DNA of 64,000 nt from Eremothecium cymbalariae DBVPG#7215 (Eukaryota > Ascomycota > Saccharomycetes > Saccharomycetales > Saccharomycetaceae), in the NCBI RefSeq assembly GCF_000235365.1, contig NC_016450.1, positions 1,240,001 through 1,304,000 on the forward strand, written 5' to 3'. The notes below the pieces were generated by a model, which worked only from the letters and a program-made list of their open reading frames with translations, made no database searches and was not told where the DNA came from. Positions 1 to 64,000 of this stretch are shown piece after piece. A program made the position numbers and the translations under genes. How positions within the stretch are numbered: the first letter of the stretch is position 1; each line of letters starts with the position of its first letter.

Positions 1-1359
1 CTTGTTACTATAGATTTGCTCATCATCAAATAGTATAGTGCCAAAAACGCCCAATTCACTCAATATTGGGCTACGGTGTATCTCCTGGCCTCGAATTATG
101 ACATTGCCGGTTGTTTCCAAGGGGTTAATCAACTCCATTAAAACATATCCGCTCCATTCTTGTTCCGAGATTGAAGTTAAGAAAGTTGGTATATCTTTCT
201 TGTAGATATTATTCCCACCACCCTCTCTTTGAGGTTTCAAAACGTAATTTTCTGGCTCGTTGAGTGCCAAAGCTCGACCTATCTTCCCCATCTCGGTATC
301 ATCCAGAGGATACATCTTCACAAAAGTTGGAGACAATTTTGATGCAACTTCTTCGGAGACAAAACGGGTTAATACAGAACTGCTGGTCAATAGTTGCTGA
401 ATCTTCTTAGTACCTGAAAGTTGAGTTAACAAGTTGGGAGCCTTGATCGCTAAACTTGTTTCCAAACTCAATCTGTTTTCCCAATCTTGATCGCATGAAA
501 AGTCAGCCGGACTATAACCTGCCCTGAAGTATACTACCGATATTTCTTGGTTCGTTGCATTCAAATAAAGCCTCCTAGAAGTAGCATCTGTCTTTGTCTT
601 TTCATGAATTTCATGTAGCGTTAACCTACATGACTTAATATTATGATGCTTGAATAGGTTATATTCCAAAATTCTCTGGTCGAACACGTTTCGTTCGTCA
701 TTTTGAACAATAAATGCAACTATTGTTTGATGCGTTCTTGATATCTCATTATACTTATCCACTGCAATTGCAATTCCTTCCGCCAATGACTCAGCCGAAG
801 TTGATAATGGCTGTTCCAAGTCGTAGAACTCGCCCCCATCGTTACTGTATCTTCCTGAACCGTTTAGATATCTGTGTAGTTCGCAAATTTTACCAGATAG
901 GCCACCAAATGACACGCTAACAGTATTGAACTCAACCTGCTTAAGTTGGACACTGTTTTTGTCAACAAAATAGTCAGATCTAAAAATACCAAGGCCTATT
1001 TTCTGAGGAATACCATACGCCTTGGCCCTGCAGAACAAGTTCCAAAGTTGTCCAGTGAAATCAGGATCAGTATGGGATAATATTTCACTTTCACGTGATA
1101 ACCAACCGTCTTTATCTTGAGAGATGACTGCGTAAAGTGTATTATACGCCAACTGCACATCAACGGCATCTAAAAAACAACCCCGGGGAAATGGTGTAGG
1201 AAAAAGCGTCATTGTAACAGGTGTACTCTGTTCAATGCTATAATTTGGCGGATACATAATCAAACCGTTTGCCAATGACCATTGCAACAAATTAGGGAGC
1301 AGGTCTTGCTCGATCTCTTCATCAGACAGTTCAGGAAATTTCACAATTTTCGAACTCAT
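1..1359 (-). CDS. GSH2: Glutathione synthetase, 3' end cut off by the window
   Basis: ATP-dependent ligation of glycine to gamma-glutamylcysteine, the second step of glutathione synthesis, in the cytosol. The reading frame is open from the ATG at 1359 to base 1, giving 453 codons without a stop; the last residues lie outside the window (S. cerevisiae Gsh2 is 491 aa). The protein begins MSSKIVKFPELSDEE and carries the eukaryotic family signature PPNYSIEQSTPVTMTLFPTP near residue 37 and the glycine-rich ATP-grasp loop LKPQREGGGNN near residues 368-378. It lies directly downstream of MED15 on the same strand, the same neighbour pair as S. cerevisiae GSH2 and GAL11 (YOL049W, YOL051W). A TTAGTCA element 450 bp upstream could be a Yap1 site. 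Identification is secure; only the C-terminus is unseen. Confidence 0.95.
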   Translation of the reverse strand, partial: MSSKIVKFPELSDEEIEQDLLPNLLQWSLANGLIMYPPNYSIEQSTPVTMTLFPTPFPRGCFLDAVDVQLAYNTLYAVISQDKDGWLSRESEILSHTDPDFTGQLWNLFCRAKAYGIPQKIGLGIFRSDYFVDKNSVQLKQVEFNTVSVSFGGLSGKICELHRYLNGSGRYSNDGGEFYDLEQPLSTSAESLAEGIAIAVDKYNEISRTHQTIVAFIVQNDERNVFDQRILEYNLFKHHNIKSCRLTLHEIHEKTKTDATSRRLYLNATNQEISVVYFRAGYSPADFSCDQDWENRLSLETSLAIKAPNLLTQLSGTKKIQQLLTSSSVLTRFVSEEVASKLSPTFVKMYPLDDTEMGKIGRALALNEPENYVLKPQREGGGNNIYKKDIPTFLTSISEQEWSGYVLMELINPLETTGNVIIRGQEIHRSPILSELGVFGTILFDDEQIYSNK

Positions 1360-1950
1360 AATAAGTTATTTATATTCACAATAGAATATTTAGAGGGCGA
1401 GATGATCAAATGTAAGCAGAACAATTCAAATAGTTATGTTTCGATCATATGTAGATATTCATTTCTGAAGCTATAAAGGGCTGCTCACGCAAGTTTGGAC
1501 AAGTGTCGCTAAATTTTCTATTAGTAGAAATAAGAGAGGGTCATAGAAGACGAACTCGGTATACAACAAGTGTGTGAACTGGCTCTGCCCCTTTAAGCTT
1601 AAAAAGATTGAACTGGAGTGATGATATATATACATGTAGATATAAACATACTCGTTCTACCTATAGTCGTTGATAATCTTGAAGATTAAATAAACCTCCG
1701 AAGTTTATCAAAGAGGGATGTTTTATTCTTCGAAACATATTCATCCTATAAAATTACATGCAATACAAACACTCCAGTTTCATCAGTCGGGACATGAGTA
1801 TACAAATTATTAGTCAAAGAACAATCAATACATGTAATGTTGAAGGTTTTGTTCTTGTCGATATCCCATCATCGACATTCGTGAAATTGTGAATTAATAC
1901 AGTATTAGACGACTTCTGTGGTCAAAATAAATTTACCCATCTCTACAACT
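1360..1950. other. Intergenic: GSH2 upstream region and MED15 3' region
   Basis: AT-rich DNA between two genes read leftwards. It must hold the MED15 3' end and the GSH2 promoter. I see no further gene or tRNA. A TTAGTCA motif at 1810-1816 is the only regulatory candidate that stands out. Confidence 0.6.
1810..1816. promoter_or_regulatory. Possible Yap1-type response element upstream of GSH2
   Basis: The heptamer TTAGTCA (reverse complement TGACTAA) matches the half-site variety bound by AP-1-like Yap1 at S. cerevisiae GSH1. It sits about 450 bp upstream of the GSH2 start codon. A 7-mer occurs by chance often, so this is a weak call resting on context. Confidence 0.25.
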
Positions 1951-4900
1951 CTACAACGATTCCCAGTAGTTCCAATTCCAAATATTTGTTCCAGTATCGT
2001 TTAAATCAACACCCAAACCCAAACCAATAGGTGCCACTTCTTTGTTATCCAGCGTTACATTAGAGTTCATAAACAAATCATCCGGAGAATCAATTTTTAT
2101 CTTTTTGGAGTCATTTAATAAAGATGAATCGGACTCTGCAGGGCTAATCTCCAATGAATCATGAGATCTCTTCTTATTAGTAGTTTCTTCAGTACATTCG
2201 GTATTATCTAAGATCAAATCAACTGTGTCAGTAGGGCCATATATGTCCTTGAAACAATAACCCAATTCCTTGTCATGAATTGCATACAAGCGAGCACCTT
2301 GTGAAAACTTGCTCTGCATCACCAATTTATTATCTTTGATATAGCAGTCCACGGCATCTTGGTCTCTAATCCTTTGCTGCGCCTTGGTAATCTTCTTTTT
2401 TCCCGTGCCATTTATGTGGTTTATCATATTTGGGGATATCTTTGATACCAACTCTACTGCTTCGTCTTTGACCCCAATACAATCTGCAAGTGTGGACAAA
2501 AACAAGTCAACTGAAGACTTACTAAATACCTCCTGGCGGTGTTTGAACCTGGAGACTATTTCTGCTTTCTTTAATGCCAAATCCTTCAATCTCAACTCAT
2601 CTTGTCTGTATGGATTTTCCGATGGAGAAGTATTAGTGGGTGTTCCCTTCAATGGCAGCGGCTTTTGAGATTGCGCCACGGAACCTGGACCCACAGATTG
2701 TCTTCCCAACATCGGCGAAGCTGCGGAAGAAGTCAAATTACCGGGAACAGGAGTGGCACTGCCAACACTTTTCATAGAATCGTTTGTCACTTTGCTAGAG
2801 GGCACATTAACAGGAGCAGAGACAGGGATATGCGCAGCGCCTATTGCCGTTTGCGGAGTCAACCGGTTTGGAGCACTAGCAAGTTGCATTGACTGCTGCA
2901 ATTGTGCATGAGCTTGCTGTTGAGCCTGCTGCTGTACATGTAGCTGCTGTTGTTGAGCCTGTTGTTGAGCCTGTTGCTGTTGAGCCTGTTGTTGAGCCTG
3001 CTGCTGGGCCTGCTGCTGAGCCTGCTGCTGGGCCTGTTGCTGCTGAGCCTGCTGCTGAGCCTGCTGCTGGGCCTGTTGCTGCTGAGCCTGCTGCTGAGCC
3101 TGTTGCTGCTGGGCCTGTTGCTGAGCTTGTTGCTGAGCTTGCTGCTGGGCCTGCTGCTGAGCCTGCTGCTGAGCCTGCTGCTGCTGAGCCTGCTGCTGAG
3201 CTTGCTGCTGATTTTTCACCTGCTGCTGACGGATCTGTTGTTGCATCTGCTGAAATGACCCTTGAACCCTCTGCTGTTGCATAGCAATATCGGTATTCGT
3301 GGCAACAGGAGGCGTCTGTTGTAGGCCCACAGGTGCAGGAGTCGCTTTCACCTGGCCAGGCTGTTGAGTCTGCTGCTGCTGCTGCTGCGGTGGCTGCTGC
3401 CGGCTACTTAACATCTGTTGGTGTCTTCTTAAAAGTTGCTCCTTGATGAATTCATAATATTTCTGGTATCTAAAAATTACTTTATCGACAACGTCCGGTG
3501 GAACAATGAAAACACCTTTTGAAGCATGGTCCATAATTTCTTTGGCAAGCATTCTAATCTGTAGGAGCTGACGAACGTTCTCTTCATTCCTGGTAATCAA
3601 ATAAAGCGTTGGAATAAAATTGTCTACATTAGACAAAAGCTGTTGATTTCCTTGTAACTTGTTCTTTATAGCTTGCTTCTGCTCCATGGTCAATTGGTTG
3701 GTGATGTTAGATAACCTTAATGGCGACTTTGCCACCTCTGTATTGATTCGCTTTAAAACCATCATATCTTGTTCAGTAGGTCTTGGTAATGAAATCTTTG
3801 GCACTTGTTGTGGTTGCGGAGGTGACTGACGAATTGTCTGCTGCTGAGTCTGCTGCTGGGCTTGCTGCTGGGCTTGCTGCTGGGCCTGATGCTGCTGGGC
3901 TTGCTGCTGGGCTTGCTGCTGGGCTTGCTGCTGGTGAACTACCTGTTGCGGAACGACACCACCCATAACAGGCTTGTTGAGACCCGGATTGACATACTGC
4001 CTTTGTGCCATAGGGTTAACAGCTTGTTGTTGTTGGTGCTGCTGAACCGATTGCAGCTTGTGTGATTGGGGCTGCTGCAAAAGTTGTTGCTGATGCTGTG
4101 GATGCTGTGATGGTTGGGGCTGCTGCTGCTGCTGAGGTTGTGCTTGTGGCAGCGGTTGCTGCTGCTGTGGCGGTTTCTGATGTTGCTGCTGCTGCTGCTG
4201 CTGCTGGTGTTGTTGCTGTGGCGGTGGTGGTTGAGCTTGAGGCAGCTGCTGGTGCTGAAACTGACTGAGTTGGGACATTGCAGGCGTCATTCTGCCAGTC
4301 ACTTGGTTAGGCAACGGTTGCTGCTGACCATTAGAACCAGCAACGCCCATATGTTGAGTCAACCGCATATTTTGCTGCAACTTCTTGAGCACCATCTGAT
4401 TGATATACTTCTTGATATACAATATCTGCTGCTGTTGGTTCAAGGAAGCGGGTAACTTCCCAGCTAGTTGCAAATCCTGCACTAACTTTTTACCATTTTC
4501 ATATAAGGCTTTCTGCTCTGCAGGCGAGAACAGCTGGTTCAATTTGTTCAAAACATTGGGTACTTCTTGCGGTTGTTGAGATGCCATAGGCCTCTGCTGT
4601 TGCTGCTGCTGCTGCTGTTGAGCTGCTGCTGCGGCAGCGGCAGCAGTCTGCTGAGCTAGCATAGCCTTCTGCTGAAAATTACTTGGATGCTGCTGCTGCT
4701 GCTGCTGATGGTGTGGCACTTGGGCTGGCTGGGGCTGCTGCTGCTGAGCGTTCATCTGATTGACATTGGCTTGCTGCATCTTGGACTTGATCAACAACTG
4801 TTGGTGCATCTGATAAACCTGCTTCGCAATCTGCAAGTCGTTCTGCGTCAACCGTTTTTGCTGAGCCAATTCAGTTACCTGTTGCCACGTCGTGACGCCA

Positions 4901-5580
4901 GGAGGCATGTTCGGCATCCGCTGTAACAACTCACGTGGAATCTCCGCAACCTTCATCTCATTGATCAATTGTTGCCGCTGAATCGAAAGCTGTGCCCTCT
5001 TGGCCTGCGCAGCCGCTGCAAGATTCGATGGAATGCCCTGCTGCTGCGGTTGTTGGAGTTGCTGCTGCGGTTGCTGCTGGGGCTGCTGCTGCTGTCGCAA
5101 AAGTAACATCTGAGCCTGGTTGGCTCCCGCAGCAGCGGCCGCAGCGGACGCTGCACTACCTTCCATGCCACCAGCCCGCATCGGCCTCGCCGCATGTTGA
5201 CGAGCCTGTGCTTGCTGGTTCAAAAATACCTGCGGATTCATTGTCGGATTCATATTGCCCGGAAGCCCCGCATTGAACGCCGCAGCAGCATGCACCGCCT
5301 TCTGCTTCTGGTTAGCCAACGTCTTCTTCTTAGCCGCATCCATCGCAGCTATCCGCTTCCGCATAGCATCCAAATAAAACTCTTTCGAACTACTACTAGC
5401 ATACAGACTCGTCTCAAACTGCTCCGCAGTCTTCTTCAGCTTCTCCAAATCAAAATTCGCCCGATTGGACCCATTCACCTGACTGATATCAGCCAAGATT
5501 TGAGCCAGCTCAGTAATATATTTCGACCGCTCCTGGTTGGACAACGTACTTCTCCAATCTAGATCCATTTCCCTTCGCAA
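1951..5580 (-). CDS. MED15: Mediator tail subunit Med15 (Gal11)
   Basis: Subunit of the Mediator tail module, which receives activation domains and relays them to RNA polymerase II. The 1209-aa product has an N-terminal KIX-type domain (about residues 8-75, TLSNQERSKY onwards), the stretch PQVFLNQQAQARQ seen also in Gal11, several long Gln tracts, and a conserved C-terminal part (about 1000-1209) ending WNWNYWESL. It is longer than S. cerevisiae Gal11 (1081 aa) mainly because of Gln and Ala-Gln repeats. The start could be the first Met or the Met at residue 5 (base 5568); the second fits the family N-terminus slightly better. The leader on the sense strand is strongly purine-rich. GSH2 follows downstream, as in S. 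cerevisiae. Identification is firm. Confidence 0.95.
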   Translation of the reverse strand: MRREMDLDWRSTLSNQERSKYITELAQILADISQVNGSNRANFDLEKLKKTAEQFETSLYASSSSKEFYLDAMRKRIAAMDAAKKKTLANQKQKAVHAAAAFNAGLPGNMNPTMNPQVFLNQQAQARQHAARPMRAGGMEGSAASAAAAAAGANQAQMLLLRQQQQPQQQPQQQLQQPQQQGIPSNLAAAAQAKRAQLSIQRQQLINEMKVAEIPRELLQRMPNMPPGVTTWQQVTELAQQKRLTQNDLQIAKQVYQMHQQLLIKSKMQQANVNQMNAQQQQPQPAQVPHHQQQQQQHPSNFQQKAMLAQQTAAAAAAAAQQQQQQQQQRPMASQQPQEVPNVLNKLNQLFSPAEQKALYENGKKLVQDLQLAGKLPASLNQQQQILYIKKYINQMVLKKLQQNMRLTQHMGVAGSNGQQQPLPNQVTGRMTPAMSQLSQFQHQQLPQAQPPPPQQQHQQQQQQQQHQKPPQQQQPLPQAQPQQQQQPQPSQHPQHQQQLLQQPQSHKLQSVQQHQQQQAVNPMAQRQYVNPGLNKPVMGGVVPQQVVHQQQAQQQAQQQAQQHQAQQQAQQQAQQQTQQQTIRQSPPQPQQVPKISLPRPTEQDMMVLKRINTEVAKSPLRLSNITNQLTMEQKQAIKNKLQGNQQLLSNVDNFIPTLYLITRNEENVRQLLQIRMLAKEIMDHASKGVFIVPPDVVDKVIFRYQKYYEFIKEQLLRRHQQMLSSRQQPPQQQQQQTQQPGQVKATPAPVGLQQTPPVATNTDIAMQQQRVQGSFQQMQQQIRQQQVKNQQQAQQQAQQQQAQQQAQQQAQQQAQQQAQQQAQQQQAQQQAQQQQAQQQAQQQAQQQQAQQQAQQQAQQQAQQQAQQQQAQQQAQQQQLHVQQQAQQQAHAQLQQSMQLASAPNRLTPQTAIGAAHIPVSAPVNVPSSKVTNDSMKSVGSATPVPGNLTSSAASPMLGRQSVGPGSVAQSQKPLPLKGTPTNTSPSENPYRQDELRLKDLALKKAEIVSRFKHRQEVFSKSSVDLFLSTLADCIGVKDEAVELVSKISPNMINHINGTGKKKITKAQQRIRDQDAVDCYIKDNKLVMQSKFSQGARLYAIHDKELGYCFKDIYGPTDTVDLILDNTECTEETTNKKRSHDSLEISPAESDSSLLNDSKKIKIDSPDDLFMNSNVTLDNKEVAPIGLGLGVDLNDTGTNIWNWNYWESL
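2920..3240 (-). repeat. Ala-Gln-Gln-Gln coding repeat array in MED15
   Basis: On the plus strand this is a run of CTGCTG and GCC/GCT triplets, read on the minus strand as about 25 copies of AQQQ with occasional AQQQQ. Codons alternate between CAG and CAA and GCC and GCT, so the array is imperfect at the DNA level. A second, shorter AQQQ block lies near 3840-3930 and pure Gln runs near 4150-4210 and 4595-4620. Such arrays change length by slippage and unequal exchange. Confidence 0.9.
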
Positions 5581-7119
5581 ACTCTCTTGTTCTGATACTT
5601 ATACCAAAGTAGCCTCCTCGTCCTTGCCCTCAACAAAAAATAAAATTAAACGTTCCTTCCTTGCCTTTTCCACACACAACACACACACAAAAAATTCCAA
5701 AAAAGTCAACTCACACTTTTCCTCCAAAACTCTCCTGTATACAAATAACACTCTCTTGCTGTCTAGTCGTCCTTGTCCTACACCCGCTCTCACAACGTTC
5801 TTTCGTTCTTTGCTTTCCTTCTTTCCGTCTATCTGTGTCTTTAAGAAACACACAACCTCTTCTCCCGTCAACTTTTTATCTTTAAAAATTCTCGTTTTGA
5901 ATTTTCCTTTATTTATCTCGCAACTCCTTCTGTCTCGCTGTGTTATATTGTAGATAGCAGCTTGTTTTTCTACAATATCAAAAGGAAAAAAACTCTAAAA
6001 AATTCAAACAAAACAAAAACTGCCTCTCTGCACAATACCTGCCTATCCTCTTCCAATCCTGATGCTGCTGCCACTGCCTCGAAACCTAGACCTCTGTTCT
6101 TGTTCTTGTCCTCGTCCTTCGTTCTTGTTCTCTCTGTTTTCTCTTCTCTCCCTTTTCTAACAGACAGACAAAACAAAAAAATAAGCCAACAAAACAGAAA
6201 AACTAGTAAACAATGACGATAATAATAACAATAATAACAACAAAAATTACAAATGTATCAAAAACCCCCGGTCAACAACAGGGTAGATAAGAGAATAAAG
6301 AAAGAAATCTGGTCTTTTCGTCTCTATACTGCTATCCTTGCGTGTGTGTAGTATGTATGTATATGTATGTATATGTATGTGCGGTGGGTGCCTCTTGCTA
6401 AAAATCTTGCAGAAAAACAGAAAATCGGTTCGATTTTTTATCTTTTTTCCTTCCCTTCTTTTCTGTCTGCTGCGGAAAAAACGGGGATCGGTTTCTATAT
6501 GAGAGCAGGAGGCTGCGGGAGAGGTGTTCCCGCAGCTTATCCTTTTACTTACAGTATGGGGGATGGGGGTGTGGTGGACTGCCACCCCACCCCATCCCAC
6601 GCCCACGCGCCTGGCTTCTGCGGGCGCAGACTGTGTAGGTTAGGATGGTGTGTAGTGTGCAGCGGGTTGTTTTCGTGGGGCGGTTCGGCCCTGAATTCTT
6701 GCGGGCTGGTGGTGCGCGGGAAAGTCATTCTGGATCTGATTCTGAGTTCTGTCTGGGCCGAATGATAGCGATGTTGCAGTGTCGCGCCCAGCTTTTAATT
6801 ATGGGGATGGGTGTGGGTTTCCCGTTGTGGTTGTTCTCGGCGGGCGCTGCGCGCCGACTGGCCGGGAGCGGAGTGGCGGCGGGGGCAGCCGTAATGTGGA
6901 TGTCATGCGGCACGGGCTGGCGTGACACCGGTTGGGGGACCGAGGCGGGGGGGCAGCCCAGCGGCCAGCGCGCGCTGGCCGCTGGGCGGTTACACGGACG
7001 TGTACGGCGGTCGATATCGGCCGGTGCGGTGGGCGGCGCGGCGTGCACGCAGGACAGCGCGCGCAGCGCTCCGATGTTGTCCGGGTTACGGGGTGCCTGG
7101 ACGGGGGAGCGCTGCCCCG
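5581..7119. other. Long intergenic region: MED15 leader, then GC-rich island at the FUN30 3' end
   Basis: From 5600 to about 6180 the plus strand is pyrimidine-rich with A runs, so the MED15 sense strand is purine-rich. From 6340 to 6380 there is a GTATAT-type simple repeat. From about 6590 to 7119 the sequence becomes strikingly GC-rich and contains a 30-nt palindrome. Open frames here match no protein family I know and are mutually overlapping, so I call no gene. Confidence 0.7.
6957..6986. repeat. Perfect 30-nt GC-rich palindrome
   Basis: The left half CCCAGCGGCCAGCGC is followed immediately by its exact reverse complement, with no spacer. Five bases further on, 6991-7004 holds a second small inverted repeat (TACACG, GA, CGTGTA). 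Both are in the GC-rich island just beyond the FUN30 stop codon. Confidence 0.9.
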
Positions 7120-10100
7120 CTACTTAGTGTGCTCGTCGTATATGATATCCTCAAGCAGATCGGAGACCCTGGTCTCCAGATCATCGTCCTTGTTCTTGGA
7201 GTCTTCGGCGCTTATGGAGGTGTCCAGTGCAAGCTTGTTCTTTGCCAGCTGCAGGATTTTTTCCTCGATGGAATTGCGGGCTATCAGGGTGGTGATCACG
7301 ACGTCCTTTGTCTGGCCGACCCTGTGTGCCCTGTCGGCGGCTTGGCTGTCGTCGTGCGGGTTGAAGCTCTGGTCGAAAATTATGACGTTATTGGCGCAGA
7401 CCAGGTTAATTCCAAAGCCGCCGGCTTTTGTGGATAGGATGAACACTGAGATGTCGGGGTCTTCGTGGAATTTGTCTATGATGGCCTGTCTGTCGTTGAC
7501 CTGGGTGGAGCCGTCGAGGCGTAGGAATTTGATGTTTAGAGTGGAGAGGACTAATTCGAGGATATCTAGGACCTGTGTAAAGAGTGAAAATACCAGGACT
7601 TTTTCCCGTTTGCGGTCGATTATGTCACGGAGTAGGACGGAAAGCGTTTCGACTTTGCCAGAGGACATCCATTCATTGTTTTTCAGTTGGTAGTCGGCGA
7701 GGGTGTTGGGGAACTTGCAACACAGCTTGTGCAGTTCGAAGTCGCTCATGTAGCTCATGTCTTCTCGGATGTACTCTCTGTTGCCAGTTTCTGCGTATTC
7801 GGGCTCGTCGAGAATTCGGTCGCTCATGTCGTGAATCATTTTGTCGTTGTAGATGTGGCGGAAGAGCAGCGGGTGGAGCGATGCCTTGCGCAGCGCCATG
7901 ATGAGGTTCTTGGACGTGGAGTGGGTGACCACGGCACGCTCCTTGGCGTCCGCGGGAAGCAATCCTTCCTTCAGCATGCGCTTATGCTCCATCACAAGGC
8001 GGATTTCCTTGTTGTAGATGAACTTTTGGACGGCATTCATGTCGCAGTAGTTAATGCGGTTGATTTTTGCAGGCAGGTGCTTGAGAACCTGGTCTTTGCG
8101 TCTGCGCAGTATGAAAGGCTTCATCATGGTTTTGGCACGGTCAATGGCCTCCTGCGCCAATAGTGGGTTGTAATCCTTGTTGGAGTCGGACGTTTTGGCA
8201 CGCTGCTTGAACACCGCGGCAAGTTCTTCTTTCTTGGATACAAACAGAGATGGCATTATGAATTCCAGCAGGGACATTAACTCACGAAGATTATTCTGAA
8301 GTGGCGTGCCCGTTAGCAACAAACGGAAGTTGGCACGTATCTTCATAAGCTTGGTGAATCGCTCTGACGTAGAGTTCTTGAGCATATGCCCTTCGTCGTA
8401 GACTACCACATTGAAGTTCCGATTCTTGAGAAAAGAGACGTCCGCCTTGTTTCCGGATGCTAGATTGTATGTGGTAACAATGACATCGTACTGACCGTCG
8501 TTTTCCTCCAAAATCTCACGCAACTCTGCCCGTTCTTGCTGGGAGCCATAGTAAGGTTCGATTTTCATCTGCGGACAAAACTTGTTAAACTCGCGTAGCC
8601 AATTCTCAAGGGTAGAAGATGGAACTACAATCAAATGGGGACCGCGCTCATTTAGTTCCTTCAAATAGGCGAGGAAGGAAATCACTTGGCATGTCTTACC
8701 AAGACCCATCTCATCAGCCAAGATGCATGACAAATTGTTCTGATACAACAAATTCAACCAATTGATACCCGTTTGTTGGTAATCCTTAAGTATAACATCT
8801 GAACCTAATAGTTTTGGCTTCCTTCTGAAAAAGCTTACATCCTTTTTTTCTGGTCTACCTCGGTTACGCCCACTGTTATTTTTACGTTGGATCGCAACAA
8901 ACTCTTCATCCCCACTATCCTCATAAACATCCTCAAACTCTTCATCATCCTCATATTCCTCCTCTTCCTCCTCATCCTCATCCTCCTCCTGTTCCTCCTG
9001 CTGCCGCTCTTTTATGGACCCTATGCTAATGCCATCCTCTTGTTGTCTCTTACGCTTGCTCTTACCACTTGAAACTTCAGTTGGCTCCCTCCTACCTTGA
9101 ATGGAAAGTTTATCATAGCCATTTTCACCATCTGAATTGGAACTTTTCTCACCAGATATTTTCAAATCCACAAACGTCAACTCACCACTGCCGTTCTCCT
9201 CTACTTTTACCCCCCATCGTCTTATTTGGTTCGCTATCAAAACCCCATAAGAGGAGCACTTCTTGATCAACGACTCAATAGCATTATAACCTTTCATAGA
9301 CTGTGTGATTTTTTCCAACATCTTAGCCCCATCTTTTTTCATAGGTCCACGTCTTCTAGTTGTTTTCTTGTTATCTACCTGCGCGGCTTTATCATTTTTT
9401 GCAAAGTCCATCATACTAAAGCTATTCAGGGACTTAAACGGCCTCTTGGTCACCACAATTTGGGCCTTCTCAATCGAAGTATCTGCTAAATCTGCAATAT
9501 CACTAGAATCAGCCTCATTCAAGAAAATCAAGATTTGGTCATCGATGTTGACTTCTGGGGTTCGTTCTTCGTAATCATCGCCACTGAATTCATCAGCACT
9601 TCCCTCATCAGCACTTATTTCATCCTCATCTTCATCACTCAACGAGATTTTATCCTTTTTCACCTTTTTGGGGTTCGTTACAATGTTATCCGCTCTCACT
9701 AATTTGCGTTTTTTAACTGCAGCTGCATCAGCTTGCCATGGAATAGTCTTGATTTGCAAAGGTTCATTAGGATCTAATTTCCCACGATGCATCACATGAG
9801 AATAACGATCAAAGATAGATTTCTTCTGCTTTTCAAGGGTTATCTTCGATGACCTTTCAGGCGATGCAACAATTACATGCTGCTTCATAGCACTTGCCGA
9901 GGACATCGCATCAAATCCTCCTGTCATAGAACCAGAACTACTGGGCCGCTTTAGAGACGGTAACCTTGAAGTGCTAGAACCTATCTTCTTAGATGGCATT
10001 GCCCAAGATTTCGCCATCTTCTTCTCTCTTAGCTCATTTAATCTATCAATTGTTAGTGGGATGCTGAAAGAGTTTGACTTGAAGACCGCTCTAATCAATG

Positions 10101-10398
10101 TATCCGAAAAGTCTGGATAATGCTGGCGAATTTCATTTAAGTGTGTATCAACACCTGTGGAAGTACCAGTTACATTTCCCGACACCTCAACGTGACCATT
10201 GCTTATATTTGGCTTATACGTAAATTTGTCGTGCAATAGGGCAACAAATGGTTTGTCGCGTTTCGCTGGAGGAGTGTACGCTTTCAATGGCGAAGAGTCT
10301 TGTTTTGATTCTATGGGCGAAGATTCTGGCACCTGAACTTGCGCCTTATCTGAATTTTCATATGTGCTTTCTGGAGTATCTGGGTCCATATCGAACAA
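7120..10398 (-). CDS. FUN30: Snf2-family chromatin remodeller Fun30
   Basis: ATP-dependent nucleosome remodeller of the Fun30/SMARCAD1 group, acting in DNA-end resection and silent heterochromatin. The 1092-aa protein (S. cerevisiae 1131 aa) has an N-terminal CUE-like ubiquitin-binding segment (about residues 85-125, HYPDFSDTLIRAVFKSN), an acidic stretch near 465-500, and a full Snf2 ATPase: motif I DEMGLGKT near 560, the Fun30-type DEGH box near 667, and motif VI QAADRAHRVGQ near 1023. The 3' third of the gene is visibly more GC-rich than the 5' part and runs into the GC-rich island downstream. Neighbours differ from S. cerevisiae, where FUN30 is on chromosome I. Identification is firm. Confidence 0.95.
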   Translation of the reverse strand: MFDMDPDTPESTYENSDKAQVQVPESSPIESKQDSSPLKAYTPPAKRDKPFVALLHDKFTYKPNISNGHVEVSGNVTGTSTGVDTHLNEIRQHYPDFSDTLIRAVFKSNSFSIPLTIDRLNELREKKMAKSWAMPSKKIGSSTSRLPSLKRPSSSGSMTGGFDAMSSASAMKQHVIVASPERSSKITLEKQKKSIFDRYSHVMHRGKLDPNEPLQIKTIPWQADAAAVKKRKLVRADNIVTNPKKVKKDKISLSDEDEDEISADEGSADEFSGDDYEERTPEVNIDDQILIFLNEADSSDIADLADTSIEKAQIVVTKRPFKSLNSFSMMDFAKNDKAAQVDNKKTTRRRGPMKKDGAKMLEKITQSMKGYNAIESLIKKCSSYGVLIANQIRRWGVKVEENGSGELTFVDLKISGEKSSNSDGENGYDKLSIQGRREPTEVSSGKSKRKRQQEDGISIGSIKERQQEEQEEDEDEEEEEEYEDDEEFEDVYEDSGDEEFVAIQRKNNSGRNRGRPEKKDVSFFRRKPKLLGSDVILKDYQQTGINWLNLLYQNNLSCILADEMGLGKTCQVISFLAYLKELNERGPHLIVVPSSTLENWLREFNKFCPQMKIEPYYGSQQERAELREILEENDGQYDVIVTTYNLASGNKADVSFLKNRNFNVVVYDEGHMLKNSTSERFTKLMKIRANFRLLLTGTPLQNNLRELMSLLEFIMPSLFVSKKEELAAVFKQRAKTSDSNKDYNPLLAQEAIDRAKTMMKPFILRRRKDQVLKHLPAKINRINYCDMNAVQKFIYNKEIRLVMEHKRMLKEGLLPADAKERAVVTHSTSKNLIMALRKASLHPLLFRHIYNDKMIHDMSDRILDEPEYAETGNREYIREDMSYMSDFELHKLCCKFPNTLADYQLKNNEWMSSGKVETLSVLLRDIIDRKREKVLVFSLFTQVLDILELVLSTLNIKFLRLDGSTQVNDRQAIIDKFHEDPDISVFILSTKAGGFGINLVCANNVIIFDQSFNPHDDSQAADRAHRVGQTKDVVITTLIARNSIEEKILQLAKNKLALDTSISAEDSKNKDDDLETRVSDLLEDIIYDEHTK

Positions 10399-11057
10399 GG
10401 AATTCTATCAAATGGGATTCTTACTATTCTTACTTCACTGTATAACTGGACAGTATGATGATGTTGGTTTTTAGAAAATGCTAGTTACTGAAATTTTTCT
10501 TTTTCTCGAGTTAAAGCAAATGGCATCTAATGAGTAGACTTTCGTACCGAACCCACTTACTGAGTACACTGGGAGCATTACTATAAGTAATTAATCCATA
10601 TTTTCTTATATTTGGCCATCTTAATGATTCATGGTAAATTCAACCAATATGCACCATTGTTTTAAGTCGATTGGCCGATGTAGCCGAAATATAAAATACG
10701 TTGAGTATCCCTAAGCACCTCATGACTAAAACTATAACCTATCGGGAATCTATGAAATGCAAAGGGTATAGGTGTTTGACTATTTTATTCTGTTCTGCAT
10801 AAAATTGGGCTTAGTAGCAACTGGAAATCTTATGTTAGACAATGGCTAATGCAAGAAGGCAGATCGTTTCTCTACATATATAATACGTATGTTGTAGAAG
10901 ATATTTTGCTACTATATTTATGGAAAGCAGATATATAAATCAGGCAAAAGGAAAATGCATGTTCTGAGATTTATATGATGGGGGGTGAGGTTGGGGGGGT
11001 ATATGGAGTAGAAGATGTTTTGTAAGCTGTCAGAGCATGGATGACAAGATTTATTCC
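10399..11057. other. Intergenic: FUN30 upstream region and UBP14 3' region
   Basis: AT-rich DNA between two leftward genes, holding the FUN30 promoter and the UBP14 3' end. There is a G-rich run near 10980-11000. I see no gene, tRNA or repeat of note. Confidence 0.6.
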
Positions 11058-13390
11058 TCAGGCGCGGTTAAACAGGTATATATAGCCATTTTTTTCAATC
11101 TCTACTAGATTTTCAATACTGTCTGCCATCACAAGTTTCTCGTCATTGTAGAGAACCCATTTGGAACCCCCATCGATTTCCTTCTTGATAAAAGCAACGT
11201 AGTGGCCGCTATTGATTGAGTTACCTTTGTGACAGATAACAGCTGTGAGACGATATTCAGGGAAATTGTCAACGAAACCAACATTCTTAAGAGCAGAAGA
11301 AACATTTCCCTTTGCTTCTTCATTTAATTCATCCTCAATCTTACCATCATCATCCAGGTTATTGAAAACCCATTCGACACTACGTGAAACGTCACCGTTA
11401 TTTAAAACTAAACCCTTGCGACATAAATTTTCGTCCAAGCCCATGGTAACCATATTCGCCAATGCTTCAGAATCTACGCTGAACTTTCTCGACCTTTTGG
11501 CAGTAGAAAAAATTGGCTGCGAGTTTAGTTCAGGATCCTCCATATGTTCAAAAATCCAATTCAACGAAGCCTCTACATTGTTATTGCCTGTAGCGTACAA
11601 AGCCCGTAAAGCCGCATTTCTAGAAAATCCCATTCCCACGATTGAAGCAACCTTCTCCTCATCTGCTTGAAAGACTCCAGCCGCTTCTTCATCTTCAGAG
11701 GAATATTCTTCGGAAAACTCTCTCTCAGGTGCTTTATATTTTTCCAAGCTCAACAGAACTTCGTCTCGGATACCAGGAACAATTAACGTGCTGTTAGTCT
11801 TTACGGGAGCCCAATTGGACCACTCAATTCTAGTTGGGTTAAGGATTAATGTAGAAGGTGCAGATTTGAGCTTTGAGCTTTTAAGAATAATTGTATTTTC
11901 CTTACATTTCGAACACTGAATGTCTAACGATTCACCGTTGAAGGTAGTCATCAAGACGCTCCAACAAATCTTGAGTTTGCTCATCTTTTAATAATGGAAC
12001 CCTGGAGAGTTTCAGCAATTTGGGAGGTATACTTACAGAACCCACATTTTGAACACTCCAATTTATCTTCGACGATAAACCTAATAACATCGTTCGGGTT
12101 TTTGTTGCCCACTCCAAAGATTTTTTTATCCAGTTTATCAATGAAATATGTCAGAAATTCCATTGCATCTTGTTGTCTGGGTGAACTAAATTCTTCATGA
12201 CCTTCTCCGACACATTTTTTAAGACTGGAGGGTTTAATTCCATGCTGATAACTCTCGGGATTCAACTTAAATGCATTGCGCAATTTAATCAGTTGACATT
12301 TCAAATTTGTAGAAGGATAAACAACATCTAATGGGAACTCTTTCAGTGATTCCAATGTCCAGCCTATGACACCGCCATTGAATAACACTTGAAGTATCGA
12401 GTTCATATAGCAAGAATTACCCAAATTTATTAACCCACAACCGTATTCTTTAGATGAGTTCAAATGTTTTAAACGGTTACCATCCGCATTGACCATTTGA
12501 AAATCCCAATTAGAGTTTTGTTCTACTTGTAATTCAACCAAAGTCTTTTCTTTAGCTACCCGATGGTCTAAAGAAATGCCATATTTAGTCAACAGATTTG
12601 ACAAACGTGACTGCTCCTCAAACCTTACTTCATCATTACATGCATAACAGTAAACATCACTAGATTCACTGGACAACGACCCAAGTTTTACAGCCAAAGG
12701 ATGGCTGTTATCCGAACTTTGATAATGCAACAATGCGTGCGAATTACCATCTATTCCAAATTGTTCTCTACCACACCCAAGATGACCGCAATGTAAACAC
12801 AACCACAGATTACTATCCAGACTACACTGACCACAAGTATCCCCAGTCAATGTTATATTCTCAGGTTCAACAAAGTCGTTTATATGTTTGCAAGGATTGA
12901 TCTCTAATTGCCAGCTGGTAGCCATGTCCTGAAATCCAGAGGACTGTGCCCTAATGATTTGTTCTACCTTGTTAACAACAGCAGGATCTCCTCCTCCATT
13001 TTGAGCGCTGTTGCATATTTCACTGTGCTTACCTTCCTTAACTTGAATAAGGGCCCAGATGGTTTCGTACAACTCATCTTCCGTTCGATCATGTACTTCT
13101 AACTTTAACTTCTTCTCCTGCGCACCTTCGGATGGTCTTGATCTTTCAACTTTATACATGTTTAAGTAAATGTCATGGGAGATACCTAAGGTGCTGCGAA
13201 CCACATTTTGATGCAAATCTATGTGATCACAGCAGAAGCTTTGAAAACATAACAGGCAAGTGTTCAACTGGTGTTTTGGCTCCTTTTCATCTGCACTTAC
13301 CAAAGGGTTCAACATGGTTTCAAAGCAGTATCCACAGTCATCTTTGTACATGGTATTTGGAATGGAAGCATTCTTTAATACGTCTGCCAT
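11058..13390 (-). CDS. UBP14: Ubiquitin-specific protease Ubp14, frame broken twice by +1 shifts
   Basis: Deubiquitinase of the Ubp14/USP5 group, which disassembles free ubiquitin chains. The first frame (11981-13390, 469 aa) has the zinc-finger UBP domain (about residues 165-245) and the catalytic Cys box LGNSCYMNS near 327. The last frame (11058-11984) has two UBA domains, each with an MGF/MGL core, and the catalytic His box SGHYVAF. Together they approach the 781 aa of S. cerevisiae Ubp14. Between them about 19 family-like residues (VPLLKDEQTQDLLERLDDY) lie in the third frame. Two one-base skips, at the GGG read from 12002-12000 and the CC read from 11944-11943, would give a continuous protein. 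Both halves look well conserved, so decay is not obvious; assembly error, recoding and recent inactivation all remain possible. UBP14, TSC3, AKL1, ORC2 is the S. cerevisiae order. Confidence 0.9.
11943..12002 (-). other. Double +1 frameshift segment inside UBP14
   Basis: On the minus strand, codon phase is 1 (mod 3) before 12002, 0 between the two sites, and 2 after 11943. Both changes are in the same direction, each equivalent to one surplus base. The 57-nt segment between them encodes 19 residues in the third frame. A single -1 shift would also link the outer frames but would replace the family-like residues with an unrelated stretch. Confidence 0.8.
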
Positions 13391-13639
13391 TGTTGAATAA
13401 AGTCGCCTTTGATCTAATTAAATCGCTGCTCCAATTGGTACTTCGTGGGTGTATCTTCAGAAGTCTAATATCGCCACTGAACCATCACTGAGATTTCATA
13501 TTTTCCTGCAGAAACTAAAATCTATTTTATACGAAAAGTCAACTAAATACAGAGTAAAAACTTCTAAACATAGGCATTTAAATACTGCATACGTATATGC
13601 AGTCCTTGAATTTAGTATTCGGATTTATAATTACTAAGT

Positions 13640-15073
13640 CTAATATTTCCATTTTAGAAAACCATCACGATCAGTCTCACATTTTCTGTCAATGATGAAA
13701 CCGACAATATATTCTACACCGACTTTACCCTTAGTCGAAGGGTTAAATTCAGTGAAGTATCTAATAGCTTCTGGTTTGGTTACAGCCATAGATCTTCCAG
13801 ATTGATCTGAACCAACTATATAGGCTTGAACTTTGTCTTCATTTGGCAATATGAACTTCTCATGATGCATGTACTTCTTAAAGGTAACACTCCCAATATC
13901 AAGTAATGATACGGGATTCTCAGGATTTGGGGATAGTATACGTGACAGAGCCCCCATTGAAATATCTTTAACTTCCCAGTTGTAAGGGGTTTTCTTTCTT
14001 TCAAGTAATTTGTGTGATGTCGCTTTCGCAAATTCGGTCAATTCCTGAAAGTTGCACATATTTGTAGCAGTGATTAAGTCTTGCTTCATGGCAGTTTGAA
14101 TATCGTTGAAAAAGTTTCTGCGGAACTGTTCTCTGGTAACCTCCATTGAAACTATCGACTTTAGGGAGAGCTTGTCTCTAGTTTCTTTGGCAAACTCTTG
14201 TGCCTCTTTGGACCATGATGGTGATGCAGAAATCTCTTCCAACGATTTGAATACATCCTTCAACGGGGTATCGAGACGGAAAACCTTTTCAATGACGTCC
14301 AGCTGAGCTGCTGAATATTTAAATTTATAATCCTTTGGTAAAGGTGTGGAAAATTCCCCAATTGCCTTATTTGTAATCTCAAACATAAGATCGGCGTCTT
14401 TATTTGGCTGCAACTCACCCAGTCTTGTTTGAAGATCCGCAACATGCGCACTATCAACATAATGCGAGGCCAGGCCTGCGACGTATGCATCAGCACCACT
14501 CAAGATGTCCCCCGTAATACACACAAAGTATCCAAGTTGACACTCGGAACCACCAAGCGTGACCACTCTTGGCAACCCAAACGTGGTTCCAACATCTGCG
14601 AAAAGCCCAATTGCAGATTCAGGCATTGCCCAGAGAGTGTTTTCAGTAGCAACGCGGAATGGCACATGAATACACAACCCAACTCCTCCACCCATGGTGA
14701 TCCCATCCATTATGGCAACAACGGGCTTCTCCATCGTAGCTAAAAGCCAGTTCAAAGAGTATTCAGCCTGGAAGTACGTATTCGCAACAGAAGAATTTCC
14801 CTTCAACAGCTCCTTAGAAAGTGCCGCAACGTCCCCCCCAGCACAAAACGCTCTGGGACTACTTGAAGAATCAATTATGATCACATTGTTGACATCACTC
14901 TTGGCATACTCCTGAACAGCAGGGAAAATCACCGCACACATCTCATAATCCAACGCATTTAGCTTCTTAGACCGGTTCAGCGTGATCCTCCTCGCTGTAT
15001 TGTTCACCGTGAATTCCACAACCGACGACATATTTTTCCTATTGTATAACTGCTTCAATGCTTGTCTGAGCAT
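13640..15073 (-). CDS. EHD3: Mitochondrial 3-hydroxyisobutyryl-CoA hydrolase family protein Ehd3
   Basis: Crotonase-fold hydrolase; in S. cerevisiae Ehd3 is a mitochondrial protein linked to valine and fusel-alcohol metabolism. I place the start at base 15073 (MLRQALKQLYNRKNM), which gives a basic, amphipathic mitochondrial presequence like that of S. cerevisiae (MLRNTLK). The frame stays open to an ATG at 15172, 33 codons further up, whose added residues look unlike a presequence. Crotonase signatures include the oxyanion-hole segment RAFCAGGDVAAL and MDGITMGGGVGLCIHVPFR, then WAMPESAIGLFADVGTTFGL. Length (477 aa from this start) is close to the 500 aa of S. cerevisiae. It is divergent from the desaturase gene. 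In S. cerevisiae it is YDR036C, in the chromosome IV partner of the UBP14 block. Confidence 0.92.
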   Translation of the reverse strand: MLRQALKQLYNRKNMSSVVEFTVNNTARRITLNRSKKLNALDYEMCAVIFPAVQEYAKSDVNNVIIIDSSSSPRAFCAGGDVAALSKELLKGNSSVANTYFQAEYSLNWLLATMEKPVVAIMDGITMGGGVGLCIHVPFRVATENTLWAMPESAIGLFADVGTTFGLPRVVTLGGSECQLGYFVCITGDILSGADAYVAGLASHYVDSAHVADLQTRLGELQPNKDADLMFEITNKAIGEFSTPLPKDYKFKYSAAQLDVIEKVFRLDTPLKDVFKSLEEISASPSWSKEAQEFAKETRDKLSLKSIVSMEVTREQFRRNFFNDIQTAMKQDLITATNMCNFQELTEFAKATSHKLLERKKTPYNWEVKDISMGALSRILSPNPENPVSLLDIGSVTFKKYMHHEKFILPNEDKVQAYIVGSDQSGRSMAVTKPEAIRYFTEFNPSTKGKVGVEYIVGFIIDRKCETDRDGFLKWKY

Positions 15074-15700
15074 CGTCTTACAATCTCCAGATGTACATAT
15101 AATGAAGGAAACCCGGTTGATCCTTTTGGTTATTTCAAACGTATGATTATGCCCGTATCCATTTCTCCTCATTTTAGAATTTCATTTGGAAATCTCATTT
15201 GATCCAGCATCCCATAGATCATTTTCAACGTAACGTTACCCTGATATTTTTTACGTGGTTCACTGATGTTACATAAATATCGTAACGTCTTCCGTCCTGA
15301 AATCAACATGCTCTCTTTCTGCAGTTGCGGAAGATTAACGAGCTAGCTGGGACCAACAAAATCTATACCAACACAACGAGAAGAATCATTGAAAGACCGA
15401 GACCTGACGAAGGATGGATAGAAGGTAAACGCTCGAGCAGATAGGACTTCAGCTACAGATCTGCTTGAAACTTGGTTTTATAGCAATAGTTTGTGTGTAT
15501 TGTTCGTGGAGCTGACCTGATTTGATGAAAATAGGCTTTATCGTATAAAATTTGCGAAATCGGTCCGGCATTGTTCTATGACATGTGCGGTGTCAAGATA
15601 TAACATGGACAGTAAGAGAGAGTACACTTGAGTAGCGATATAGACCATTACTCTTAGTCGATATACCTAGATCTGCCCGGTTTACGGTAGGTATATTGAA
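15074..15700. other. Divergent promoter region of EHD3 and the desaturase
   Basis: If EHD3 starts at 15172 the gap shrinks to 528 bp. No further gene is seen. I found no motif here that I could tie to sphingolipid or mitochondrial control. Confidence 0.55.
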
Positions 15701-16858
15701 ATGTCTATAAATCATAAGAACCTTGTGGTTGAACTGAAGGACGTCGATCCTCCAAGTGCCTATGATGATATCAATGTTTTGCACAATTTTTATTGGACTT
15801 CGCAAAAAGAACCACATGCTATCAGAAGACATGCAATTTTGAGAGATCATCCTGAGGTGAAGAAGTTGATGGGCCATGAGCCTAGGACCAAGTATATTGT
15901 GATAGGAGTTGTTTTGCTGCAATTGTGGTCGTCGTATATGCTGTGTGAAACGCATCCTCTGACGCTAAAGTTTGTATTATGGTCGTACATTATTGGAGCG
16001 ACGTGTAACCAGAGCATTTTCTTGGCGATCCATGAATTGTCCCATAATTTAGGCTTCAAGCGTTGTATTCACAACCGGTTTTTTGCGATCTTTACCAATA
16101 CTCCAATTGGCATTCCATTTGCTGCATCTTTTGGCCCGTACCACCAATTGCACCATAAGTTTTTGGGTGATGAGGTGTATGATACCGATATTCCTACCAA
16201 ACTTGAAGCTGTATTCCTTTCCAATATACTGGGTAAGGCTTTTTTTGCAACGTTCCAGATTCTCTTCTACGCTCTGAGACCTATGTTTGTAACATCGATC
16301 CCATTCACTCAGATCCATCTTTTAAACGTTGCTTACCAGCTTCTTTTCAACACTATTTGGATCTCCAATTTTGGATGGTACTCTTTTTTTTACTTCATTA
16401 TGTCGTCTTTCTTGGCTGGGTCTTTGCACCCTTGTTCGGGCCACTTCATTGCGGAGCACTATGTATTTAGCTTAGAGGAAGCTATAACAGGCGGGAAAGT
16501 GGCGCTCACTGATGTAAAAGGCGATCTTCAAACTACCAGTGTAATCGATGAAAAAGCCGTGGAACGGCCAGATGTGACTTTCACAAAAGATTATGCATTG
16601 GAGACCTATTCTTACTATGGAATTTTAAATATGTTTACGTGGAACGTTGGTTTACATAATGAACACCATGATTTCCCATTTATAGCGTGGTCTAAGTTAT
16701 GGGACTTAAACCGGATGTGTCCGGAATATTATAATAGTCTGCCCAGACATAACTCATGGGTCGGCGTTCTGTGGGACTTTATTTTTAAACATGATGTGAC
16801 TCTTTATAATCGTGTTAAGAGGGTTAACAAGAGTATGATTACCACTCATATCTCGTAG
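15701..16858 (+). CDS. DES1: Sphingolipid (dihydroceramide) delta-4 desaturase
   Basis: Membrane di-iron desaturase that introduces the C4-C5 double bond of the sphingoid base at the endoplasmic reticulum, leading towards glucosylceramide. The 385-aa protein has the N-terminal segment typical of this family (LHNFYWTSQKEPHAIRR, residues about 28-45), hydrophobic segments, and three histidine boxes: HELSH near 111, HQLHH near 148 and HNEHH near 319. S. cerevisiae has no such enzyme and makes only phytoceramides through Sur2; several other yeasts do have it. It is convergent with TSC3, only 204 bp away, so two sphingolipid genes are neighbours. The protein looks complete and intact. The family assignment is firm; chain specificity cannot be read from the sequence. 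Confidence 0.93.
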   Translation: MSINHKNLVVELKDVDPPSAYDDINVLHNFYWTSQKEPHAIRRHAILRDHPEVKKLMGHEPRTKYIVIGVVLLQLWSSYMLCETHPLTLKFVLWSYIIGATCNQSIFLAIHELSHNLGFKRCIHNRFFAIFTNTPIGIPFAASFGPYHQLHHKFLGDEVYDTDIPTKLEAVFLSNILGKAFFATFQILFYALRPMFVTSIPFTQIHLLNVAYQLLFNTIWISNFGWYSFFYFIMSSFLAGSLHPCSGHFIAEHYVFSLEEAITGGKVALTDVKGDLQTTSVIDEKAVERPDVTFTKDYALETYSYYGILNMFTWNVGLHNEHHDFPFIAWSKLWDLNRMCPEYYNSLPRHNSWVGVLWDFIFKHDVTLYNRVKRVNKSMITTHIS

Positions 16859-17062
16859 AATAAAAGGCCACGTGGATCACCCCAGCTGTTATTATAAACA
16901 TGACATAAGGTCGCAGGGAATTCTCTTCAATCTTTGTTGTTGTTGTTGTTTGTTATAGCGTTATGACTGTGCATTTTATAGACCACCATCATTTTTCTTA
17001 ATAAGTTCAGTTGATTATGGTAAATTGTATTTTTCTTTTAGACGTTCAGTATTAGCTGCTTA

Positions 17063-17377
17063 CTATGTGTTGGTATAAAACGGCGAGGATATATCCCACT
17101 TTATGGCCCAAAACCAATATATGCTACTAATCCACTTGCCTAACCCAAATAGCGACAAAGTAAAAATAATCAGAAACATAGTATGTAGACAGAACGAATC
17201 AAAATTCGTCATCAAATAGTAAGGTAAATGAATATAATACATCCAGTAAAGATTTTCTATCGAATTCGACACCCTCTCGATAAATCCACCTTTAGACTTC
17301 TGTGCATTTGTCGGGGCGTAAACCATAGTGCCCCTAGCCTTCTTATATGGCTCATATATCTTTTCGGTAGTAACCAT
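17063..17377 (-). CDS. TSC3: Small activating subunit of serine palmitoyltransferase, Tsc3
   Basis: Tsc3 stimulates the Lcb1-Lcb2 serine palmitoyltransferase at the endoplasmic reticulum, the first committed step of sphingolipid synthesis. The 104-aa product shares the family core: MVYAPTNAQKSKGG, then LYWMYYIHLPYYLMTNFDSF and LHTMFLIIFTLSLFG, matching S. cerevisiae Tsc3 (80 aa). Two hydrophobic segments are visible (about residues 45-58 and 65-90). It extends about 16 residues beyond the S. cerevisiae N-terminus; an internal Met at MVYAPT (residue 18) is an alternative start. Placement between the UBP14 and AKL1 orthologues agrees with S. cerevisiae YBR058C-A. Confidence 0.92.
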   Translation of the reverse strand: MVTTEKIYEPYKKARGTMVYAPTNAQKSKGGFIERVSNSIENLYWMYYIHLPYYLMTNFDSFCLHTMFLIIFTLSLFGLGKWISSIYWFWAIKWDISSPFYTNT

Positions 17378-17640
17378 TTCTCCTCGATGACCTTTGTAGA
17401 AATCTCCCAGATATCTTAATACTGTTCTGATGTAGTATCCGATTCCAAGAAACTGCTATGTTAACATCGGGGATTTAATGTTCAATGCATTTAGAGCTCT
17501 TTCGTTTTGTGCGATAAGCGCGACAAGAGTTTGATAGCACCTACAGACTACATTAAGTTGACGACGAAATGCTAGAAGGCTAACTAAATTTAGATATACA
17601 CTATCATTTAATGCTTTGAAAACCGTAAATATATCTTGCA

Positions 17641-20325
17641 TTACGTTTTAAACACACCGAATAGCGATCGTCTTTTTGATGGTGCAGACGAGGACTCGTC
17701 CTTTGAATCCTTCTTCACACTGTCCATATCTAAAGACTTCTTTGGTCTTTGAAACGACTTGCGAACTCCTGTAGAACAGTTGGAATTCATACCCACAGAG
17801 CTGCTGGTCGGGTTGGAGGGAGGGAGTTTGGAAGTCACTTTGGAAATTGGTCCCGGTGATGGAGAGGCAGACAAGTCAATTTCCTGAAAGTCTAGCTCTA
17901 AAGAACGTCTCACCGGCCGTGTTGAGATTTGTTCATCTTTTTTTGGATAGATATGTTTACTTTGAATGTTAACATCATTTTTTTTAACCGACCTTGCGAT
18001 TTCATTGCTCCCATTGGATGTTGGATCGTCCTTCTGAGACAATTCAATGATGATACTTTCGCTCGTTAACACGCTACTGGCAGGTTCATCAGATGCTAAA
18101 CTACCATCATCATGCTCTCTAGGGCTTGAATCCTGACTGTTATGTGACAGGTTCACTTGGTTGTATGTAAGATCCAATTGGTGGTCTTTGGGTTTTTCTG
18201 GGGACTCAAATGGTACTAATTCTTTATCTTTTATAACCTCTGTTGTAATACGAGACAGTGGAGTAATAGTGTGCTGATTTTGAGACTGTATATTTTGTGA
18301 GTTTTGAGTGTTTATTGGCTTTATTTGCTGCTGAGTTTGTTGTAATTTCTGTGAAGGTTGCTCATTCTGTTGCTGCTGCTGCTGCCCGAGTATAATTTGA
18401 GAGGGTTGTAAAGAATTTTCACCATAATACGGATATGGCAAAACTGCGGATTGGCCATTATAATATATTGGGTATGCTGACCGTTGAATATGTTGTGGTT
18501 CAGATGATAGTTGTCGTGGTTGGGTTGCATGAGACAGTTTCTGCTGGTTCTGCTGTGTAGCAACAGCAGGTAAATTGGGGACTGCAATTGGTGCGATAGA
18601 CTTTAAAGAATCCGCCCGCTGAGAAATACTAACAGAGGATGGGTCCTTCCGAATAAACGATTCATCCTTTTCGTTTTGGAACATTTCAGGAACAAACTCT
18701 TGCTTAGCCATTTTAGGGAACGGATTGTTGCTTTTATATTGCTTCGTAGTCTTTGGTACGTTGTTGCTTGGTTCCATAGGAAATGGTGCACCAGTACCTG
18801 TAGCCGGCGTTGAGATATCGGAAGGCGTGCACAAAGACTCAGAGAGATCTGAATGATCTGTATGCTGTGTGGGAACTTCCTGCTTTGCCACCTGCATATG
18901 CACCATAGGGTGTTCTAAGTTGCCTGCCTTTGCAGAACCCATGAAGGGTGTCCCGTCTCCTGAAATCGGCCATGATCTTTGGTTAGAGTCCTTATATTCA
19001 TCAATTCTTCCCTTTAAAATATCGGAAGAGTTTGTCTCTGATGTTCCCTGGTTCAACGGAAACTGTTGCAGTACCGGGGCGGATGACACTGTAGGCGCAG
19101 TATTAACATGTCCATGGATAGAAGGCAAAGGGCCCTGAGCCATACTTATCGGTTGTCTAGGTGCAACCTCAAAGTTCTCAACAAACTGGTTATTCAACTT
19201 ATCAATATAACTGCCACCTCTGTATGCATTTTGTTGATTAACCAAAATTTCGTATTGCAACCTTTGTAGCCGTTCCTGGTACCGAGCATACTTGTTAAAG
19301 TCATATGGACCTTGTCCATAGTGGTCTTCTATAGGAACATCACATTCCATTATAGAACAAATATGATAAAGGATCTGATAAATGTTAGGACGAATATAGG
19401 GATTTTCCGCCAACATAACTATGATCAAATTAATTAGTTTTGACGAAAAGTTGTTTTGAGGAATATCATATTTCGAATGCAAGATGGCGAATTGACCAGT
19501 TAATTCAAATGGAGTGGTATAGAATAGAAGCTTGTAGAGGAAGATACCCAAAGCCCATATATCAGACTTCTCATTAATGGCCAAACAGCGATATAGATCA
19601 ATCATTTCAGGTGATCTATACTGTGGTGTGGTATGAACATAAATGTTGTTTGTTAGCATCGCAATTTCCTGGTGAGTGCTGACTGCCGGAAGACACGTGG
19701 AAGTGGAACCAAAATCACAAAGTTTAAAGTTGTTCGCTGAATCCACAAGCACATTTTCAATTTTAATGTCCCTATGAATTAACGGCGTACGCAAAAAATG
19801 CATATGCGAAATACCCTTAGTAATATCGTACATGATTTTTAGCACCTCTCGTTCAGATAACTTCGTTGCCAACCTTTGATTCATATAGTCCAACAACGAT
19901 CCATTCGAACATAATTCCATTAATAACAAAACTTCAAACCCAGGCGTACCATCTGTATGACGGGACGCATTGGAATCATAATACTGCACCACGTTACCAC
20001 AGCCTTTAAGTTTCTTCATAACCTCAACCTCATTCCTCAACTCATTTAAGCCGTTCTCATCATTCACTTGAACCCTCTTCAAACATGCAATATCCCCCCT
20101 TTGTAGAACAGAATGGTGCCTATCCAATTCATTTGTATATTCAATAAATGACACCTTGTAAATATGCGCAAATCCACCCTCAGCAAGATACTCTATTATC
20201 TCAACCCTGTGTACTCCAACTAATAATATACTACCTGCTGTTAACTTTTCTAATACACGAGGCCCCACCACCAACCCTGACGAATTATCAGTTCTAGTGG
20301 CATGTTCGCTAGAACTTTTACTCAT
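17641..20325 (-). CDS. AKL1: Ark/Prk-family protein kinase Akl1
   Basis: Ser/Thr kinase of the Ark1/Prk1/Akl1 (NAK) group, which regulates endocytosis and cortical actin. The 894-aa protein has an N-terminal kinase domain (about residues 28-335): glycine loop LAEGGFAHIY, catalytic lysine in IACLKRV, HRDIKIEN, DFGSTSTC and PQYRSPEMIDLYR. The rest is low-complexity, with Gln, Pro and Ser stretches (Q tract near 18375) and a C-terminal SKRRSLFGVFKT. Sequence alone does not separate Akl1 from Ark1 or Prk1 with certainty; position next to ORC2 and TSC3 matches AKL1 (YBR059C). Confidence 0.9.
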   Translation of the reverse strand: MSKSSSEHATRTDNSSGLVVGPRVLEKLTAGSILLVGVHRVEIIEYLAEGGFAHIYKVSFIEYTNELDRHHSVLQRGDIACLKRVQVNDENGLNELRNEVEVMKKLKGCGNVVQYYDSNASRHTDGTPGFEVLLLMELCSNGSLLDYMNQRLATKLSEREVLKIMYDITKGISHMHFLRTPLIHRDIKIENVLVDSANNFKLCDFGSTSTCLPAVSTHQEIAMLTNNIYVHTTPQYRSPEMIDLYRCLAINEKSDIWALGIFLYKLLFYTTPFELTGQFAILHSKYDIPQNNFSSKLINLIIVMLAENPYIRPNIYQILYHICSIMECDVPIEDHYGQGPYDFNKYARYQERLQRLQYEILVNQQNAYRGGSYIDKLNNQFVENFEVAPRQPISMAQGPLPSIHGHVNTAPTVSSAPVLQQFPLNQGTSETNSSDILKGRIDEYKDSNQRSWPISGDGTPFMGSAKAGNLEHPMVHMQVAKQEVPTQHTDHSDLSESLCTPSDISTPATGTGAPFPMEPSNNVPKTTKQYKSNNPFPKMAKQEFVPEMFQNEKDESFIRKDPSSVSISQRADSLKSIAPIAVPNLPAVATQQNQQKLSHATQPRQLSSEPQHIQRSAYPIYYNGQSAVLPYPYYGENSLQPSQIILGQQQQQQNEQPSQKLQQTQQQIKPINTQNSQNIQSQNQHTITPLSRITTEVIKDKELVPFESPEKPKDHQLDLTYNQVNLSHNSQDSSPREHDDGSLASDEPASSVLTSESIIIELSQKDDPTSNGSNEIARSVKKNDVNIQSKHIYPKKDEQISTRPVRRSLELDFQEIDLSASPSPGPISKVTSKLPPSNPTSSSVGMNSNCSTGVRKSFQRPKKSLDMDSVKKDSKDESSSAPSKRRSLFGVFKT

Positions 20326-20640
20326 TGTAACAAAACTGTATTGCTAGTGTTTTCCTGACAAACTGTAACCTATAAGCCTACCAAGATATCTTTTTAGACA
20401 ATTTAATGACAAATAGGAATCTGGATACACTTAATACCTGAGTAAAATCTATAAGCAATTAGCTATTATAATCTGCTATCCCATCCAAATCCTATGAAGA
20501 GTTGGTTAGCTGACCTGTTATCTTTTTTTTGGGGGCGTTGTTTCCAAATTACTGAAAAGGACTAACGTCCTCATCACCATCCAGCATAACGTACGGGGCG
20601 CTGTTAGCAGAGAGTTCATTCATTATAAATATAGATACAA
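20326..20640. other. Intergenic: AKL1 upstream and ORC2 3' region
   Basis: Short AT-rich spacer between leftward genes. Nothing beyond promoter and 3' end functions is visible. Confidence 0.55.
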
Positions 20641-22539
20641 TTATACATCGGATAGGCCCTCTAGGAGTAGTTTCTTCATCTCCCCAAACGAGTAGCTGAC
20701 ATATATTGTTTCTTGGCCGGCTTTGTCTTTTGACATGTGAGCCATTTTATGTTCTATGAACTCACTAAGCATCGACCTGAGCGACATTTCATTTGAAGCG
20801 ATGAATTGAAATGTACATTGCTGATAGAAGGTGTTAAATAGGACGCCAAAGGCGATGCCTGCACGCCTAGAGTCTGTAATCTTGATACGTTTCGTTGATT
20901 CCATGGATTGGATGACAGTTTGCAGAAGGAGTTTAAACAGCCTTTTAGAATTGATTGTTAAGGACTCGAGGACATATTTTGCGGCATCCACACCACTAGC
21001 TTGGAGTTCTGATTTGTGGAGCTTGATATAACTCTTAAAATTGGCTTCTAGTGAGTAGTTTTCGTAGTTGGTAATATCGTGGAATATGAAGTTGTACATT
21101 TGGGAGCGAAGGTTATCCCACAGCAGTGGAGCATTGATGTTATCAATCGATGCAACGATGGCTATTTGTCTGATTTTAGCAAGGGAACTCAACATGACTT
21201 GGAAGGCATCTTTACGAAGCATTGCACCATCTAGATTGTGAACAAGAACAATCAAACGAATTTCTGGGGATTCATTGGCCCAGAACTCTATCATTTTCTG
21301 AATTTGTAAATGAACATGGTTGTTCCAGTATTTAGTTTCCGATATGCTTAGTTCTTCAGAAAGCATAACAGAGGCGATGCTCTGGAAACAGTCCCTATAG
21401 TTACAGGAAGGATTGAACCCATTTATGACTACGCAAGGAAGGCCTTCAATTTCTTCATCTGAGGTTTGAGTCGTCTCTGCTTCTTCTTGTTCATAATACT
21501 GCAGGGCAAGTTTCGGCGAGAGGTAATCGAATACAAACGTTTCTAGGAATCTCCGTTTAGAGCCTATGCCATAGAACAACAATGTGAAGCCCTGCAGCAG
21601 CTCAAACCAGTATTGCGGGAAAAGAGCTTGTTGAAGACGAGTTAGCGCCTCACGAGGCGACTTGTTCATGAAGGAATTAAGAACTGTACTAAGCATAGAG
21701 AATTCGTCCTTGGAAACAGATGGAGCAGTGGACATTGAATTTCTAGATTTTTTATGCGCCCTAATGGGCTTCTTTTGATCGATGTAACCTTCAAACCCAT
21801 CAAAGAAATATGTTAGGTTTCTATCTTCAGGTAACCTGTAGCCCTTTGGAATGGGAGTTGGAACAAAGTTTGGGTTTAACTTGATATTTCTGGGGAGTTG
21901 AAATATCGTAGGATCTTGAGCTTTCAGTTTCCCCTTAGGTGTTTTACTTGGGGAAGAGAATGTTAATTGGCGCCGGGGAGAGCTCAACGGTGTGTTCTTG
22001 GGATTCATTTGCAATTTATCTTTCTGCTCTTTCTCATAGCCATCTTCCTCATCTAAATTAAGAATCGGATGCGTTGGCCTCATCGGAGTGGTTACGCTAG
22101 ACCGCGAAAGCACTGATTTGCGACGAGGAGATCCCAACTCCGAAGACGGAGCCCAATTTGTACTTTCATCAGGCCACATATCACTTGTAATATCTTCATC
22201 ATTGGCTAAGTTCCATTGTTTAGAGGGCTTGATCGTCTTTTGAGGTGAACTGATCTGCTCTTTTACTTTAGGGCCATTGGTCGATTTTTTCTTAACTTCT
22301 TCTCCAAAATTAGATTCACTTTTCAAAATAATACCCAACTTCCCCGTCTTATTGATTCTTCTATGTGATACTTGGCCCTGCCTACCGGACCCTGGCCTAC
22401 GAGCTACTGCATCTCTTTTGCAGAGGTGAAAAGGCTTGCTCACCAATGCACTACTGGAATCAGCAAGCGCGTCATGTGAATCTACGCAACTTAAAAGTAT
22501 ATCACAGTGGTCAACAATATCAGTGGTTTCATCTTCCAT
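20641..22539 (-). CDS. ORC2: Origin recognition complex subunit 2
   Basis: Subunit of ORC, which marks replication origins and loads the MCM helicase with Cdc6. The 632-aa protein (S. cerevisiae 620 aa) has a disordered, basic and Ser/Pro-rich N-terminal third with SPRR-type sites typical of CDK-phosphorylated Orc2, then the conserved AAA-like domain: FELLQGFTLLFYGIGSKRRF near residue 315, LPCVVINGFNPSC, LIVLVHNLDGAML, and a C-terminal winged-helix region. Orc2 lacks a functional Walker A, as seen here. It is divergent from RPC11 across 279 bp. Position matches YBR060C beside AKL1. Confidence 0.95.
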   Translation of the reverse strand: MEDETTDIVDHCDILLSCVDSHDALADSSSALVSKPFHLCKRDAVARRPGSGRQGQVSHRRINKTGKLGIILKSESNFGEEVKKKSTNGPKVKEQISSPQKTIKPSKQWNLANDEDITSDMWPDESTNWAPSSELGSPRRKSVLSRSSVTTPMRPTHPILNLDEEDGYEKEQKDKLQMNPKNTPLSSPRRQLTFSSPSKTPKGKLKAQDPTIFQLPRNIKLNPNFVPTPIPKGYRLPEDRNLTYFFDGFEGYIDQKKPIRAHKKSRNSMSTAPSVSKDEFSMLSTVLNSFMNKSPREALTRLQQALFPQYWFELLQGFTLLFYGIGSKRRFLETFVFDYLSPKLALQYYEQEEAETTQTSDEEIEGLPCVVINGFNPSCNYRDCFQSIASVMLSEELSISETKYWNNHVHLQIQKMIEFWANESPEIRLIVLVHNLDGAMLRKDAFQVMLSSLAKIRQIAIVASIDNINAPLLWDNLRSQMYNFIFHDITNYENYSLEANFKSYIKLHKSELQASGVDAAKYVLESLTINSKRLFKLLLQTVIQSMESTKRIKITDSRRAGIAFGVLFNTFYQQCTFQFIASNEMSLRSMLSEFIEHKMAHMSKDKAGQETIYVSYSFGEMKKLLLEGLSDV

Positions 22540-22678
22540 TGGTAATCGAACAAATAAATTCAGTCAATTGTATGCAGTATTTGGATCTGAATCTGGGTTG
22601 GTTAGTATCAAATTGTATTTGGAAGAGCAATTGTTACAGAAAATGAAGACCTCCTCAAGCTTTATTTTTTTGTCTGCT

Positions 22679-22690
22679 TGAAAAATTTCA
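22679..22690. promoter_or_regulatory. RRPE-like element in the ORC2-RPC11 divergent promoter
   Basis: TGAAAAATTTCA closely resembles the ribosome-biogenesis RRPE motif (TGAAAAATTTT) and is itself palindromic. It lies about 130 bp upstream of RPC11, a polymerase III subunit gene where this control would make sense. Confidence 0.35.
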
Positions 22691-22818
22691 CTTACTTTGT
22701 TTGACCTATCATCATCATTCAGAATCGATGATTACTTAGTGTTAATAATACACATAAATTGCACTTTAACGGGCCTCCCAAAATCCGGAGCTCCACAGAT
22801 AGTCCATATTAGCAAGAC

Positions 22819-23157
22819 ATGTTATCATTTTGTCCATACTGTAAAAACATGCTCCTTGTGAGCAAATCAGATTCCGGTCTCTACAAGATGAGTTGTCCGT
22901 CATGCCCGTACGAATTTCCTATAGAAGGAATTGAAATTTACGATAGACAGACTCTACCACGTAAACAGGTTGATGATGCACTGGGAGGTGAAGGTGCATG
23001 GGATAATGTGGACCAAACAGCTATCCAATGTCCGAATCACGAAACATGTGGTGGTGAGAAAGCATACTTCTTTCAGCTGCAGATTCGTTCCGCAGATGAA
23101 CCCATGACCACTTTTTACAAATGTGTAACCTGTGGGAACAAGTGGAGGGAAAACTAA
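22819..23157 (+). CDS. RPC11: RNA polymerase III subunit C11
   Basis: Small subunit of RNA polymerase III needed for RNA cleavage and for termination and reinitiation. The 112-aa protein is almost the same length as S. cerevisiae Rpc11 (110 aa). It has an N-terminal zinc ribbon (CPYCKNML and CPSC) and a C-terminal TFIIS-like zinc ribbon (CPNHETC, RSADEPMTTFYKC, CGNKW) with the acidic DE pair needed for cleavage. It converges on HEM13, as expected from YDR045C beside YDR044W. Confidence 0.96.
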   Translation: MLSFCPYCKNMLLVSKSDSGLYKMSCPSCPYEFPIEGIEIYDRQTLPRKQVDDALGGEGAWDNVDQTAIQCPNHETCGGEKAYFFQLQIRSADEPMTTFYKCVTCGNKWREN

Positions 23158-23356
23158 AGTGAACTATCAAGATTTTATCCAATATAAGGTAAGTCGATAA
23201 GTTTGGACTTACATGAGATAAAACCTAGTTTTTTCTCTCGTAAATGGTATCATTTTCTGTTCTATATATACAGATTAGATACGTATAATATATATTATAT
23301 GCACTATAGTGGAAATAGAGAGGGACTTTTGATCTTAGCTTTGACTACGGCGGCGT

Positions 23357-24412
23357 TTAGAGCCAATCCCTAGGGTTCTTTACAACTTCAAGCAGTTCTG
23401 CCTCTCTAGAACCTGGCTCGGGGTGATGATCATACAACCATTTTGCCGTGACGGGCAATGACATTAAGATGGACTCGATCCTGGAACCAGGAGTACGAAG
23501 CCCGAACTGCGTACCTCTGTCTAGCACCAAGTTAAATTCGACGTAGCGACCACGTCTGATCTGCTGCCACTCACGTTCTTCATCAGTAAACTCCATGTCT
23601 TTCCGGCGATTGATAATAGGAATATAGGCAGGCATGCAGGCATCTAAACAGTCCTCACACAACCCAAGAAGATCCTCAGGGTCCCGATCATCCAAATCAT
23701 CAAAGAATATGCCTCCAATCCCTCTCGCCTCTTCCCGATGCTTTATATAGAAGTATTCATCACACCATTTTTTGAACTTGGGGTAAAACGCCACATCGTG
23801 CTTGTCAAGAGCAGCCTTATGTGTACTATGGAATAACTTGGCATCTTCCTCATACAAATAGCTAGGTGTCAAATCTGAGCCACCACCAAACCACCACGTC
23901 TGAGGAGTTCCATCGGCATTCCAAGTCTCGAAATACCGATAATTGAGATGCACCGTTGGGGCATGAGGATTATGAGGATGAACCACCATTGACAACCCAC
24001 AAGCAAAAAAGTTGACCCCTGTAGGCTCTTCCCCATTATCTCCCTTGGTCGATATCTGAAGCTTCTTGTGTTCCACCCTCATGGCTGTGATCGCCGCAGG
24101 CGACAAAGCCCCATAAACCACTGAAATGTTCACACCAGCCTTCTCAAAAGTAGTACCATTCTGCAGAACACATGAAGTACCTCCGCCTCCATCTTCACCA
24201 CGCTTCCACGAATCCGCCCTGAACTTCACCGTATCAATCTTCTCAAGCTCAGCAGTAATCTCGCGCTGTTTACGGCGAATCAATTCCTCCATTCTATCAC
24301 GTATGGATGGCACACTCGCATTTCCACTGCTACTAGTCTCGGGCATCATTTCTTTCCCCGTCATCTTCATTTGTTGAATTCCCGCGGACAATATCACCGC
24401 AGCTGTACGCAC
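23357..24412 (-). CDS. HEM13: Coproporphyrinogen III oxidase
   Basis: Oxygen-dependent oxidative decarboxylation of coproporphyrinogen III in haem synthesis; cytosolic in S. cerevisiae. The protein has the family signatures [20 protein letters not shown] and [20 protein letters not shown], plus [13 protein letters not shown] near the N-terminus. The full frame gives 351 aa against 328 in S. cerevisiae. The extra N-terminal residues come before [13 protein letters not shown]; internal Met codons at residues 17 and 23 (bases 24364 and 24346) are plausible starts. No Rox1-type ATTGTTCTC motif was seen just upstream, so hypoxic control is not evident here. Confidence 0.94.
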
Positions 24413-25759
24413 TGTTCCGCTTTCTCCTGCACTCTGCCTTTTTATATTATATGTCTTTCGAGCATATTTCTTACTTTTTTCCGTTCCGCCTCACCCAGTG
24501 ATATTCACATCGAGTCATACACCTATATACGCTACACAAATTACACGCTTCTAGTTATTCTATCATGCAACCACTGCTGTCTACTGAAATTACGCAGCGT
24601 TCTTCCAAAATATCAACTAGCAAGTTGTTTCTCAAATGCAAAATGGAAGGACAGAGGGTTTAACACACTCCTATACCAATTCATACCGTCAGCCTTGGTT
24701 CGTATAATGAACTTATCGACGGGCTTGAAAAAAGTGGTGTGGTGCAGTGAAAACACAAGCCGCGAAACCTGTGTAACGTGGGGTGGGTAGCCAAGGAAGC
24801 AAACGACGGGCTGCCTGCAGGAACCGTCTCCGTAATTCCTTCGTTCCCGTATTTTTTCTCCTCTCGCTCTTTCTCCCTCCATCCATCTCCCTCCATCCAT
24901 CTATACGCTTGCCTCCCATAAGTGCACGTACGAACAAATATGTATGATCATGCACGCTACTGCACGTCTCTTGTCTCCGTTTCTTTTTATTTCTCGAGGC
25001 ATTCCTCGAGCCATTCCTCGAAAAAACAAAATAAAAACCTTACCCGGTCTCACCCGCGTATTCCGACAAACGCTGTGAACCATTCCTTCCAGAACCGAAA
25101 TGCGCGGTGCACGATCCACCTCTTTATTCGAATTTTTTGCTGCCTGCCTGCCTACTTATCGCCAAGAAAGTTACTACTATCCCGAGGGCCAGGGTCTCCG
25201 TCTTGGCCCTGTCTCTGCAGCGCCGTACGCGACCGCGGAAACTAATCTGGCTTTTTGTTTCAGATGTCCGTTATGAGGTCCCCCATCTCCAAAGGGGGAT
25301 CCTTCCGGGGGAGCGGTTAGGAAATAGACTCCAATATTATTCGTGGTACCATATAAGCAAAACCATCGTCATGATTAACAATGAACCATCTGCATGTACT
25401 CACCGCTGCCCGTAGGCTTCCAGCTGGCCTTGTAGCCCAACAAAAAACTTCTGGTTTCATCTATTCATCACCGCTAAATGCGCTGCAACAACTGCACTAC
25501 GAAAACCGCACTACAACAACTACGCTACGACAACCACACACATCGGTGCATAGCTCGTGTTTCCTAACATACATAGGAAAAACCAGAATAATAGTAAACA
25601 AATCATAATTCTTTTCATCTTTTTCTATTTTAAATTTCCCTCTCACCCTCATCAACATAATTTTTTTTGATTATTTGTTCCTACCACCTTTCTATCTCTC
25701 TCTTACTTTCCCTAATTCGCTCCTGTATCTCCCTCTTTCTCTTCCGGCCCCGAATTTCT

Positions 25760-25980
25760 CCCCTCACACCCCTCAGTTTTGCATTGTGTAGAGCTGAAAC
25801 TGATGGGTACTTTACGTTATTTTATCATTTCCCAATTCTAATATTTTCTAGTTGTTGGTTGTTTTTGGCTTGCCTGGACTCTGCGTCGTCGTGCATCTTT
25901 TTAGGAAAGAAAATAAAAAAACAGAGCTTTCCTGCATCTCTTTGTATAAAGGGTAAAAAGGTAACTTCTTTATCTAGGGG
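25760..25980. promoter_or_regulatory. Cluster of CCCCT/AGGGG elements upstream of NRG1
   Basis: CCCCT at 25760-25764 and 25769-25773 and AGGGG at 25976-25980 match both the stress response element (Msn2/4) and the core recognised by Nrg1 itself. They lie 770-990 bp from the NRG1 start. Five-base motifs are common by chance, so this is tentative. Confidence 0.25.
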
Positions 25981-26227
25981 CCCTGCGTTAGGTCTCTTTC
26001 TGCGTCCCATGTGCTGACAATATGTGTGGCGCATATCTACTCCATATCTATATATATACATGATATATATAAAGTTATATATATTATAAAAATACATAAA
26101 GTATATGCACACATATATACATGTGTTCTGGTTATATATCTGCGTAGTAGCCAGACAATCCACACAAGCACTCGTACAATAATAGGGATAGGCAGATGAA
26201 AGAGGTAGTGAGACTCACAACCTAAAA

Positions 26228-26300
26228 GATATATATATATATATATATACATATACACATACACATACACATACACACAGACACACACACACATATATAT
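26228..26300. repeat. AT, ACATAC and AC microsatellite
   Basis: Successive runs of AT, of ACATAC units and of AC dinucleotides upstream of NRG1. Visible directly. Confidence 0.9.
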
Positions 26301-26491
26301 AGAGAGAAAGAACATGCAATCTCTGTAAAATACATCGACGCATCTCCCTAAGGTACAACAGAGAATACGGTACGGACCTTTGACAAAGAAAGAAAAAAGA
26401 AGTTCACCAGAGATATATACGTAGCTCGGCCTGGAACTCTTTTTATCAATACGTTAAGAGCTCAGTATTATTTACCCTCTACTAAATTATA

Positions 26492-26518
26492 AGTGTGCCA
26501 AGTGTGCCAAGTGTGCCA
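26492..26518. repeat. Three tandem copies of AGTGTGCCA
   Basis: A 9-bp unit repeated exactly three times, about 235-260 bp upstream of the NRG1 start codon. It could be slippage or a repeated binding site. Confidence 0.9.
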
Positions 26519-26750
26519 AGTACAAAAATAGAGGTGGCTTTCCATTTTAAAACCCCCAAAAATTATAAAATCCAAAATCAGCTGCAATTCAAATAAAAAG
26601 GCACCAGCCCATAGAATATATCATCACTACACAAGATCACGGATCCACCAACTACCACACGTAGCCAGTATTTGCTTTTCTGGCGGCTTTCAAAATTTCA
26701 AGACATAATCATACACTATACAAAAAACTTGAACACCTCGCGCGCCGAAT

Positions 26751-27524
26751 ATGGACACTGTGCATATGGCTACGACAACTGCACCCGCAGTTGTACCCCC
26801 ATCCCAACATCAAAGCATCGTCATACCTGACGTTACACAGGAGGGCGTGGCCGAAAAACGTCCCGTCCTTCTTCCCCCGCTGCCCGATATTCACCAGTCA
26901 ACCCAGTACATAGAGGTCTACATCAAGAAGGCGCTCGACCGTGGTGCATTCGAGCCGTTGTACACCACCTCCGCCGCTACTCCTGCCCCAGCTCCCTCTC
27001 CGCAGCCGCCCGCTCCGCCTGCCGCCGCCGTTATTGTCACGGAGCCCGTCGCCGAACAACAGCACTATGCGGAAGCGATGGCCCAAGGCTGGAAGCCGTT
27101 CGCCATGCTTTCTTCCCCTTCCTCGGCAGATTCTTCGCCCGCAGCTACGTCGTCTTCTTCCTCCTCATTTTCCCTCGCACTGACAGCAGCGACATCGGCG
27201 GCACGCTCGCCAATGTCTCCAGTACACCTCCCCACCACACCCACCACCACTAATACCGACAATAATAGAAGACGCCTTGGCTTGGACCCAGGGGGAGCAC
27301 ATGTACCGATCGAGAAAAGACGCAAACACCGCTGTCAAACCTGTGACAAGGGCTTCACAACTTCAGGACATTTGGCCAGGCATAACCGTATCCACACCGG
27401 CGAAAAAAATCACAGATGCCACTTTCCCGGATGCGGCCAACGTTTCAGTCGACACGACAATTGTCTGCAGCACTACCGCACACATCTGAAAAAGACTAGT
27501 AACCCTGCTGTGAAATTCACATGA
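26751..27524 (+). CDS. NRG1: C2H2 zinc-finger repressor of the Nrg1/Nrg2 family
   Basis: Glucose-dependent transcriptional repressor that recruits Tup1-Ssn6. The 257-aa protein has a low-complexity Ala/Pro/Ser N-terminal region and two C-terminal C2H2 fingers at about residues 194-250 (CQTCDKGFTTSGHLARHNRIH and CHFPGCGQRFSRHDNCLQHY), a sequence particular to Nrg1 and Nrg2. S. cerevisiae Nrg1 is 231 aa. A single gene here stands for the two S. cerevisiae duplicates NRG1 (YDR043C) and NRG2 (YBR066C), and its neighbours come from both duplicated blocks. The gene is much more GC-rich than most of the window. Confidence 0.93.
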   Translation: MDTVHMATTTAPAVVPPSQHQSIVIPDVTQEGVAEKRPVLLPPLPDIHQSTQYIEVYIKKALDRGAFEPLYTTSAATPAPAPSPQPPAPPAAAVIVTEPVAEQQHYAEAMAQGWKPFAMLSSPSSADSSPAATSSSSSSFSLALTAATSAARSPMSPVHLPTTPTTTNTDNNRRRLGLDPGGAHVPIEKRRKHRCQTCDKGFTTSGHLARHNRIHTGEKNHRCHFPGCGQRFSRHDNCLQHYRTHLKKTSNPAVKFT

Positions 27525-27913
27525 CTACGCTGAAGTCTGCCGCTACCGCTGCTGCTACCGCTGCTGCACCAACCATCATGCCCACCTCCACACACCACTG
27601 CCCAGCTAAAAAACCTATTGTCTTATATAATTCCGCTGTCGCTGCCGCGCTGCCGCCCTCTCCCCGTTTTGATCACAAAATGCCGATCCAGCGTTTTGGT
27701 TGGGTCGTTTTGTATATGTTTTTGCTTTCATTTGTTGCATTATCTTTTCATTGTTGTCGTTTTTTTCGAGAAAGATATCCAGATGTGGGAAGACAATAGA
27801 ACGAGGTTGGAAAAGAAAGAGGGCTGGTTTTCTTTTTTTGGAACCTTGTTGTATATCCGGTCACGTTTTTCATCTCGCTTTTGGGTGGCAGAGGAGATGG
27901 GGTTACCCGGATT

Positions 27914-27939
27914 GGGCTGGGGCGGGGCCGCCCCAGCCC
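27914..27939. repeat. GC hairpin with 11-bp perfect stem
   Basis: GGGCTGGGGCG, a 4-base loop GGGC, then CGCCCCAGCCC. The outer GGTTA (27901-27905) and TAACC (27940-27944) could extend the stem across an 8-nt bulge. It lies about 390 bp beyond the NRG1 stop codon. Confidence 0.9.
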
Positions 27940-28061
27940 TAACCACGGAGGTTTATATATATATGTGCAAAAAATTAGTATATATAGCGTCGCAGTCTAA
28001 GCGAGGAGTTCAGCGATTCAGACAACGCAGGCAGCTGGCGCAGGTGGGTTTTGTTAGAGAA

Positions 28062-28103
28062 GCGGCAACCAAGCAGCAGCGGTCGCTGCTGCTTGGTTGC
28101 CGC
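28062..28103. repeat. 42-nt near-perfect palindrome, 20-bp arms
   Basis: The left arm GCGGCAACCAAGCAGCAGCG is followed by GT and then its exact reverse complement. No mismatches occur in the 20 pairs. A T-rich run follows. It lies between NRG1 and ECM2, both read rightwards, 540 bp after the NRG1 stop and 330 bp before ECM2. Confidence 0.95.
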
Positions 28104-28431
28104 CCGTTGTTTTTCTTTTGTAGTCTTGTAGGCCGTTATCGCCGTCTTCCGTTGTCCGTTTTCCGACTAATTATGATGATACCTTGCAAACAACAACAAT
28201 GAATTTCTTCAACCGAAAATTGCATGTGGATGCTATTTGACAGCTTTTTAACCCTGAATTAGGTCGGAGGAGCAGGAGTGAGGGACGGTGGATGCGGGCA
28301 CACGGGTCACGTGCTTTGGGTTCTTGGTATATAATGCAGGGTCTGCGTAGGGTGTGGTGCGCTATTTTTCACGGAGCGGCGTGCTCGCTGCTACATCACA
28401 CAGACATAGGTAGACGTCAGGTAGACATCAG

Positions 28432-29472
28432 GTGGAAGACGGTATGGATGGTGACGGGCTTCCCAGTATTTGCGAGCAGTGTCTTGCAGCAGGCGACATT
28501 CGCATGACTCGGGTACCTCATGGTGCGGAATGTAAAGTTTGCACGCAGCCGTTCACGTTGTACCATTTCAAAGTGGGTGGGCAGCGAAGACCTACGAAGA
28601 CGTTGGTATGCCGTGGGTGTGCGGAGCAGCGGAACATGTGCCAGTGTTGTATGCTGGATCTGACGTGGCATGTGCCGATGCAACTGCGTGATGAAATTGT
28701 GTCCTTGGTGCAAGGCACGGATGAGTCTACTGTGGAAGGGTCGAACGACATGGTCAAGCGGTTTCTAGCGTTGAAGAAGGGGAAGCTTGGCGGAGCGCAG
28801 TTCACTGGTGATTCGGGGAAACTTGGCGAGCTAATTTCGAGGCTGCGTGAGGTTGTTGGGAGCCCAGCTTCTGCAAAACAGCTGACGACGACGGGGACGA
28901 CGACGGGGACGACGCCGGCGGCGGCCGGCGTGATGGACACAGAAGGAAAGTTGCCGTTTGCTGGTGGTCTCGCCACCGCTGATACACGTTCGTTTTTCAT
29001 CTACGGAATAGATCCTAGCCTGGCCGAATGGGAGATTGCGGACGCCATCTCTCAGCTGGTACATACAACGGACTGGCAAGATCGTAGCACCGTCGCAATC
29101 GTAGTGCGCCATGAGGCCCGATGCGGAGGCGTGCGCTTTAAGAATGAGGACCTGGCTCGCTCCTTTGTAACTGTTCTTGACAAATTCCAATCACAGAGTG
29201 CCTTGCAGAGGGGTGTGTTTCGCATTCGCCACTTTAGGATGCATGTAGTCGATTGGCCTAACTTTAATGTCGCCGCGCTCGGAACCAAGACTAAACAATG
29301 GCTGCAGATAGCCAGAATCGTAAACACAATTATGCAAGCAGACATCGTCGCCAGCACCAAAGACGTTAGTGGACCATCTGAGGCTGCTGGCTCGAGCGGC
29401 AAGGTGATCAAGAGACGCAAACCCCCTAAAAAGATTAAAAAAAGTAAAAGGCTGGCTGGTTTGGAACTCTGA
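28432..29472 (+). CDS. ECM2: Pre-mRNA splicing factor Ecm2 (Slt11, RBM22 family)
   Basis: Component of the NineTeen-related part of the activated spliceosome that supports the U2/U6 helix II and the active site. The 346-aa protein (S. cerevisiae 364 aa) begins with a Cys-rich zinc-binding region (CEQC, CKVCTQPF, CRGC, CQCCMLDL; residues about 14-80), then an RRM-like domain (about residues 183-270, SFFIYGIDPSLAEWEIADAI), and ends in a Lys/Arg-rich tail. The first Met and the Met at residue 5 are both possible starts. Neighbours agree with YBR065C next to NRG2. Confidence 0.92.
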   Translation: MEDGMDGDGLPSICEQCLAAGDIRMTRVPHGAECKVCTQPFTLYHFKVGGQRRPTKTLVCRGCAEQRNMCQCCMLDLTWHVPMQLRDEIVSLVQGTDESTVEGSNDMVKRFLALKKGKLGGAQFTGDSGKLGELISRLREVVGSPASAKQLTTTGTTTGTTPAAAGVMDTEGKLPFAGGLATADTRSFFIYGIDPSLAEWEIADAISQLVHTTDWQDRSTVAIVVRHEARCGGVRFKNEDLARSFVTVLDKFQSQSALQRGVFRIRHFRMHVVDWPNFNVAALGTKTKQWLQIARIVNTIMQADIVASTKDVSGPSEAAGSSGKVIKRRKPPKKIKKSKRLAGLEL

Positions 29473-29842
29473 CGCATTTTTTTATGTTGTTTGTTTTCTC
29501 TTCAAAAACAGTAAAAACGTCTATGCAATTGTGTCAACTAATGTTTTAGCCATTTTAACGTTGTAATGTCCCGGCTGACTGTCAGGGGCCCACCACCGCA
29601 TTACCCCCAGCTAGCTCCGCCGAACCGCTGCCTCATCTCCTCACATCATCCCTCATAGACAGATATACATAGTCGGTTTGCCAGCAGTAAAAAGTTTCAG
29701 TGGGTTTTGGATTGATAGCCCCAAAGGCGTATAAAAGACGCAGTATATAAAAGTCATATAATATATTACAGTGACAAAAATGACACAAATCTAATGAAAC
29801 TATTGTTCTAATGAGAGACAAGTATCGCAACAGAAATAATAA
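29473..29842. other. Intergenic: ECM2 3' region and upstream of the next gene
   Basis: AT-rich spacer with no gene or clear motif seen. Confidence 0.55.
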
Positions 29843-30613
29843 ATGAGATTTGCTATGATCAGAGATATAAAACTATCCAATACATGGAAAACGTTCGTGA
29901 GCGTGTTTCAAAAATTAGTTGATTTTATTGTTCGTTACCAAGCATTATACATATTTCCAAATAACCACACGCTAGACCCACCCAGAATGTTTTACTCGGT
30001 CCTTCCTCCTCCATTATCGCGAACGACATCGGATGCGTTCTTTAGGAATAACAGCAGTTCAGCAGGGTTACTTAGTGAAACATTTCATATTCTATTCCTG
30101 TCATTCCTAGTGGGTACTCTAATGTCATTAGTGAAATGCATGAAGAAGGCAGGAATATTAATACAGCGCAGTCATCTGGAATTAGAAGATACTTTAAGTT
30201 ACCGTGACAGCATACCTTATTGTGGCTTAGGTCAAAAGGCAGATAGTGATTTTTCAAAGGTTATTTCGATAGACTTTTATAATAGTGAAAGTGGCTATGT
30301 GGAGTCCATTATGTTAGCGGATCGTCTAGAACCTGACTACGATTCTGATTATGACCCTGAACTGGATTCGGCAACCGAATTCGAAACTAACATCAAAGAC
30401 TTTCTACTTGTATCAGAAACCAACAATAGCACGAGCACCAGCAGCATCACCACCATTGCTCCTATGTTTAACACCCAAAAAAAACCTCTGCCTACTGATG
30501 TTTTTGATATTGGTCATTTATCGATGAGGTTTAACTCCATAAGATCCCTAGGAATCAGTGGCACAACTACCAATAACAAAACTGCAAAACCAAGTGATAT
30601 ATTGATCTGGTGA
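29843..30613 (+). CDS. Uncharacterised protein with one probable membrane segment
   Basis: A 256-aa frame I do not recognise by sequence. One hydrophobic segment stands out (residues about 81-99, TFHILFLSFLVGTLMSLVK), followed by basic residues, then an acidic stretch near residue 165-190 with repeated Asp and Tyr (DYDSDYDPELDS) and a Ser/Thr/Asn-rich C-terminal part. Position between ECM2/NRG1 and the RING gene suggests the orthologue of S. cerevisiae YDR042C or YBR063C, both uncharacterised and in the corresponding places, but I cannot confirm it from the residues. Codon use is ordinary for the AT-rich genes around it. Likely real from its length and position. Confidence 0.7.
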   Translation: MRFAMIRDIKLSNTWKTFVSVFQKLVDFIVRYQALYIFPNNHTLDPPRMFYSVLPPPLSRTTSDAFFRNNSSSAGLLSETFHILFLSFLVGTLMSLVKCMKKAGILIQRSHLELEDTLSYRDSIPYCGLGQKADSDFSKVISIDFYNSESGYVESIMLADRLEPDYDSDYDPELDSATEFETNIKDFLLVSETNNSTSTSSITTIAPMFNTQKKPLPTDVFDIGHLSMRFNSIRSLGISGTTTNNKTAKPSDILIW

Positions 30614-30907
30614 AACTCATAAATCCGCATGCATCCCCATTTCGGACCTCTAAGTGATCGTCCAATCTGCCTTTCCGCGCACAATATACAATACATAAAA
30701 TCTAGGGACTTCTTTATAGCAAATACGCCTTGTGCATATATATGAAAAGAAAATTTAGGCTCTCATAACATCTAATACAAAGGAAAAAAACGGTTCACGC
30801 CTAAAGATACTTTTTATTGATTGAGTCGACTTATAAACCACTTAGGTCCTTCATTGCGTGGTGGTTTTACCTTCATTCCTTCTCGTCTGAATCTAAATAC
30901 AGAGGAC

Positions 30908-31431
30908 ATGTCTAACTATGAAGGTATGTAGGCTTTCCGGAACCTCCCTGCATGAACATGATTACTAACCTAGTTCACTACATTTTAGATGAACATAGTA
31001 CGAGGACGGGGCTACGTTCACAACTGAACGAAATGTTTTTTAGTAATAGTACCAGTGATAACTCAGCTTTGTTTCAGGTATTAACCCAGCTCATTCCCGA
31101 GGAATTGCAGCAGGAATGGTTAGAATGGATAAGTGATGGTGAAAAGCGTGGAGTTCCAGAAGGGTTTTCGGACTCTCTTCCAAGGGTTGCTACGACGCAT
31201 TTGTCTCCAGATGATACTTGCGCTATTTGTTGTTGTGTTTACCTAGAGGACAGCTATCCTTTGGTGGTAAAACTACCCAACTGTAATCATAAATTTGACC
31301 TGCAATGTATCACTCTGTGGCTGTCCAAAAGTTCGACATGCCCCATGTGCAGAAACGATGTGATGTCTTCCAAGACGAAGATCGATACTTCAATGGTTGA
31401 ACTAGAGGAGGACTGGGGCATGTATGGCTGA
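30908..31431 (+). CDS. RING-finger protein, orthologue of YBR062C, with one intron
   Basis: Joined exons 30908-30923 and 30989-31431 give a 152-aa protein starting MSNYEDEHSTRTGLRSQLN. The intron has GTATGT at its 5' end, TACTAAC at 30963-30969 and ends TTTTAG. The protein carries a RING-H2 type finger (CAICCCVYLED, CNHKFDLQCITLWL, CPMCRND; residues about 97-140) and ends LEEDWGMYG, the same ending as S. cerevisiae YBR062C, which is also spliced near its 5' end. A start at the ATG of 30952 would fall inside the intron and is unlikely. RING architecture suggests E3 ubiquitin ligase activity. Confidence 0.93.
30924..30988 (+). other. Spliceosomal intron of the RING-finger gene (65 nt)
   Basis: GTATGT donor, TACTAAC branch site at 30963-30969 and a TTTTAG acceptor, 19 nt after the branch site. 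It follows a 16-nt first coding exon. Confidence 0.95.
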
Positions 31432-31523
31432 GGTCGAAAAAGCAGCTTACAAGTGCATATTTTCATTCTTTTTTACTATATATGTGTATGTGTGTGTGTA
31501 TTTATGTATCAACAATTTATTCA

Positions 31524-32183
31524 TTACAAGTGCTTCTTGAATTCTGGATTATTCAACAAGTCGACGATTTTGGCGCCCACCATTTCATCCATGGATTTTA
31601 TCTCATCCAGTACAGGTAGATCGATATCCTCTATAGAATGGTCCGCCTCGATAGTCGATCTTTGAAATACATTGCATTTCATACCAACACCAGCAATGCT
31701 ATGTTTCGTAATATAACTCAACCACAATTCTACAATCTCTGGATTTGTATCCCAAACACGGATTAGTCTCTTATGAGTATGCCGTTCAAAATTCTCCTTT
31801 GATTTAGCTTGTGCAAAAGGCGATCTTATCACCGTCCAACGTTCTCTTCTAGTGGGTAATGGTTTAGGACCTGTCATTGGCATCCCCAGGTAATATCCGA
31901 CCCTGAGAATAAAATTCGCGAAGAAATCCAGGTTATCTTTCCCATAAGACCTCAACTGTAGGTCTGCAACTAAGTCGCCATGCTGAATAGGTAGTTTTAA
32001 TGGCTGGAAATAAACAGCTTGCACAGATTTAGGTAAAGGAACATCTTTTGAATCAAGCATTGATATATTTTTTGAACCAGATTCACCGTCAGCTACCGAA
32101 AATGATAGAGGGTTTGGTGTGGGTGTCTTCAGTGTTGAGTTCAACCTTTTAAAAGCTCTCATGGCTGTTCTGGAAGCTAGCAT
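31524..32183 (-). CDS. RSM10: Mitochondrial small-subunit ribosomal protein uS10m
   Basis: Component of the mitochondrial 37S ribosomal subunit, in the S10 family. The 219-aa protein (S. cerevisiae Rsm10 203 aa) starts with a basic presequence ([16 protein letters not shown]). The S10 core covers about residues 60-165: [59 protein letters not shown]. It converges on the RING gene with only 92 bp between stops and is divergent from TRM7. Matches YDR041W. Confidence 0.94.
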
Positions 32184-32590
32184 ATGTCCTATTTATTGCA
32201 ATAATTGTTGGTGATGTTTGTTAATGGTCCGTAGAGGTTCTGTAAAGTTTTGAAAAAAAAAATTTTCTTAGTATTGGAATGTGTGAGAAGACAAGATGTA
32301 CAGATATCCTAGAATATTGGGCAATATGAACAAGTAAAGCTGATCGACAATAGTTTTCTCAATTTCGAAACTAAATAATTGTATATAAATCTCACGAAGT
32401 AAGCTTTATAGTAGTATTTTGTACTTCATTAAAAATACACTTTTTACTAACGTTAGTTCGATGTCCTCGGTTAAAAAGCTCATCAAAAAAAATTGCAAGT
32501 TCATAGACTGGCAAGACATATTTAGTACACAACATCTTTGTTTAAGACGCTGAACTGTACTCGAAGCAAATAGCCTAATAAGCAACAGTT
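32184..32590. other. Divergent promoter region of RSM10 and TRM7
   Basis: AT-rich. A run TGAAAAAAAAAATTTTC near 32251-32267 resembles the RRPE motif. No gene is seen. Confidence 0.5.
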
Positions 32591-33499
32591 ATGGGTAAGA
32601 GTAGTAAAGATAAACGTGATCTTTATTACAGGAAGGCCAAAGAGCAGGGCTTTCGTGCTCGTTCAGCCTTTAAGTTGTTGCAGTTAGACGATGAGTTCCA
32701 TTTCCTAGATAATGTTGATCGAGTTGTTGATCTATGCGCTGCTCCTGGGTCGTGGTCTCAGGTATTATCAAGGAGGCTATTTATAGACGGGGAAGAGAAT
32801 TGTGATAAAAAGATTGTAGCTGTAGATCTGCAGCCCATGTCGCCTATTGATCATGTCGTTACGTTGCAGGCGGATATTACACATCCAAGAACTCTGGGTA
32901 AAATAATGGAGCTATTTAAGGGGGAGAAGGCTGACTTTGTTTGTAGTGACGGGGCGCCAGATGTGACTGGTCTTCATGACTTGGATGAATATGTTCAGCA
33001 ACAGCTAATTTTGAGCGCTTTACAATTAACAACCTGTCTGTTACGTAAAGGGGGGTGTTTCGTTGCGAAAATCTTTAGAGGTAGAGATATCGATATGTTA
33101 TACTCACAACTTGGTTATTTATTTAATAAGGTTATCTGTGCTAAACCCAGATCCTCTCGTGGTACATCGCTGGAGAGTTTTATCGTATGCCAAGATTACA
33201 ATCCTCCAGACGGATGGCTTCCAAACTTAGATATCAATGCCCCTGTTGAAGACTTCTTTGAAGGCTGCTCTATAGGTAGACTTTCTCTGGAGGATAAATT
33301 GGCAGATTATCATGAACAACCGCGTGATATTGCGCAGTTCTTATCCTGTGGTGGGTTAGATTCTTTTGATAGTGATGCTACTTACCATGATCTACCTGAA
33401 AATTCCGTCATTCTGGCTCCGGTTCAGTCGCCAACGAATCCACCTTATAAGAAAGCCTTAGAGCTTAAACGTAGCGGCAAACTGACCAGAAATATATAG
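32591..33499 (+). CDS. TRM7: tRNA 2'-O-ribose methyltransferase Trm7
   Basis: FtsJ/RrmJ-type SAM-dependent enzyme that methylates positions 32 and 34 in the anticodon loop of several tRNAs, with partner proteins Trm732 and Trm734. The 302-aa protein (S. cerevisiae 310 aa) begins [20 protein letters not shown] and has the SAM motif [16 protein letters not shown] near residues 45-60, the catalytic Asp in [11 protein letters not shown], and the catalytic Lys in CFVAKIFRG. Matches YBR061C beside YBR062C and ORC2. Intact. Confidence 0.95.
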
Positions 33500-33735
33500 C
33501 ACATTTAACTGAAATACTCGGTCTGAGCTGAGGCATTGCAGTACCTAAGTCTGTTCCTTTTGTATAATATACGAGTAAAAATTTGGATTTAATATCCAAA
33601 TTCATCCTTAGGAATATTTAAAACTTGAATTCTCTTGGAAGCAAAGAAACTTCCCTTCGTTATATATTGCTATTTATTCAATATTCAGTAATAAAAATAC
33701 AGGCAATTAATGAAAGTCGAAAGTCGATTTTTATA

Positions 33736-35515
33736 TCAATTATCCTTCTTCAAATCATCCTTCAAAACATCTGGTTTCAAAGTAGGAAACAACAAGACTT
33801 CTCTAATAGTATTTGAGTCCGTCAAGAACATAGCTAATCTATCAATCCCACAACCCCAACCACCAGTTGGTGGCAAACCGTATTCTAAGGCGTTGCAGAA
33901 GGTTTCATCAATCAATTGGACTTCATCATCACCTTGGTCCTTTTGCCTCGCTTGTTCTTCAAAACGAGCCCTTTGGTCAAATGGATCGTTTAACTCAGTG
34001 TAGGCATTACATATTTCTTTTGTAGCTACAAACACTTCGAAACGTTCACAAAGACCTGGTTGATCTCTAGAGTACTTGGCTAGTGGCGACATCATTTGTG
34101 GGTGGCCAAAAATGAATGTTGGATTGATACAAGTGTCTTCTAATTCGCCAACCAATTTGTCTAACATACGAGCGTTAGTCAAAGGTGGCGGACATTCCAT
34201 ATTATTGTCTGCTAAAACCTTCTTCAAAAATTCCCCAGTTTCAGCTGTGTGAAGCTGATCACCTGGTGGGAAAGTAACTTTAAACCTCTGTTCCAATTCT
34301 TCAATCATATTAACCCTCTTCCATGGTCTGGCGAAATCAATTTCATAACATTTTTCAGCGTCTAGCGGATCTGGATGGAAATTGATTTTGTAATCACCAG
34401 TGATTTCCTTAACCATCTCCGAGAATAGCAATTCAGTCATGTCCATTAAATCATAGACATCAGCATAAGCTTGGTAAAACTCGCAGGTAGTAAATTCTGG
34501 ATTGTGAGTCATGTCAATACCTTCATTTCTAAATTGTCTGCCAATTTCATAGACCCTATCCATACCACCTACAACCAACTGTTTCAAAAACAATTCAGGG
34601 GCAATTCTCATGAACATTTTCATGTCCAGATCATTATGATGGGTCACAAATGGTTTGGCAGTAGCACCACCTGCAATTACATTCATCATTGGTGTTTCAA
34701 CTTCAATGAAGTTCCTGTTGTCCAAAAAACTTTCTAATATAGGAAATTATCTTGGATCTAGTGATGAAACGACCTCTAGCATCCTTGTTCATGATTAAAT
34801 CCAGGTATCGCTTTCTATACCTGGTTTCTTGATCTTTGAAACCGAAATGATCAGCTGGTAGCATATGCAAACATGGTGTCAATAATTGTACACGAGAAAC
34901 AAAGACAGAAATTTCACCTTCACCACCTTTCTTTGGCTGTGTTCTGCCAACATAACCTTCAACACCAACGATATCACCTCTCTTTAATATACTGTGATCT
35001 TCTTCATAAGCCCCCTCTGAATGATAGTCCTGCAACTGGGACATTAACTGAACTTCAACACCGTCACCGTGCAAGACATAGAACTTCAACTTAGATCCAG
35101 ATTCTCTCTTAGCGTGAATTCTACCAGCAATAGAAACCCTTTCCTCTGGTAAAGTCTGCCCGCGAGTCAATGACGCATATTTCTCCAAAAAATCTGGTAA
35201 AGAGATAGAAACATGAAACTTATGTGGGTATGGATTTGGAGCATGGGTTGATCTCAATTCTTGGATTTGACGAGATCTTACCTCAAAGTACTGAGATGGA
35301 TCTAAATCACTCAAACCATCAGAAGCTGGTTTCTTTGGTTCTGGCTTTGGTTTGGCAGTGGCCTTTTTGGCAGCCTTCTTGGCTTCGACTTGCCTCTGCT
35401 TTATACGTTTTTTTAATTCAGACTTAGAAACCATCTCACCGGTTACCTCATCTAAATGCAAATTGGCCACATTTTCAGTAACTTGTCCCACAGTACCTTC
35501 CTGAGACATGATCAA
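33736..35515 (-). CDS. KRS1: Cytosolic lysyl-tRNA synthetase, frame broken by one +1 shift
   Basis: Class II synthetase that charges tRNA-Lys. The first frame (34703-35515) has the Lys-rich N-terminal extension (residues about 30-65) and the OB-fold anticodon-binding domain ([20 protein letters not shown]); the second (33736-34725) has the catalytic core, with motif 2 ([20 protein letters not shown]) and motif 3 ([14 protein letters not shown]). Together they make about 591 aa, the S. cerevisiae length. The break falls in motif 1 at a run of six T on the sense strand (34724-34729): five T would give [13 protein letters not shown] without interruption. KRS1 is essential in S. cerevisiae and both halves are highly conserved, so a functional product is expected. 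Assembly error is most likely. Matches YDR037W. Confidence 0.93.
34724..34729 (-). other. +1 frameshift site in KRS1 at a six-T run
   Basis: On the minus strand the codon phase changes by one base between AAG TTT and TTG GAC. One T is surplus for a continuous frame. Continuing without the shift ends at TGA after eight more codons. Confidence 0.85.
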
Positions 35516-35923
35516 GATATTACCTTGTTAAATAATGTAGTACGCTTAATGCTGCTTTGTAACTAAAATGAGAGTAGTATTCTTTTTGGTGAAGTTCTAT
35601 TCATGAGATGAAAGTTGAAAGGAAAATTTTTCAGTAAACATCTAGTGTGGTGTATTGATTTTTATATACTCTTGAGCATCTGACGCTTTGGTTCATTAGG
35701 TCACCAACTGATGATACTAGTAATTATTGGTAAAATATCAAATAGTTACAAAGTAGTAATCTTTATAATATAAAGGGATAGGGATCATTAATATGCTTTC
35801 ATATGCACAACTATTTAAAATTAATGCTATTCTTTCGTATGAGTAACAATAAAATTATATGTAAGAACAGGGTTTGTGCTTGCAACAGCTATTCAAGTTA
35901 AAATGCAAGCCACTTGAAAAAAG
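35516..35923. other. Intergenic: KRS1 upstream and permease 3' region
   Basis: AT-rich. Holds the PAC- and RRPE-like pair close to KRS1; no further gene is seen. Confidence 0.6.
35602..35633 (-). promoter_or_regulatory. PAC-like and RRPE motifs upstream of KRS1
   Basis: AAAATTTTTCA at 35623-35633 is the exact reverse complement of RRPE (TGAAAAATTTT). CATGAGATGA at 35602-35611 matches the PAC core except for one base. This pair, 90-120 bp from the start codon, is the typical arrangement of ribosome-biogenesis and tRNA-related genes in yeasts. Confidence 0.5.
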
Positions 35924-37726
35924 TCAACACCAAGTATATGACATTCTCACATACCATTTACTACGCTTCATCTTTTGTTTATACTCTAAGTCTTCTTGTT
36001 TCATAACTTCAACATCGTAACTGCGTCTATGCGAGTCTACAGATATCGAGCTCAATGGATTTAATATGGTCCAGTTCTTCGTAACTATCATATAACCAAC
36101 AGCCATAGATAACCACAATGGCAATGCCAGGCAGGATTTGAATAGAGACTTTACGCTAAACTTACCACCGTTATCCATCGGTATCATTGCAACCCACAGT
36201 TGGGCGATTAAAACAAATACGTTGAATACAACCGCGTATAAGGAGCCCCATTCGCCGGTCGTTGACCTGTAACCTAAAGTTTCAAGGGACCGGCCTTGGA
36301 GTTTCATTGCACGTCTAAATCTGAAATGTGATAAGCAAATGGCTGTCCAGGTGAATAGCTCAGACAAACCAGATATGGCTGCCAACCAACCGAATATGTC
36401 TTCCTCGTATTTTGAAGCAGCAACAAATGCAATCAATCCAAAAACTGAACAAATAATTAAAGCCATTAGTGGCCTACCCTGTCTGTCAACATAATCAAGT
36501 ATTTTGGGAGCGTAGCCTTGTTGGGCTAAGGAACACAACAATCTTGGACCAGAATACATGGCAGAGTTTCCAACAGATATCACAGATATGAGGATAACTG
36601 CGTTGATGATATGTGGAACAATCTTGATGCCATGTAACGAAAGAGCAAGAACGTAAGGTGAAGGATGGACACCAGATGACCCCGATCCCAATAATTTATT
36701 AGAATCATGTGGAACTAAAAACCCAATTATAACCATAGTCAACATGTAAATAATGAGAATACGATATACCCCTTTAGCACATGCACTTGGAATTGCCTTC
36801 CTTGGATTTGGAAGTTCATTCACAGACAACGCATAAAGTTCCATACCGCCGTATGAGAAATATGCAGTAACTAAAACATATGCAATGCCCTTAAATCTAT
36901 CAATTCCTGAACCTGCAGCAAACGCACCTGGTTCATGCCAATATTTGCCCCCAATATAACCGTCATCGCCAACAGCGCCGCAATTAATGAGTATTCCCAC
37001 TATGATGAACCCTGCAACCATTAAAACCTTACAACTGTTGAAAATAAACTCCGTCTCGCCATATCCACGGGCGCCACAGAAATGAATGCAGAGGATAAAG
37101 AGATAGAAAATTAAAACGAATATGTCAGCATTTATTTTAGTAGTCCAATACTTAACCACAATGGAAGATGTAATTAATTCTAACGGCAGGATCGTCGTCC
37201 ACTGGATGCAGAACAACCATACAGTGGCAAATCCGAATGGTTTCGAAATAAAAATGGAAGAGTATGCATTGAAATTACCTGGCAGGGTTGGGTAAGCAAC
37301 AGCCATTTCACCTGCCGCTTGCATCATGATGTAAGAAATTATGGAAACGAAAAAATAACCAATTAACAAGCCACCGGGGCCACCAAAGTGCAAAGAACTC
37401 GCATTAGCAACTAATAAACCAGTACCAATACCAGTACCTAGCGACATGAGCACTACATGTCTTGTTTTCATATTCTGTTTTAACTTTGTACTGTGAGCTG
37501 ATGTTACCTCTCCATCTTCGAGGTCAGAGCTGTTTCGAACCTCCCCTTCAACTCTTTTGAATGAATCCACAATTCGCTGAAAAAGGCCATCGCGATGGCC
37601 GTCGCCTCCAGATATCGGTATATTAGGACTCTCTGCCACTTCTCGGATCGACTCCTTTTCCCATTTCACATCTTCCGTAGAAGTTCCTGACATACTTGAA
37701 ATTCTATTAGAACTGCTTATGTTCAA
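35924..37726 (-). CDS. Plasma-membrane amino-acid permease, tandem copy 1
   Basis: Member of the yeast amino-acid transporter (YAT) family, closest in style to Bap2/Bap3/Tat1, which import branched-chain and aromatic amino acids by proton symport. The 600-aa protein has a charged N-terminal tail, then the family signature [18 protein letters not shown] at the first of about 12 membrane segments, and a cytosolic C-terminal tail ending in Trp-Cys, the palmitoylated ending of this family. It is first of three same-strand paralogues; S. cerevisiae has BAP2 and TAT1 at the equivalent position (YBR068C, YBR069C) and BAP3 in the partner block. I do not assign a one-to-one orthologue. Confidence 0.92.
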
Positions 37727-38308
37727 CTAATCCGAATACATCGTTAAAACCTTTAGCGTCAAATAATACGTATATATATACAGAATAAATATGTCATCTT
37801 GTGCAAAAGGTACCTAAAAAATAATTGTAACGCTTTTTCACAGTAGGCTTCATCACAGAAGAAAACAAACACAACGCCACAACTCTCGGAAAAGTTACGG
37901 CCTAGAATCAGTCACCGTTTTCATACCATTCGTGGAAGATCGGTGCAGTTAGCTTGTTAATGCCTGTAACGGCCTTCATACAAATTAGTGGTTGTTTGTC
38001 ACGCTTCTTTTTTTTCCTCGAAAAGGTGCCGCGCAACAGACTGCATGAAAAAAGAAACGGAATATCAGGCTGCCAAATATGCGTCATGACAGAAAACAGA
38101 ACACATCTAGTAATAGACACATCTAGTAATAGAAGTATGAAGTTTTAGTAGTCATCTCTATGTTTTATATTGGCAACTGGGTTTTTAAAATTAGATATAG
38201 CAAGCGTTAAATAAATATTTTAGTTATGAGGTGTAAGTTCAGGATTAATTATAAGATCTATGCAAGAATGGCAGTTTAGGTAGGCATGCTTGCTTAATAT
38301 CTGGCTTA
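37727..38308. other. Intergenic between permeases 1 and 2
   Basis: Upstream region of permease 1. It contains an exact 16-bp tandem duplication at 38101-38132. No gene is seen. Confidence 0.6.
38101..38132. repeat. Exact 16-bp tandem duplication
   Basis: ACACATCTAGTAATAG occurs at 38101-38116 and again at 38117-38132 without a spacer. Confidence 0.9.
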
Positions 38309-40087
38309 TTAACACCAGAAAGCTATGAAACGTTGTTTGAAAGAGGCTGTCTTCATTCTTTCTTTACGTTCGAGCTCCTCTTGTTGAAGAACCTCTTCAT
38401 CGAATATTTGTCTATGAGTCTCCAGATCTATTTTGTCTACAGGAATGAGCAATTGAACTTCTCTATACCATATTTTGTAACCAACGTAGAAGAGGACTAG
38501 GACTGCGAATGCCAAATAATTTTTAAAGAAAGACTCTGCATCTAATTCGCCATGTTTGTCAATAGGTGCAATTGCAATCCAGAATTGAGCGACCAATACC
38601 ACAATATTGAAGAATACAGCATAGTATGAACCTATTGCACCAGTGGTGGATGTGTAGCCTAATTCACCTAGGGATCTACCTTGTACTTTCATAGCGGCCC
38701 TAAATCTAATGTGTGAAAGGGCAATAGAAGTCCAGGTGAACAGCTGAGACAAACCTGCAATGGCAGTTAACCATGTGAAGACAGATTCTTGATTTTTCGA
38801 TGCAGCAACAAATGACAGTAGACCAAAGACACAAACAAATAGCAAAGTAGCCAACGGTCTACCAGCTCTATCAACATAGGTAAATATCTTTGGACAGAGG
38901 CCATTTTCAGCTAAAGAAAGAAGAATACGAGGAGCAGAATACATGCCGGAATTTCCTACAGATATCACTGAAGTCAAAATAATAGCATTAATTATGTGTG
39001 GAACAATTTTGACTCCATGGTAGGCAGCAGCAATAACAAATGGAGATGCATGGGAGGCAGAAGCTCCAGAGGATGATAGTAGCTGGTCAGATGTGTATGG
39101 GACTAAGAAACAGATCAAGGCGATAGGTATCAAAAACACCACCACCACTCTGTATAGCCATCTCTTGGTAGCACTGGGAACTGACTCTCTTGGGTTCGCT
39201 TGTTCAGCAGCCGTTAATGCAATGAATTCCGAACCACCATAGGCAAAAGCACTTTGTACCCACACGGAACAAATACCCTTCAAATGATTGATTGACCTCT
39301 CTCCCGCAAAAGTGCCAGGATTACTCCAGTACTTCGCTCCAATGTAACCAAGTTTAGAGGCCCCGCAGTTCAACGAGATACCCATAATAATAAACCCAGC
39401 CATTAACAATACCTTTAAAGTATTAAAAATGAACTCTGATTCTGCATAACCACGCGAGCCAAAAAAGTGAATGAATACAATGAAAAGGTAAAAGATGGCA
39501 ACAAAGACGTCTGGGTTGACCGATTCAGTCCAATACTTTATTGTCATAGACGCTGTCACTAGTTCTAACGGTAGAACAATTGCCCACTGTAACCCATAAA
39601 CTAATGCAACAGCAAATCCGAAGCCACGATCAACCAGAAATGTTGGATATGCGTTATAATTACCAGGTAGAGTAGCATAAGCCACACCCAACTCGCAACA
39701 CGCTTGAACAACACAGTAAAGCATAGTAGATGTTGTCAAATACCCAATTAAAAGGCCGCCAGGACCGCCATAATGTAAAGCTTTACCAGAAGCAACCAAC
39801 AAACCCGTTCCAATACCCGTTCCAAGAGATATCATAGTTAGATGTCTTGTTTTGATATTGTGTTTTAGTTTTTGTTGAGTCTTATTTAATCCCGTAGCAT
39901 ACTCCTCCTGGCCTTCCTTCTCATGAACATCTTCAACGACATCAGCCCTCTTGAAAGAATCCTTAAACCGTTGAAATAATCCAGAATTAGAAGTCGATAG
40001 TGTGCTGACGGTACTGGAATTAAAGTCTGCAGCAATCGGCCTCGGTACGTTTGGCTTATCGGATACAAACCCTGACATTGGACTCAA
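38309..40087 (-). CDS. Plasma-membrane amino-acid permease, tandem copy 2
   Basis: YAT-family paralogue of the flanking permeases, 592 aa. It shares [20 protein letters not shown] at the first membrane segment, the GYAESEFIFNTLKVLLMAGF segment, the intracellular VDRAGRPLATL loop and the Phe-Trp-Cys C-terminus. The N-terminal tail differs most from the other two, as usual for regulation by ubiquitin-dependent turnover in this family. Compared with copies 1 and 3, the fifth and sixth membrane segments differ (WVQSAFAYGGSEFIALTAAE), so substrate range may differ. The substrate cannot be read from the sequence. Confidence 0.92.
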   Translation of the reverse strand: MSPMSGFVSDKPNVPRPIAADFNSSTVSTLSTSNSGLFQRFKDSFKRADVVEDVHEKEGQEEYATGLNKTQQKLKHNIKTRHLTMISLGTGIGTGLLVASGKALHYGGPGGLLIGYLTTSTMLYCVVQACCELGVAYATLPGNYNAYPTFLVDRGFGFAVALVYGLQWAIVLPLELVTASMTIKYWTESVNPDVFVAIFYLFIVFIHFFGSRGYAESEFIFNTLKVLLMAGFIIMGISLNCGASKLGYIGAKYWSNPGTFAGERSINHLKGICSVWVQSAFAYGGSEFIALTAAEQANPRESVPSATKRWLYRVVVVFLIPIALICFLVPYTSDQLLSSSGASASHASPFVIAAAYHGVKIVPHIINAIILTSVISVGNSGMYSAPRILLSLAENGLCPKIFTYVDRAGRPLATLLFVCVFGLLSFVAASKNQESVFTWLTAIAGLSQLFTWTSIALSHIRFRAAMKVQGRSLGELGYTSTTGAIGSYYAVFFNIVVLVAQFWIAIAPIDKHGELDAESFFKNYLAFAVLVLFYVGYKIWYREVQLLIPVDKIDLETHRQIFDEEVLQQEELERKERMKTASFKQRFIAFWC

Positions 40088-40993
40088 TATTAATAGTGCC
40101 TGTGGACTAAAGTCTTAAGACTACTTCCTGAAAACAGTACCATTAACAGAAATAATTTAGCATCAATGGGCAAGTAATTATGTTTTCTTCTACCTATATA
40201 TACTTATTCAAATATCTTTTTTAAATGTCACACTGTTGCTATCACTTCTTTTCCTCTGTATGCGTTGCAATTCAGGAAAATAGAAGACTAGACTATCTAT
40301 AATTTCTATAATTTGTTTACATCAAATGATACCAACCAATGTGTTGGAGATTAGCTATACATCATCATAACCTGGTCATTCGTAAGTACAGAACTGTATG
40401 TAGTCGTAATAATAATTATACTTTTAGCCGTGCTGATGGCTTTTTTTAATTTTAGTACCATGTCTCGCTCGAGGGGCCAGATGGCAAGGGAAGGCCGATC
40501 TTCGAGAAAAAAGAACGTTGAAAAAAAGAAATAAAAAGAGCATCGCTAATTATATTGCAGTTTTTGCGATGCACCGAAGACGCCATTATTATCTTACTAT
40601 TGGGTTACCCTTCATAACGCCAAGATGGTTCGCTTTTAATATATGTGGATTTATTATTATAATTGTAGCTAAATAATGATGTAGATGTAGAGTTTGAAGT
40701 TTACAAAGTTGTATTGTGTCGTACTTAGAAATTTTATGGAAATTTCGTGTTGTTTGAAGAGGTTTTACGTTTGGAATGGACCAATCTGTGCTTAGTATGG
40801 GAAGGCAGAGTTGATCGAATCAATTTTATATTTATTTTAGATGGATACAATTAAAAAAGATTATTTTATAGATATATATGTATCTGTACCATGGTAAATA
40901 AACATAAATACCAAAGTAAAAAATGCAGTTACTGTCTTCACAAGAAATACATGTTAAGATAGTAGTTTTTTTGTTATTATTAGTAACTCTTCA
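40088..40993. other. Intergenic between permeases 2 and 3
   Basis: 906 bp of AT-rich DNA holding the copy-2 promoter and the copy-3 3' end. No gene, tRNA or repeat is seen. Confidence 0.55.
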
Positions 40994-42721
40994 TTAACAC
41001 CAAAAGTGGTAAATTTTTACCCAGATAGATGCGGTTCTCATTTTCTCCTTCCAATCTAAATCTTCTTGTTTTAACTCATCTTCGTCGAAAATCTTTCTAT
41101 GGGAGTTTAAATCAACCTCTGTAGCAGGGATGCATAATCTCCAATCCTTGTAGTAAATTTTGTAGCCGAAATAGATAAAGATCAGAACAGGTGCTGCCAG
41201 GTAACTTTGGAAGAAGTCTTTAGCGCTCAATTTACCGCCATTTCCAATTGGTGCGATGGCGACCCAGAATTGAGCAACCAAAACAAACAAAGAAACAATG
41301 ATGGCGAACCACGACCCCCAGTATCCAGTTTGTGATTTATAGCCAACTTCGCCAAGAGACCTACCCTGTGCCTTCATTGCATCACGGAATCTCACATGCG
41401 ACAAACAAATTGATATCCAAATGAATAGTTGAGAGAGACCTGATATAGCTAATAACCATGAGAACACATCTTCTTCTGCATCTGAAGCAGCAATGAAAGC
41501 TAATAGACCAACAAACATAGCTACTAGAAAACAAAGCAACGGCCTGCCTTGTCTATCAACATAGTTAAACACCTTTGGAGCATAACCTTGTTCAGATAGA
41601 GATAACAACAATCTTGGAGCGGAATATAACGACGAATTACCGACAGAAACAACTGCAACTAGGATGACAGCATTAATAATATGCGGTACAACTGAGATCC
41701 CATGAGAAGCAATTGCAATAACAAATGGTGATGCACGAGAAGCTGAACCTGTTGAAGTTAATTCGGGAGCATCATAAGGCACTAAGAAACAAACAATTAA
41801 AGTTGTCAACATGTATATGAGCAAAATACGATAGATGACCTTCTTACATGCACTTGGAATAGATTTTCTTGGGTTTTCTTGTTCAGAAGCTGTTAAAACC
41901 ATCACTTCAATACCTCCATACGCAAAAGCAGCGTAACAAAACACGTAACAAACACCTTTGAAACCAGTAGAAAAGGCACCTGGGGTATGCCAGTATCTAG
42001 CACCTATGTAGCCATCATTTCCAGCACCTCCACAGTTGATAATAATACCAAGAATTACAAATCCGACCATCATTAAAACCTTGCAGGTATTGAACAAAAA
42101 TTCAGCCTCAGCATAACCTTTAGCACCAAACAGATTGATAAAAACAATGAGGAAATATAATATAGCAACAAAAATATCAGGATTGGTATCTGTCCAGTAT
42201 TTTATCGTAATCGCTGCCGTCACTAATTGCAATGGGAAGACAGTCATCCATTGGATACAATAAACCCATGAAACTGAAAACCCCAAGGCAGGATCCACAA
42301 GAAGAGATGAATAAGCAGTATAGTTACCGGTCATACCAGAATAACATATACCTAGCTCTCCAGCAGCCTGAATGATACAATACAACATCGCAGACGCGAC
42401 CCCATACCCAATGATTAAACCACCAGGCCCTGCCTTAGCAAGAGCAGTACCATTCCCCACAAGCAAACCAGTCCCAATACCAGTCCCAAGCGAGATCATT
42501 AACAAATGCCGCGACTTTATAGTCTTTTTCATCTTGGACGAGGTCCCGGTTTCTTCATCATAACCCACAACATCGTCATCCTGCTTTTTTTTAAAACTGT
42601 CAACAAAATCCCTAAAGAGTCCCCTACCTCCTCCATTAGCATTCAAAGCTATAGCTGGAGTCACTCTATCATAACTTTCTTCAAGCTTGGACGCCGAAGC
42701 TGAAGATGATAAATCTGGCAT
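40994..42721 (-). CDS. Plasma-membrane amino-acid permease, tandem copy 3
   Basis: YAT-family paralogue, 575 aa, with [20 protein letters not shown], the GYAEAEFLFNTCKVLMMVGF segment and a C-terminus ending Phe-Trp-Cys. It is the most upstream of the three in the direction of transcription and borders the chromosome IV-type neighbours (TPI1). Copies 2 and 3 look closer to one another around the LTA(S/A)EQ(E/A)NPR(E/K)S loop than to copy 1, which has [12 protein letters not shown] there, suggesting two rounds of duplication. That inference rests on a small region read by eye. Confidence 0.92.
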   Translation of the reverse strand: MPDLSSSASASKLEESYDRVTPAIALNANGGGRGLFRDFVDSFKKKQDDDVVGYDEETGTSSKMKKTIKSRHLLMISLGTGIGTGLLVGNGTALAKAGPGGLIIGYGVASAMLYCIIQAAGELGICYSGMTGNYTAYSSLLVDPALGFSVSWVYCIQWMTVFPLQLVTAAITIKYWTDTNPDIFVAILYFLIVFINLFGAKGYAEAEFLFNTCKVLMMVGFVILGIIINCGGAGNDGYIGARYWHTPGAFSTGFKGVCYVFCYAAFAYGGIEVMVLTASEQENPRKSIPSACKKVIYRILLIYMLTTLIVCFLVPYDAPELTSTGSASRASPFVIAIASHGISVVPHIINAVILVAVVSVGNSSLYSAPRLLLSLSEQGYAPKVFNYVDRQGRPLLCFLVAMFVGLLAFIAASDAEEDVFSWLLAISGLSQLFIWISICLSHVRFRDAMKAQGRSLGEVGYKSQTGYWGSWFAIIVSLFVLVAQFWVAIAPIGNGGKLSAKDFFQSYLAAPVLIFIYFGYKIYYKDWRLCIPATEVDLNSHRKIFDEDELKQEDLDWKEKMRTASIWVKIYHFWC

Positions 42722-43497
42722 CTACAGTAATGATACCTCGTTTAATTATTATGCCTGAACCACCTCTGAATACCTCTGAATTCCTGAAGAACACTTCACA
42801 CAAATAGTGGACAAAAAAATAAGCTTCTAATAAAGCAAATAATCTCCGCACCCTTTGTATATTCCTCAACTAGGCTAAGAATATTCTGCCTTTAAATAAC
42901 TTTTTTTATGTTTTACCTGTCATGTATTACTTCTACCAAGTTTCGAACGATAAAAAATTCAAAAAAATTTCGTTAAGCTTTTCGAAATTTGATAGTACTA
43001 CCATTACTCATAATATTCTCTACATACTAAACTCTCTTGATTTTACTTAGCCAGATAGCTCTGTAATTAGCTCATCTCCCTGTAAGCGGGGTCAGCTTTT
43101 TTGTGCCTTCTCGAGAAAACCGAACGGCTATATCATCACTATATCGCGTTAGTAGTGAGCAACCGTTAGATTGCAAACAAAAGGCATTTATTAATTACAG
43201 TTCGGTGCTACAGAAATCCAGTTGAGCTCTGACATCGAACGACAGAACCAGTCAACATATTTTTTTTTGATTAGCAGCAGGTGGTGTAGAGCATAAACTT
43301 TGTACAAGGCGCTGTCAGAGGATTTCGGAATTGAAAATCGAAAAAGAAACGCAGTAATTCACAAAGAATTGCAGAAAGATCATCAAAAGAAATTCTTTGG
43401 CGGAAGAAAAAGCAAGCTTTCCTTTATTAGGTTCTGAGATTTTTGCATGCTGCTTTGCAAAACGGTAATGCAGCAAGATTGATCTTTTTTCTTATTT
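42722..43497. other. Intergenic: permease 3 upstream and thioredoxin-fold gene 3' region
   Basis: AT-rich, no gene seen. It should hold the copy-3 promoter; I could not identify a convincing Stp1/2 (amino-acid sensing) site by eye. Confidence 0.5.
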
Positions 43498-44037
43498 TTA
43501 TGCGTCGTCTGCGTTCTTTTCTACCCATGCTTTAAGCGATGCCCAGTCGACCTCGCCTGACCCATATTCTGATAGAGTATAATGGTCTTCGGGGAAGGTC
43601 TTCCTAACCGAGACCAAAGTGGGTATTTGCTTGACTCCGAAACGAAGCATGGCTTCTTTCGTTTCGAGGAAATCCGTTTCAATGTCTGCGACGTTAACAC
43701 GCTTTTCAGTCTCCAGTAAGACTATTCGATTGAGCGCGCCCGTTAATGCATCTGCTTGCGGGAGCCCGCGGAATGTGAAATTGAGTATCAACGGAACACG
43801 GTTGCTGAACATTAACACCTCGTTGAGTTCCCCATTTGTGCGAACTGGCAAAAAACACTGGTTAGGTCCGTTGCTGTTGGCCTCGCGGTAACTGGATGCC
43901 CCGGGCTTGCTTGCGGGCGGATACAGTAGTTTAGAGAGCCATGACTTGCAGAAAGGTGCGGTGCAGAAGGCCTGCGATCTTATGGCAGGGGAACGTACCA
44001 GCTGCGTGGCAAGAAGGGTAATCATCGGCAGTGACAT
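43498..44037 (-). CDS. Thioredoxin-fold protein without a CxxC motif, probably mitochondrial
   Basis: A 179-aa protein whose second half (about residues 65-175) reads like a thioredoxin fold: a beta strand LILNFTFRGLP where the active-site Cys pair would normally follow, a helix, a strand RVNVADIETDF, and the cis-proline segment FGVKQIPTLVSVRK. The CxxC redox motif is absent, so disulfide chemistry of the usual type is not expected. The N-terminus (MSLPMITLLATQLVRSPAIR) could be a mitochondrial presequence. I do not recognise a specific S. cerevisiae orthologue. It is divergent from TPI1. Confidence 0.75.
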   Translation of the reverse strand: MSLPMITLLATQLVRSPAIRSQAFCTAPFCKSWLSKLLYPPASKPGASSYREANSNGPNQCFLPVRTNGELNEVLMFSNRVPLILNFTFRGLPQADALTGALNRIVLLETEKRVNVADIETDFLETKEAMLRFGVKQIPTLVSVRKTFPEDHYTLSEYGSGEVDWASLKAWVEKNADDA

Positions 44038-44410
44038 TAGCCTTGCAGAATAACAACTTCAGAATGGTTGAAGTATGTATATATACAGGGTTTAGAAGAG
44101 ACATAAAGAATTGACTGTGGTTGTTATATATAGAAAGTGTTCCAGGTGGCCTGGGTTTATCTCTTTATACGGTCATGTAGAATGCAATTTTAACGATACA
44201 CATGTACAGGTGATTGATATATCCAAACATATCCTTCGGCCGCCTCCAAGATGCCGTATTATGGATTACATGGACTAACATAAATATGTCAAAGCTACGG
44301 TTGCAGGTTCGAGTGAAAAGTAGGTACCTAAATGTCATATCATTATGTAAGTACCTATCGCTTAGCTGTCCGGGACAAACCCCACGTCAGAGCCGAAATT
44401 GTGTTCAAAG

Positions 44411-44443
44411 CTAGAGGAAGCTTCACAACTAGAGGAAGCTTCA
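44411..44443. repeat. 15-bp direct repeat
   Basis: CTAGAGGAAGCTTCA at 44411-44425 and again at 44429-44443, separated by three bases. Confidence 0.9.
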
Positions 44444-44510
44444 AGACCTGGACAACTTTACAGTTTTACTTCTTATTATTTAATCTAGCTTTTATTTAGT
44501 AGATTTCATT

Positions 44511-44544
44511 CCCATCCAAAGCCATACCCATGACTTTGGATGGG
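44511..44544. repeat. Inverted repeat with 11-bp perfect arms
   Basis: CCCATCCAAAG (44511-44521), a 12-base loop, and CTTTGGATGGG (44534-44544), in the upstream region of TPI1. Confidence 0.9.
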
Positions 44545-44642
44545 TAAAGATCAATAAACTATTTCTAAGTATATTGTCAATAGAGTAAATGATTTAGAAA
44601 TTTGTTTAATATTTTTATTATTCTGTCTTCTCCTGCATCTCT

Positions 44643-44850
44643 TCACGTGATGACCTGTATGAAACAGATGGGTGGCAATTTGGGGTGGCCTTCCTCCCGG
44701 GCACTCCCTGTCACATCCTCTGTAAAGCCCATCGCCGTTTCCAACTTTCGTTTTCGTATATTTGAAATAATAAAAAGGATAATTTTTCAATTTTCAAGCC
44801 TAATGATGTACCACATAAAAGGTTAGCTTCCTGTTTAATCTCCTTTGACA
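44643..44850 (+). promoter_or_regulatory. Likely TPI1 upstream activating region
   Basis: TCACGTGA (44643-44650, Cbf1-type E-box), a CTTCC box near 44690 and another near 44827 match the cores used by Gcr1 at glycolytic promoters. An ATGGGTGG string near 44668 is a partial Rap1 resemblance. All are 115-325 bp from the TPI1 start. Confidence 0.4.
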
Positions 44851-44965
44851 AAGTAGATAGCTCTCTTTTCAGTATTTGTTATATTAGTGCAAAAGAAACA
44901 TCTGGTTAGTGCTTATCGGCTGTGCTTTGTTGGATATTCAAGTGGAATAATTAGAATCATATACA

Positions 44966-45712
44966 ATGGCTAGAACATTTTTTGTTGGTGGTAACTTTAA
45001 GTTAAACGGATCCAAGCAATCCATTAAGGAGATTGTGGAGAGATTGAACACGGCTTCAATTGCAGAGAACGTTGAGGTTGTTATCTGTCCACCTGCTCCA
45101 TACTTGGACTATGCATCTTCGTTATTGTCCAAAAGCCAAGTTTCTGTGGGTGCACAGAACGCGTACTTGAAGGCTTCTGGTGCGTACACTGGTGAGAACT
45201 CTGTGGAGCAAATCCGTGAGGTTGGTGCCAAGTGGGTGATTTTGGGGCACTCCGAAAGAAGAACTTACTTCAAGGAGGACGATGTCTTGGTTGCAGACAA
45301 GACTAAGTTTGCCCTAGAACAAGACGTTGGCGTGATCTTGTGTATTGGTGAGACTTTGGAAGAAAAGAAGGCTGGTGTGACTTTGGATGTTGTCAAGAGA
45401 CAATTGAAGGCTGTTTTGGACAAGGTTTCCGACTGGCGCAACATCGTGATCGCTTATGAACCAGTCTGGGCTATTGGGACCGGGTTAGCTGCTACTGCAG
45501 ACGACGCCCAGGATATCCACCACTCCATCAGAGAATTCTTGGCTGAACAGTTGTCGCGTGAAGCTGCAGACAAGATCAGAATCCTATACGGTGGTTCTGC
45601 TAATGGATCGAACGCTGCCTCTTTCAAGGACAAGGCCGATGTCGATGGGTTCTTGGTTGGTGGTGCGTCTTTGAAACCAGAATTCGTGGACATCGTCAAC
45701 TCCAGACAATGA
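44966..45712 (+). CDS. TPI1: Triose-phosphate isomerase
   Basis: Interconverts dihydroxyacetone phosphate and glyceraldehyde 3-phosphate in glycolysis. The 248-aa protein has the standard length and all catalytic features: Lys in GNFKLNG near residue 12, His in ILGHSERR near 95, Glu in [11 protein letters not shown] near 165, and the phosphate-binding YGGSANGSN. The gene uses a narrow set of codons (mainly TTG for Leu, AGA for Arg, GGT for Gly), typical of very high expression in yeasts. It converges on ALG14 with 103 bp between stops. Confidence 0.98.
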
Positions 45713-45815
45713 ACTGGACTGAATACGCCCAGTTTTAAAGTTTCTTCTTAAACTCAATGTATATCTATACCTATATATATATATCTATCTATAAGTATAG
45801 CTGCTGTTTTATTTA

Positions 45816-46520
45816 CTACACGAGAATACCGAAATACCGCGCCCGTCTATACCTCCTGGCAAGTTCGGGCCACTGCACTACAAACTCATCAACAAACGGA
45901 TACAACAGCCGACCGGTCATGCTTAATGTCTTGATCCTGGCCAACGACTCAACGTAGACAATCTTAGTACTGCGTCGCATGAAAATGTCCAACGTCCGCA
46001 GCCATAAAGTTAATACACAGCAAGTCCCAGGCCCGTTAAACAACACCAAGTGGGGTGCATCTCCAATCTTGGCCCGTATTCCGACAACAACTCGGTACGT
46101 ATGATACATCGACCGCACTATGCTGCGCACAGACTCCACCTTAGAACTCCCAACTTCACGAGCTTTGGGCATCCCTATGTATACCACCTTGCGAAGCTTA
46201 AGCCCCCCTCCCGCAATCAACTGTCTAATCTTCTCCGAACTGGCCCCATCCGCATAGCACACATAAAGGCAACACGTACCGCTAACCAAAACCCCCTGGT
46301 AAGCCTTCAGCAGTCGCAGCATCTCCCCCGTATGCCCACCGGAACCTAAAAACACAACTACATGCTCAGGGGCATCCTCCCTATTCGAAGAACATACCAC
46401 GGCATCTCCATCCGGCACCTGCTGCTGCTGTCCTACACGAAAAATAGGTGAAATAAGCGCAAATCTCACAAGTCCAACTGTGCACACTGCCAAAAAGACC
46501 GATACAACAGCCCACCACAT
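45816..46520 (-). CDS. ALG14: Alg14, membrane anchor of UDP-GlcNAc transferase
   Basis: Alg14 recruits Alg13 to the endoplasmic reticulum to form the transferase that adds the second GlcNAc to dolichol-linked oligosaccharide. The 234-aa protein (S. cerevisiae 237 aa) has one N-terminal membrane anchor (about residues 2-24), the donor-binding VFLGSGGHTGEMLRLL segment near residue 55, LVLFNGPGTCCVL near 150, and ends FVVQWPELARRYRRARYFGIL. Matches YBR070C next to the permease region. Confidence 0.95.
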   Translation of the reverse strand: MWWAVVSVFLAVCTVGLVRFALISPIFRVGQQQQVPDGDAVVCSSNREDAPEHVVVFLGSGGHTGEMLRLLKAYQGVLVSGTCCLYVCYADGASSEKIRQLIAGGGLKLRKVVYIGMPKAREVGSSKVESVRSIVRSMYHTYRVVVGIRAKIGDAPHLVLFNGPGTCCVLTLWLRTLDIFMRRSTKIVYVESLARIKTLSMTGRLLYPFVDEFVVQWPELARRYRRARYFGILV

Positions 46521-47521
46521 CTGTCTTACCTAAAAAACCTGTATATATATTGCTCCAATACCCTTTAAAAGAAACTGAAGCTTATTACACTTCACCACCC
46601 ACGCCTACGTCCATAGATCGGAATTTTTTTGTCAATTTGCCAATTTTCGCCCAGTCCGACGGAATCGCGTTATCGATTGAATCAAAATTCATCAAAAACA
46701 TAATCATGATTAAAATACCTAACTTGGCGAGACCGGATATCACCACAATGGCGCCCCCGAAATATATGCTGATAACTGGAATCCCACAGTAATTCTACTA
46801 ACCTATTTAGGCATCTTCTCCGCACGTACAGCCACCACTGTTAAAAAGTAGAGAGACCTCGCTCAGCCAGGTACGGTGCAATACGCTGTCTTTGGTTTTA
46901 TACACATGTGCATGTATTTCCTACAAGCTTACTTACTGCATAAACTCGGAAAGTTTTTTCGAATCAATATTATTTCCCGTAGCAGAACTTTAATATCTTT
47001 TTCACTCAGAGGTAAATGATAGGCAGGGAGGAGATACGAACATTGCCTCTCTTAGATCGCCGTATATGAAGCAACCCTGTCCATAACATATCCTGAAATG
47101 GATATTTTACATGTGTCTGCCCAATGCGACATGTCATTTGGCATCTTTTAATTTTTTCCTGTAAAGGTGATGAAATCGTGAGTCCTGCTTATATTTGTTA
47201 ACAGTATTAAGTTGGAGAAGTAGGCACACTACCGGTATCTGTCTGCGGATATATATATATATACATATATATAGGTACTAAATTGCCCACATATCTGTCG
47301 TTCCCTTAGTGGAAGACTGACAGAGGCTGAGTGAACGAACACACACAAACATGCGACACTATATTACAAAATCTCGTGGTATCTTTAATTAGTCTATCTG
47401 TCTCTAAAACGAAAACAACCTTGTTTTTTTCCTATCGCCAGCTCTATCGAATCCTCCCTGAGCCCACCAGATTATCACAGCTACACAGAAACCAAACAAT
47501 CGCACTTTTGCTGCCCAACCG
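46521..47521. other. Divergent region of ALG14 and the GC-rich ORF
   Basis: 1 kb with no confident gene. A minus-strand frame open from 46794 to 46585 encodes a hydrophobic stretch but has only a 41-codon ATG-initiated part. An AT microsatellite lies near 47250-47275. Confidence 0.5.
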
Positions 47522-48454
47522 ATGCTTTCATTCTTGAAGGCCAAGATACTCTACAAGGCCTGCTTTTCCTCTTCTCACCAGAAGCGCACATACACTGGTG
47601 TTGCAGCGCACCCACATACTACTGCGTCTGCGGCGCCTGGAACTGCTATTTCGAGACCCGATCCTGCCCCCGTGCCATTGCCACAGCCGCAGCGGCTGAC
47701 GCCAGACCAGCCTCCTGAGCACGACGCCGCCGCCGACGAACTCACGCTGCTGCGTCCGGGCTCCAGGCGAGCCGATCCCGCATCCGGCGCCAGCCGCTGC
47801 TGGCCCGGCTCCCACCGCAAGCTCAACCGTACGTCGCTACTGCTCGACGCGGCAACCATGCGCGAGTATACGTTGGCCTTGGAGCACCTGGTCGAAGAGA
47901 ACCCCGCCCACGACCACCTGCAGCAATACCGCCTCGCCGTGCCGTCACGTGACGACACCGCAAACACCCCGCCCAGCGTCTGCTCCTCGCCCCCCTCAAG
48001 CTTTGCATCCACCAGCCCTATAACCTCGCCGCATTGTTCGCTCTCCACGGCCTCGTCCCCGCTGTCCGACGTCTCCATCCAGGAGCTCATCTACGATGAT
48101 TGCGAAGAACAGGAAAAATATGCATTAGCCGCTGCTGCCGTTGCAGCAGCAACAATGAGCACCCCGGCCTGCGGCGCCGGCCCCAGAGCCCTGCCTGGCG
48201 GCCCCGTCGTCTGTTGCAGGGAGCGGGCTCCCTGCTGCAGCGGCGCTAGCAAACATGCCTTCGGTCTTCCACCCACTGCCACCGTAGCCCCTTGTAACAC
48301 CAGGCTCATAGTCGTGGACAACCCCATCGACCATGGGCTCCGCACCACGCGCCCGCCGCCCAAGACCCTACATACAGAGTGTCTTATATCCTTCGAAGAG
48401 GACGACGACACATATATAGCGCCCCCTTGCAACAGAACGCTGCTGGAGTTCTGA
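47522..48454 (+). CDS. Unrecognised GC-rich low-complexity protein
   Basis: A 310-aa frame, rich in Ala, Pro, Ser and Thr with charged patches, with no domain I recognise. The N-terminus (MLSFLKAKILYKACFSSSHQ) is basic and hydrophobic. Two parts look less like filler: residues about 115-140 (RTSLLLDAATMREYTLALEHLVEEN) and the C-terminal ECLISFEEDDDTYIAPP. Position between ALG14 and CDC34 would suit S. cerevisiae YBR071W, uncharacterised and serine-rich, but I cannot confirm this. The frame is far more GC-rich than most of the window, and frames on the other strand are also long (47575-48090), a usual effect of high GC. I favour this strand because the frame is longest and spans the whole gap. 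Confidence 0.6.
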   Translation: MLSFLKAKILYKACFSSSHQKRTYTGVAAHPHTTASAAPGTAISRPDPAPVPLPQPQRLTPDQPPEHDAAADELTLLRPGSRRADPASGASRCWPGSHRKLNRTSLLLDAATMREYTLALEHLVEENPAHDHLQQYRLAVPSRDDTANTPPSVCSSPPSSFASTSPITSPHCSLSTASSPLSDVSIQELIYDDCEEQEKYALAAAAVAAATMSTPACGAGPRALPGGPVVCCRERAPCCSGASKHAFGLPPTATVAPCNTRLIVVDNPIDHGLRTTRPPPKTLHTECLISFEEDDDTYIAPPCNRTLLEF

Positions 48455-49436
48455 GCTGAAGCATATATACATCGCGCCTTGCGCTGTTCACTACGTACAT
48501 GTTTACATATTATACACGTCGACTGCACGCCGCCGCCCAGGAGGCCCCGCCCGCCCAGGAGGCCCCGGCTGCTGGGCGGGGGGCGGCAGGCGGCCGCCCG
48601 GTGGCAAACTCCTCGCGGCTTTTCTTTTTTTGTTTTTCTCGCTCGGGCTCGTAGCAGCAGCAGTCGCGCGCTGAAGGGGGGCAAGAACACAAAACAGAAT
48701 TCAAATATATATAATAGTTTCTTTCGCAATAAGGCTCCAAGAGACAACACTATATATAACAGAAACAGGTTTAGGATTTGTCCCCTGAGCAAGCCACGAG
48801 CCGTCCAGCAAGGAGAGAGGAACACAAGTATACAACTAGAGAACAGCAGGCATATCTAATCTACATCTAGATCTGGGGCAGCAGGAAGTGTAAGCAAAAA
48901 CTTTTAAAAGTGTGTCGAGGATTTGTTTAATAGAGGATATAGGGCGCCAGAAACAGCGGAATACACGTAGACTCTTCATACACACACGCACACGTTCATA
49001 CACAACATATATATACGCACGCACACGCAGGCCATACTGGCAGCACAAGAGGAAGAGAGGACTTGTATTAAGAGAGGGATATATATATATATTACACGCA
49101 CACGCAGACACGACACGCACACGCAACTGGAACAAGAGGGGAACAGAGGGCAGAGGCAGGAAGAAAGAAAACACATATTAGTATAATATAAGGCTGGGTT
49201 TTGACAGGCTGGGTTTTTAGGGACTTGGATATTATAGGACGGAAGGTAGCAAGCACGTAGCATAGCGCCTGTACGGTAAGTTAAAAGCAGGGAATATAGC
49301 ACATAGCAGCACAACTAGGAAGTGGTTGTGCAGAGGAGAAGGTAGAGGGCGCTCGTTTATTTTTTTTCTTAGAAAGTTCTTCTGGGAGCATAAAGGGCCA
49401 AAAGCAAGGAATATTGGAACAAAAACAAAAAGAGAG
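48455..49436. other. Long leader region upstream of CDC34
   Basis: Begins with a very GC-rich block (48531-48600), followed by purine-rich DNA and AC/AT microsatellites (about 48975-49125). No gene is recognised. The sense strand from 48900 to 49436 is purine-rich and lacks a strong competing ORF apart from a frame that leads into CDC34. Confidence 0.6.
48533..48567. repeat. 17-bp GC direct repeat
   Basis: CCGCCCAGGAGGCCCCG occurs at 48533-48549 and 48551-48567. The second copy overlaps an inverted repeat (CCCGCCCAG at 48550-48558, CTGGGCGGG at 48572-48580). In the 60 bases 48541-48600 only six are A or T. Confidence 0.9.
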
Positions 49437-50243
49437 ATGTCGAACCGTAAGAATACCGCGGCCAGTCTGTTGTTGCGACAGTACAGAGAGCTCACAGATC
49501 CCAAGAAGGCGATTCCATCTTTCCACATAGAACTTGACGATGATAGCAACATTTTCTTGTGGAACATTGGGGTGATGGTGTTGAATGAAGACTCAATTTA
49601 CCACGGGGGTTACTTCAAGGCGCAGATGCGGTTTCCTGAAGACTTTCCGTTTAGTCCTCCAAGTTTCAGGTTCACGCCTGCGATTTACCACCCGAATGTT
49701 TATAGAGACGGCAGGTTGTGTATATCCATCTTGCATCAGAGCGGCGATCCAACTTCGGACGAGCCGGACTCCGAGACATGGTCGCCGGTACAGACGGTGG
49801 AGAGCGTGTTGATATCAATTGTGTCTCTTTTAGAGGATCCCAACATTTCATCTCCCGCCAATGTGGATGCCGCAGTCGACTACCGAAAGAATCCAGAGCA
49901 ATACAAACAAAGAGTCAAGCTAGAAGTCGAGCGTTCCAAGCAGGACATCCCTCCCGGGTTTGTGATGCCTACGTCGCAGACCGCTTATATATCGCAGAGA
50001 AACGCGGAGCCGGAGGAGTCCAAGGACGTGGGCGACAACTTTTGGTACGACAGCGAGGAAGAAGACGACGACATTTACGGCGATGACGACGACGGCGACA
50101 ACGGCGAAAGCGAGCCCGAGTTTGAAGAGGAGGACGATGATGATAGCATGGATAACGACAGCGTTATGGATAAGAGAAAACCTGACAAAGCAGATGAGGA
50201 ATCTGAAGATGTAGATGATGTCAAGCTAGATATAAATAAATGA
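49437..50243 (+). CDS. CDC34: E2 ubiquitin-conjugating enzyme Cdc34
   Basis: E2 partner of SCF ligases; needed for Sic1 destruction at the G1/S transition. I start at 49437 (MSNRKNTAASLLLRQYRELT), which matches the family N-terminus; the frame is open for 37 codons upstream but those residues (Arg/Lys-rich) look like untranslated sequence. The 268-aa protein (S. cerevisiae 295 aa) has the UBC fold (about residues 8-170), the active-site Cys in GRLCISILHQ, the 12-residue acidic-loop insertion (SGDPTSDEPDSETW) particular to Cdc34, and an acidic C-terminal tail (about 200-255) that binds the cullin. Matches YDR054C. Confidence 0.96.
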   Translation: MSNRKNTAASLLLRQYRELTDPKKAIPSFHIELDDDSNIFLWNIGVMVLNEDSIYHGGYFKAQMRFPEDFPFSPPSFRFTPAIYHPNVYRDGRLCISILHQSGDPTSDEPDSETWSPVQTVESVLISIVSLLEDPNISSPANVDAAVDYRKNPEQYKQRVKLEVERSKQDIPPGFVMPTSQTAYISQRNAEPEESKDVGDNFWYDSEEEDDDIYGDDDDGDNGESEPEFEEEDDDDSMDNDSVMDKRKPDKADEESEDVDDVKLDINK

Positions 50244-50895
50244 AAGAAAAAACAAAAAACAAAAAGAATCAGCAATAAAAACCCTCCACTTCAATAATTA
50301 TTATAGGTGTATGTATGTATATCTTAATTCACTTTTTTCTTTTTTCCCTTTTCCCTCTTTCCTTCCTCTTTTTAGGACAAGAACATTGGCAGTGCGTATG
50401 CGCACGTCCACATCTGCATGGCTACATCTCGCATCTGTATATGTATGCATCCATACCTGTGTCTACCGTTGGAGGGAAATGGTTCTGTGCGTCATGTTCG
50501 TTGCATTGTTGCGCTGCGCTGCGCTGTTAAAAACAAGAACTCCACACCCTAACACATAGTTAAGAACAACTCGAGCAACTGCCGCCTCCATACCCCGTGC
50601 GTGGTTTATAGTGCTGCATTCAACCATATATATACACCACTATCTCTACACTTCACTGTACTCTGGGTATGTAATTTTTCAATTCTAGCGCACAACCAAC
50701 CAACATCTACCCAGCATTCGCGCGTGCGTACATTTTCTCGCATTATATAACTCGCAACTACATCCATACTGCATATATATACTCTGGGTATATATATATG
50801 GATATATATAGCTATGTAGAAAGCACACACATTGACTTATATCTGCCCACCACACCCTCCCCATTGTCCATTCATAACAACTAGAATAAAGAAAT
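50244..50895. other. Intergenic: CDC34 3' region and SLM4 upstream region
   Basis: T-rich stretch, then mixed DNA with short AT microsatellites near 50780-50815. No gene is seen. Confidence 0.55.
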
Positions 50896-51396
50896 ATGAC
50901 CATGCTTCATAGTACAAACATTAAGCAACTCCTCCAGAGGACCTTAGAACCAACCCACACTCCAGTCTCGACTTACCAAATACAATCCGCAGTCCTCGTC
51001 TCGCGCAAAAGTGGTTCTATCGTCTCCTTTGTAACTAATAGCGTATCTAAGGTTCCATCCAATGACTCCATCAACAACCTCAAAATGATGGCCCTTCTCA
51101 CTAAGGAGAAGTGGTCCGAAGACGAACAGGACCCAAAGGCCCAAGCGACTAAAAGCTGTTATCACGTGACAATAAATACACCCGACTCGGGCTCTGCCGC
51201 ATCTTCGTCGCAAACCACCTCCCGCATCTATACATTTGAATTGGAAGATCTCCATACATGTGTCGCACAAATACCTGGATCTGACCTGCTGCTTCTCCTA
51301 ATTGGCGATTCTTCCTACCCCCACGGATTGCTCGTGATGAGATTGAAAAGTGCCCTAGGCGCATTCCAAGACGTCTACGGCTACAAGCTGGACTAG
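50896..51396 (+). CDS. SLM4: EGO complex subunit Slm4 (Ego3)
   Basis: Roadblock-type subunit of the vacuolar EGO/Ragulator-like complex that tethers Gtr1-Gtr2 and activates TORC1. The 166-aa protein (S. cerevisiae 162 aa) shares MLHSTNIKQLLQ at the start, SINNLKMMALLTKEKWSEDE, TFELEDLHTCVAQIPGSDLL and the ending DVYGYKLD. Matches YBR077C. Intact. Confidence 0.94.
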   Translation: MTMLHSTNIKQLLQRTLEPTHTPVSTYQIQSAVLVSRKSGSIVSFVTNSVSKVPSNDSINNLKMMALLTKEKWSEDEQDPKAQATKSCYHVTINTPDSGSAASSSQTTSRIYTFELEDLHTCVAQIPGSDLLLLLIGDSSYPHGLLVMRLKSALGAFQDVYGYKLD

Positions 51397-51805
51397 ACAG
51401 TCCTGCCGTTGTTCAATACCCACGTATATAATCGTTATTCACTCTTATAAAAACCCTACTACACTAGTACTCTACCCCCACCCTTTTCATTAGCCCTTTC
51501 TACAGCTCTGCTTTCGAGCGTTACCCGGAGCCCTTCCGGTGCTATAAACAATTTTTGACTAACATACGCTTGCTACCCAGCGCAGACCACCAAACCATTT
51601 CGCAGAAACGCGTCCGTTCATATTCAGACCTAGTTCCTGTGATTTTAGATTCACTGTGTTTCAGGCACAGCAGTTAGAAGGCTATCATTGACGCTGCTAT
51701 CCCCTGGTTTACGGAGTACCAATAGTATTTTACAACGGAGGGTGTGTTTACTGAGATCTGGCTGTTTACTTTGAGGAATACAAGACATCTCATTACCAAC
51801 GTGCA
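51397..51805. other. Intergenic: SLM4 3' region and DBF4 upstream region
   Basis: Holds an MCB element at 51608-51613. No gene is seen. Confidence 0.6.
51608..51613. promoter_or_regulatory. MCB element (ACGCGT) upstream of DBF4
   Basis: ACGCGT is the binding core of the G1/S factor MBF. It lies 193 bp upstream of the DBF4 start codon, a typical distance for a G1/S-regulated yeast gene. Confidence 0.5.
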
Positions 51806-53695
51806 ATGGGATCACCGCTGAAACCACTCGCACCGCCTACAGCTTGCGCGCAAGCGGCGCCTAGAGCTGTCAGGTCGCCACTGAAGGAGAATGATCCTAA
51901 TCATCAACCTAGACCCTCCAAGGCGTGTACTACGCTTACTACTACTCAGCCCTTCCAAGGGAAAAAGAGATCCCTCAACTTATTGGAGGAGACTGAGAAG
52001 GGTCGTCACAAACGTAATAGACAGACAGGACTTTCTTATACTGCGACTACATCTGGAGGTGCAAATGCAGCGTCGAGTGGGGCTCCTGGCAGAACAATTG
52101 AGGGCGCGGTGCTCATCTCTAGACAGCAGGCACAGCGCCGGGCTGAGCAATCCAAGATAACAGCCAAAGATCTTTTAGACTGGCAGCAAAACTGGCGACG
52201 GATTATGAGAAAAGACACGAGAATTTACTTTGACACAACCATTGTGGACCATCATCAGGGCTCGAAGCTGGAAAAGCGTAAGGAGTTGCTGAAGCGTGGG
52301 TTTTCCACGTTGGGGGCACGCATGAAGGCGTTCTTCGATATGGAGGTAACAATCGTCATCACGAGCAGGAAACTAGATAAGTACGAAAATTTACCCGAGA
52401 TAGACGTGTTGTATAGAGCACATAAGAATGGGTATATGAAGATATGGAACTATGACAAGGCAATGAGATTCTTAAAAAACCTAGATGTGGATCTGGACGC
52501 GATAGAAAAACAGCAACAATACGGCATTTGCCAAACTTCCCATGGGTCAATACTGATGATGGGTGCAAACCAATCCCATAATAGTGTGTCTGTAGGCGGT
52601 GTCATTACTGCAACAACAAATGCGACAGCTACACTGTCCAACCTGTTAGAAAATGAAAGGTTGTACGGCCCGAACGACCGAGATCCACGAACTAAAAGAG
52701 ATGATGTTCATTACTTCAAATACCCTCATGTTTATTTGTACGACTTATGGCAGACATGGGCACCCTTAATTACCATGGAGTGGAAACCTTCTGAGATCAA
52801 CGATCCAGAAAAGTTGCCCTATCCTAATATAAAGCCAGGTACTTTTGGGAGATGTCCCTTTGTGGGAGATGGTAGCTGTGATGAGCTCTCCACCAGAAGA
52901 ATTTTAAAAAGATATAAACGAGATTGCTTGAATGAAAAGTATGCGTTAAAACTAAGACTTCTATATCAGGATTCTGCAGAGCCTAGACCTTTGTCTGACA
53001 TCCGTGATGACGAACAACCTTTGTTCATACCACATTCTGGAAAGTATATGGACAGCAAAAAGAAGTATATGGAAGTAATGGGCATTGATGACACAAGGTG
53101 CAAAAAGCCTCCTCCTATTACACTACTAACAAGACAAGAAACTACAGGCGAAGAATCTCTAGCTAATGATGATCTTTGTAAGCGTAAAAGTCGAATTCCG
53201 CAGGAAATCAAAGCTAGTGGTGTGAACCAATCCTTAGACACTAATGCTGGCGGATCATTTTCCATGGGTAATGGCTTAGCCCCTATTAAAGCATCCAACT
53301 TGAATAAAAGCTTAAAATCCCTTAATAGATTGGTTGTCGACCGCAAGTTCACACAACAGACAATCCCCCACCCTCCTCAAGCGGCAAAGAATTCAGCATC
53401 AGTAACATCTGGCGCTACTGCATGTCTGGATAAGAAATCAGTCTCACCACAAGAATCCGCCACCTTGACCGCTACCGCTGCTACTGCAAGTCCAACCCCT
53501 GCAAAAAGACCCCTACAAGGGAAGCTAGGCGGTGGCTACTGTGAAAATTGTCGCGTTAAATATGAACATCTAGACCAGCATATCCAGACTGAAAAGCATC
53601 AAAGCTTTGCGCAAAACCATTTGAACTTCGAAAGGATAGATTCCTTGATTAATACATTACGAGAAGAATATACCCTCTATGGTTCCTCTCAATAG
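51806..53695 (+). CDS. DBF4: Dbf4, regulatory subunit of Cdc7 kinase
   Basis: Activates Cdc7 to phosphorylate MCM and fire replication origins. The 629-aa protein (S. cerevisiae 704 aa) has all three family motifs in order: motif N, a BRCT-like region (about residues 137-195, RIYFDTTIVD to TIVITSRKL); motif M (about 300-330, HVYLYDLWQTWAPLITMEW); and motif C, a CCHH zinc finger (about 575-605, GYCENCRVKYEHLDQHIQ then HQSFA). Spacers are Ser/Thr-rich. In S. cerevisiae it is YDR052C, near TPI1 and CDC34. Confidence 0.95.
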   Translation: MGSPLKPLAPPTACAQAAPRAVRSPLKENDPNHQPRPSKACTTLTTTQPFQGKKRSLNLLEETEKGRHKRNRQTGLSYTATTSGGANAASSGAPGRTIEGAVLISRQQAQRRAEQSKITAKDLLDWQQNWRRIMRKDTRIYFDTTIVDHHQGSKLEKRKELLKRGFSTLGARMKAFFDMEVTIVITSRKLDKYENLPEIDVLYRAHKNGYMKIWNYDKAMRFLKNLDVDLDAIEKQQQYGICQTSHGSILMMGANQSHNSVSVGGVITATTNATATLSNLLENERLYGPNDRDPRTKRDDVHYFKYPHVYLYDLWQTWAPLITMEWKPSEINDPEKLPYPNIKPGTFGRCPFVGDGSCDELSTRRILKRYKRDCLNEKYALKLRLLYQDSAEPRPLSDIRDDEQPLFIPHSGKYMDSKKKYMEVMGIDDTRCKKPPPITLLTRQETTGEESLANDDLCKRKSRIPQEIKASGVNQSLDTNAGGSFSMGNGLAPIKASNLNKSLKSLNRLVVDRKFTQQTIPHPPQAAKNSASVTSGATACLDKKSVSPQESATLTATAATASPTPAKRPLQGKLGGGYCENCRVKYEHLDQHIQTEKHQSFAQNHLNFERIDSLINTLREEYTLYGSSQ

Positions 53696-54579
53696 TCGCA
53701 ACGTACTCTTGCTACAATGCATACTCGCTCCTCTTGAGCTAACGCACGCAGCTAATCAAAAGTACGCACCCTACGTATCTACGCATACACATGCATAAAC
53801 ACACGCAAGCATATATATAATTATAACGTGACACCTTCTGCGGCTTGATTCGTAAATGCACCGTACGCGAATTTACTCTCCGGTTTCAGCGGCCTTATTG
53901 TATTCCTGATCTAAACTTTAGAATCGCTCGAATACTATACACAGCTGTTGCTACATCTTGCTGACGAACACTACCCTTAAAATCCACTACTGCATAACGA
54001 TATAACCTAATTATAATTGACAAAACTCCCTTTACAAGACAGGCCCACCTCGAACAAACAACGATGGCACATGCTCAAGAGCCAATAGCATTACACCAGC
54101 TACTTGATCGCTGCGTCAATCGCAAAAAAGCAGTTATGTAAAGAACTCCGAACACCTCATTTTATCTACCTTTAACAGAAACTAATGAAGCTGGTATCCA
54201 GTACAATTAGCAACATTATTTCCTTAATGGTTGGTGAAACTGCAGTTTCTTTTTATTGGTTGCTAAGCCAGCCACAATGTAATGTCTATGATCACCTCTC
54301 CCTATCAGGGATGGTATCGATGTGCAGACACTTTTCCCCATAGCAAACACAGTGATAGCACAGGCGGAGGGGGAAAGGAAGGCGTTTGGTTTGACTGACT
54401 GTCTCCTTCTGCAACCAGGTTCCCAATCGCAGTGTTTGCCACATTGTGTTCGAGTATCTGCTTCAGTTAGAAACCTAATTGTTTAATTCTACGTGTGTTT
54501 CATACAAGACGGTTAGTTGAACACAGCGATGTATTTGAATTAAAACGAAACGGCTTATTGTTGTTGTATAAAGTTTAAA
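53696..54579. other. Intergenic: DBF4 3' region and upstream of the Zn2Cys6 gene
   Basis: 884 bp. A 25-codon ATG frame at 54064-54141 (MAHAQEPIALHQLL) is the only protein-like piece; I found no convincing splice to extend it. No tRNA or repeat is seen. Confidence 0.5.
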
Positions 54580-56799
54580 ATGGTAGTAGTCAGGTACCGT
54601 ATGCGGCGTTCCAAGGAGGATGCCCTACCTTTAGCCCAAGATTCAGGGACATTTGGATGGTATGGTGATAGTGGTGTAAAGGAGAAGACTAATATAGTCA
54701 AAAAAACGGAGAAAAGGTCTAGGAACGGGTGTTTAACATGTCGTGCACGTAGAAAGAAATGTGATGAGACGAAACCCAAGTGCATAGGATGCCAGCGTAA
54801 TTTGTTATTGTGTAGGTGGTCCGACAAAGAAGGAGGGTCAACTGAAACCTCACCTAATGGTGATGAAGTGGGGATTAAGGCTAACGATGGTTTTTTGAAC
54901 TGCACACTGGAGAGTTGGGAAGGGGAATATGATGTTGGGGATTATTACAAATTTATTTCGATTCCAAGTGGACAAGTGAAGTTTGAATACACAGTAGCTT
55001 TAGATAAAACTGGATGCATTTGGAGAATACATTCAGACAACGGTAGACAACGGTTGCAAAAATTTCCGACCTATGGACAGTTGGGTAAAAGTAGTATAAC
55101 CACTTTTTCACATCCTCTAAAAATAGTCAAGGTTCAATCAGGTCCTAGACGGGTAAAAACGATAAAACCGTTTGCGTCCAGCACTTCGTCAACCGCGCCT
55201 GTTTCAGCTTCAGACGTTTTTTCAATTGATAGTAATGAAACTACTTTCCAAAAGGATGGTGGACTATTTGATATCAAACCTCTTTTCGATTTGCAGCTTG
55301 AACCATACCATTTTGAACGGGACCTGCAGTCTTTCGGTAGCTTCCTGTATTCTTCAACGCCTTTTAGCACCGTTCATTCCAATTACAGTTATTTGTTATA
55401 CGATAGTAATGCCAGCGCTACATACTATAAGCAAGCGCTAGAAAATTCAAAACATGGTGATCTATCACAGTTGAAAAACCTTAAAGATGAAGATGCCTTC
55501 CTTTTCTATGTATGTCTGAAGGAATATATCCCTCTATTGGGTCCGCAAGATACGTCACATCCAATGCTGACAACTAGTTCCACCTTCGTCCCTCAGGTGG
55601 AAAATAATCCCGTAATGAAAGAGTTGTTCTTGTGTTGTGCTGCGTCTTATCTCGAATATTATTCTGAAGAATTGTTTGCTCCATTGAGTGAGCAACTATA
55701 TGAAAACTCAGTTCTGCTTCTCTCTAACTTTTTGCGAAACCATTCAGTCACTGGTAATGAAGTATGGTTGCTTGCAACCTTTCAATTGATGTGTCTACGA
55801 AACAAGCTTCCATTGAGAAAAACGGTAGATGATTGTGTCCGGTGCTTGGCCAAGTCGTATGTTATCATAAGAAACTGCTATTCCATGCAGAACTCGGGTA
55901 ATGTCGTTGAACAATTGAATGCTACATCCCAGTATTCAGTATTTAACTCTCAATTCAATGAAAGTGCCAACAACAGTCGTACTTGGGAAATGTTGCATAT
56001 GGAATTGGAAGATAATACTTCAGAAATCCCTGTATTACGTCAAGACTCAATGGTTCTATTACCTCAAGAAAGAACGTTCTTAGAAAGCTTTATTTATAAT
56101 TATAGTGTTGCAATTATGTTTGCAACTGATATTTCCCAACTTCCTAGCCCATTTCGTGTTTTCAAAGAATTAAATCTCCTTCTAAAATGCCCGATCTATG
56201 AATGCCCATCAGACTGGGTGAAAAGCCCAGTATTAGGCTCTACTTTGGAAGCTTTTGAAATTTTGGCAAAAGTCTCATACATTTCACGGTTCCCAATGCC
56301 CGTAACTACCTCTACTATATTAGAAAAGTGCAGAGAGTTGGAACTGATGGCAAAGTATTACTCGAACTCCGTAATAGAGCTTCAAAGTGCGGAATTACTA
56401 ACTTATCAAAATGCTACTTTATCGTTTCTATGTGGCCTTGTGGTGGCTAGAACAAGTTATTTATTGGTTATAACAATCATTGAGTATGAAACTCTCCATG
56501 TATACTCACCCAAGGTTCAAAAGGTAGTTCGTGAAATCATGGCATATCTGGAGGGAATTCCTTTAGACAATAATATTTGGGCTATTCTGCCATGGCCCTT
56601 GATGGTTTGCGGGTTTTTTTGCTGTGAACCAGACGACCAAAGCAGAATACGGTTCTATCTCAACCTTTTAGGTAAACTTTTCAATTTAGGCAAAGGTCAG
56701 AGTATGAGCGCACATTTGGACAAAGTCTGGAGACTACCTATGGATAAATGGTTAGAGCAGTTATTCAACAGGACAGAACTTTGCAAAGTATGCATATGA
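54580..56799 (+). CDS. Zn2Cys6 fungal transcription factor
   Basis: A 739-aa protein with an N-terminal binuclear zinc cluster at about residues 49-80 (GCLTCRARRKKC, then CIGCQRNLLLC), with Cys spacings 2-6-6-2-6 as required. It is followed by about 150 residues that look disordered, then a long helical region (about 230-720) of the type found in the Uga3/Lys14/Arg81 group of regulators (fungal_trans_2), for example ENNPVMKELFLCCAASYLEY. I cannot name the orthologue or its targets. It converges on the C2H2 gene with 246 bp between stops. Frame intact. Confidence 0.88.
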   Translation: MVVVRYRMRRSKEDALPLAQDSGTFGWYGDSGVKEKTNIVKKTEKRSRNGCLTCRARRKKCDETKPKCIGCQRNLLLCRWSDKEGGSTETSPNGDEVGIKANDGFLNCTLESWEGEYDVGDYYKFISIPSGQVKFEYTVALDKTGCIWRIHSDNGRQRLQKFPTYGQLGKSSITTFSHPLKIVKVQSGPRRVKTIKPFASSTSSTAPVSASDVFSIDSNETTFQKDGGLFDIKPLFDLQLEPYHFERDLQSFGSFLYSSTPFSTVHSNYSYLLYDSNASATYYKQALENSKHGDLSQLKNLKDEDAFLFYVCLKEYIPLLGPQDTSHPMLTTSSTFVPQVENNPVMKELFLCCAASYLEYYSEELFAPLSEQLYENSVLLLSNFLRNHSVTGNEVWLLATFQLMCLRNKLPLRKTVDDCVRCLAKSYVIIRNCYSMQNSGNVVEQLNATSQYSVFNSQFNESANNSRTWEMLHMELEDNTSEIPVLRQDSMVLLPQERTFLESFIYNYSVAIMFATDISQLPSPFRVFKELNLLLKCPIYECPSDWVKSPVLGSTLEAFEILAKVSYISRFPMPVTTSTILEKCRELELMAKYYSNSVIELQSAELLTYQNATLSFLCGLVVARTSYLLVITIIEYETLHVYSPKVQKVVREIMAYLEGIPLDNNIWAILPWPLMVCGFFCCEPDDQSRIRFYLNLLGKLFNLGKGQSMSAHLDKVWRLPMDKWLEQLFNRTELCKVCI

Positions 56800-57045
56800 A
56801 GCGCTTTGTTAACATTTTTTTAAGTTGTTTACTTTAGTAGGACTTATTATCAAAAATTAATATATAGTACAAATACAAAAGACATACGTTTAGATAGCAT
56901 TAAAGGTCAATTTCTTGAATACTATTATGTAGAAAAATCCAATTCGTTTATTCCGGTTTTGTTCCAATTTCATATTTCATGCCATGGTTTGAAAAACCAA
57001 TACTCCAAAATTTAATATTAATGAAGAGCTGTTAAATGCACCTCG

Positions 57046-57951
57046 CTAAACTGTGGGTAGTGCTGCGAACTTTTGATGCTGCTGCTTGCTTAGGGCAAAC
57101 AATTTTCTGCTTGAAGGTTTAACGCTCGTAGTTTCTCCATTTGGCAGCATATAAAGTCCGCAATCAGTCTTGAAGTGCAATTTATGATGCCTTAGCATGT
57201 TAGATCTTGCATTGAATGACTTTCCACAATTTTTGAATGGGCATGTAAATGGTCTATCACCAGTATGAATGTTCCTATGCGTCCTTAGGGAGGAAGCCCT
57301 TGCAAATCCTTTACCACAATCGGAACAAATGTAGCGATGAAGGTTGCTAGCAACGTTATTTGAAGATAGAACTGATGTTCTCCTACCAGTTACTCGCGGC
57401 GAAACGGCTGCAGATGAGGATGAATCTGTGGGTATTGAAAGTATAGAAGCAGAGCTAGCAGTTTGCGATACGCTATCATCCACAAAATCTTTTTCTAAAC
57501 TGCTTTCAAAAAGAGTTGGGACCGATGAATTCGTCTGGCCATCTGTGATCCACTGGCCAAAATCATTAGTGACAATGGCATTGGTATTAATACCTGTTGT
57601 TTCGAAATTATTCGAGTCTGCTTCAGGCAGTGATGATACAGATTGCTGATTGTTCACCGCTGGAAGAAGATGACCGGGGTGAATCAGCTGTTCCAGAAGC
57701 TGCAGTTGTTGCAATTGTTGTTGTAGCTTCATCTGCTGAACTTGTAGTTCATGATGGTAATCAAAGAAAAATGCAGTAAAATAGTTGGTATCTGATTTAT
57801 TGACCTCTTCAGATATAGGAGACACAAGCCAGGAATCTTCAACTGCAGGAGGATTAGGCCATGTATTTGTAATCGGTTTACACATATTGTAAAGATCGAC
57901 AGCGGGGTTTTGAGAGTCAAATTCTTCGTTATTTTCAGAGTATTGAAACAT
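57046..57951 (-). CDS. C2H2 zinc-finger protein of the Cmr3/YPR013C type
   Basis: A 301-aa protein with two adjacent C2H2 fingers at about residues 207-262 (CSDCGKGFARASSLRTHRNIH and CPFKNCGKSFNARSNMLRHH). The second finger, with FNARSNMLRH, is close to that of S. cerevisiae Cmr3, YPR013C and YPR015C, a poorly studied group. The N-terminal half is Ser/Asn/Gln-rich with a short coiled or Gln/Leu stretch (QQMKLQQQLQQLQLLEQL, residues about 75-95). Likely a DNA-binding regulator. Which paralogue it matches is uncertain. Confidence 0.85.
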   Translation of the reverse strand: MFQYSENNEEFDSQNPAVDLYNMCKPITNTWPNPPAVEDSWLVSPISEEVNKSDTNYFTAFFFDYHHELQVQQMKLQQQLQQLQLLEQLIHPGHLLPAVNNQQSVSSLPEADSNNFETTGINTNAIVTNDFGQWITDGQTNSSVPTLFESSLEKDFVDDSVSQTASSASILSIPTDSSSSAAVSPRVTGRRTSVLSSNNVASNLHRYICSDCGKGFARASSLRTHRNIHTGDRPFTCPFKNCGKSFNARSNMLRHHKLHFKTDCGLYMLPNGETTSVKPSSRKLFALSKQQHQKFAALPTV

Positions 57952-60900
57952 ATCTTAATCAAATTTAATAAATAATATAGCAAAATGGGCTAGCAAATCA
58001 ATATTCTGTATTATTAGTCAATATTATCTTTAATGGCTTCAAAATATGGCTCAAATCATATGGAAACAGAGACAGCAAGTTTTTCCAGATAGCAAAAAGT
58101 CAAGCCAGGATAGCGGCGAAGCCCGGTTATGCACTAGATGGGATACTATGTTTTGGTATGAGATGGCTTTAAGTTCCTAGTTAGTGGAGTATTATCCTCC
58201 CCAATTCGATCCTTAATGTGTGTTTTGTTTTTAACTTTCCCAGTTTTAACCATCCCTAAAAGTACAACGAAAGCTCTGCTTTATATATACGCTGGGAAGT
58301 GCTAGGTGTTTCCAGATCCGAACTCTACCGGGATAAAATAAATGGGGGACGCCAGATACTAAAAATTACAAGTTAGTATAATAATGCGCATGCCGGTCTG
58401 CCCATGATAATTAACATCAAGGAGGTGAGGCAGAGCAAACAATCACACCTATTAGGAGGGGGAAAGGCTTACAACTCACATACCCTTGGCAGTAAAACAA
58501 GACTTGCCCAAATACCACTGTCTGATGTTAATAAATCACGTTCTGCTGCTGTATCTGAACAATTGAGCAGCTGCGAAAAAAATTATAAGCTAACCTTCCT
58601 CCCACTATCTGGTGTACAGCCAGATAGGTAAGTGACTGTGACTCTACACTTACCCTAGCACTCTGAAATACAGTATTTTTGGTTTGTTTTCTTTCAATTT
58701 GAAATTATGGAGTAACATTCACCTCAAACCGTCATAGCCTAATTAATCCATGTTTGAGGGGATTCTTCAACTTGAGACATACTCAATGACTGCGTGGGCT
58801 CTCGCGTGGACCGTTTTTTTGTCTCGTCTTCCTGTTGTCTTAAAAGGCAAAAAGTGATGCAATTATGAGCAAGTCATAACACACAGTCGCGCCATATGTA
58901 TCTGCACGTATGTATAGATTAATGGCCTACTTGTCGGAGAGCGGTCTGTATTCCCGAGCGTTTTTATCATCGTACTATTCTTTCTGTGTTCGTAGGCAAG
59001 CCGTTGCACACAGGGGAAACAATTCCGAGCGTGCCTGTATTATACCTAACAGAACTCGACGGAGGCAGATATTTGCCGAGGCTACCGCTCTTACAGTCAA
59101 TGAATTGTCAGAGTGGATGAGAACGACATGCAGCGTCACTATGGCGGATACGATAGATAGAAGGCTTACTGCATGCAAAACATGAGAACAAGGACATTTG
59201 ATACATTACTGCGGTTATTCTTCTATGTTTTTTAATGTTTTCTATAATAAAGATGAATCAGGCAAACAACGTTCTCAAGACGTTATTCATCTACTGGCTA
59301 ATCTCAGGAGTGGCGCATTAGCATCGCAGGTTTCTCCGTTCTTCTAGCTCTTGGACCAAAATATCGTAAAAAATATAGTGAATTTTTGATAGAGTATAGG
59401 TGACGTGCGAAGGGGGTCGGGCGAGACTGTGAATAGATATCTAGATCTTCACCATCGACACATGTAGACCTTACAAGGAACTATAGAGTATGCGGTCACA
59501 GACTAATGTAATACTCAAAGTCACTATAAAGACACCGCAACACATTAGGATAGTGTAAGTGTCTCTACCTTCTTAAAAGTGTGATGTGAGGACTTATCCG
59601 TGCACTCCAACTTTTCCTACCGTACCCCGCAATAGAAAACCGTTTAATATTAATCAGTTTGGTGGGCATGGTGGATTCAGTAAATATAAATAACAACTGG
59701 GGTTTCTCACGCATTCGGATATAAGATGAGGAAAGATATTCTTCCGATCTTTGTACCTCAAGCGGCCTGTTTCGCGATCCGTAGGACATCCGCGAGTCAA
59801 CAGATACAAGGGGTTTCGCGATTAGCTTGTTAAAAAGTTAACTAGGAATACTCATGTTACGGACTCCCCCTCCCTCCCTCCTTCTCATCACTCTCTCAGT
59901 GCCTTCTTCCCCTGATATGCAAAAACAATCTTATCTGCTAGCTTGTCGCGTAATTGGTATGATCCTAACTTGGGGAAGCAATTTAGGTATGGGATGCCCT
60001 ATTTACCTGCCTTATAAACTTCTCGATATGAACCCTCAGGCATGGTAAAAGTGAACCTAGAAAGGTTCGTTGCCTATCTAATATACCCCATCAATATTGC
60101 GCCTGCTTCCCAAAAAATAGCACCACCAGTCCATTTTTGTGCGCATGTTTATACCGTACCCTGTGAAGACACCCATTTGAGCAACACCTTTTCGAGATCC
60201 AAACAAGGCATAGCATAGCAACTACATAAAATTACATCACAGGAAAGTCAAAGTAACCCGTTATAATTAATCACATTTAGATAAATGCTTTTTCCTCATC
60301 TTTCTAGTAGCTGTTATTCAAGGCATGGATGGCTTTTGATGTGTTCAACCAAAGTGGGAAAAACCTCCAACCAAAGTTAGTAGTTCCTTTTAAGTTGAAA
60401 GGTATTAGGGCTTCTCAGAACATATTTTCTTAAATTAGAGTCGGGCCGTTATTTTTACTCCAAAATTCGGTGTATGACGATGAGGATGCATATTCATGTG
60501 TATGTTCGGATTACGCAATTTTTAACTGGGTGCGGGTGCATTTGAACAATGTCAGTAAGCCAGCGCCAATTGAAAAAGCCTAACTCGGTGAACAAAACAA
60601 TACTACTAACTAAGAAGTTACAGTTATAACTCCAATTTGTTCCTGAATTGTTATGCTTTCTGATTGAAATATTATTAGTCGGAAATGACACCCTCAACGA
60701 GCAACCTTGTCATAAGAATGGAAGAATGAAAGCTCTGCAATACCGACTCATTATCTTGGATTGCCTAACAATGAATGAACCAACCACATCGGAACAAGTA
60801 TACAAAGAGGATCAATGTAATTTTCGAGTGTTCTGCTCGTAACTGATGATAGGCGCGAACAAATGAGCAGTTATTAAAGATAACGGGATATTTAGCATAG

Positions 60901-61529
60901 CGATTACAACCTTGCTGGTTTATGATAACAACAATTGGCGGGTGTCGGTTGCTACTTTCCTGATGTATCAAATATGGTTATGCTTCCTGGAGTTAGTTAA
61001 CTTGGTGTCAAGTTTAGCTGCATTTACCTTGGGGAAACCCCACGGCCAAATTACCAATGTTAAATTGCATAATGGCGATTGAGTCAATGCTTTGCATATT
61101 TTTGTCTTGCCTTGTTTTACGGCTCATTTTCGGATTCTATTGTTCTATTGTTTATTGTCGTACGTTATTTTGTTCCTGCATAAATTCCTCGGGCTTATTC
61201 TGCGGGGTTTTCTGTGTACAATTATAAATTAAAAAGTTTCCAGATCGCAAGCTTTGCATGGGGAATGAAAACTGCTCAAAACAATTGTATATAGTTAGAT
61301 TGTTGGTTTACTGCTATAACGGCGCCCCGATTTAAGTAGAGGAAGCAATACATGCCTGTGTTATCCAACTAAATGAGTATTGAACACCTGGACTTTGCGC
61401 ACATAAAATTTTAATATATGAATGGATGTTTTTCTGTGTATTTTCCATTAAGGATGTGTTAAATGAGTTATGAGAAACATTCAGGTTCAAGAAGCTAGAA
61501 TCAAGTTTCAATTTGTGATCTGATGGATA
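57952..61529. other. 3.6-kb region with no recognisable gene
   Basis: The longest gene-free stretch in the window, between the divergently placed C2H2 gene and the GH81 gene. The longest ATG frames are 60-91 codons and none resembles a known protein or a clear gene relic. Possible Ace2/Swi5 cores lie at 60558-60565 (AGCCAGCG) and 60914-60919 (GCTGGT). No long terminal repeat, tRNA or centromere motif was recognised. Confidence 0.55.
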
Positions 61530-63917
61530 ATGTTGTTTCTAAATTTTTTACTCTATGCTGGTTTGGCGAGTTCGATGTTCACGTATTTCAATATATATTT
61601 TTCATTCCATTATGTCTTTAATACCATTGTACCAACACCAACAATTCCTAGTATGGAACTGCTGCCTCCAGAACCGACTGGAGTAGCAAACCCCAATGAC
61701 TATTCAGACGTATCTATACCTGAAGATTCTGACAGTTCAGACAAATATTCTCCAATTGATTTATTTAAACCAATTGCAATTGACGACCCTCCATCTATAT
61801 TTCCGCGATATCAAAGCGCATTAGATTTACCACCTGGTGTTAGCAATGACGGTCCATATGGAACAAATGAGTTCTATACTAATTTAATAGTTGGATCTCA
61901 AAACCAGCGAGCTTTTGTTCTCCCATATGTGGTCTGGAAGCATAGGTCTGATGGGTTCGGCCTTGCCGTTAGCCATACTGTTAAATATCCAAATTTAATT
62001 GGTTATAGTGGTGCAGGAAGGTTCAGTTCAATAAACAGTACGACAGCCGTTGCAGATCTTGTTTTTTCAGCACATTCCTTTACTGAAAGTAGATCTCTGT
62101 TTGAAGTAAGCGAACTTGGGCCATCCAGTTGCAGAGTTACAATTCGAGACAGGGCAACCTCCGACTATTTGGACATACCTTTAGTTCAAGGTATGGGATT
62201 TACTACTGGTATATACCATGGTTCTTTGGTTGCCAAGTTGCATTCTGAAGTTGGTTTCAAACGGTTAATTAAGGAATATTCGGGTGATACAGTTATTGGT
62301 ACCTCCAAGTACCGCATTACGTTAAACAACGGTGTTCAATGGTTAGTTTATGTTTCATTCCCTAGAGAATATCTTTTCAGATACTTTGACTTTTGGTTTC
62401 ACCTTAAAATTTTTGACGCCAAAACAATTATTGCATCTAGTCCTATGAGCGGTCTCATTATACAGGTCGCCGAAGCGCCTAAAGATAGGAACATGGAAAT
62501 TTCCTATGATCGATCAGCCGGAATGTATGTTACAAAATTTGAACTCCAAGGTGTTTCTGACAGAACTAGAGCAGAATATTCTTTTGAGTACACCACAATT
62601 GGCGATTCAAAATCTGGTCTTCCCATAGTGTTTGCTCTACCTCATCATTTGCGTATGCTAACGCCTGAAAGTTTAGCCGCCACTACCAATATCCAGTGCC
62701 AGACGAACACTAAAGGGATTATGACTGGATTTCTCACAAAATCTTTGAAATTTGTGAATCACTTAGAAAGTAAAGTTTCCTGGCTGCCATATAATTCTCA
62801 AGCTGATCTAAAATATTCTAGCAAACAGCTGAATCTGCTGTCACGGGTAGCCAATAAAGAACTCCAAGTAGACGTGCTTTCTTCTATAACCGGTTTGAAC
62901 ACTTATTTTGGAGGTAAAATAATAGATAAGTTTGCTTATATTCTCTTAACAGTATCAGAGATACTCGATGATAAAAATTTGACATTGAAAGCATTAGATT
63001 CTATGAAATCTGTGTTTGATGTACTATTAGCTAACAAGCAAACATATCCACTTTTCTACGATATTAAATTTGGGGGTGTCGCGTCAACAGCTGATCTAGG
63101 TTCATATCAATCATTTATTGATTTTGGGAACACATATTATAATGACCACCACTTTCATTTTGCATATTTGATCCATGCCGCAGCGGTTATTGGCTACGTT
63201 GATGGAAAGCACAATGGGACGTGGGCACACGATAATAAAGAGTGGGTCAATGCTTTGATTCGTGATGTTGCAAATCCCTCGAATGAAGACACATATTTCC
63301 CTGTGTCCCGCATGTTCGATTGGTACCATGGCCATTCTTGGGCATCTGGTTTATATGAAAATCCTAGGGGAAGGAATCAAGAATCCAGTTCAGAAGATTT
63401 AAATTTCGCATACGCAATGAAAATGTGGGGCAAGGTTATCGGCGACACGTCCATGGAACTCAGAGGTGATTTAATGATCTCCATCATGAAAGAATCATTT
63501 AACAGCTACTATTTGTATTCAGATGACAATGAAATCGAGCCCGCGCAACTCGTTAAAAATAAAGTTTCTGGGATTTTGTTCGAAGACATGATTGACTATA
63601 CAACATATTTCGGTACGAATATAGAATACATCCACGGTATCCATATGCTACCTATTATTCCTGCATCTAGCGAAACTAGGGGTCCAAAATTTGTCGCTGA
63701 AGAATGGAATCAAAAACTATCCGGAATAGTAGATGAACTAAACACTGGCTGGAGAAGCATACTCGAACTTAATCGAGCCCTATATGATCCCAAAGCATCC
63801 TACAATTTCTTTGCACAGAAAAATGTTAGTTATGCAGACTATTTAGACAGTGGCTTGAGTAGGACTTGGGCACTGGCATTTTCTGGTGGGCTTGCAAACA
63901 CTTCTGACCTTTTATAG
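61530..63917 (+). CDS. GH81 endo-1,3-beta-glucanase (Eng1/Acf2 family)
   Basis: Cleaves beta-1,3-glucan of the cell wall. The 795-aa protein spans the whole GH81 domain (about residues 95-790): GTNEFYTNLIVG, LVQGMGFTTGIYHG, catalytic-region YNDHHFHFAYLIHAAA near 540, FDWYHGHSWASGLYENPRGR and the acidic QESSSEDLNFAYAMKMWG near 615-630, and the KVSGILFEDMIDYTTYFG segment. S. cerevisiae has secreted Dse4/Eng1 (1117 aa) for daughter-cell separation and intracellular Acf2/Eng2 (779 aa). Length is nearer Acf2, but the hydrophobic N-terminus (residues 1-35) suggests a signal peptide or anchor, like Eng1 without its long Ser/Thr region. I leave the choice open. Confidence 0.9.
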   Translation: MLFLNFLLYAGLASSMFTYFNIYFSFHYVFNTIVPTPTIPSMELLPPEPTGVANPNDYSDVSIPEDSDSSDKYSPIDLFKPIAIDDPPSIFPRYQSALDLPPGVSNDGPYGTNEFYTNLIVGSQNQRAFVLPYVVWKHRSDGFGLAVSHTVKYPNLIGYSGAGRFSSINSTTAVADLVFSAHSFTESRSLFEVSELGPSSCRVTIRDRATSDYLDIPLVQGMGFTTGIYHGSLVAKLHSEVGFKRLIKEYSGDTVIGTSKYRITLNNGVQWLVYVSFPREYLFRYFDFWFHLKIFDAKTIIASSPMSGLIIQVAEAPKDRNMEISYDRSAGMYVTKFELQGVSDRTRAEYSFEYTTIGDSKSGLPIVFALPHHLRMLTPESLAATTNIQCQTNTKGIMTGFLTKSLKFVNHLESKVSWLPYNSQADLKYSSKQLNLLSRVANKELQVDVLSSITGLNTYFGGKIIDKFAYILLTVSEILDDKNLTLKALDSMKSVFDVLLANKQTYPLFYDIKFGGVASTADLGSYQSFIDFGNTYYNDHHFHFAYLIHAAAVIGYVDGKHNGTWAHDNKEWVNALIRDVANPSNEDTYFPVSRMFDWYHGHSWASGLYENPRGRNQESSSEDLNFAYAMKMWGKVIGDTSMELRGDLMISIMKESFNSYYLYSDDNEIEPAQLVKNKVSGILFEDMIDYTTYFGTNIEYIHGIHMLPIIPASSETRGPKFVAEEWNQKLSGIVDELNTGWRSILELNRALYDPKASYNFFAQKNVSYADYLDSGLSRTWALAFSGGLANTSDLL

Positions 63918-64000
63918 CAGCAATTTCAACGTTACAAAGTAGAGCTCAAGCGAATTTTGTCTATGGACAATGCGTGGGAAGTCTTCATTTATAATGAAAT

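What the first reader, a model, noticed from the sequence alone, without database searches (positions are those of the whole stretch)
11943..12002. UBP14 is read in three frames, with two +1 shifts 57 nt apart
Seen: the Cys-box half, a 19-residue family-like segment and the His-box half lie in three successive frames. Each shift equals one surplus base, in GGG (12000-12002) and CC (11943-11944). Both outer parts keep every catalytic element, so there is no sign of long decay. The second site has CTT followed by CAA in the incoming frame; CTT is the codon on which Ty1-type +1 slippage occurs, though no Ty1-like CTTAGGC is present. Explanations in order of my belief: two sequence errors, a recent double mutation, programmed recoding.
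Basis: partly seen in the sequence, partly recalled or inferred. Interest (0 to 1): 0.75.

Follow-up and report, generated by a model that had tools for sequence, protein, structure and literature searches.

The report
UBP14 frameshifts: probable assembly errors
A housekeeping yeast gene appears broken into three reading frames, but the same pyrosequenced genome also breaks essential genes in this way, so the breaks are most likely sequencing errors rather than a new way of reading a gene.

Summary
UBP14 (minus strand, 13390-11058) is read in three successive frames. A frameshift-aware alignment against 116 family members puts one surplus base each at 12000-12002 (GGG) and 11943-11944 (CC). 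The 19 residues between are family-like: 30.8 bits, reached by 0 of 20000 shuffles.

The genome fits Eremothecium cymbalariae, assembled from 454 reads with gaps closed by primer walking and PCR. Frame breaks recur in this assembly: a scan of the surrounding 244 kb found 4 split loci (about 140 ORFs there). Two are lysyl-tRNA synthetase, in this window (T6), and glutamyl-tRNA synthetase (A5), essential genes by general knowledge. Breaks go both ways, 5 surplus and 5 missing. EST3 and OAZ1, real recoding cases, keep known sites here; UBP14 has no known heptamer. CTT slippage would give Leu where 50 of 53 close homologues have Phe and none Leu.

Best reading: two sequence errors in a locally weak stretch (0.83). 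Short G/C runs and 57-nt clustering are atypical for 454, so recent real mutation stays possible (0.12); programmed recoding is unlikely (0.03).

The parts
11981..13390 (-). UBP14 N-terminal reading frame (variant zf-UBP, zf-UBP, Cys box GLINLGNSCYMNS, first half of UCH); family-like up to 12002
12000..12002 (-). site 1: GGG, one surplus G (CTC CAG G.GT TCC); the family reads ...LQ|VPL...
11944..12000 (-). middle frame, 19 codons VPLLKDEQTQDLLERLDDY, family-like
11943..11944 (-). site 2: CC, one surplus C (GAC TAC C.TT CAA); the family reads ...Y|F...
11058..11942 (-). UBP14 C-terminal reading frame (second half of UCH with His box, two UBA_7 stretches)
33736..35515 (-). control in the same window: lysyl-tRNA synthetase gene broken into two frames
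34724..34729 (-). control break site: TTTTTT run in the lysyl-tRNA synthetase gene, where the frame shifts by one surplus base

Best explanation
UBP14 is an ordinary, intact ubiquitin protease gene in the living fungus. The two surplus bases are errors of the published sequence, which was assembled from 454 pyrosequencing reads with gaps closed by primer walking and PCR. The 57-nt clustering suggests a short stretch of low coverage or a single-read patch at a contig join. Shown: frame breaks recur in this assembly and hit genes known to be essential in other fungi. Inferred: that these two breaks have the same origin, and that the stretch was weakly covered.
For: In 244 kb around the gene a coding scan found 4 frame-split loci (the stretch has about 140 non-overlapping ORFs of 100 aa or more, the halves counted, or 100 by coding score): UBP14, lysyl-tRNA synthetase (T6), glutamyl-tRNA synthetase (A5) and an M20 peptidase (near a short T run). 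Genome-wide 3 of 15 UCH loci are broken (merged by eye): UBP14, a UBP10-like gene (nearest run A7) and a UBP1-like gene twice (nearest runs A5 and A7). Two of about 91 kinase loci are broken (merged by eye): one near TTT and a GCN2-like one near A runs. Directions are mixed: of the 10 events seen, 5 surplus and 5 missing. Apart from the two shifts UBP14 shows no decay: its C-part identity to E. gossypii is 0.56, against 0.55 between E. sinecaudum and E. gossypii. A 454 assembly of S. arboricolus at about 49x had more than 700 ORFs with putative frameshifts, predominantly in homopolymers, and far fewer after correction with a second technology (PMC3599269, passages). UBP14 is not among the eight A. 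gossypii genes reported as translated across frameshifts (PMC3737163 section 9 part 1).
Against: Both UBP14 sites are very short G/C runs (GGG, CC), whereas most other breaks lie at or near A/T runs of 5 to 7. If five events are thrown at random on the region's coding DNA, two fall within 58 nt with P = 0.0067, so independent random errors do not explain them and a local cause must be supposed. About 89 of 91 kinase loci show no break in the matched part, so errors are not everywhere. No reads could be examined.
Confidence: 0.83

Rival explanations
1. A recent real double mutation: the sequenced strain carries a dead or truncated UBP14 with two one-base insertions. The gene is dispensable in S. 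cerevisiae (recalled).
For: The sites are not long homopolymers as most other breaks are. All other features are intact, which fits very recent loss.
Against: Two lesions 57 nt apart and none elsewhere in 2.3 kb is odd for a decaying gene. The same assembly breaks genes that should not be lost, so broken frames there are poor evidence of loss.
Confidence: 0.12
2. Programmed recoding: ribosomes shift +1 twice within 57 nt to make full-length Ubp14.
For: A. gossypii, a sister species, has eight genes listed as translated across frameshifts, seven of them +1, four of which have S. cerevisiae counterparts that also shift. Both UBP14 shifts are +1. Site 2 holds a CTT codon. CAG GGT is rarer in frame than expected in 94 long ORFs, 9 against 25.0; CAG GGG is low too (4 against 11.1) and many pairs were not corrected for.
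Against: Neither site is one of the known yeast heptamers (CUU_A.GG_C, CUU_A.GU_U, GCG_A.GU_U, GCG_U.GA_C; PMC12661321 passages). EST3 (CTT AGT TGA) and OAZ1 (GCG TGA C) in this genome keep theirs. CTT CAA is not avoided: 19 seen, 19.6 expected. CTT slippage would give Leu where 50 of 53 close homologues have Phe and none has Leu; in all 116, 72 have Phe and 3 Leu. At about 40% for the Ty1 heptamer or 60% for ABP140 in context, two sites would give some 16-36% full-length protein at best (my arithmetic). Relatives' proteins are full-length, though protein records do not show how they were annotated.
Confidence: 0.03

Closest known systems
454 homopolymer/indel frameshifts in draft yeast genomes (e.g. 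S. arboricolus before correction, PMC3599269, passages)
   Same: Indels that split intact genes into abutting ORFs; here essential genes too
   Different: The UBP14 sites are GGG and CC, not long A/T runs, and they are clustered
Programmed +1 frameshifting of EST3, ABP140, OAZ1, YFS1, LLP1 and Ty1/Ty3 (PMC12661321, PMC12719033, passages)
   Same: A +1 shift would join the family-like frames; site 2 contains a CTT codon
   Different: No known heptamer, two sites rather than one, residue conservation contradicts CTT slippage; UBP14 not mentioned in the main text of either paper
UBP14 / USP5 (isopeptidase T) family
   Same: zf-UBP_var, zf-UBP, UCH with Cys and His boxes, UBA domains, in order
   Different: Only the frame interruptions

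Membership tests
UBP14/USP5 deubiquitinases | variant zf-UBP + zf-UBP + UCH + two UBA | tested here: met
   across the frames (two UBA_7 stretches)
UBP14/USP5 deubiquitinases | close relatives annotated UBP14 | tested here: met
   the best hits, E. gossypii FDAG1 FAGR023Cp 62% and E. sinecaudum HGR023Cp 60%, bear systematic names; K. lactis and some Lachancea hits are named UBP14
Programmed +1 frameshift genes | known slippery heptamer at the shift | tested here: not met
   the sites are CAG_G.GT_T and TAC_C.TT_C or CTT_C.AA_C
Programmed +1 frameshift genes | shift conserved in related species | tested here: inconclusive
   relatives are full-length proteins; their DNA was not read. PMC3737163 section 9 part 1 does not list the A. 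gossypii gene
Programmed +1 frameshift genes | shift efficiency measured in vivo | not testable with these tools
   needs a reporter or ribosome profiling
454/assembly indel error | breaks occur in genes that cannot be lost | tested here: met
   lysyl- and glutamyl-tRNA synthetases (essentiality from general knowledge)
454/assembly indel error | break in a long homopolymer (typical, not obligatory) | tested here: not met
   GGG and CC; other breaks in this genome are mostly at or near A5-A7 or T6
454/assembly indel error | absent from independent reads | not testable with these tools
   no reads held; no second E. cymbalariae copy found

The most novel reading that the evidence does not exclude
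E. cymbalariae makes full-length Ubp14 by two consecutive +1 ribosomal shifts at new kinds of site (CAG_G.GT_T, then TAC_C.TT_C), 57 nt apart, a double-recoded cellular gene that would tie deubiquitinase output to translation fidelity.
Probability: 0.03. Interest if true: 0.85.

Novelty: not a real feature. Interest (0 to 1): 0.1.

Why it matters
If error, it matters only for annotation: frame breaks in this assembly cannot be read as gene loss or recoding without resequencing, and several genes (UBP14, lysyl- and glutamyl-tRNA synthetases, UBP1-like, UBP10-like, GCN2-like) should be checked. If the double shift were real, it would be an unusual recoding case, but the evidence does not favour that.

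Tried and rejected
Rejected: an intron. The profile alignment runs straight through both sites with one extra base each. Rejected: a single shift joining the outer frames. It loses about 48 bits of family match, and the other two frames of the middle part score -34.7 and -31.8 bits. Rejected as main reading: old pseudogene. C-part conservation equals that of intact orthologues.

Led nowhere: a search of plasmid records with the C part, no match; a first pass with codon scores, which gave the same four loci as the later Markov scan; one Pfam scan of a piece cut too short (protein 5); the N part of the DUG1-like gene, which had no Pfam match, so its identity rests on the C part and recall; tRNA search of the window, 0 genes; a literature search for UBP14 with frameshift (8 papers, 7 listed, only titles and abstract openings seen), none of whose listed titles or openings is about recoding of the gene.

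Limits. Names from recall: KRS1, GUS1, DUG1, UBP10, UBP1, SCY1, GCN2 for the control genes; the strain name DBVPG#7215; that tRNA synthetases are essential; that UBP14 is dispensable in S. cerevisiae. Merging of the family-search rows into 15 UCH and about 91 kinase loci was done by eye; at first I counted 92 and missed the GCN2-like break, found on recheck. Partial kinase matches were not checked for hidden breaks, so 2 is a lower bound. The 244-kb scan needs coding score on both sides of a break and will miss breaks near gene ends. The homopolymer given for each control break is the nearest run by eye; only the lysyl-tRNA synthetase break was aligned to solved relatives on both sides.

Full report
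What is there. The minus strand 13390-11058 encodes a UBP14/USP5-type deubiquitinase. The first frame (469 aa) carries the variant and the standard UBP zinc fingers and UCH positions 1-138; the last frame carries UCH 131-254 and UBA matches in two stretches. The best database relatives are E. gossypii FDAG1 (62%) and E. sinecaudum (60%), and the best solved relative is ubiquitin carboxyl-terminal hydrolase 5, entry 3ihp. The frame-0 read-through ends in LQGSIIKR-stop, the middle frame reads VPLLKDEQTQDLLERLDDY, and the C frame resumes with FNGESLDIQC.

Is it real at the sequence level. A profile from 116 homologues was aligned to the DNA with frameshifts allowed. It placed two surplus bases, at 12001..11998 and 11943..11940, at penalties of 8, 20 and 40 bits; at 60 bits it used one missing base instead. 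The middle segment scores 30.8 bits against a shuffle mean of -16.4, with 0 of 20000 shuffles reaching it.

Which residues the family demands. At the column after DDY, 50 of 53 close homologues (P0002-P0056 in the aligned set) have Phe and none has Leu; in all 116 aligned, 72 have Phe and 3 Leu. A surplus C gives TAC-TTC, Tyr-Phe. Before site 1, Gln is kept in 50 of 53. Both sites are best described as one base too many, not as slippage on CTT. A shift with TAC in the P site would also give Phe, but is not among the known sites.

Where the genome comes from. The window is part of an 8-contig, 9,669,424-base genome. That fits E. cymbalariae (strain DBVPG#7215, name recalled), 9.7 Mb in eight chromosomes, sequenced by 454 at 40x, 209 primary contigs, gaps closed by fosmid primer walking and PCR products (PMC3276169, abstract and passages).

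How often frames break in this assembly. In C2:1,100,001-1,344,000 a Markov coding scan found four frame-split loci and 100 coding ORFs; by length alone there are 140 non-overlapping ORFs of 100 aa or more, the halves counted. One locus is lysyl-tRNA synthetase, in the same window at 35515-33736. Its two halves match the same solved chain (7f6w) up to residue 201 and from residue 193, and the frame changes in a TTTTTT run at 34729-34724. Another is glutamyl-tRNA synthetase, whose catalytic domain splits at profile positions 54/49, by AAAAA. The third is an M20 peptidase resembling DUG1; Pfam confirms its C part only. Elsewhere, 3 of 15 UCH loci are broken: UBP14, a UBP10-like gene by AAAAAAA, and a UBP1-like gene twice, by AAAAA and AAAAAAA, 530 nt apart. 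Two of about 91 kinase loci are broken: one in a TTTATGATTTGATTT stretch, and a GCN2-like gene by A runs, which I noticed only on recheck. Of ten events, five are surplus and five missing. Cytosolic aminoacyl-tRNA synthetases should not be dispensable (general knowledge), so errors must occur. An independent 454 yeast assembly had more than 700 ORFs with putative frameshifts before correction (PMC3599269, passages). On the other side, about 89 of 91 kinase loci show no break in the matched part.

What real recoding looks like here. EST3 of this genome reads TAT ATA CTT AGT TGA, and OAZ1 reads TTA GCG TGA CAC. These are the known sites CUU_A.GU_U and GCG_U.GA_C (PMC12661321, passages). UBP14 has neither. 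A survey of yeast pseudogenes likewise set aside the orthologues of EST3, OAZ1 and ABP140 as bearing the programmed shift (PMC2876123, passages). A. gossypii has eight genes reported as translated across frameshifts (PMC3737163 section 9, part 1); UBP14 is not one of them. CTT CAA is used as often as expected (19 against 19.6); CAG GGT is used less than expected (9 against 25.0), a weak point in favour of recoding at site 1, though CAG GGG is also low and many pairs were not corrected for.

Conservation. Identity of the C part to E. gossypii is 0.56, as between E. sinecaudum and E. gossypii (0.55). To ten further homologues it is within 0.03 of the E. gossypii protein's own identity to them. 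There is no decay.

What does not fit. GGG and CC are not typical 454 error sites, and two of five regional events within 58 nt has probability 0.0067 if placed at random. I therefore suppose a locally weak patch; this is inference. A recent real double mutation stays at 0.12 and programmed recoding at 0.03.

Verdict. Observation confirmed; most likely an artefact of the assembly. Interest low.

Noticed in passing
window 33736-35515 (-): Lysyl-tRNA synthetase gene broken into two frames at a T6 run (34729-34724); an essential gene by general knowledge, so very likely a sequence error.
   Followed up: yes
L018:4764-6889 (-), C2:1164764-1166889: Glutamyl-tRNA synthetase gene broken into two frames by an A5 run.
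   Followed up: yes
C2:1138760-1140321 (-), L021/L020: DUG1-like M20 peptidase gene broken into two frames near a short T run; Pfam confirms only the C part.
   Followed up: partly
L009:4277-6621 (-): UBP10-like deubiquitinase in two frames, break by an A7 run.
   Followed up: partly
L010:6055-8286 (+): UBP1-like deubiquitinase in three frames, breaks by A5 and A7 runs about 530 nt apart, a second doubly broken UBP gene.
   Followed up: partly
L031:2-1382 (-), C2:440902-442282: Kinase-like gene (perhaps SCY1) split into two frames just before a TGA.
   Followed up: partly
L032, C3:333795-334600 (+): GCN2-like kinase gene split into two frames within its kinase domain, near A runs.
   Followed up: partly
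L030:1155-1800 (+) and L029: EST3 and OAZ1 of this genome keep canonical +1 sites (CTT AGT TGA; GCG TGA C).
   Followed up: yes
94 long ORFs of the fetched stretches: The codon pair CAG GGT is seen 9 times against 25.0 expected; CTT AGG (3 against 8.0) and CTT AGT (4 against 11.2) are also low.
   Followed up: partly
window 28169-28259 (+): snR47 C/D-box snoRNA.
   Followed up: no
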